A stretch of 32,279 nt of DNA from Chlorobiaceae bacterium (GTDB lineage Bacteria; Bacteroidota; Chlorobiia; Chlorobiales; Chlorobiaceae), in the NCBI GenBank assembly GCA_013334975.1, contig JAAXWL010000022.1:1-32279 (forward strand). Reading direction: 5' to 3'. Position numbers and translations under genes: made by a program. Positions 1 through 32,279 of the stretch are shown here, piece after piece (positions within the stretch are counted from its first letter, which is position 1; each line of letters opens with the position of its first letter). The notes under the pieces are model-generated. The model saw nothing but the letters and a program-made list of their open reading frames with translations, had not been told where the DNA came from and ran no database searches.

Positions 1-195
1 GATACCGATTTGGACAATTCATCTGTTAGCTCTTTTTTTTCATCGGTATCCAAATCGGTATCCAAATCGGATTTCAATTGGAATATCGATTGAGTTCTAT
101 ACCGTCCTGAATTATTGTCGTTGCTAACTGGCTCACACATCGAGGTTCTGGTTCACTGAGAAGAACACCGTTCTTTGCTTGTTATCCAATGTACT
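1..195 (-). repeat. GGTATC-family dispersed repeat, copy A (inverted relative to 9851-10056)
   Basis: Read on the minus strand, this stretch aligns almost end to end with plus-strand positions 9851-10056. The shared blocks include the AGTACATT start, the AACAAGCAAAGAACGG segment, TCAGTGAACCAGAA, TATAGAACTCAATCGA, a GATTTGGATACC run and the final GAATTGTCCAAATCGGTATC. The two copies differ by small indels in the middle. The repeat runs off the left edge of the window and its other end reaches into the 3' end of the NUDIX gene. No ORF in it looks like a transposase. Confidence 0.85.
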
Positions 196-655
196 TTTGA
201 ATAATCGGGGTGGATACCGGCGGCTGCTCACGATCAGGAGTGAAGTTCTGGTTGTTATCCCACCGCTGCTCTCCCGAGAAGTAGTCCCGGAGCACGAGGT
301 CGAAGCCGAAAGCAAGCTTGTCCCAGGGTATCTCATTCTCCGAAAACCAGCGCAAACACTGGCCTTCGTGCAGTGGAATGGTTTCTGCTGCAGCTTCGAA
401 CTCCATAATGAAGATGTATTCGAGTCTGTCGGGGAAGTCGTAGACCGCATGAGGTCGGCAGAGGGAGACGTCGGTTTCGATCTCTTCCATCATCTCTCTC
501 CTGATGCACTCTTCGGGAGTTTCACCATCCTCAACATGCCCGCCGGGCAGGTCCCACAGGTTCGGGTAGGGTATTTCCGGCTTGTCGTCCCTGAGGAAGA
601 GCAGCACCTGGTTTCGGCTGTTCTTCAGGATAATGCTTGTACCGCCTCTTTTCAT
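182..655 (-). CDS. NUDIX hydrolase
   Basis: This 157-residue protein should hydrolyse a nucleoside diphosphate linked to another moiety, using a divalent metal. The Nudix box spans about residues 39-61 (GGHVEDGETPEE followed by RREMMEE). It has the catalytic R53-E54 and E57-E58 pair, but the usual glycine near the end of the motif is a glutamate (E60). The N-terminal half matches the family well (strand near residues 6-22, LWDLPGGH at 33-40). The ATG at 655 has no clear Shine-Dalgarno sequence. The last few codons and the stop lie inside repeat copy A, so the natural C-terminus has probably been replaced or trimmed by the repeat. The substrate cannot be told from sequence. It lies downstream of trmH on the same strand, with a 63-base gap. 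Confidence 0.85.
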   Translation of the reverse strand: MKRGGTSIILKNSRNQVLLFLRDDKPEIPYPNLWDLPGGHVEDGETPEECIRREMMEEIETDVSLCRPHAVYDFPDRLEYIFIMEFEAAAETIPLHEGQCLRWFSENEIPWDKLAFGFDLVLRDYFSGEQRWDNNQNFTPDREQPPVSTPIIQKYIG

Positions 656-718
656 GGTTGTGGGGATTAGGGATTAATAGGACGAAAGGGACAAAAGGAC
701 AAATCTGACCTATGAGAC

Positions 719-1471
719 CTATAAGACCTGTTCCCCCATATCCCCCTGTTCTCGCGATAATTCCTGTTCGATGGAGTTGGTGGTGTTGAAGGCGCCGTTT
801 TCGTCGAGTTTCGGGTAGGGCTTGTTCTGATCGCGCAGCACAGCGCTGAGGCGGGGGTAGGTGTACTCGAAGAGCAGGCGTTCGAAGTCAGTGTCGCTGA
901 AGTGCTTTATGTCATACAAACCGGAGGTCTGGCGCTGTCGTTGCGCCTCGAAGAGGATGATTGCTGCGGCAACCGAGACGTTGAGAGACTCGACCATGCC
1001 GTTCATGGGAATGTAGATGAAGTGATCGGCGAGATTCATGGCCTCCGGAGAAGGGCCCGTAAGCTCTTCGCCCATGACAATGGCGGTTGGTCGCGTGTAG
1101 TCGATTGAGCGGAAATCTATTGCGTCGGGGCGCCAGGTTGCCACAAGAGTTTGCATGCCCGCCTCCCGAAGTTTTTGGCCGACAGTCACGATCGAATCGC
1201 TGAGGCTGACTTTGACCCAACGATTAGCGCCTGCTGCGGTATGCTGCCTGGTTCTGATCGAGGAGCGCCTCGAGATGGCGTGCACCTGGTGTATGCCGAC
1301 CGCGTCACAGCTCCTGATGATAGCGGCGAGGTTGTGTGCCTTGTTCACGTTGTCCATGACGAGGGTCAGGTCTGTCTGCCGCTTTTCGAGCAGCTCACGG
1401 ATTTTCCGGAATCGTTCAGGTGCTACCAAGGGGGTATGGTTTGTGTGACGATGAAGAGAGCCTGGCTTCAT
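719..1471 (-). CDS. trmH: TrmH-family (SpoU) tRNA 2'-O-methyltransferase
   Basis: This protein methylates a ribose 2'-hydroxyl in RNA using S-adenosylmethionine. Close resemblance to bacterial TrmH points to the conserved G18 of tRNA. All three SPOUT motifs are visible: motif 1 with N47 and R53 (HNLAAIIRSCDA), motif 2 around residues 129-138 (TAIVMGEELTG), and motif 3 around 153-167 (IPMNGMVESLNVSV). These motifs form the trefoil-knot cofactor site. The 250-residue length is slightly longer than the roughly 229 residues of E. coli TrmH. The N-terminus has about 15 extra residues before the conserved start, so a TTG at codon 15 is an alternative start. The last residues (about DMGEQVL) come from a short repeat-like sequence that recurs inverted at 3946-3963. 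It is transcribed away from the phosphoesterase genes. Confidence 0.9.
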   Translation of the reverse strand: MKPGSLHRHTNHTPLVAPERFRKIRELLEKRQTDLTLVMDNVNKAHNLAAIIRSCDAVGIHQVHAISRRSSIRTRQHTAAGANRWVKVSLSDSIVTVGQKLREAGMQTLVATWRPDAIDFRSIDYTRPTAIVMGEELTGPSPEAMNLADHFIYIPMNGMVESLNVSVAAAIILFEAQRQRQTSGLYDIKHFSDTDFERLLFEYTYPRLSAVLRDQNKPYPKLDENGAFNTTNSIEQELSREQGDMGEQVL

Positions 1472-1670
1472 GACAAGAAAGTGTTTTTTCGTGAAAATTT
1501 CAATTATCCGACATGAAGAGGTTTTTCTCAGCCACTTTTCATGGTAATCTTTGCTTTGACACTATATTCCGGTACTAAAAATGAGCGGAAATAGCAGGGG
1601 AACCTTGGTTTGTCTGTCACCGTTGAATTGATGAGCGGCTCTTTTCGTCCGCTGAAGGTGTCTGTAAGTA

Positions 1671-2744
1671 ATGAGTCTCCACCAGAAGAAACATCCATTT
1701 CTCGAAAAACTGCTTGAAACAGCAAAGAGCGTCACGCTTGACAGCTCTTCAAAAGTCCTCGTCCTGAGTGATCTGCACATGGGTAACGGTGGCCGCCGTG
1801 ACGAGTTTCGTCGCAATGCGGAGATCGTCCGTTCGATGCTTCAGGACTATTATCTTCCGGGTAAGTACAGCCTGGTGCTGAACGGTGACGTTGAGGAGCT
1901 GTTCAAGTTTTCTGTCGAGAGTATTACCGGCTGCTGGGGAGATATTTACGATCTGTTCCTTGAGTTCAGGAAAAACGGTTTCTTCTGGAAGATTTACGGC
2001 AACCATGATTCCGATCTTGCCGAGGAGCCGGACTATCGCCTGAAGAGCCATCTGCTCGAATCGATCAGGTTCAACTACGGTAATGAGACGATGCTGCTGT
2101 TTCACGGCCATCAGGCATCGATTCTGCTCTGGGAGACCTATCCGTTAGTCAGCCGGGCAGTCGTGCTTTTTCTGCGCTACATCGCCAAGCCGATGGGTAT
2201 CCGGAACTTCTCCACAGCATACAACAGCCGCCGCCGGTTCGCCATTGAAAAATCGATTTATGAATTCTCGAACCAGGCCAAGATCGTCTCGATCATCGGT
2301 CATACCCACCGTCCGCTTTTCGAGTCGCTTTCGAAGGTCGATCATCTCAATTACCGGATCGAAGAGCTTTGCCGTCTCTATCCCTCCGCACACAGCCGTG
2401 AGCGGATCGCCATCAGAGAGCAGATCACCGACCTGAAGGCGATGCTTGACGCCTGTTTCACCGAAGGCAAGAGAATCGGATTGCGAAGCGGTCGGTATAA
2501 CAACATCGTCATTCCGAGCGTCTTCAACTCCGGATGTGCCATCGGCAAACGGGGCGTCACTGCTCTGGAGATTGATGGCGACCGGATCCGGCTCGTTTAC
2601 TGGTTCAAGGAGAAACAGGGTCGCCGTTTCGTCAGTGACAGAAGCAACCAGGCTGAGCAACTCGGCAACACCGGTTTTTACCGTATCGTACTCAATGAGG
2701 ATCACCTCGATTACGTCTTCTCAAGAATCCACCTGCTGGCATAG
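1671..2744 (+). CDS. calcineurin-like metallophosphoesterase (first of a tandem pair)
   Basis: This 357-residue protein has the full dimetal phosphoesterase signature: D34-L-H36, G72-D73, G110-N-H-D113, a central histidine region FHGHQ at 144-148 and G210-H-T-H213. Such enzymes cleave phosphomono- or phosphodiesters; the arrangement is loosely LpxH-like. Between the last two motifs lies a hydrophobic or amphipathic stretch (about residues 150-176) that could touch the membrane, as the insertion lid does in LpxH. About 140 residues follow the final motif, including conserved blocks shared with the neighbour (FNSGCxIGKRG; VLNEDHLDYVFSRI). The substrate is unknown. It is followed after 126 bases by a paralogue, 2871-3932. 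The ATG at 1671 is the only start that fits the paralogue alignment. Confidence 0.85.
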   Translation: MSLHQKKHPFLEKLLETAKSVTLDSSSKVLVLSDLHMGNGGRRDEFRRNAEIVRSMLQDYYLPGKYSLVLNGDVEELFKFSVESITGCWGDIYDLFLEFRKNGFFWKIYGNHDSDLAEEPDYRLKSHLLESIRFNYGNETMLLFHGHQASILLWETYPLVSRAVVLFLRYIAKPMGIRNFSTAYNSRRRFAIEKSIYEFSNQAKIVSIIGHTHRPLFESLSKVDHLNYRIEELCRLYPSAHSRERIAIREQITDLKAMLDACFTEGKRIGLRSGRYNNIVIPSVFNSGCAIGKRGVTALEIDGDRIRLVYWFKEKQGRRFVSDRSNQAEQLGNTGFYRIVLNEDHLDYVFSRIHLLA

Positions 2745-2870
2745 AAAAAGATCAGTTGGTTCAGTACGATAGTCTGAAGATAATTCACCTGATGTTTGCA
2801 ATGCGCCAGCGTTGAATGCGTTACCTTTGCTGAAGAAAATGCAGAGGTTTGTTCATTCATCCAGCGGTAC

Positions 2871-3932
2871 ATGAAGCGCTCTCATCATCTCGAAAGGCTG
2901 CTGAAAGGTTCTGAAACGATTCTGATAGACCGTGCTTCGAAAGTGGTGGTGTTCAGCGACCTGCATCTCGGGGACGGCGGACGGAATGATGAATTTCTGC
3001 ATAACGCTCCGCTGTTCAGCACCGTTCTGCGTGACCGATACCTTGCGGATGGGTTCAGCCTGGTGCTGAATGGCGATATCGAGGAGCTCTTCAAGTTTGA
3101 TCTCGCAAGCATCGAGGCTGCCTGGAGCGACCTGTATGCACTTTTCCGCTCGTTCAACCACAACGGCTTTTTCAGGAAGCTGTATGGCAATCATGATCAC
3201 GCCTTGCTCAATTGCGCGGAGTACTCTCTTGCCTCGTCACTGGCCGAATCTCTGGCTTTGCGTTTCGAGGAAAAGAGTCTTCTCTTGTTTCACGGTCACC
3301 AGGCATCGCCCTTTCTGAATGAGCCTCGCTCTTTTTTCAGTCGGACGCTTTTTTATCTTTTGCGCTACCTGGCTCGTCCGTTTGGATTTCGAAATTATCC
3401 GGTTTCCTACAGCAACAGGAGGGAGTACGCCATAGAGCGCACGGTTTACGACTTCTCCAACCGTTCGAAAGTCATTTCGATTATCGGCCATACGCATCGT
3501 CCCCTTTTTGAGTCGATGTCGAAGCCCGATTACCTGAACTACTGCCTTGAAGAGCTTTGCCGGAGCTACGTTACGGCTGACGCACGGAGACGGGGAGCGA
3601 TCGAGCATGATATCCTGGAGGTCAAGGCTGAACTTGAAAGCTGTTACCGGAACAACGCATCCAAGAGCCTGCGGAGCGGACGATACGACGCTATCGCCAT
3701 TCCGAGCATTTTTAATTCAGGGTGTTGTATCGGCAAGCGGGGTATTACCGCGATCGAGATTGAGGAGGGGATGATAAGGCTGGTCTACTGGACAAAGTCG
3801 GGCATGAAAGGGCGCTATCCCGGTGAGCGCCTCAACCAGCCAACACAGCTTGGCAAAAGCGGTATTCACCGCATCGTTCTGAACGAGGATCATCTTGATT
3901 ACGTTTTTTCAAGAATAAGATTGCTGGCGTGA
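2871..3932 (+). CDS. calcineurin-like metallophosphoesterase (second of a tandem pair)
   Basis: This 353-residue paralogue of the upstream gene carries the same dimetal motifs (FSDLHLGDGG, NGDIEELFKF, YGNHDH, LFHGHQAS, GHTHRPLFES) and the same C-terminal blocks, so the two genes come from a tandem duplication. The frame is open back to a TTG at 2796. However, the ATG at 2871 gives an N-terminus that aligns with the first copy (MKRSHHLERLL against HPFLEKLLETA), so it is preferred. The two proteins differ in many places outside the motifs, so the duplication is not recent. Substrate unknown. The downstream region, 3933-4053, contains only short GTCCAC-type repeats. Confidence 0.85.
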   Translation: MKRSHHLERLLKGSETILIDRASKVVVFSDLHLGDGGRNDEFLHNAPLFSTVLRDRYLADGFSLVLNGDIEELFKFDLASIEAAWSDLYALFRSFNHNGFFRKLYGNHDHALLNCAEYSLASSLAESLALRFEEKSLLLFHGHQASPFLNEPRSFFSRTLFYLLRYLARPFGFRNYPVSYSNRREYAIERTVYDFSNRSKVISIIGHTHRPLFESMSKPDYLNYCLEELCRSYVTADARRRGAIEHDILEVKAELESCYRNNASKSLRSGRYDAIAIPSIFNSGCCIGKRGITAIEIEEGMIRLVYWTKSGMKGRYPGERLNQPTQLGKSGIHRIVLNEDHLDYVFSRIRLLA

Positions 3933-3984
3933 AGAGGAGGGAACAGGGAACAGGTCTGATAGGAGAAGAGGTGCACAATTCTGT

Positions 3985-4053
3985 CTTTTCTTACATTGTC
4001 CACTTCCTCCACATCCCACATTACATTCGTCCACCAAGTCCACAACGTCCACT
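3985..4053. repeat. GTCCAC-rich short dispersed repeat
   Basis: The stretch has several GTCCAC/TCCAC units. Its segment 3988-4003 (TTCTTACATTGTCCAC) recurs exactly at 15832-15847. Its segment 4038-4053 (GTCCACAACGTCCACT) recurs exactly at 24199-24214. It sits just downstream of the ParA gene (minus strand) and after the phosphoesterase pair. It has no coding signal. Confidence 0.7.
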
Positions 4054-4806
4054 TCATCTTTTCTCAGCCCTCAGCACTTCTTTCACCTCTTCCCAGAGCT
4101 TTCGGTAGGCTTTGGCGGCGGGGGAGTTGGGGTTGGTGGCGTTGAGGGGGGCTCTGGTGAGGCCCATTTTTTCGATATCGGAGCTGTATGGAATGGTTTG
4201 CTTCAGCATGGCGGGGTTGCTTCGAAACTCATCAGCGATCTGGCGATGCATCGATTTTTTTTTCTCTTCCATTGAGAAAAAACCGGTGATCCGTGAGGTA
4301 TCGAGGTCGTTGTCCCTGAAAAAATCGAAAAGCTGGTTGAAGGTGCGCAGAGAGAGCGTCGTAGGAATCACCGGTACCAGGATGATATCCGATGCCCTGA
4401 AAACGCTTTCAGAGAGGAGGGTAAGATTCGGCGGGCAGTCGAGAAAGAGGTAGTCGTACTCATCTTCGAGTCCTTCGAGGGTTCTGGTAAGCCTTTTTTT
4501 TGGTTTTTTGCCCTCTGAGAGTTCGATATCGAGATTACGGTACGAAAGGTCAGAGGGAAGGAGGTCGAGATGTTCGTAGTCGGTCGCCTTGATGTTTTTC
4601 GTGATCTTCTGGCTCCCCTTCAGGAATTTTTCGCTGTTGTACCTCCGGGAAGCCGTAATCCTGAAATAGAAAGAGCTGGCGCCCTGTGGATCCAGGTCGC
4701 AGATAAGTGTCGGTGAAGAGCGGGATGCCGCAAGGAACGAAAGGTTCACGGCGGCAGCCGTTTTACCGACCCCTCCCTTGATGCTGTACAGCGCTATGGT
4801 TTTCAT
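4054..4806 (-). CDS. ParA/MinD-family ATPase (no ParB alongside)
   Basis: This 250-residue ATPase has the deviant Walker A motif KGGVGKT at K10-T16, including the signature lysine K10. It also has the A' motif DLDPQG at 37-42 and a Walker B FLDCPP with D123. This places it with the ParA/Soj/McdA group, which forms ATP-dependent dimers that bind DNA and position cargo. There is no ParB or parS-like neighbour. Instead its start lies 2 bases after the stop of the CYTH-CHAD gene, so the two are almost certainly translated from one message, and the leucine-rich-repeat gene lies upstream of both. The length is typical for a small, non-plasmid ParA without an N-terminal helix-turn-helix domain. A role in positioning a polyphosphate-bound cargo is inferred from gene order only. 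A chromosomal Soj role is less likely given the context. Confidence 0.88.
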
Positions 4807-4808
4807 GC

Positions 4809-6377
4809 TCAGTCAAGTCCGGTCAGCAGTTCATTGAACAGTGTTCCGGTTTCGTCACTGTCGAATCCGGAAAAAATTACCTGGAAATGTTCCCTGACTT
4901 TTTCCCTTTTCCTGGAGAGCGAGGTGAGCAGGCCTCCCAGGGCTGCCGCCTCTCCGATGCCCCCTCTTTCAGACGGAATGGTTGCAAGCCGATGCTGCAG
5001 GAACTCCATCTGTACCGACAGATCCACGAAGGTTCCGAGGTTGTCCTGCAATGCTTTCATCTGCCGGAGTACCTCGGTCGAGGTTTTCGGCTGAAACAGG
5101 GACGAGAAGAATTCAAGCAGGTACCGGAGCTTTTTGCAGTCGATGCGCAGTTCATGAAGTTCAGCATCGCTGCTTTCACTGCCGATTCTCCTTCCGTGAA
5201 CATGCACTCTTTTCATTGCTTTTCGCAGAGCCTTTGCCGCGACTTTGGCGGTTGGCCTGGATGCCAGCGGTGCGCTTTCCTCTTCCGGAATGGTTTCATC
5301 GGCAATGAACTCCTGCCATGAAGTCATGAAGTCAAGATAGTCTCTGCCTGAAAGGTAACGACAGAATTGCTTGTGATGCAAGCGTTTCTCTGCTTCCAGA
5401 TCATTGAAAAACGGATCGAGCGCCGAACGCAGCGACAACGGCAGAAGGTCGGTATACTCTTGTCGCCGAAGAAGATAAACGTCGCTGTCGCGCAACTGGT
5501 TGGTTCGTTTGCCAAGTTCACGCAAACCTGCAAGCGCCCAGGCTGTTTTTTCAGGATCGAACACGCCGTTGAGTTGTCTGAGGATCGAGCGCCCTCTGCG
5601 TATGGCCACCCGGTAGTCGTGCAGGAATTCTGAATCGATATCCTTGCGGATGCCGGTTTCGTTGACCAGCATGATCGAGGTGGCGAACTGAAGAAGTCGC
5701 CGGATGCTCTGGTGAATAGGTGCTTCGGCGTCAAGTTGCAGATGGAGTTTCGAGGAGTAGCCCTGCCCCGGAGGCGCGGCTGCCTCCATGATGGCCATGA
5801 ATCGCTCCCTGAAGCTTGCGATGCGATAGGCGTCGACCGGTTCCGGAAGGGCCAGAAGCAACGACGAGAGAGCTTTGTGATACCCCTTGAGCGGAGTGAT
5901 GGAGTAGTAGCAGGGGAAGGAGCCCGGAGTGGTTTTGTCGGAAGAATGGATCGATTCGTAGTCGAGCGTTCCCACTGTTTTGTCGTTGTCGTCGAAGATT
6001 CTCCATGAAGAGAGGAATCGATCGACCGGGCAGCGGTTGATGAAGGCTCTGATTTCGCTGCATTGCTGAAGCTTTTTCCTGGCTTTGCCCTCGGGAAGAT
6101 CGGAGGCCAGGAAACTCGGAGGGGTCTGGGAAAGGGCAGTTTCAGCCTCAACGATGCCGTTTTCAAGTTCAATGATCGAAAGCACCCCCTTTTTTCGCAT
6201 GATCATCAATCCGTTGCGGAAAGCCTCCTCTTCGAACGTGTCGTAAAAGACTAACCGTTCTCTGCGTGTGGAAATTCTGCTGATGCTCCAGCCGTCAGGA
6301 AGGTGCTTCCCGACAGCCTGAATCATCGGAGCATCGCCGTTGATTCTGAAAAAGAGAGTTTCCGGAGGGTTGCTCAT
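4809..6377 (-). CDS. CYTH-CHAD domain protein (polyphosphate-associated)
   Basis: The protein has 522 residues from the ATG at 6377. The N-terminal 200 residues look like a divergent CYTH (triphosphate tunnel) domain: a substrate-strand-like opening, then [19 protein letters not shown], which matches the family's YYDT...L...G segment. From about residue 215 to 500 is a CHAD domain, an all-helical domain rich in conserved basic residues, with [12 protein letters not shown] and the diagnostic [21 protein letters not shown] domains bind polyphosphate and target proteins to polyphosphate granules. The frame is open to 6482, but 6377 is preferred because the upstream gene's TGA overlaps this ATG by one base (TGATG), a translational-coupling arrangement. 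It is followed 2 bases later by the ParA-like gene. The PPK1 gene lies about 1.1 kb upstream on the same strand. Confidence 0.88.
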
Positions 6378-7297
6378 CAGATGGCTGTGTTGAACGATGA
6401 AGAGAGTGACGAATGGCGCTGGAGTGCATCGGTTTGATGGCAGGCGCAACGCACCGAAGAGCCCCGCACGACTCTGATGCAACTTATGGCCGGATCAGGC
6501 TGGCGTGTAAGGCAAGATACGGCAGGATTGGCCGAACCGTCGGGTTTGCCGGAAACTTTTTTCGGGAAGCACCGGAGATTGACGAGCCGGTTGCCGGAGC
6601 AAATGAAGTCGCCCGATACCTCGATGGGGCCATGATTGAGGTTTTCAAGAAGGTTTTCAGCACAGGAGAAGCGACCGTTCACGAATTCCGGGGAACCATC
6701 GAGTGAGACCAGCAGATTCGATGAGCAGTCGAAATCGCTGTGGACCTCGTCGGGAGCGCCCTGGAGCGTGCGTAACCGGTTGTTGGAGCAGTTAAACGAT
6801 CCCGTTTCGAGAGGGCCTCCGTAGAGCGAAATGAGCTGGTTTCCCGAGCAGTTGAACACCCCTTTCACCTTACGGGGTGCTCCTGCCAGCGAGATCAGCC
6901 GGTTCGAAGAGCAGTTGAACGATCCCTTTATTCTGGTTGCAGCCCCCTTCAGGCAGGTCAGCAGATTGAATGAACAGTCGAAGTCGCCATTGAGTTGCCT
7001 GGGCCCTCCTTCGAGTGAAAGGAGGGCGTTCCCTGAACAGTTGAAGCTGCCGGTGACTCTTGGTGCGCCTTCGAGCGAAGTCAACTGGTTTCCTGAACAG
7101 TTGAATGAACCTTCAACCATTTCGGGGCACCCTTCGAGTGAGGTTAAGCCCATGTTCGAGCAGTCGATATCGCCGGTGCCATCGAGTGTACCCATGAGAG
7201 TCCTGAATGTGCGCATAGTGGAGGATCGTTGATGATTCGATGCCGATCGTGGCCGGGTGTTGACCCTGAGCGGAGTGAACCGGGCGTTGTTACGCAT
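6377..7297 (-). CDS. leucine-rich-repeat protein with a cysteine in each repeat
   Basis: The 306-residue protein contains ten consecutive repeats of 20-21 residues, roughly residues 41-250, of the form GSFNCSGNQLTSLEGAPxxV. Each repeat has a cysteine at the same position (FNCS/FDCS) and the LRR-like N-x-L-x-x-L spacing. Such repeats form a curved solenoid used for protein binding. About 27 residues precede the first MRTF and about 55 non-repeat residues follow. There is no signal peptide or transmembrane segment, so it is likely cytoplasmic. The start at 7297 is supported by an AGGAG 8-9 bases upstream. Its stop overlaps the start of the CYTH-CHAD gene, so the unit LRR, CYTH-CHAD, ParA is coupled. 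Function unknown; an adaptor or scaffold role would fit. Confidence 0.8.
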   Translation of the reverse strand: MRNNARFTPLRVNTRPRSASNHQRSSTMRTFRTLMGTLDGTGDIDCSNMGLTSLEGCPEMVEGSFNCSGNQLTSLEGAPRVTGSFNCSGNALLSLEGGPRQLNGDFDCSFNLLTCLKGAATRIKGSFNCSSNRLISLAGAPRKVKGVFNCSGNQLISLYGGPLETGSFNCSNNRLRTLQGAPDEVHSDFDCSSNLLVSLDGSPEFVNGRFSCAENLLENLNHGPIEVSGDFICSGNRLVNLRCFPKKVSGKPDGSANPAVSCLTRQPDPAISCIRVVRGSSVRCACHQTDALQRHSSLSSSFNTAI

Positions 7298-7464
7298 TGG
7301 GGTTGCTCCTGCCTTTGGTCGGCATTTGATGAATTGAAGGATGTATCAAGTATTTTCGATGGTTAATATAGGTTGTTTCAGGAGTATGTTCCGGGATGTT
7401 GCACAAGAGTAACGCATTGTTTACGGCTTTGTAGCAAGCAGGAGCCAGAGAGGGTAACGAAGGC

Positions 7465-9645
7465 TCAGTTTATGTGTAGTCGCCTTTTGATGCCGTCCGT
7501 TTTTTTCTTCTGAAAGCTTTGTTTCATGAAGCGCTTCTGGCTGTTGACCTTTACCGCATCGTTGCTCAGGAGCGAACAGGTTCCTTCAGGGTTGAGTTTC
7601 CAGGCTTTGACGTTATCGGCAAGCTGGAGTTCAAGATCACTTTTCACCTGTTGAACCAGGGCAGGATCAAAGATGGGAAAAAGGGTCTCGACCCGTTCGT
7701 CGAGGTTTCTTGGCATCAGGTCAGCGCTGCCGAGCCAGAGTTCCGGGTGGTTTCCGTTGGCGAAAAAATAGACCCTGCTGTGTTCGAGGTACCGTCCGAT
7801 GATACTGACCACCCTGATCTTGTCACTGATTCCCTGAACGCCGGGTTTGAGGCAACAGATTCCCCGAATGATCAGATCGATGACGACACCGGCCTGGGAA
7901 GCCCGGTAAAGCGCACGGATGATTGCCGGATCGACCAGGGAGTTCATTTTCAGAATGATTCTGCCGTTATTGTTCGTGGTTGCCCATCCGGTTTCACGTT
8001 CGATCATGCCGATGATTCTCTCTCTGGTGTTGATCGGTGAGACCAGAAGATGACGATAACCGGTATGTCTGAAGTAACCAGTCAGCGCGTTGAAGAGTTC
8101 TGAAACCTCACCGGCAAGTGCCTCATCGTCTGTAAAGAAGCTGTAGTCTGTATAGAGTTTGCCGGTTGCCGGATTGTAGTTGCCCGTGCCGAGATGCAGG
8201 TAATGTTTCAGTCCCTGCGGCTCGCGACGCACCAACAGTGTAAGTTTGGCGTGGGTTTTCAGGCCAGGCAGTCCGTAAATGACATGCGCCCCGACATCTT
8301 CGAGCGCGCGTGCCCAGACGATGTTGTTCTCTTCGTCGAACCTGGCCTTGAGCTCTACCAGCACGGCCACCTGTTTGCCAAGCTCGGCGGCCTTCATGAG
8401 CGCCCTGACGATGGGGGAGTTGCTTCCGACACGGTAGAGTGTTTGCTTGATCGAGAGTACATCGGGGTCGGCAGCGGCCTTGTCGATGAAATCGACCACA
8501 GGCTGGAACGAGTCGTAAGGATGGTACAGGAGCAGATCTCGTGATCGTATGGCGCTGAAAATATCTCCGGAACTCTTCTCTTCGAAAGGATTGAAGGGGA
8601 TGAACGGTTCGTCCCTGAGTTCTGGACGTTCGACTTTCAGAAGTTCCATCAGGCAGCCGAGTCCCAGAGGGCCTTCGATTTCGTAAACGCACCGGTCATC
8701 GATTTCGAGGTTGCTGATGAGCAACTTTCTCATGAAGGCGGACATGCCGAGGCTGATGTCGAGCCTGACGACATTGCCATACCTTCGCGACCTGACCCCT
8801 TTTTCTATGGTTTGCAGAAGATCACCCGCCTCATCCTCCTCAATCTCAATGTCGGCATCACGAATGATTCGGAACGGGTGCGACTGGATGACCCTCATTT
8901 TTGGAAACAGCCTGTCGAGGTTTTGTTCGATCAGCTCCTCGATCCAGAGGAATCGAATGCCATGCTCCTGTTTTTCGATCCCGTCAATCTCGTCGAGCCT
9001 TATCAGACGGGGCAGAATATGGGGTACCTTGACCCGGGCAAACTTCAGACTGCCCTGTTCGTTGTCTTGGAGTTCGACAGCAAGATTGAGTGAAAGGTTC
9101 GACATGAACGGAAACGGATGCCCGGTATCGAAAGCCAGCGGGGTGAGCACAGGGTAGAGTTCCTGGCTGAAATAGTCATTCAGGATGCGCTGTTCCTGTT
9201 CCGGAAGTCCGGTGAAGCTGACGAAGGTGATCCCCTCCAGGGCGAGAGCGGGCACGAGGTCGCTGAACAGGCAGTTGTGTCGCTGTTGCAGTTGCTCTAT
9301 GACGGTCATCCTGATACGATCGAGTTGTTCGGTCGGGGAGAGTCCGTCAATGCTTTTTTTCTGTATTCCTGCTTCTACCTGTTTTTCGATGCCGGCGACG
9401 CGGATCATGAAGAATTCATCGAGATTGGTGCTGAAGATCGAGATGAATTTGACTCTTTCGAGCAGCGGATGCTGTCCTGGCCGTATCGCCTCTTCGAGAA
9501 CTCTCTGGTTGAATTGAAGCCAGCTCGATTCACGGTTGAAGTAAAGTGACGGATCGGTGAGGCGGTTGTCGGGTTTGATTCCGTTCAGTTCCCCGGGATG
9601 CATCGGTTTTGCTGAAGTGAGTGTATCGGAAGTGGTGTTGCCCAT
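7465..9645 (-). CDS. ppk1: polyphosphate kinase 1
   Basis: This enzyme reversibly transfers the terminal phosphate of ATP to long-chain polyphosphate. From the ATG at 9645 the protein has 726 residues, against about 690 in E. coli. The N-terminal domain opens with [19 protein letters not shown] and [15 protein letters not shown], both classic for PPK1. The C-terminal phospholipase-D-like halves carry the two catalytic histidines: H465 in [11 protein letters not shown], the autophosphorylated residue, and H622 in [11 protein letters not shown]. The frame is open to 9687, but that start would be TTG. A further ATG lies 14 codons into the protein. It is on the same strand as, and 167 bases upstream of, the LRR/CYTH-CHAD/ParA unit, which fits a polyphosphate neighbourhood. 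The upstream region is occupied by GGTATC repeats. Confidence 0.97.
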
Positions 9646-9767
9646 AGTTTCAGAGAGGAGCTGAATATCGATAAGGCGTTCGGTCAAAGCTCAAACATAG
9701 GCAATCGTTTGCGACGAAATGGTTACGAAAAGGTTAAATCGGAACCAGCCGGAACGGGGCAACCTGA

Positions 9768-10231
9768 CAACGGCAAATAGTCAGAATTTCTCTTATCATC
9801 GAAATCGGTATCGGTATCGAAAAGAAAGTGGAAGATCATAGTACGTTAACAGTACATTAGCTTCTTGATAACAAGCAAAGAACGGCGTTTTTCTCAGTGA
9901 ACCAGAAACTCGATGATGAGCCCGCCAATCAGCGGCGATAGAAATTGAGGTCGCTATAGAACTCAATCGAGATTCCAACTGAAATCCGATTTGGATACCG
10001 ATTTGGATACCGATGGAGGAAACAAAGCGAACAGGTGAATTGTCCAAATCGGTATCGGTATCAAGAAAAGGAGATGGTAGTACGTCAACAGTACATGAGT
10101 TTCTTAGGAATTAAACAGATACATCCATAAACAGGTTTTCTGATTTCACCTAATTAATCGATACCGATACCGATACTGATACCGATTTGGATAAGGATAA
10201 ATAAATAGCTACGAAACATACGTCAGTTTAA
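9768..10231 (+). repeat. compound GGTATC repeat element
   Basis: The gene-free stretch 9646-10262 is mostly repeat. A left module (9768-9813, containing AAATAGTCAGAATTT and TTATCATCGAAATCGGTATC) also starts the element at 15868. Inside, 9802-9866 is repeated directly at 10046-10105, a period of 244 bases. The part 9851-10056 is the inverted partner of window positions 1-195. A right module (10159-10231, a GATACCGATA cluster ending GAAACATACGTCAGTTTAAG) matches 15953-16010 and 22901-22979. No protein-coding signal is evident. Confidence 0.85.
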
Positions 10232-10262
10232 GATGGACTTGACCTTAGAGTTTCCGGTACGC

Positions 10263-10949
10263 TTATGCTGTGAGGAAGCGGATGATCTCATCGGGTGATG
10301 AAACCAGGCTTGAGGCACCTGTGGCCAGCAGCTCCTCTTCCGGGCGGTATCCCCAGAGTACGCCGAGGGGGTACATTCCAGCTGTCGTTGCTGTTTGCAT
10401 GTCCACGCCGCTGTCCCCAACATAGAGCACCGAGCCTGGCTCGACGCCGAGCTGGTCGGCAACGATCAGGGCTCCTTCCGGGTCGGGTTTGTGAGCGACT
10501 CCTTCCCTGAAGCCCATGACGACGTCGAAGCTCCATGACGAGAGCAGTTCGTCGGCGCACAAGCGAGTGAAATGGTGCGGTTTGTTGGAAAGGATGGCTT
10601 TTTTCAGACCAAGCCGGTCAATAGCGTCAAGCAGGGTGTCGATACCCTCAAAAGGGCGAGAGTGAACGTTCCAGTTTTCGGCATATCGGGACTGCATTTC
10701 CAGAAGCAGGGAATCGAACAGCGGTCCGGTGCTGACGCTTTCGGGCAGGGCGGCCCTGACCAGTTCACGGATGCCGTAACCCACCATTTGCCGACAGGTG
10801 TCGGGTGTATGGGTGGGGTAGCCGTGCTGTTCGAGCACCGAATTGAGGCTGAACGAGATATCGGCCAGGGTATCGAGCAGGGTGCCGTCCAGATCGAAGA
10901 CAACAGCCGAGAATCTACGGGTTTCTGGTTGGCTCATGATGTTATGCAT
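10263..10949 (-). CDS. HAD-family hydrolase, phosphoglycolate-phosphatase-like
   Basis: This 228-residue HAD phosphatase has all four motifs: D19-L-D21-G-T with DLDGTLLDT, S121 in LSNKP, K154 in KPDP, and D179/D183 in YVGDSGVDM. A helical cap of about 80 residues lies between motifs I and II. This is the Gph pattern, dephosphorylating 2-phosphoglycolate, but the relatives PhnX, PpaX and other small-phosphoester phosphatases look alike, so no symbol is assigned. The ATG at 10949 overlaps the methyltransferase stop by 8 bases. An ATG four codons on (10937) is an equally good start. Both genes form a probable operon. Confidence 0.85.
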   Translation of the reverse strand: MHNIMSQPETRRFSAVVFDLDGTLLDTLADISFSLNSVLEQHGYPTHTPDTCRQMVGYGIRELVRAALPESVSTGPLFDSLLLEMQSRYAENWNVHSRPFEGIDTLLDAIDRLGLKKAILSNKPHHFTRLCADELLSSWSFDVVMGFREGVAHKPDPEGALIVADQLGVEPGSVLYVGDSGVDMQTATTAGMYPLGVLWGYRPEEELLATGASSLVSSPDEIIRFLTA

Positions 10950-11601
10950 GGTTTTTTATGGCGGTGACCAGGAAAACAGGATAAGAAGCCCAGTTTCCGG
11001 CCCTGTTTTTCTTTTCGATGACATGAACGGTTATGAACGCCACGTTGGTGAAGCCTGCCGTTTCGAGCATCTGTTTGAGCGACTGCCTTTCGAATCCGTA
11101 GTGCACCTTTTCGGTGTCATCGTCATGGAACAGACCATCCTCTGCATCGAGATCGGCAATGGAGAGCATTGCTCCAGGCACAAGGTGACCGGCCAGTTCC
11201 CGGAGGAAGCTTGTCGTATCAGGTATGTGGTGCAGGGTCATGCTGCTGCACACGAAATCGAATCCGCCTTCAAGTTCCTCCGTCGCTTTGGGACGGCTGA
11301 AGTCCACTTGCAACGGAACGATGTTCATGAGCGCGCCTGCAGAGATTTTTTCACTGAGCATTCTGAGCATTTCAGCTGAACTGTCAAGAGCGGTCAGTCG
11401 TGTGCAGTGCGGGGCGATACGGGTCGTTAACAGGCCGGTGCCGCACCCGAATTCAAGGGCATTGGCTGGTCTGGCTACCGGCATGTGGGCGATGGTCGCA
11501 CGGGCGACGTCATCGGCCAGAGCTGCCCTGAGCGCATTGGCGTCCCAGTCGGCGGCCTTGTTGTCGAATCGTTGGGTATCGCTCCAGTTCTGTTGGCTCA
11601 T
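10942..11601 (-). CDS. class I SAM-dependent methyltransferase
   Basis: From the ATG at 11601 the protein has 219 residues. Motif I is LEFGCGTG at about 49-56. An acidic residue at the end of strand 2 (ALDSS) and the SSMTLHHIPD segment follow, typical of small-molecule methyltransferases of the UbiE/type 11 kind. The acceptor cannot be identified. The frame is open to a TTG at 11652, which would add 17 residues of no recognisable sequence. Its stop overlaps the following HAD gene, suggesting co-expression. Confidence 0.85.
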   Translation of the reverse strand: MSQQNWSDTQRFDNKAADWDANALRAALADDVARATIAHMPVARPANALEFGCGTGLLTTRIAPHCTRLTALDSSAEMLRMLSEKISAGALMNIVPLQVDFSRPKATEELEGGFDFVCSSMTLHHIPDTTSFLRELAGHLVPGAMLSIADLDAEDGLFHDDDTEKVHYGFERQSLKQMLETAGFTNVAFITVHVIEKKNRAGNWASYPVFLVTAIKNHA

Positions 11602-11848
11602 GGTTGGTTGTAATGGTTCATCGGAGAATGGGTGAAAGTAAACTGCGCTCAATATAATATTTCCTTGCCTCCTTGCCAGAGTGTAAAAATAGCGTTAAAG
11701 ATTGTTCCGCATTCCAGTCTCTTTTTCAAAGAGCAGAGAGATGTTGCATAACCGTTGCCCCAGCTCAACACCAGCCCAACATACGACGCTTAACTTAGTC
11801 ATCAGATTCGCCATCCCATGAGTTCCAGTTCTCTTTTTCTTCCTTTTT

Positions 11849-12658
11849 ATGAAAAAAATCTTCGATCTCTGGTGCAGACCACTGCCATATCTGAGCGCAG
11901 GCAAGGCCATGCTGCTCAGGGTGCTCATGCTGCCCAATCTTTTTCTGCTCAGAGTCGAAGGCGAGAATAATTTAAAAGAGCACGGCAGAGGGCCCTGTAT
12001 TTATGCTTTCAATCACAACAATGCCTTCGAGTCGCTGTTTGTGCCGGTGATGCTCATCTACCTGCTTGGCGGACGGCGCGTCAGCTTCGTGATTGACTGG
12101 ATGTATGGTCGCCTGCCGCTGGTTGGCTGGCTCATGAACCAGATCGATCCGGTCTATGTCTATTATAAACGGTCAAGTCTGCCATTTCTTGAACGTAATC
12201 GCCCCAAAGGCAACACGGTCGCGGTCTCAAAGCAATGCCTTGACAGGCTGGCCGCTGGTGAAAGCATCGGTATTTTTCCTGAAGGCACCCGTAATGCTGA
12301 TCCTGTAAAGCTGAAGAAAGCCCGGCCAGGAGTTGGTTATATCGCCCTTGAATCGAACGCTCCGGTGATTCCTGCCGGTATAGAGTTCACCTCCTCCAGA
12401 AAACGAAATAAAGTGCCTTCTGTCGGCAGAATGGTTTTGCGGATAGGAGCACCGATGCGTTTTGAAAGCCTGAAAGCACTTGAAGAGGCTCATCCGAACG
12501 ATAACCGCAGAAGTCTCAATTCCCGGCTTGCTGAAGCGGTTTCAGCGGAGGTGATGCTGGCTATCGCCAGACTGTCTGGTAAAAGCTATCCATACGAAGA
12601 GTTAACAAAAACTGATGCAATCAGCAACCAACCAGTGGAGGTGCTATGTCCGTTATAA
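11849..12658 (+). CDS. PlsC-family acyltransferase with a variant HX4E motif
   Basis: This 269-residue protein resembles 1-acyl-glycerol-3-phosphate O-acyltransferases. The hydrophobic N-terminus (about residues 20-35) could anchor it in the membrane. Motif I reads N55-H56-N-N-A-F-E61, that is HX4E instead of the usual HX4D. Motif III FPEGTRNAD (143-151) and a VIPAGIEF segment (motif IV-like) are intact. Its last 13 bases overlap the start of a GNAT-like N-acyltransferase. An N-acyl plus O-acyltransferase pair is the arrangement of ornithine-lipid (OlsB/OlsA) and glycine-lipid synthesis genes, so an aminolipid O-acyltransferase is plausible. A general phospholipid acyltransferase is the alternative. 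Confidence 0.82.
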   Translation: MKKIFDLWCRPLPYLSAGKAMLLRVLMLPNLFLLRVEGENNLKEHGRGPCIYAFNHNNAFESLFVPVMLIYLLGGRRVSFVIDWMYGRLPLVGWLMNQIDPVYVYYKRSSLPFLERNRPKGNTVAVSKQCLDRLAAGESIGIFPEGTRNADPVKLKKARPGVGYIALESNAPVIPAGIEFTSSRKRNKVPSVGRMVLRIGAPMRFESLKALEEAHPNDNRRSLNSRLAEAVSAEVMLAIARLSGKSYPYEELTKTDAISNQPVEVLCPL

Positions 12659-13314
12659 CCGTTTCGAAGGTGCTTTCAGCGAATGAGCGGCACGAAGCGC
12701 TCGGAGTGATCGAAGAGGTTTTCGTCAGGGAGAAGCAGTGGATACGAGAGGTTGAAGAGCAGATTTCGGCAAACCCCGGCTCAGACGAAGAGTATTCATG
12801 GTTTGTTGCCAGGGTAGGAGGGCGTCCGGCGGGGGTGATGCGCCTGCACTACGATCCGCCAATGGAACTTCCGGAGTCGTGCCATCCGACTTTTGAACCG
12901 GGCATCGAGCTTTCGACGCTCAGGGAGAGCGGGCGATATGTCGAAATCGGCAGGTTCATGATCCGGCATGAGTATCGGAGGCAGTACCTTGTCGCCCTTC
13001 GACTGATGCGAGAGGCAACCGTCGAAGTGCTCGAACGTGACTACACCCACTTCATTACCGACGTGTTCAAGGGTGAAGAGCACTCACCGCTGAATTTCCA
13101 TACCAGGGTGCTCGGCTTTGAGGTCATCGGCTCTCATCTGTACGGTGAACTCAATTGCAGCGCCACCAGGATTATACTCACACTCGACCTGCTCAAGCTA
13201 TACAACAGCATCAAAGACAGCAAGAGTCGCATCTATCAGGAACTGACCGAGGGATTGCGCGGCCATTTCGAGAGGGATTTTGTGAAAAAGAGAGTTTTAG
13301 GCCCCCAGATATGA
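12646..13314 (+). CDS. GNAT-fold N-acyltransferase-like protein
   Basis: The 222-residue protein has the outline of a GNAT or autoinducer-synthase/FeeM-type acyltransferase: an opening helix with FVREKQWIREVEEQI, WFVARVGGRPAGVMRL in the central strands, and YVEIGRFMIRHEYRRQYL at the acyl-donor binding site. A more variable C-terminal helical tail follows. The start ATG at 12646 has a strong GGAGG 5 bases upstream. It overlaps the end of the PlsC-like gene by 13 bases, so translation is likely coupled. N-acylation of an amino acid (as in OlsB, GlsB or FeeM) is the favoured idea from the pairing. The substrate is unproven. Confidence 0.72.
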   Translation: MSVITVSKVLSANERHEALGVIEEVFVREKQWIREVEEQISANPGSDEEYSWFVARVGGRPAGVMRLHYDPPMELPESCHPTFEPGIELSTLRESGRYVEIGRFMIRHEYRRQYLVALRLMREATVEVLERDYTHFITDVFKGEEHSPLNFHTRVLGFEVIGSHLYGELNCSATRIILTLDLLKLYNSIKDSKSRIYQELTEGLRGHFERDFVKKRVLGPQI

Positions 13315-13521
13315 GTTTTGCAACAGAGAAATAGAGTGGTGACGTGGTTGTATCGCCTTTACTACTGATTTGTTCACAATCTCTTTGCAAAGCCTTAATG
13401 ATTCCTCAACAGTTGCAGGTGTAGATTGACGAGCGTGAAAGGAAAGCCGTGCGCTTCTCCATGTTCATGAAGATTCGACACAGTACATCAACTGCACCGC
13501 ACAAAACAAAAGATTTTGATT

Positions 13522-14682
13522 ATGAAAAAAAACCTTTTCTTTGTAGCACTTGCCGCCGCACTTGGCTACAGTAACGCCCAGGCAGCCGACCTGAACTGGA
13601 AAGGCGATATCCGTTATCGCTACGAGTCCGGCCTGAAAGACGATAATGTTGAATCAACCAAAGACCACAGCCGCGATCGCCACCGCACTCGTGTCCGTTT
13701 GGGGTTCAACTCCTGGATCAACGAAGAGCTTTCGGGCGGCTTGCAGCTTGTGACCGCTGGTAACGGATCTGAAACAACTTCCCGCAACGAAACCTTTGAT
13801 GATCTTTTTCAGGCAGATGCAGTCTATTTCAACGAAGCCTGGATCGATTACCATCCGATGTCACTGAACGGTGATGTTAATGTGATCCTCGGAAAGAGGG
13901 ATGTTGCCAAAACACTGATCGTTCAGAAGGATCTCGTCTGGGACAGCGACCTTACCTTTGAAGGGCTGACCCTCCAGTATGGCAAAGATAGTGATGGTAA
14001 AGAGAAGGATGGATTGAGCGCTGTTGCGGGATACTATTTTGTCGATGAAAACGGTTCAACGACGACAAAAGAGCAGGATCCGGGTCTCGTTGCCGCCATG
14101 GCTTCATGGAAAGGAGCCGTGAGTGACTACGGGTATGCAATCGGGGCAGGGTATTACAACTTTTTGCGTCTCGATAAGCTGGATAACCTAACCGGCTCCA
14201 CCAAGCCATCGCTCGCCCAGATGGCTACCGGCAAGGATTTTGATGTCGTCGAGGTCTTCGGTAATATCGGCGGCGACATCACCGAAACCCTTCCCTGGAA
14301 AGTCTACGGACAGTACGCTTCCAATACCGCCGAAAATGATACCGTGAAGAAAGTCAACATTCTGGACTCTGAACGGGATGCGTACCTGATCGGTATTCAG
14401 GTTGGCAACGCCAAGAATCCCGGGCAGTGGCTGCTCGGTGGCGAGTATGTCAGCATCGAGAGGGATGCTGTTGCTCCGATTACCGATTCCGACAGGAATG
14501 GAGCCAGTTTCACTAACCTCCAGGGTTACAAAATCAGTGCGAGCTACCATCTTGTGCAAAACATGACCATTGGCGCAACGTACTTCAATTTCGAATGGAA
14601 GAATAAAGATATTGTGCCGTCAGCGGCAGATCGTGATGACCGCCAGCACCTGCTCTTTGCCGATGTGGTCGTGAAGTTCTGA
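13522..14682 (+). CDS. outer-membrane porin
   Basis: The protein has 386 residues from the ATG at 13522; the in-frame TTG two codons earlier is not preferred. The signal peptide MKKNLFFVALAAALGYSNA ends in AQA before ADLNW. The mature chain alternates hydrophobic and polar residues as in a beta-barrel, with motifs such as RYRYESG, RTRVRLGF and FNEAWIDY. It ends in a terminal phenylalanine (VVVKF), the usual signal for barrel assembly. It resembles generic Gram-negative porins of the putative-porin/alginate-export type. Its position directly upstream of the pst genes suggests a role in passing phosphate or other anions into the periplasm, which is inference from context. A strong terminator follows at 14764. 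Confidence 0.85.
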   Translation: MKKNLFFVALAAALGYSNAQAADLNWKGDIRYRYESGLKDDNVESTKDHSRDRHRTRVRLGFNSWINEELSGGLQLVTAGNGSETTSRNETFDDLFQADAVYFNEAWIDYHPMSLNGDVNVILGKRDVAKTLIVQKDLVWDSDLTFEGLTLQYGKDSDGKEKDGLSAVAGYYFVDENGSTTTKEQDPGLVAAMASWKGAVSDYGYAIGAGYYNFLRLDKLDNLTGSTKPSLAQMATGKDFDVVEVFGNIGGDITETLPWKVYGQYASNTAENDTVKKVNILDSERDAYLIGIQVGNAKNPGQWLLGGEYVSIERDAVAPITDSDRNGASFTNLQGYKISASYHLVQNMTIGATYFNFEWKNKDIVPSAADRDDRQHLLFADVVVKF

Positions 14683-14763
14683 TGAATCTCTCATGATGTT
14701 CTTCTCTCATGTGTGCTGTTCTTTCTCGTTGGGTGGGTGTGGTGTGCTCATCCGGATTGCTGC

Positions 14764-14796
14764 AAAGGCCGCCCGGGTATGCCGGGCGACCTTTTA
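14764..14796 (+). terminator. rho-independent terminator after the porin gene
   Basis: A 13-base stem AAAGGCCGCCCGG (14764-14776) pairs with 14782-14794, with one internal mismatch and a 5-base loop. A TTT run falls at the end of the stem, followed by an A tract. It separates the porin from pstS. Confidence 0.8.
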
Positions 14797-14882
14797 AAAA
14801 GGGAGCAGCAGCTTAACCATGCACTGTATTTCAAAAACAAAACCTCTTTCTTTTCAAACCAATCCAGTCAGGAACCATACTT

Positions 14883-15704
14883 ATGAAAATGTTCAGAAAA
14901 ATCATGTTCGGTGTTGCAGTCATGAGCCTCATGGCTGTCGGTAATGCGTCGGCTGCCGGTAACAAGATCGTCATGGACGGTTCGACCACGGTCGGCCCGA
15001 TCGCCAAGGCTTTCGCCTCCTATTTCAAGAAAACGACCGGTGTCGATGTGACTGTCAGCGAATCAGGTTCTGGTAACGGCGCCAAGAGCCTGATCAACAA
15101 GAGCTGTGATATCGCCAACATGTCCCGTCCGATGAAGGATAATGAAGAGGCCGCCGCAAAATCGAATGGCGTCAACCCGGTTGAAAACATCGTCGCTCTC
15201 GACGGTATGGCCATGATCGTCCACCCCGGTAACAGGGTCAACAACCTCAGCAGAAAGCAGATTCGCGACATCTACTCCGGTCTGGTGACCAACTGGAGTG
15301 CCGTCGGTGGCCCGAATGCCCCGATTGTGATGATTCAGCGTGAATCGAACAGCGGTACCCAGGACAGCTTCAAAGAGCTGGTGATGGGCAAGGAGCTGCC
15401 GATTTCGAAGCGTGCCGAGACCCAGGCCAGTAATGGCGCGGTCAAAAGCCGCGTGGCTTCGACCCCGACAGCAATCGGTTTCATTGGTCTCGGTTTTGTC
15501 GATGCTTCGGTCAAGGCAGTTGATGTCGATGGTATCGAGGCTACCGTGCAGAGCGTCAAGAGCGGCAAGTACCCGATCTCCCGCCCGCTCTTCATGTACA
15601 CCAACGGTCAGCCGACGGGCAACGTCAAACTCTTCATCGATCTTCCGAAGAGCGATGAGGGCAAGAAGATCATCAGCGAAATCGGTTTCGTGAACAAATA
15701 CTGA
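14883..15704 (+). CDS. pstS: phosphate ABC transporter substrate-binding protein (first copy)
   Basis: This 273-residue periplasmic phosphate-binding protein has a signal peptide (residues 1-24, ending ASA before AGNKI). The mature part starts with the phosphate-loop sequence MDGSTTVGPIAKAF. SESGSGNGAKSL and QRESNSGTQDSF, which contribute phosphate ligands, follow. It captures orthophosphate for PstCA. An AGGAA lies 8 bases before the ATG. A terminator (15747-15784) directly follows, so it can be transcribed apart from pstC. A second, clearly related copy lies 440 bases downstream. Confidence 0.95.
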   Translation: MKMFRKIMFGVAVMSLMAVGNASAAGNKIVMDGSTTVGPIAKAFASYFKKTTGVDVTVSESGSGNGAKSLINKSCDIANMSRPMKDNEEAAAKSNGVNPVENIVALDGMAMIVHPGNRVNNLSRKQIRDIYSGLVTNWSAVGGPNAPIVMIQRESNSGTQDSFKELVMGKELPISKRAETQASNGAVKSRVASTPTAIGFIGLGFVDASVKAVDVDGIEATVQSVKSGKYPISRPLFMYTNGQPTGNVKLFIDLPKSDEGKKIISEIGFVNKY

Positions 15705-15746
15705 TACCTCTGTTCAACAACAGCACTGTCGATTAACCGCAATAAC

Positions 15747-15784
15747 AACGGGAGTTCCAGCCAACGAACAGGAACTCCCGTTCG
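15747..15784 (+). terminator. terminator-like hairpin after the first pstS
   Basis: A perfect 12-base stem AACGGGAGTTCC (15747-15758) pairs with GGAACTCCCGTT (15771-15782), with a 12-base loop. The T-run after it is short, so a role in mRNA stability is also possible. Confidence 0.65.
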
Positions 15785-15867
15785 CGTTTCCAACCAAACA
15801 AGGACAACAAGGAAAAGATGAACCCCTCTTATTCTTACATTGTCCACCAAGTTCACTACTGGCGTGT

Positions 15868-16010
15868 CAACGGTAAATAGTCAGAATTTGTTATCATCGA
15901 AATCGGTATCCAAATCGGTATCGGTATCGAGTTCCACTTGAATAATCGATTTCGATACCGATTTGGATTTTGGATAAATCAATGGCTCCGAAACATGAGT
16001 CAGCTCAAGC
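15868..16010 (+). repeat. complete small GGTATC element between the two pstS genes
   Basis: This roughly 143-base element has the left module also seen at 9768 and the right module also seen at 10159 and 22901. Between them is a perfect 14-base inverted repeat, CCAAATCGGTATCG (15910-15923) and its complement (15953-15966), around a 29-base loop. It fills most of the gene-free stretch 15705-16145. The rest of that stretch is the terminator, a GTCCAC repeat fragment (15832-15847) and the leader of the second pstS. Confidence 0.85.
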
Positions 16011-16145
16011 ATGAGGTGACACCACATTCCATTCCCTTTTACCTCCCCCCCGAACTCATTTTTCTGCTGTTTGTAAAAGTCGGGGTGCATTCGTTAACTT
16101 GAGGGACATCAAAAAGGCGCCATTTACAACTCAGATCAGGAAGCG

Positions 16146-16961
16146 ATGAAAAAATATGGATCGATTTGCTCACTGCTGCTCGTCATGACCTTATGCTGGG
16201 CAGGCAGCGCAGAAGCGGCAAAGGCAATAGTGATTGACGGATCGACGACAGTCGGCCCGATCGCCAAATCGTTTGCGTCATATTTCATGAAAAAGTATCA
16301 GACGCCTGTTACGGTCAGCGAATCGGGATCGGGTAACGGAGCCAAAAGCCTGATCAACGGGAGCTGCGACATTGCCGATATGTCCCGTTCGATGAAGCCG
16401 CAGGAGATTGCCGCTGCCAAAGCGAAAGGGATAAATCCTGTTGCCAGTGTGGTGGCCCTCGACGGACTTGCAATGGTCGTTCATCCCTCCAATCCCGTCC
16501 GAAATCTTACGGAATCCCAGATTGCCGACATCTACTCCGGAAAAATCATCAACTGGCGACAGGTTGGGGGAGCCAGCTTCCCGATTGTGGTGATTCAGCG
16601 CGAGTCAAACAGCGGAACCCAGGAGACTTTCAAAGAGTTGGTCATGAAGGGCCGCCAGGTGGTGAACAGTGCTGAAACCCAGGCGAGCAACGGTTCCGTC
16701 AAAAACAGGGTTTCACAAACCCGTGGAGCAATAGGATTCATTGGTCTCGGTTACACCGACTCTTTGGTCAAGAAGGTTTCCGTCAATGGAGTCACACCCT
16801 CTGCGGCAACGGTCAACAATCATACATACATGCTTGCCCGTGAGCTCTTTATGTACACCAATGGCCGTCCTGCAGGGATGGTAGGCAGGTTCGTCGATCT
16901 GCCGAAAACTCTGGATGGCAAGCGCATCATCAAGGAACTTGGATTCATTTCAAAATACTGA
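16146..16961 (+). CDS. pstS: phosphate ABC transporter substrate-binding protein (second copy)
   Basis: This 271-residue PstS has a signal peptide (MKKYGSICSLLLVMTLCWAG, ending AEA before AKAIV). It has the same phosphate-site motifs as the upstream copy: IDGSTTVGPIAKSF, SESGSGNGAKSL and QRESNSGTQETF. The two proteins align over their whole length without large gaps, so they arose by duplication. They differ mainly in the signal peptide and surface positions. The start has AGGAA close upstream (AGGAAGCGATG). It is nearest to pstCAB and is probably the main partner of the transporter. The first copy may serve a different affinity or condition. Confidence 0.95.
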   Translation: MKKYGSICSLLLVMTLCWAGSAEAAKAIVIDGSTTVGPIAKSFASYFMKKYQTPVTVSESGSGNGAKSLINGSCDIADMSRSMKPQEIAAAKAKGINPVASVVALDGLAMVVHPSNPVRNLTESQIADIYSGKIINWRQVGGASFPIVVIQRESNSGTQETFKELVMKGRQVVNSAETQASNGSVKNRVSQTRGAIGFIGLGYTDSLVKKVSVNGVTPSAATVNNHTYMLARELFMYTNGRPAGMVGRFVDLPKTLDGKRIIKELGFISKY

Positions 16962-17072
16962 GTCTGCTTTTTACTCAAGGCAGCTCAGCTTCTTTGCAGC
17001 CGGAGTGCCAGCTCCGGTTGCCCTCTTGCTGGTGGGGCCGGTTTCGTTATGCAGTAGTCATGGACAAGTTTC

Positions 17073-17098
17073 CTGAATTGTAACATTCAGATTTTTTT
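17073..17098 (+). terminator. weak terminator-like hairpin before pstC
   Basis: CTGAAT (17073-17078) and ATTCAG (17085-17090) form a short AT-rich stem with a 6-base loop, followed by a run of eight T. The stem is weak, so this could be an attenuating terminator after pstS or an operator-like palindrome. Confidence 0.35.
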
Positions 17099-17222
17099 TC
17101 TTCCCCGGCAGCCTGTTACATTTGGGTCATCCTGAAGGTTGACGTTTCCACAACTCGTTTTACAGAGTGGTTTGCGGAACACTCACTTCAGCAGCAGTAA
17201 CAAACCATTACAGGGCGACAGG

Positions 17223-18404
17223 ATGCAAAACAGCAGCGGTATGCATGAGAACGAAGCAGCGAAGAGTGGAAGGTCATCCGTTTTCGTCGTTAGTGCCCGA
17301 AAACGCAAGCTTCAGAAAATCTCGCAGAAAAGTGGTGAAGGGACCCTGCTTCTGATCGCTTCGTTTGTGGCTATCGTTGTGCTCTTTATTTTCTGGTTCG
17401 TCGCCCGTGATGCCGTACCTTACTTCCGGCTCAGGGGTTTCCAGGAGTTTTTCACCAGCAGCGAGTGGTATCCCGCCGATGAGCCGCCCCGGTTCGGTGC
17501 ACTGGCCATCATCTACGGCAGCATCATGGTAACGCTCGGTTCGGCTCTGATCGCCGTGCCTATGGGTGTTATCGCCTCTATCTGCCTCTCCGATATTCTT
17601 CCCTTTACCGTAAGGCAATATGTCAAACCGGTGATCGAGATGCTTGCAGCCATCCCTTCGGTCGCTTACGGCTTTTTCGCCCTTGTTGTTTTTGCACCTC
17701 TCCTGCAGAATGTCGGCGGCCCGATACTGATGTGGACCTGGTGGGTGATTGCCGCTCCGGTTCTGCTGCTTGCTGTTATTGTGGCATCGGAACTGCTGAC
17801 CGCCCCGATTGAAAAAGAGCCGAAGAAAAAGGTGCTTCATCTGGTGTCAGCGCTTTTTCTGGGTTCGCTTGCCCTGCTTTTTCTCTACTTCGTCGGTCGT
17901 CACCTCCAGGGGTTGGTCATCATGAGCGGTACCAACGCGCTGAACGTCTCCATCATCCTGAGCTTTATGGCCCTGCCCACCATCGTCAGCGTCTCTGAAG
18001 ATGCCCTGCAGGCCGTCGGTCGCGAACTTCGGGAGGGGAGCTACGCACTCGGAGCGACCAGAGCTGAAACGATCATCAAGACGGTGCTTCCTGCAGCCAG
18101 CAGTGGAATTCTCGCTGCAGTCATTCTCGGCATCATGCGTGCTCTTGGAGAAACCATGGTGGTCTGGATGGCTTCGGGGAACTCTTCTCACATACCGGAC
18201 CCCTTTTTCAACTATCTCGAATCGATACGTACCCTGACGGCAACGATTGCAGGCGATATGGGTGAAGCGGATCAGGTTACCGGATCGGCCAGGTTCCATG
18301 TGCTTTTTGCCATGGGGCTGCTGCTTCTCGTCGTCAGTTTTGTGAGTAACTTCATCAGCGAGCGGATCGTTGTCCGTCAGCGCAAGGTTCTTTCCGGCCA
18401 GTGA
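17223..18404 (+). CDS. pstC: phosphate ABC transporter permease PstC
   Basis: This inner-membrane permease half of the Pst importer has 393 residues from the ATG at 17223. An open frame back to a TTG at 17139 has no recognisable sequence. A basic cytoplasmic N-terminus precedes the first membrane segment (about residues 41-61). The permease domain begins at GSIMVTLGSALIAVP. The EAA cytoplasmic loop that contacts PstB is GRELREGSYALGATRAETII, followed by GIMRALGETMVVWMASG. It is longer than the roughly 319 residues of E. coli PstC. An extra hydrophobic segment with a basic linker (EKEPKKKVLHLVSALF) in the middle accounts for part of this. pstA starts 25 bases downstream. Confidence 0.93.
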   Translation: MQNSSGMHENEAAKSGRSSVFVVSARKRKLQKISQKSGEGTLLLIASFVAIVVLFIFWFVARDAVPYFRLRGFQEFFTSSEWYPADEPPRFGALAIIYGSIMVTLGSALIAVPMGVIASICLSDILPFTVRQYVKPVIEMLAAIPSVAYGFFALVVFAPLLQNVGGPILMWTWWVIAAPVLLLAVIVASELLTAPIEKEPKKKVLHLVSALFLGSLALLFLYFVGRHLQGLVIMSGTNALNVSIILSFMALPTIVSVSEDALQAVGRELREGSYALGATRAETIIKTVLPAASSGILAAVILGIMRALGETMVVWMASGNSSHIPDPFFNYLESIRTLTATIAGDMGEADQVTGSARFHVLFAMGLLLLVVSFVSNFISERIVVRQRKVLSGQ

Positions 18405-18429
18405 AGCCAACCAAACTCAATGCTATCTT

Positions 18430-19776
18430 ATGAATCTCGGCACACGAAAGCTTCTTGACCGTTCATTTACCGCCCTCGGTATCGGTTCGATCATCATCAT
18501 GGGACTGGCATTGCTTGTCGTGCTTGTGCCCATTGTTTCCAACGGTATCGGTGCGCTTGTTTTCAGGGAGACGGTTGAACACCGAAAACTTCTCCTGAGC
18601 GAATTCCACAGGGGAGATGCCGGTGATCTTGAAAAAGAGCTGGTGATTTCGAACGGATACCGGCAGAAAGCCTTTGATATACTTGCCGCATTCGACCGCG
18701 AACTTGAACAGATGGAGCCCGAACGTCAGGAGGTGTACCGGGAAAGTTACGAACAGGTCAGAACGGCGCTTCGCGTTCTGCTCGGCCCGTTGCCCGGTGA
18801 AGAACTTCCCGAGCTTACCCGATTCCGGTACGGCCAGACCCGGTGGGACAAGGCAGAGGAGAAGCTGCATGATCTGCTGTATGAACAGAAGTGGGACTAC
18901 TCTAATCCCGATGTGATCGCCAAACCAAACGATGTAAGCCGTGCATCGATATTTGCCGGAACCTCTTTAGTCAGGCTCTTTCCTTATGTAGAAGAGAATA
19001 TTGACAGAATGATGATGCCGCAATGGACCATCTACTGGGGATTCATTACGGACAGTTCGCTTGACTCCCATTTTTTCGGCGGCATCTGGCCTGAAATACA
19101 GGGCACCATTTTTCTTGCCATTGGAGCAATGATCTTCGCCTTTCCGCTTGGCGTGATTGCCGCGATCTATTTCACCGAGTATGCCCGCGAAGGTTTTCTG
19201 AACAGTTTACTGCGCAGCGCCAACAGCACTCTTGCCGGTGTGCCGAGCATTGTTTTCGGTCTGTTCGGTCTGGCTTTTTTCATCAATACGCTCCATGTTT
19301 CGGAATCAAAAAGCGTCCTTGCAGGTTCACTGACCCTGGCCATCATGATTCTGCCGACGATCATTCGTGCTGCTGAAGAGGCGATTCTCTCCGTGCCGAA
19401 GACCTACAAGGAGGCATCGCTCGGTCTCGGATCGACCAAATGGAACACCATCATGACGGTCATTCTTCCTGCCGCCTTGCCGGGCATTCTGACCGGTGGC
19501 GTCATCAGCCTCGGCAGGGCGGCGGGCGAAACAGCGCCGATCATCTTCACCGCAGCGGTCAGCGTCGGTACGGCCATCGGGCTGGGAGATGTACTCTCCT
19601 CCCCGACGCCAGCCCTTTCATGGAATATCTACAATCTTGCAAGCGAGCATGAAGCTGCAGCCCAGATTCGCCACGTTCAGTACGGCATGGTGCTCTCTCT
19701 GGTGATGATCGTGCTTCTGCTTAATCTCTCCGCCGTGATACTCAGGGCGCGAATCTCCAAAAAACTCAAAGGGTAA
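18430..19776 (+). CDS. pstA: phosphate ABC transporter permease PstA, with a large periplasmic insertion
   Basis: From the ATG at 18430 the protein has 448 residues, about 150 more than E. coli PstA. The first membrane segment is at about 17-37. The extra length lies between it and the permease core: roughly residues 45-205 form a hydrophilic, charged, helix-rich region predicted to face the periplasm. The core begins at [19 protein letters not shown]. The EAA loop is [18 protein letters not shown], followed by [16 protein letters not shown]. Similar extended PstA proteins exist in other bacteria. The insertion could interact with PstS. The frame is also open upstream to a TTG at 18370, overlapping pstC, which is less likely. 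pstB starts 5 bases after the stop. Confidence 0.93.
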
Positions 19777-19781
19777 GACCC

Positions 19782-20636
19782 ATGGCAAACGCTCTTGAAG
19801 CAACAGAGAGAAAACAGAACGACAAGTCGACGGCACGCGACATCTATCTGCCACCGGAACGCAAAAAGGTTTCGGGCGGCGGTGCGCCGCATGTCTCTGC
19901 CAAGAATTTTTCAATCTACTACGGCGAGTTCGAGGCGGTCAAGAAGGTGAACGCCGACATTCTCTCGAAATATGTCACCGCAATCATCGGCCCGAGTGGC
20001 TGCGGCAAAAGCACCTTCCTCCGGGCGATCAACCGGATGAACGATCTTATTCCCAATTGCCATACGACAGGCGCGCTGATGTTTGATGGCGATGACGTTT
20101 ATGGTAAATTCACGGATGAAGTATTGTTACGCAAGAAGATCGGCATGGTGTTCCAGAAACCGAACCCCTTTCCGAAATCGATCTTCGATAACATTGCTTA
20201 CGGACCCCGACTGCATGGCATCAAAGACAGGAAAACCCTTGATGCGCTTGTTGAAAAGAGTCTTCGCAAGGCTGCTCTCTGGGATGAGGTGAGCGACCGG
20301 CTCGACAAAAACGCTCTCGGTCTTTCAGGTGGTCAGCAACAGCGCTTGTGCGTGGCTCGTACCCTTGCTGTCGAACCCGAAATACTCCTGCTCGACGAGC
20401 CCACCTCGGCGCTCGATCCCAAGGCGACGGCAAAGATCGAGGATCTTATCCAGGAGCTCAGGGGCAGCTATACCATCATGATTGTGACGCATAACATGCA
20501 GCAGGCTTCGAGGGTATCGGACTACACCATGTTTTTCTATGAAGGTGTGCTGATCGAGCACGCACCGACTGCGCAGCTCTTTACCAGGCCGAAAGACCAG
20601 ATGACCGAGGATTACATAACCGGAAGATTCAGCTAA
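19782..20636 (+). CDS. pstB: phosphate ABC transporter ATPase PstB
   Basis: The 284-residue ATP-binding subunit drives PstCA. Walker A is GPSGCGKST (70-78), the Q-loop lies in [13 protein letters not shown], the ABC signature is [13 protein letters not shown], and Walker B is [12 protein letters not shown]. The H-loop histidine is in IVTHNMQQA. About 35 residues precede the usual PstB start, a modest N-terminal extension. It lies 5 bases after pstA and 18 bases before phoU, an operon arrangement. Confidence 0.97.
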
Positions 20637-20654
20637 CGAAACCTATTCACCGTC

Positions 20655-21341
20655 ATGTCGGAAAGACCCGTACACGAGCACCTCAAGGAACTTTCGGATT
20701 TTCTTGTCAAGCTTTCGGACAAGGTTTTGCAGAACTTTAATGATGCCTTGCAGGCGGTCACAACCCATGATGTCCAGCTTGCCCGAAGGATCAGGCTTGC
20801 CGATGACGAGATCGACCTGGCAGAAGTGCACCTCGAAGAGCAGTGTCTGGCGTTTCTGGCCCTGCAACAGCCCGTGGCACGCGACCTGAGAACTGTGGTG
20901 ACCATCGTCAAGATCAACGACGACCTCGAACGCATCGGCGATCTTGCCGTGCATATCATCGAGCGTATGCCGGAACTCGGTCCTGAAGTTATGGCAACCT
21001 ACGGGTTTGAAAAGATGGGCAACATATCGGCAGACATGGTTACCAAAGCGATTGAAGCTTTCATGTCAAGGAATAAACCGCTTGCCATAATGGTCTGCGA
21101 TACGGACGAAGAGGTCGATACCATGCACCGATTCATTTTCAGGAAGGTCGCCGAAGCCATGAAGAGCGGCAACAACAACACAGAACAGTTGCTTGCCGTC
21201 CTGAGCGTTTCGCGTTACATCGAGCGCATGGCCGACCATGCTACCCGCATCGCCCGTGAGGTAATCTATCTGGTCACCGGCGAAATCGTCCGCCACAACG
21301 AAGACAACTTCGAAAAACTTATCCAGTCGCTCAAGGACTGA
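20655..21341 (+). CDS. phoU: phosphate signalling protein PhoU
   Basis: The 228-residue protein consists of two three-helix PhoU domains. The metal-binding E/D-x-x-x-D motifs are visible in DDEIDLAEVHLEEQ and NDDLERIGDLAVHI in the first half, and CDTDEEVDTMHRF and SRYIERMADHATRIA in the second. PhoU is a negative regulator linking the Pst transporter to the PhoR kinase. No phoR/phoB pair is in this window. It ends the pst operon and is followed by a strong terminator. Confidence 0.95.
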   Translation: MSERPVHEHLKELSDFLVKLSDKVLQNFNDALQAVTTHDVQLARRIRLADDEIDLAEVHLEEQCLAFLALQQPVARDLRTVVTIVKINDDLERIGDLAVHIIERMPELGPEVMATYGFEKMGNISADMVTKAIEAFMSRNKPLAIMVCDTDEEVDTMHRFIFRKVAEAMKSGNNNTEQLLAVLSVSRYIERMADHATRIAREVIYLVTGEIVRHNEDNFEKLIQSLKD

Positions 21342-21380
21342 GGGCTGTAATATCAATCGCTATAACGGTTTAAGATACTG

Positions 21381-21422
21381 AATCCCGCCGTCGGAATGTG
21401 TGCTCCGATAGCGGGATTTTTT
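21381..21422 (+). terminator. rho-independent terminator after phoU
   Basis: AATCCCGC (21381-21388) pairs with GCGGGATT (21411-21418), extended inside by TCGGA/TCCGA, and is followed by six T. It ends the pst-phoU transcript. Confidence 0.88.
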
Positions 21423-21676
21423 GCGTTCGTGGATGGAGGGTGAACGCTGTTATCGGCATGATAATATTCCCTCGTTATGATGGGAAAAATCGTAAATATG
21501 TCGTCATAAGTCTCATTTTCTGTATATTTGTACTATATAAATCAATGTGTCAGAGCCAGACAGCAGCTCCATTTCCCTGAATGTCCCTGAACGGAGGGGA
21601 GTTGTCTGTTTCCCCTGAAAGGCAGCGATTTTGGCAGAAAGGTTTCTTGTTAAAGCATTATTCAGCAGGAGTAACC

Positions 21677-22306
21677 ATGAAAAAAAGATTTTTAGCCATG
21701 CTCGCATTGGCGTCCGGTATGCTGTTCTCTTCAGTTCCGGCCAGGGCCGTTGTGCTTACGTTCGAGGGGGTTGGCGACCAGGGTTATGTTGGTAATTATT
21801 ATAATGGAGGCCCAGGTGGTGATTACGGAATCTCTTTTATGCATGCTTATACGGCAACCGAGCAGGGTTCCGGAGGTAGCGCACCTTATGCCACCGAGCC
21901 TTCTCCGATTACGTCGATGTCATTTTATAATATTGATACGGGCAAGTGGAATACCGGTTCATTGAATGTGGAGGGCGGTTTTTTTTCAGAACTCTCTTTT
22001 TACTACTCTTCTCCTATGAATACGGCTACGGTTACCGTGTATGATGATCTGAACGGTTTGGGTAACGTCCTTGCTTCGATCATTATAACTCCACAGCTTT
22101 CATCACCCTACAGCTCATTTGATCAGGTTACGTTAGGTTTCAGTGGCACGGCCTACTCTGTCGTTTTCAGTGGTGTAGATAGTACTCTTCCTGTCGTCTA
22201 TGATAACATCTCACTTTCTCCGGTTCCTGAGCCGACGTCCGCACTTCTTTTCGGGGTGGGTACCCTGGCGCTCGGTTTGTATGGAAAGAGGCGGAAGATG
22301 GTCTGA
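21677..22306 (+). CDS. PEP-CTERM domain exported protein
   Basis: The protein has 209 residues from the ATG at 21677, which has an AGGAG 7 bases upstream. The frame is open to 21581, but without a recognisable N-terminus. A signal peptide (MKKRFLAMLALASGMLFSS, ending ARA before VVLTF) is followed by a glycine-, serine- and tyrosine-rich body. The C-terminus has the sorting signal VPEP (183-186), a hydrophobic helix and an RRK tail, which the exosortase (EpsH/XrtA) system cleaves. The opening VLTFEGVGDQGYVGNYYNGG is common among such proteins. No exosortase, polysaccharide genes or PrsK/PrsR regulators are in this window. Surface or extracellular-matrix function is inferred from the family. 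Confidence 0.88.
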   Translation: MKKRFLAMLALASGMLFSSVPARAVVLTFEGVGDQGYVGNYYNGGPGGDYGISFMHAYTATEQGSGGSAPYATEPSPITSMSFYNIDTGKWNTGSLNVEGGFFSELSFYYSSPMNTATVTVYDDLNGLGNVLASIIITPQLSSPYSSFDQVTLGFSGTAYSVVFSGVDSTLPVVYDNISLSPVPEPTSALLFGVGTLALGLYGKRRKMV

Positions 22307-22342
22307 GGGAGAGAGCTTTCACTCTTGACCTGACTTATGATT

Positions 22343-22370
22343 ACCCCGCCGCTTCTGGCGGGGTTTATAT
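22343..22370 (+). terminator. terminator after the PEP-CTERM gene
   Basis: ACCCCGCC (22343-22350) and GGCGGGGT (22357-22364) form a perfect 8-base stem with a 6-base loop, followed by a T-rich TTATATTT. Confidence 0.85.
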
Positions 22371-22900
22371 TTCCTGCTGTAACGCAAACCGGATGCTTTT
22401 CTGAAAGAGTTCGCTTCAGGCTGAAACTCATTCAGTTTGCTTTCAGCGGTATTTGCGCGGGAACGCCGGAACGTACGGGTAGTGTATCGTCAACGGCAAT
22501 TTGTCTGGTGGCTTGGCAAATACTTCCGTACTTCCGGGACGTTGTTCCGTAGCGCACAATTCTTTACGAGCAAGCTCTCGAGCGAGAGAAAGAAGGGACA
22601 TAAAGGACAAAAAGTGAAGAGAGTGCAAGCTAACCCTGGGAGCGCGGGCATCTTGCCCGCATATGAAGTCAAAGGCTTCACATCTTGTGTGTTTTGTTGC
22701 TGATGTGATGCCGCGAAATGAGAGAAGGCTGGAAAGATCAGAATGTAAGATGCGGAGCTGGGGCTTCCGCGCTCTCAGGGTGAAAGCTGAAGGCTTCATA
22801 TCTTGTGAGTTCCTTAGTTGACACGATGTTGGGTATTTACATGGATGTGCTTTTTTTACCTGATTTACTTACGACCCCAAAATGCTCTCCCTTGAAATAG
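22371..22900. other. gene-free region with a GCGGGC hairpin repeat
   Basis: I see no supported gene here. The stretch contains a palindrome GCGGGC-ATCTT-GCCCGC (22644-22660) and two similar blocks, AGGCTTCACATCTTGTG (about 22673-22689) and AGGCTTCATATCTTGTG (about 22791-22807). The latter look like two copies of one small repeat. Frames across it translate to repeat-derived sequence with no protein family. Confidence 0.6.
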
Positions 22901-22979
22901 TCGATTTCGATACCGATACCGATTTCGATCTGGATAAGAACAATGGCTCCGAAATATACGTCAGCTTACTCCTGACATG
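22901..22979 (+). repeat. partial GGTATC element (right module)
   Basis: The stretch has a cluster GATACCGATACCGATTTCG and ends with a segment matching the right modules at 15953-16010 and 10159-10231 (AATGGCTCCGAAA followed by ATACGTCAGCTT). The left module is absent, so this is a truncated copy. Confidence 0.75.
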
Positions 22980-23355
22980 ACACTCGTGCTCTCTAACAAG
23001 TTCTGTATTGTATTGAATCCCACTGATAGAGTGTGTATCAAGTAACAATATATAAAGTGAAAAATAGTGCATAATCAGCAAATATACAACTCTGACTCTC
23101 TCGTGTAACGGCTGAAATGATCGGTCAATGTGTCTGTTCCGACAGGGGTGTTTCAATCTTGATAGCGGCGTGTTTTGTATCTCATGCCAGCCATGCCGGC
23201 TCCGCCGAGACCCATCGCTCTTTTTTTGCGGTTGCGGCTTGTCTGAACCCCTTCTGAAGCGTAAATTAAGGCCTGTCAGAACCGGCCCCTGACTATCGTG
23301 TCAGCGGGCAGGGTAATCTCAACAATTTCAGCAACGAGACTCATCCATTATCACT
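22980..23355. other. gene-free upstream region of the PhoU-like gene
   Basis: This AT-rich stretch holds no convincing gene. It contains no clear Pho box, and the PhoU-like gene has no obvious Shine-Dalgarno sequence. Nothing else stands out. Confidence 0.5.
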
Positions 23356-24084
23356 ATGGCACTGTTCGGCAAGAAACCTTCAGATTCTTCGAAATCCGTC
23401 GCTGTTCCCAAAGCGTTCACCATTCAGATCGACCCATCGAAATTCAATCTTGCCACAAAACCCACGGGTCCGGTACACGAGCAGCTTGAAACCCTCAAGC
23501 AGAAGCTTACCAAGCTCTCTTCGAACGTCGAGAACAACCTTATGCTCGTCGTCAGGGCTTCGACCAAGAAGGATAAAGCTCTGGCCGCTTCGGCATTTGA
23601 ATTCGACGAGCGCTACATCCAGAAAGGCAAGTTCGAAGTGGAGTACATGACCCTTGCTTACCTGAACTTTCAGCAGCTCGGCGAGGCCGATCAGATAATC
23701 GTGGCCAATGCCGGCATGATCCTCAAGGAGCTTGAAAAGATCGCACAGTTCTGCCTTAACATCGCCGACAAGACCGAATACATCCAGCTCGCCAACGTCA
23801 AGGAGCTGCACAAGGACGAGTACGGGCTGAAGCCGATGGGCGACATCACTGCCGAGATGATCAAAAAGGCGGTCGAAGCCTTCGTCAGCGGTAACTCCAA
23901 GCACGCCTCCGAGACCCTTGACATGATGAAGGAGATCGAAGGACTCTACCAGACGGCGGTCAAAAAGCTCAAGGCCGAGGTCAACGACTCGAACATCACC
24001 AATTTTACCGGTATTCTTTCGGTGGTTGAGCACGTTCATGCAACTGCAGAACTCTCCTGTGTGATCGCACGGAACTTTTGCTGA
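23356..24084 (+). CDS. PhoU-domain protein, second PhoU-like regulator
   Basis: The 242-residue protein is mostly helical and has two PhoU-like halves, at about residues 45-140 and 155-240. Helical segments such as ITAEMIKKAVEAFVSGN followed by LDMMKEIEGLYQTAVKKL resemble PhoU repeats, but the metal-ligand clusters are less clear than in PhoU at 20655. A 40-residue N-terminal extension with lysines and prolines precedes the domain. It stands alone between a truncated repeat and its own terminator, not in the pst operon. A role in phosphate signalling is plausible by family, but not demonstrated. Confidence 0.68.
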   Translation: MALFGKKPSDSSKSVAVPKAFTIQIDPSKFNLATKPTGPVHEQLETLKQKLTKLSSNVENNLMLVVRASTKKDKALAASAFEFDERYIQKGKFEVEYMTLAYLNFQQLGEADQIIVANAGMILKELEKIAQFCLNIADKTEYIQLANVKELHKDEYGLKPMGDITAEMIKKAVEAFVSGNSKHASETLDMMKEIEGLYQTAVKKLKAEVNDSNITNFTGILSVVEHVHATAELSCVIARNFC

Positions 24085-24104
24085 GTGACTGCATTGAAAA
24101 TTAA

Positions 24105-24130
24105 AAAGGCGGGCTCGACCCGCCTTTATT
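24105..24130 (+). terminator. terminator after the PhoU-like gene
   Basis: AAAGGCGGG (24105-24113) and CCCGCCTTT (24119-24127) form a perfect 9-base stem with a 5-base loop, followed by an A/T-rich tract with a short T-run. Confidence 0.88.
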
Positions 24131-24223
24131 TATTTGGTGAAAACTTCATACTTTTAAAGTATGAGTGCTTTTAGGAAATTGACCTCAAAGTTTACGGCGT
24201 CCACAACGTCCACTGTTTTCAAC

Positions 24224-25297
24224 ATGAAGAACCGTAACCGGATCATTGCGATTGTCTCTCTACTGGCGGCTGTTGCTGTTGCCGCTCTTTTTCTCGGGAA
24301 AAAACCGGAAAAGCCGGTAACGAAGAGCACCAAAGAGTCTCCCATAACCATCGCCGTCAGCGTTGAACCGGCATCGGTTGCCACGGTGCGTGAGAGCGTT
24401 TCGGTTGTCGGTGTTGTTCAAGCGTGGCGCGATGTCGATGTTCATTCTGAAGTGGCAGGTATCGTTCGCTCGCTCTCCTGTGAGGTGGGTCAGCAGAAAG
24501 CCGCCCATCAGCCGCTCATCAAGGTCGATGACGAAGTGGCCCTCTCAACCCTTCGCAAGTCAAAACTCAACCACGAACTGGCACGGCGCGACTTCGAGCG
24601 CTTTACCACACTTCAGAAGGAGGGGGCGGTCGCCATTTCGAGCTTCGAGGCTATGAAACTCAAGTTCGAGGATGCCGAAGCGGATATGATCGCCGCACGC
24701 CGCCATTTCGAAGACACCACCATCAAGGCACCCTTTTCCGGTCTTGTCACCTCGCGACTGGTCGAGGCAGGCGATCTCGTTCAGCCGGGTATGAAGGTGG
24801 CCAATATGGTCGATCTGACGAAGGTGAAAATCATCTCCTCGATTCCTGAAAAGCAGGTTGCGTTCATCACCGGCGGGATGCCCGTCGCGGTGACAACCGA
24901 TGTGTGGCCGGGCCGGGTGTTTCAGTCGAGAGTGCTCTCGGTGAGTGCCAAATCGTCGCGTGACCACACCTATAAGGTCGAGTCGGTCATGGACAACCCC
25001 AAAGAAACCCCTTTGCGCGCAGGGATGTTTGCCCGGACAGACTTTACCGGGAAAGCTTCGCACGAGGCGCTGCTCATTCCCCGCCAGGCGCTCACCGGCA
25101 GTATCGTTACTCCCGAAGTGTTCGTTATAAGGGGTGGCAAGGCACAGCTCATCAGACTGGTGGCGGGTGCCGAATACGGTAGCCGCATCGAGGTGTTGCA
25201 GGGTCTTGCCGCCGGTGACCAGGTGGTTATCAGCGGGCAGAGCGACCTTGACGATGGCGTGCAGGTGACGGTAACGAAAAGGGAGGCCGGACGGTGA
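24224..25297 (+). CDS. RND efflux periplasmic adaptor (membrane fusion protein)
   Basis: The protein has 357 residues from the ATG at 24224. An ATG at 24161 would add 21 residues that look like translated repeat (GTCCAC units at 24199-24214), so the later start is preferred. An N-terminal membrane anchor (IIAIVSLLAAVAVAALFLG) is followed by the lipoyl halves (VQAWRDVDVHSEVAGIVRSL; TTIKAPFSGLVTSRLVEAGD), an alpha-hairpin between them, a beta-barrel and the membrane-proximal domain. It bridges the inner-membrane pump to an outer-membrane channel. Its TGA overlaps the GTG start of the pump gene (GTGA). No TolC-like channel gene is nearby. Confidence 0.93.
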   Translation: MKNRNRIIAIVSLLAAVAVAALFLGKKPEKPVTKSTKESPITIAVSVEPASVATVRESVSVVGVVQAWRDVDVHSEVAGIVRSLSCEVGQQKAAHQPLIKVDDEVALSTLRKSKLNHELARRDFERFTTLQKEGAVAISSFEAMKLKFEDAEADMIAARRHFEDTTIKAPFSGLVTSRLVEAGDLVQPGMKVANMVDLTKVKIISSIPEKQVAFITGGMPVAVTTDVWPGRVFQSRVLSVSAKSSRDHTYKVESVMDNPKETPLRAGMFARTDFTGKASHEALLIPRQALTGSIVTPEVFVIRGGKAQLIRLVAGAEYGSRIEVLQGLAAGDQVVISGQSDLDDGVQVTVTKREAGR

Positions 25298-28200
25298 ACA
25301 GATCGGTAACCGGGATCGCCATTGAGCGCCCGACGCTGGTCGTGGTGCTCTTCCTGATTCTGGCCATTCTCGGCGTCTTCAGCTACCGGCAGCTTCAGTA
25401 CGAGCTTTTGCCACGTATGAGTACCCCCTTTGTCACCATTGCGACCGTCTACTCGGGCGCTTCTCCGGATGAAATCGAGACCTCGGTCACCAAACCGGTC
25501 GAAGAGGCCGTTTCGGCCATTGAAAAGATTTCAGCCATCAACTCCTCCTCACAGGAGGGTATTTCGCTGGTTACGATCGAGTTCTCGAGCGACGCCGACA
25601 TCAAAATCGCCCTGCAGGATGTGCAGCGCAAGGTCAACGAGGCGCGAGGCGAACTGCCCGACGGCATCAAGGAGCCGGTCGTCTCCCGATTCGCCATTGA
25701 CGAATTGCCCGTGTTGCGCCTGGGGGCCACCTCGAACCTCTCCGACACCGCATTCTACGAGCTGCTCAAGGATGAGATCAAGCCAGCCCTCTCCAATATC
25801 AGTGGCGTGGGGCAGGTGGGCATCATGGGCGGTCGCGAACGCGAGATCAGGGTCAACATCGATCAGGGTCGTCTCGAAAGCTTCGGTCTCACCCTCGGCG
25901 ATCTGCTCGAAGCGGTCGGTAAGGCCAATCTCGATTTTCCGACCGGATCGGTCGAAGCGCCTGACCGCAAATTCGTGGTGCGCCTGGCCGGGAAGTTCAA
26001 GAGCCTCGACGAGCTGAAAAACCTTGTTGTGCGCGACGCCGGGCCGGAAGGGGCTATCTACCTGCGCGACGTGGCCGAAGTGCAGGATACCTTCCAGAAG
26101 ATCAGTACCATGACGAGGATCGATGGTCACAACGCCGTCGGCATCGTGGTGGTCAAGCAGAACGACGCCAACACCGTCGAGGTGTGCCGATTAGTGCGCG
26201 AAAAACTCAAAAAGCTCGAAACACAGTATCGAGACAAGGGGCTGACCTTCGATATTGGTCAGGATGCCTCCACCTTTACCCGCGACGCGGTCAATGCCGT
26301 GCAGCACGACCTGTTTCTTGCCATCCTGCTCGTGGCGCTTGTCATGTTGCTCTTCCTGCACAGCCTGCGTAACTCCCTCATCGTGATGGTGTCCATCCCG
26401 ACCTCGCTGGTGACCACCTTCATCGGCATGTACCTTTTCGGCTTCTCGCTCAACCTCATGACCCTGCTCTCACTGTCGCTGGTGATCGGCGTGCTGGTTG
26501 ACGACTCCATCGTGGTACTTGAAAACATCTATCGTCACCTCGAACGGGGCGAACCGTCACGAGATGCAGCGCTGGTCGGCAGGAACGAGATAGGCTTCAC
26601 CGCCGTAGCGATCACGCTGGTTGATGTGGTGGTTTTTCTGCCGCTTTCGCTCCTCAGCGGGCTTGTGGGTGACATCCTGCGGGAGTTCGCCGTGGTTATG
26701 GTCATCTCGACGTTGCTGAGCCTCTTTGTCTCCTTTACTATCACCCCGTTGCTTGCCTCACGCTTCTCGAAGGTCGAACACCTCTCCGCATCGACCTTCG
26801 GCGGACGCATCGCCACAGGCTTCGAGCGCTGGTACGACCGGGGTCGCGACTGGTACATCGGCCTGCTCGGTTGGGGACTTCGCAACCCCGGCAAGGTTTT
26901 TCTGACGGCAACCCTCATGCTCTTCTCGTCATTCGCCCTCGTCGCTGCCGGTAAGATTGGCGGCGAATTCATTGAGGTCTCCGATCGCGGCGACTTCTCG
27001 CTCATGCTCGAACTTGAACCAGGTACCAGCCTCCGCCAGACCGACCGCTTTGTCCGCCAGGTCGAACGACGCATACAGAGCTATCCCGAGGTCGAAAAGG
27101 TGCTCGCCGTCGTCGGAACCTCGAACGAAGGTTTTCTCGGCACCGCCTCCGATCATGTCGCCGAAATCAACGTTCGCCTGACCCCCAAAGAGCAGCGCAA
27201 GCGCTCGACCGACGCCATCATGCAGATCATCCGCAAAGAGCTGTCCGGCATCCCTGGGCTCAAGGCAAGCATCAACCCCATCGGCATCTTCGGTACGGCC
27301 AACGAAACCCCCGTTACGGTTATTCTCAGTGGCCCGGTGAGGAGCGAGGTCGCTCGTGCCGCCGATGTCCTGCGCGACAGCCTCAAGACGGTTCGCGGCA
27401 CCGCCGACGTCCGGCTCACTTCGCAGCCCGGCACCCCCGAAATGCACGTCGTCGTTGACCGCGAACAGATGGCCTCCTTTGGCCTCTCCATTGCCGATGT
27501 TGGTGCTGCCATGCGCATTGCCTACGATGGCGACGACAATAACAAATACCGCGAACACGGCGACGAGTACGACATCCGCATGATTCTTGATGAAGGTTAT
27601 CGCCACAACACCGGCGGCATTCCGGACCTCTCGTTCAGGGCGAAAGATGGCAGCCTTGTTCGACTCGGGCAATTCTCCCACCTCGAACAGTCACGCGGCT
27701 ACGCCCTTCTGCAACGCCACGGGCGCAATGACGCCGTCTGGGTCAAGGCGCAGGTCATCGACCGTCCGGTTGGCGATATAGGCAAAGAGGTCGAGCGCAT
27801 CATCGGCAACATGCGGAAATTGGGGATCATGCCGAAAAGCGTCACTCATGCCTACGTCGGCGACCTCAAACACCAGAGCGAGTCCAACCTCAACATGCTC
27901 TATGCTTTCATGGTAGCCATCATCTTTGTCTACCTCATCATGGTCGCCCTCTACAACTCCTGGATATGGCCTATGGTCGTCATGTTCTCGATACCCCTCG
28001 CCATCATTGGTGCCCTCTGGTCGCTCGCGCTGGCAGGCAAGTCCCTCAGCATCTTCACCATCCTCGGCATCATCATGCTCGTCGGGCTGGTTGGCAAAAA
28101 CGCCATCCTGCTTGTAGACTTCATCAACAAATTCCGTGAAGAGGGGATGGAAATAAAAGTCGCCATCACCGAAGCCGGACGCGAGCGGCTCCGCCCCATC

Positions 28201-28401
28201 CTCATGACGACGCTCACCCTCGTCTTCGGCCTCATGCCGATCGCCCTCTCCGCCAGTTCCGGCTCCGAATGGAAATCAGGCCTCGCCATCGCCCTCGTCG
28301 GCGGCCTCTCCAGCTCCATGTTTTTAACACTGCTCGTCATCCCGGTAGTCTACGTCTGGTTCGACCGGATAAAACAAAAGCTCGAAGGGAAGATGAAATA
28401 A
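25294..28401 (+). CDS. RND-family efflux pump (HAE1-type inner-membrane transporter)
   Basis: The 1035-residue proton-driven pump starts with GTG at 25294, overlapping the adaptor stop by 4 bases. It has the classic layout: TM1 near residues 14-30, a large periplasmic loop, and TM2-6 with the proton-relay pair D403-D404 in VIGVLVDDSIVVLENIY. The layout is duplicated in the second half, with GKNAILLVDFINKFR carrying the conserved lysine of TM10. SLxP motifs and the ERPTL start match the AcrB/MexB class rather than the CzcA metal pumps, since the relay is DD rather than the metal pattern. The substrate cannot be assigned. The last base of the stop codon begins a heptanucleotide tandem repeat. 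Confidence 0.95.
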   Translation: MNRSVTGIAIERPTLVVVLFLILAILGVFSYRQLQYELLPRMSTPFVTIATVYSGASPDEIETSVTKPVEEAVSAIEKISAINSSSQEGISLVTIEFSSDADIKIALQDVQRKVNEARGELPDGIKEPVVSRFAIDELPVLRLGATSNLSDTAFYELLKDEIKPALSNISGVGQVGIMGGREREIRVNIDQGRLESFGLTLGDLLEAVGKANLDFPTGSVEAPDRKFVVRLAGKFKSLDELKNLVVRDAGPEGAIYLRDVAEVQDTFQKISTMTRIDGHNAVGIVVVKQNDANTVEVCRLVREKLKKLETQYRDKGLTFDIGQDASTFTRDAVNAVQHDLFLAILLVALVMLLFLHSLRNSLIVMVSIPTSLVTTFIGMYLFGFSLNLMTLLSLSLVIGVLVDDSIVVLENIYRHLERGEPSRDAALVGRNEIGFTAVAITLVDVVVFLPLSLLSGLVGDILREFAVVMVISTLLSLFVSFTITPLLASRFSKVEHLSASTFGGRIATGFERWYDRGRDWYIGLLGWGLRNPGKVFLTATLMLFSSFALVAAGKIGGEFIEVSDRGDFSLMLELEPGTSLRQTDRFVRQVERRIQSYPEVEKVLAVVGTSNEGFLGTASDHVAEINVRLTPKEQRKRSTDAIMQIIRKELSGIPGLKASINPIGIFGTANETPVTVILSGPVRSEVARAADVLRDSLKTVRGTADVRLTSQPGTPEMHVVVDREQMASFGLSIADVGAAMRIAYDGDDNNKYREHGDEYDIRMILDEGYRHNTGGIPDLSFRAKDGSLVRLGQFSHLEQSRGYALLQRHGRNDAVWVKAQVIDRPVGDIGKEVERIIGNMRKLGIMPKSVTHAYVGDLKHQSESNLNMLYAFMVAIIFVYLIMVALYNSWIWPMVVMFSIPLAIIGALWSLALAGKSLSIFTILGIIMLVGLVGKNAILLVDFINKFREEGMEIKVAITEAGRERLRPILMTTLTLVFGLMPIALSASSGSEWKSGLAIALVGGLSSSMFLTLLVIPVVYVWFDRIKQKLEGKMK

Positions 28402-28449
28402 TGAGCAATGAGCAATGAGCAATGAGCAATGAGCAATGAGCAATGAGCA
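28401..28449 (+). repeat. seven tandem copies of a 7-base unit (ATGAGCA)
   Basis: The unit ATGAGCA occurs seven times without interruption from the final base of the RND stop codon, followed by ATGCA. It is not a multiple of three bases, so every frame contains stops and no peptide is maintained. Such arrays change length readily by slippage. Confidence 0.95.
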
Positions 28450-28620
28450 ATGCAAGTCGGGATCAGCATGACAAAAACGTATCCAGTGTCTGGTTTCTAC
28501 ATTGATAAAACAATCATGATGTCTTTCAATCCGAACAGGCGTATTGTTTTTGAATCGGTATCGTTTATACTGGAATACAATTCCAGATTAAACGCCAATG
28601 TATCGCCGGACATTAGAACA

Positions 28621-29038
28621 GACCATGTAACAAGGTCAGCGAAAGTTTTCCGGGGCTTCTCGATACCCGGCTTGCCGCCGACCTGACCCGCTGGCCCGAC
28701 CCGGCATCCCTCGAAGCGGGATGCATCTCCGGAGCGATATTCGAAACATGGGTTGTCGGTGAGGTCATCAGGAGCTACTGGCACAACGGACTTAAATACG
28801 GCCTCTATTTCTATGGCGATACTGACCAGCAGGAGATCGATCTCGTCATCGAGTCCGGCGACACACTTTTTCCTGTCGAGATAAAATGACGGCATCGCCA
28901 TCACAGAACATTCGTCTTCGCTTCGACGTGTTGAACAAGCCAGGACGAGCCATAGGCCCGGGTGCAGTGCTTTGCCTCGTCGAGCGCGATATTCCGCTGT
29001 CGCCCGTCGCGACCGCTCTCCCGGTTGGATATTTGTAA
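28621..29038 (+). pseudogene. remnant of a DUF4143-type ATPase (C-terminal fragment, frameshifted)
   Basis: Three reading frames together give the C-terminal part of an ATP-binding DUF4143 protein. The first, from 28621, gives DHVTRSAKVFRGF. The second, 28662-28889, gives GAIFETWVVGEVIRSYW and FYGDTDQQEIDLVIES, ending EIK-stop. The third, 28886-29038, gives TASPSQN and ends IGPGAVLCLVERDIPL ... LPVGYL. The family normally reads straight through this boundary (EIKKTASP), so a one-base loss makes the stop. The N-terminal ATPase domain is missing. The fragment is therefore a decayed gene, likely from an old mobile or defence-linked insertion near the CRISPR locus. Confidence 0.78.
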
Positions 29039-29452
29039 AATCCATAATACGGCGGACTTTTGCCTTTTCGACTGTACAGATGGTGGAACTCGCAGAGGCC
29101 TGAACCCCCTCGTAAATATCTATTTCATTATCAATGATCCATTATTACTCCGGCAATTAAAAGTATCAACAAGCTTTTGTCCAGGGTTCCGTTTTTCGGC
29201 CATTCTGATTCCTACAAGTCGGGAGAAGAATGCAGAGTTTTTTTTATTATAATAACATGGATTCTTCATTACGCTTCGCTTCATTCAGAATGACAAACCC
29301 TCCTCAGTCGTCGATTTGCGTGTTTTATCCGCCGAAATAATAATAATTATATTTACAGCTCATTGTACATGCAGATCATAACTCATTTATTTCTGTTCTG
29401 ATTTGCAGCACGGGTTACCAATGGTGTTTTTCCAACATCAGATCATCCTCTC
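29039..29452. other. gene-free AT-rich region upstream of cas2
   Basis: I find no gene here. It contains a T/A-rich tract (TTTTTTTTATTATAATAA near 29240) and a sequence at 29352-29375 that matches 20 of 24 positions of the presumed CRISPR repeat at 32246-32269. A promoter for cas2 probably lies here, but I cannot pick out -35 and -10 boxes with confidence. Confidence 0.55.
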
Positions 29453-29737
29453 ATGCAATTTATTCTGGTGACTTATGACATCGAGAACGACCGGCGACGG
29501 ACGAAAATTCACAAGCTTCTTGAAGGATATGGAGTTGCTGTGCAGTACAGCGTGTTTGAGTGTTTCTTGTCAGATACCGATTATGCCACACTTCGGCATC
29601 GGTTACGGAAGCTGATGGATTCAAAGCATCCGCTCGACAGCGTCCGCTACTACCGCCTGTGCCGGGAATGTGTTGAAAAGGTCGATACCGACGGAAACAT
29701 TCCGTTCAAAATCGCCAGTCCTTTTATTATTGCCTGA
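29453..29737 (+). CDS. cas2: CRISPR-associated endoribonuclease/adaptation protein Cas2
   Basis: The 94-residue protein has the ferredoxin-like Cas2 fold: LVTYDIENDRRR with the conserved aspartate D9, the GYGVAVQYSVFECFL strand and a final beta segment. Cas2 dimers bridge two Cas1 dimers in the spacer-integration complex. It stands 48 bases before the RT-cas1 gene, forming the adaptation module. Confidence 0.95.
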   Translation: MQFILVTYDIENDRRRTKIHKLLEGYGVAVQYSVFECFLSDTDYATLRHRLRKLMDSKHPLDSVRYYRLCRECVEKVDTDGNIPFKIASPFIIA

Positions 29738-29785
29738 AATCGTTGTGTGCTTTTCTGCCTTTCTCATTCAAAAACGGGTTTCGTT

Positions 29786-31981
29786 ATGGGATGGCTTTAC
29801 AATCAGATGGCGTTGCCTGAAACCATCTTTCAGGCATGGTACAAAGTGGCGGCAAACGATGGCCGACCAGGTTGGGATAACAAATCGATCGACGATTACT
29901 CGCTTCGGCTCGAAGAGCACCTTGCATCGCTCTCGAAAGCGCTGCTTTCCGGCTCATACCAGCCAGGGCCGCTGCTGCAACTCATGATGCTCAAGCCTGA
30001 CGGCAAAGACCGCGAATTGCTTATCCCCGGCGTGATGGATAGGGTAGCGCAGACGGCGGGCGCAATGGTTCTGTCGCCTCTTATTGAAGCGGAGCTTGGC
30101 TCAAGCGCTTTTGCCTACCGCCCAGGAATCTCGCGTCAGGGAGCTGCGCAGGAAATCGACAGGCTGCATCGCGAAGGGTACCAGTGGGTGCTTGACGCCG
30201 ATATCCGCAATTTTTTTGGTAGTGTCCGCCACGATCTCTTGTTCCAGCGTCTGGCCTTGCTGATTGACGACCGGGAACTTCTTTCGATTCTGCACCGCTG
30301 GCTTACGGTTGAAATCGTCGATGGCACAACTCCCCGTCGCCGCAATACCATTGGACTGCCGCAAGGATGCCCGATTTCACCGGCGCTTGCCAACCTTTAC
30401 CTTGACCGCTTTGACGAAGCGCTTGAAAGCGAAGGGTTCAAGCTGGTTCGCTTTGCCGACGACTTTCTCGTGCTTTGCAAAACCCGTCCGAAAGCAGAAG
30501 CTGCCCTGAAGCTCTCGGAAAGCGTTCTGGCCGAACTCAAACTTGAACTCAACAGCGAGAAAACCAGTATTACGACCTTTGCCGATGGGTTCAAGTATCT
30601 CGGCTACCTGTTTATTCGCTCGCTGGTGATTCCTACAAAAATGCACCCCGAAGAGTGGTACGACAAGCTCGGTAAGTTCAGACTCCGCAAGAAAAGCCAG
30701 CACATCGCGCCAGCCAATCCGGATGCCATGAGTGATGAACGGGCGCAATTCGAGCTTGAAACCGGTGAAGGTGAACCGATTCAGCTCTCAAAAGCTGACT
30801 TGCTGAAAACCGAGTTCGGCGCACGCTTGCTTGAAAGCCTTGAGAAAGATCAGGTGAGCGTTGACGATTTTCTCGACAGGATCGCCCGGCAGGATGAGGA
30901 GCGGCTTCGCGAAAAGCGCGAGGCGCTGAAAAAACTCTACTCCCCGTTTCTCAATACACTCTACCTGCAAGAGCAGGGGAGCATTATGCGCAAGGATGGT
31001 GAACGTTTCAGCATCGAAAAAGAGGGAGCGGTGGTCAACGAAGTTGTTGTGCGTCATATCGAGCAGGTCGTGGTGTTCGGTAACGTAGCGTTAAGCACCC
31101 CGGTGATGCAATACTGCCTGCAAAACGAAATACCTGTTACCTTTCTTTCGCAGCACGGCAGCTACTTCGGCAGGCTCGAAGCCACCCTGGCCGACAATGC
31201 CGAAATGCAGCGATACCAGTTTTTACGCTCTATCGACGAACCGTTTGCGCTTGAAACTGCAAAAGCCATCGTTGTTGCAAAAATCACCAACAGCCGGACG
31301 ATGATCCGCCGCAGAATGTCTGCAATCAGGGAGCGTGAGCGTGAGGATTACGGCAAGATGCTGTTGAATCTCGGCCTTATGGATGATCTGGCAAAAACTG
31401 CGGAAAGATGTGGCGAGATCGACGGACTTCGCGGTTATGAAGGCAAGGCATCTGCCCTGTACTTCGAGTGTTACGGATTACTGTTCAACAGGAATTTACC
31501 GTTTCATACGCCATCGTTCCACCGGGTGCGGCGACCGCCGACCGATCCGGTCAACAGTCTCTTGAGTTTCGGGTACTCGATGATGCACAATAACATCTTT
31601 TCGATGGTACGTCTCTGCGGAATGAATCCCTACATCGGCTTTCTGCACGCCGAACGAAAAGGTAATCCTTCTCTGGTGAACGATCTGGTTGAAGAGTTCC
31701 GCACGGTGATCGATTCGCTGGTGCTCTACACGCTTAACCGGGGTATGCTGAAAGAAAACGACTTTTATTACCGCAAAGATCAACCAGGTTGTTTTCTCTC
31801 GAACGATGCCCGAAAACGCTACATCAACATTTTTGAAGAACGGATGTGGCAGGAATCGCGAGATGGAAGTTCCGGCAGGACGCTGAACTTCCGGCGACAG
31901 ATTGAAAAACAGGTCAGGATGATGCGCGACGTCATTGCCGGAACCTGCACGGAGTACCATCCGTACCGACTGCCGGTATGA
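29786..31981 (+). CDS. cas1: reverse transcriptase-Cas1 fusion protein
   Basis: The protein has 731 residues from the ATG at 29786; the frame is open to a GTG at 29747. The N-terminal part (about 10-290) is a group-II-intron-like reverse transcriptase: motif A DADIRNFF (D137, D139), motif 4 GLPQGCPISPALANLYLD, and the catalytic FADD at 223-226 (F instead of the usual Y). A linker rich in charged residues (about 295-385) leads to the Cas1 domain (about 390-731). This has the metal ligands E552 (YEGKAS), H621 (GFLHAERKGNPS) and D633 with E636/E637 (NDLVEEFR). Such fusions integrate spacers and some acquire them from RNA. There is no N-terminal Cas6 domain. It follows cas2, and the CRISPR leader is downstream. 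Confidence 0.95.
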   Translation: MGWLYNQMALPETIFQAWYKVAANDGRPGWDNKSIDDYSLRLEEHLASLSKALLSGSYQPGPLLQLMMLKPDGKDRELLIPGVMDRVAQTAGAMVLSPLIEAELGSSAFAYRPGISRQGAAQEIDRLHREGYQWVLDADIRNFFGSVRHDLLFQRLALLIDDRELLSILHRWLTVEIVDGTTPRRRNTIGLPQGCPISPALANLYLDRFDEALESEGFKLVRFADDFLVLCKTRPKAEAALKLSESVLAELKLELNSEKTSITTFADGFKYLGYLFIRSLVIPTKMHPEEWYDKLGKFRLRKKSQHIAPANPDAMSDERAQFELETGEGEPIQLSKADLLKTEFGARLLESLEKDQVSVDDFLDRIARQDEERLREKREALKKLYSPFLNTLYLQEQGSIMRKDGERFSIEKEGAVVNEVVVRHIEQVVVFGNVALSTPVMQYCLQNEIPVTFLSQHGSYFGRLEATLADNAEMQRYQFLRSIDEPFALETAKAIVVAKITNSRTMIRRRMSAIREREREDYGKMLLNLGLMDDLAKTAERCGEIDGLRGYEGKASALYFECYGLLFNRNLPFHTPSFHRVRRPPTDPVNSLLSFGYSMMHNNIFSMVRLCGMNPYIGFLHAERKGNPSLVNDLVEEFRTVIDSLVLYTLNRGMLKENDFYYRKDQPGCFLSNDARKRYINIFEERMWQESRDGSSGRTLNFRRQIEKQVRMMRDVIAGTCTEYHPYRLPV

Positions 31982-32242
31982 ATGGAAAAACGGTATCGAT
32001 ACCTCAGAAAATGCACGGAGGGAAATTGCGGTTTTTCAGCGATAACGATAGAAGAGAAAAGCAGTTATGGCGAACTGAGCGGGAGCTGGAGCCTTCGATG
32101 TTGTATATCTCGTTTCTTTTCCGTAAGATACAGGTGATGTTCAGTAGTACAGACAGGCAATTGTCCCTTGGCATCGCTGATTTTCTCACGAGCCATCGAT
32201 TTCGCGCCAGCAGCCCTTGCCAGACAAGCGTCTCCCGAGGTA
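31982..32242 (+). other. presumed CRISPR leader region
   Basis: About 260 bases separate the RT-cas1 stop from the presumed first repeat, with no supported gene. Near the start lies a perfect palindrome GGTATCGATACC (31992-32003). The rest is mixed-composition sequence. As the leader it would carry the promoter and integration signals, but I cannot assign individual sites. Confidence 0.5.
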
Positions 32243-32279
32243 CACTTTATAGCTCATTGCACTCGCAGAGGATTGAAAC
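32243..32279 (+). CRISPR. presumed first CRISPR repeat at the window edge
   Basis: The window ends with CGCAGAGGATTGAAAC, and the ATTGAAAC 3' end is typical of many CRISPR repeats. Its location after cas2, RT-cas1 and a leader-sized gap fits a leader-proximal first repeat of about 36-37 bases. Only one copy is visible, so the exact 5' boundary is uncertain and no spacer can be read. Confidence 0.6.

Follow-up and report, generated by a model that had tools for sequence, protein, structure and literature searches.

Known systems for placing cytosolic cargo and polyphosphate granules

McdAB and related cargo-positioning ATPases of the ParA/MinD kind, the closest described counterparts of the locus analysed here, pair a ParA-type ATPase with a partner that associates with the cargo and is encoded alongside it, have no ParB, and act on a cytosolic body as cargo. 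Polyphosphate (polyP) granules are one such body, and green sulfur bacteria contain up to three of them per cell (PMC11269200). Pseudomonas aeruginosa spaces its granules with AlgP, a single histone-like tether for which no ATPase is known (PMC9239181, PMC13052382), and no ParA is known to take part there (PMC13052382). A 2025 review treats AlgP as the only named polyP-granule positioning factor and leaves open whether positioning consumes energy (PMC13052382). Proteins bound to granules, the phosins, include CHAD proteins such as CtCHAD of C. tepidum, YgiF of E. coli and PptA of Streptomyces; the structure of CtCHAD has been solved with polyphosphate bound (PDB 6QVA), and its polyP-binding residues (H253, R256, R260, R296, R418 and Y419) were demonstrated by mutation (PMC6537752). 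Clusters of ppk, parA and CHAD genes appear in papers on Acidithiobacillus, where the ParA is reported as a plasmid or chromosome partitioning protein without interpretation (PMC10892726, PMC6416229). In the literature covered, most subscription journals and all preprints aside, no paper was found that proposes ParA-driven positioning of polyP granules.

The window, that is, the whole stretch of DNA analysed (32,279 nucleotides of a Chlorobiaceae contig), encodes a CYTH-like–CHAD protein followed by a ParA-family ATPase, which are proposed here, with a probability of roughly two in three, to form a two-gene positioning or partition module for polyP granules with CHAD as the cargo adaptor. The module shares with McdAB the features given above, and differs from it in that the proposed adaptor is a folded polyP-binding protein and not a small McdB-type protein. 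McdA is only a remote relative of the window ParA (39 bits, E 5e-9 by phmmer); the pair is proposed to work like McdAB, and membership in the McdAB family is not claimed. With ParABS (Soj–ParB) it has in common a Walker-type ParA with the signature lysine, and is set apart by belonging to a separate clade and by having no ParB adjacent, the ParB of the genome adjoining another ParA. The proposed outcome, spaced polyP granules tied to the nucleoid, is that of AlgP, and the CHAD domain with its polyP-contact residues is that of the phosins. The Acidithiobacillus folD–ppk–parA–CHAD neighbourhood resembles the locus in that ppk1, parA and CYTH-CHAD lie side by side.

Organization of the locus

The features of the locus, all on the minus strand, are as follows.

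4054..4806, minus strand: ParA-family ATPase (250 aa) with no adjacent ParB; AAA_31 match; KGGVGKT, K10, D37/D39 and D123 present
4807..4808, minus strand: two-base spacer between the CHAD stop and the ParA ATG
4809..6377, minus strand: CYTH-like–CHAD protein (522 aa); residues 1-205 a degenerate CYTH fold without ExExK, residues 206-522 CHAD
6375..6379, minus strand: TGATG overlap of the LRR stop and the CHAD start
6377..7297, minus strand: LRR protein, a Chlorobiaceae-specific accessory with nine matches to a motif of ~21 residues; the true start is probably near 7216
7465..9687, minus strand: PPK1 polyphosphate kinase, upstream, about 170 bp from the LRR start

Several claims of the preliminary description could be read directly from this layout: the translational coupling of the three genes, through the TGATG overlap and the two-base gap; the lack of a ParB next to the window's ParA; and PPK1 as a same-strand neighbour (9687-7465), which scores 856 bits against the NCBIfam model TIGR03705. 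The ParA scores 120 bits against AAA_31 in Pfam. Other neighbours in the window include a NUDIX gene and two metallophosphoesterase-like genes. The latter lie in tandem (1671-3932), each matches the other's orthologues at about 55% identity, and both are kept beside the cluster across the window's genus; they are possibly phosphate-related.

The CYTH-like–CHAD protein

The CHAD assignment is strong by sequence (195 bits to PF05235 in Pfam, cut-off 25.6), and CtCHAD (3E0S, 6QV7, 6QVA) matches the CHAD half at 1e-161, with about 78% identity in a fold alignment. On these comparisons CtCHAD is an orthologue or near-orthologue of the window CHAD. All six polyP-contact residues of CtCHAD recur in the window protein under identical numbering and are invariant in 34 Chlorobiaceae rows and in 37 cross-phylum homologues. 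The domain had been put forward as a binder of polyP, and its kinship with a protein solved in complex with polyP, together with these kept residues, bears this out.

The N-terminal half is less canonical. In an AlphaFold2 model of the protein (pLDDT 88 overall) the N-terminal domain is well modelled, and it aligns with ThTPase/TTM structures at a Foldseek probability of 1.00 and E values of about 1e-3 to 1e-2. Pfam gave no CYTH match in any of the 37 homologues, and none of the 37 has an ExExK motif near the N terminus; to judge from the model, the CYTH label is valid at fold level only, and as no homologue carries ExExK the domain is probably non-catalytic. In this the family differs from YgiF, which is an active-type CYTH enzyme. 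ParB and McdB stimulate ParA by means of a basic disordered N-terminal peptide, and no peptide of that kind was evident in the alignment of the 37 homologues.

The CHAD-linked ParA subfamily

In an alignment of 34 ParA rows the catalytic residues K10, K15 and D123 are invariant, and the switch aspartates D37 and D39 are present in over 90% of rows, one row being masked by N at that place. No NCBIfam equivalog is matched at cut-off. At the C terminus the protein ends in a short tail that varies between rows and shows no obvious membrane helix of the MinD type. This ParA does not retain the arginines found in the 'IPRNVRL' stretch of Soj, which makes its binding to the nucleoid a prediction. In the genomes outside Chlorobi, CHAD-linked ParAs score 360-418 bits against their own profile, as against 127 bits or less for the other ParAs of the same genomes. 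In a tree with the Soj-type ParAs of the window's phylum, all the CHAD-linked ParAs and one divergent relative are joined at 100/99, apart from the Soj-type proteins; the branch holding the CHAD-linked rows alone has weaker support (88/63). That this ParA arose by recent duplication of the genome's Soj was considered and is rejected on the score gap and the tree.

The divergent relative (L192:7572-9007, 276 bits) belongs to a genome without CHAD (G171), in which the place of CHAD is taken by a 206-aa protein that reads as a coiled coil plus a PAS-like region. This arrangement suggests a sister system with another adaptor.

Conservation within the Chlorobiaceae

Both CHAD and ParA were found in 79 of 86 Chlorobiaceae genomes and neither in six, a co-absence that is weaker evidence than the raw odds would indicate, because adjacent genes are lost together and many of the genomes are fragmented MAGs. 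The genomes without the pair include G017 and G094, at 99% and 98% completeness respectively, and in the remaining genome (G008) a fragment of ParA lies at the edge of a contig. The CHAD gene lies directly before the ParA gene, on the same strand, in 33 of 34 neighbourhoods inspected; among 33 measured pairs, 13 overlap by the four bases ATGA, and gaps of 1 to 15 bp separate the two genes in the others. ParA orthologues occur throughout the family at 64-82% identity, and the relatives searched elsewhere in the phylum gave ParAs of no more than about 25-36% identity. PPK1 is present in 81 of the 86 genomes, including genomes without the CHAD–ParA pair. Many Chlorobiaceae have two PPK1 paralogues, ~65% identical to each other (represented by window 7465-9687 and G000:C152:2121-4229); only one of them lies in the CHAD–ParA neighbourhood, and in G017 the second copy alone is retained.

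The LRR protein is so labelled because of nine matches to a repeat of ~21 residues, F-x-C-S-x-N-x-L-x-x-L, and of weak NCBIfam matches to LRR proteins; the product matched no Pfam model. In the window's genus LRR and PPK1 are regularly adjacent; in a second genus of the family their adjacency varies, and the LRR family is also expanded there, with up to 12 matching stretches in a single genome. Certain genomes of this second genus (G034, G066, G069, G092 and G100, among others) have ParA alone, with a retained CHAD elsewhere in an LRR–CHAD–PPK1 cluster. The LRR–CHAD–PPK1 arrangement without ParA was seen in the second genus at L066, L068, L072, L074, L075 and L082, and two genomes (G021 and G072) carry both arrangements. 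The LRR protein was considered as a core component and was discarded, being missing from other phyla and non-adjacent in most of the second genus. The preliminary description had presented the exact trio as the unit and had counted the LRR protein as part of its core, and neither view holds: with no LRR in other phyla and a non-adjacent one in many Chlorobiaceae, the conserved unit is the CHAD–ParA pair plus PPK1. In the favoured reading the LRR protein is a lineage-specific accessory, perhaps, as a guess, a scaffold at the granule surface.

Conservation beyond the Chlorobi and polyphosphate-related neighbours

When the CHAD alignment was scanned over one genome per species, the best 80 matches included 26 full-length relatives outside Chlorobi, from some ten lineages in all: Aminicenantes, KSB1, Calditrichota, Chloroflexi, Desulfobacterota/Deltaproteobacteria, Poribacteria, Dadabacteria, Deferribacteres, Gemmatimonadota, Latescibacterota and others (the labels are the records' own, and many of the records are MAGs). 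At 25 of these 26 loci a ParA from a single subfamily follows CHAD on the same strand, in most cases no more than about 200 bp away and never beyond 503 bp; the 26th locus lies near a contig end. Since order and strand are the same here, among the best 80 matches, and in all but one of the Chlorobiaceae neighbourhoods, the CHAD–ParA order is not due to chance.

The neighbours of the foreign pairs are likewise recurrent. PPK1 lies near the pair on the same strand at 15 of the 26 foreign loci (best 80 matches), and the 106 flanking proteins at the foreign loci include PPK2 (9), Ppx/GppA (8), CYTH (9), SixA-like histidine phosphatases (14) and NUDIX (5). The gene directly after ParA often encodes a stand-alone CYTH enzyme that is intact (E-I-E-R-K), or else a phosphatase of the SixA-like kind. 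Examples of a stand-alone CYTH with intact ExExK in this position come from several phyla (L144, L149, L152, L155, L160, L161 and L165), and a SixA-like phosphatase takes the same place at L143, L167 and L168. The conserved neighbourhood for which a search had been advised, CHAD with a ParA lacking ParB, is found in many phyla amid genes of polyP metabolism.

Two phyla were sampled in greater number, with the seed genomes included in the counts. In one, ParA occurs in five of 118 genomes, four times directly after a full-length CHAD; one of the five full-length CHADs and both short CHADs have no ParA. In the other, all 14 ParAs found among 82 genomes lie directly downstream of CHAD; among its 21 full-length CHADs, 14 have ParA, three are cut by contig ends and four have none, and the four short CHADs are all without ParA. 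By these counts the presence of ParA predicts that of CHAD more strictly than the reverse, which is what one would expect of a cargo binder (CHAD) with a dedicated motor (ParA). Some full-length CHADs have no ParA, and CHAD can therefore work without it.

Proposed mechanism and alternatives

In the proposed mechanism, PPK1 would make the polyP cargo and the CHAD half would bind polyP on the granule, as is known for the C. tepidum domain. The ParA-type ATPase would dimerise on ATP and bind the nucleoid, as its family membership suggests, and the CHAD protein would contact ParA, perhaps by way of the CYTH-like domain (probably non-catalytic), and trigger ATP hydrolysis. By such triggered hydrolysis granules would follow a ParA gradient, stay spaced and be shared between daughter cells. 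Both the positioning mechanism and the choice of CHAD, rather than another protein, as the ParA-stimulating adaptor are what we infer from these data. As a weak test, a natural in-frame read-through fusion of CHAD and ParA (L042) was modelled with AlphaFold2 and gave a pTM of 0.57 with no confident interface. Other points that weigh against the proposal are the lack of an evident basic N-terminal peptide in CHAD, the Soj arginines that this ParA does not retain, the full-length CHADs that occur without it, and the spacing of granules by AlgP in P. aeruginosa.

The same gene neighbourhoods could be expected of a metabolic complex, packed as they are with PPK1, PPK2, PPX, CYTH and SixA-like genes, and ParA might then be a regulatory ATPase of polyP synthesis or granule assembly that acts by recruiting or gating PPK1/CHAD, or by setting how granules nucleate and how large they become, with no movement of granules along the nucleoid. 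Relatives such as BcsQ, itself a weak match, do serve synthesis complexes. However, the protein keeps the full set of ParA/Soj-type catalytic motifs, its membership in BcsQ fails (57 bits against a cutoff of 158), and full-length CHADs exist without this ParA; a regulatory role is considered possible though unlikely. A further reading is that of a conventional partition ATPase with a ParB-like partner or centromere that escaped notice, its adjacency to CHAD being historical; this would agree with membership in the AAA_31/ParA family. Against it, the seven genomes in which ParB was found have one each, in every case adjoining another ParA, of the Soj type (the contig that carries Soj in the window's genome stops right behind that gene, and the ParB count comes from these seven); the linkage to CHAD recurs in some ten lineages (best 80 matches), and the distribution is patchy (5/118 and 14/82 genomes), unlike that of a housekeeping gene. 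We hold this explanation to be very improbable.

It could also be argued that the granule is a regulator and not a cargo, ParA–CHAD tying it to DNA for chromosome segregation or cell-cycle exit, as granule placement in Caulobacter depends on chromosome segregation and polyP affects cell-cycle exit in Pseudomonas (PMC13052382, PMC9239181). However, these genomes already possess Soj–ParB as a distinct pair, and it persists in G017, from which both CHAD and this ParA are missing; such a role appears distinctly doubtful. The preliminary description had named two grounds for giving up the idea of a granule-positioning system, namely a gene order without conservation or a ParB that partners this ParA; both were looked for, the order proved conserved, and in the seven genomes where a ParB was found it lies beside the Soj-type ParA.

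Significance

The two-gene module for polyP granules, with CHAD as adaptor, is the reading favoured here. In its broader form, which seems moderately probable, ATP-driven partition of polyP granules would be widespread and would rely on a ParA subfamily dedicated to it, in which a folded polyP-binding protein takes the part of ParB, an inorganic polymer being segregated in the manner of plasmids and carboxysomes. PolyP granules are very common in bacteria, and with a dedicated ParA encoded next to a granule-binding protein of solved structure, the question whether positioning consumes energy becomes directly testable. If the proposal is true, the ParA family would gain a new cargo and a new, folded type of adaptor.
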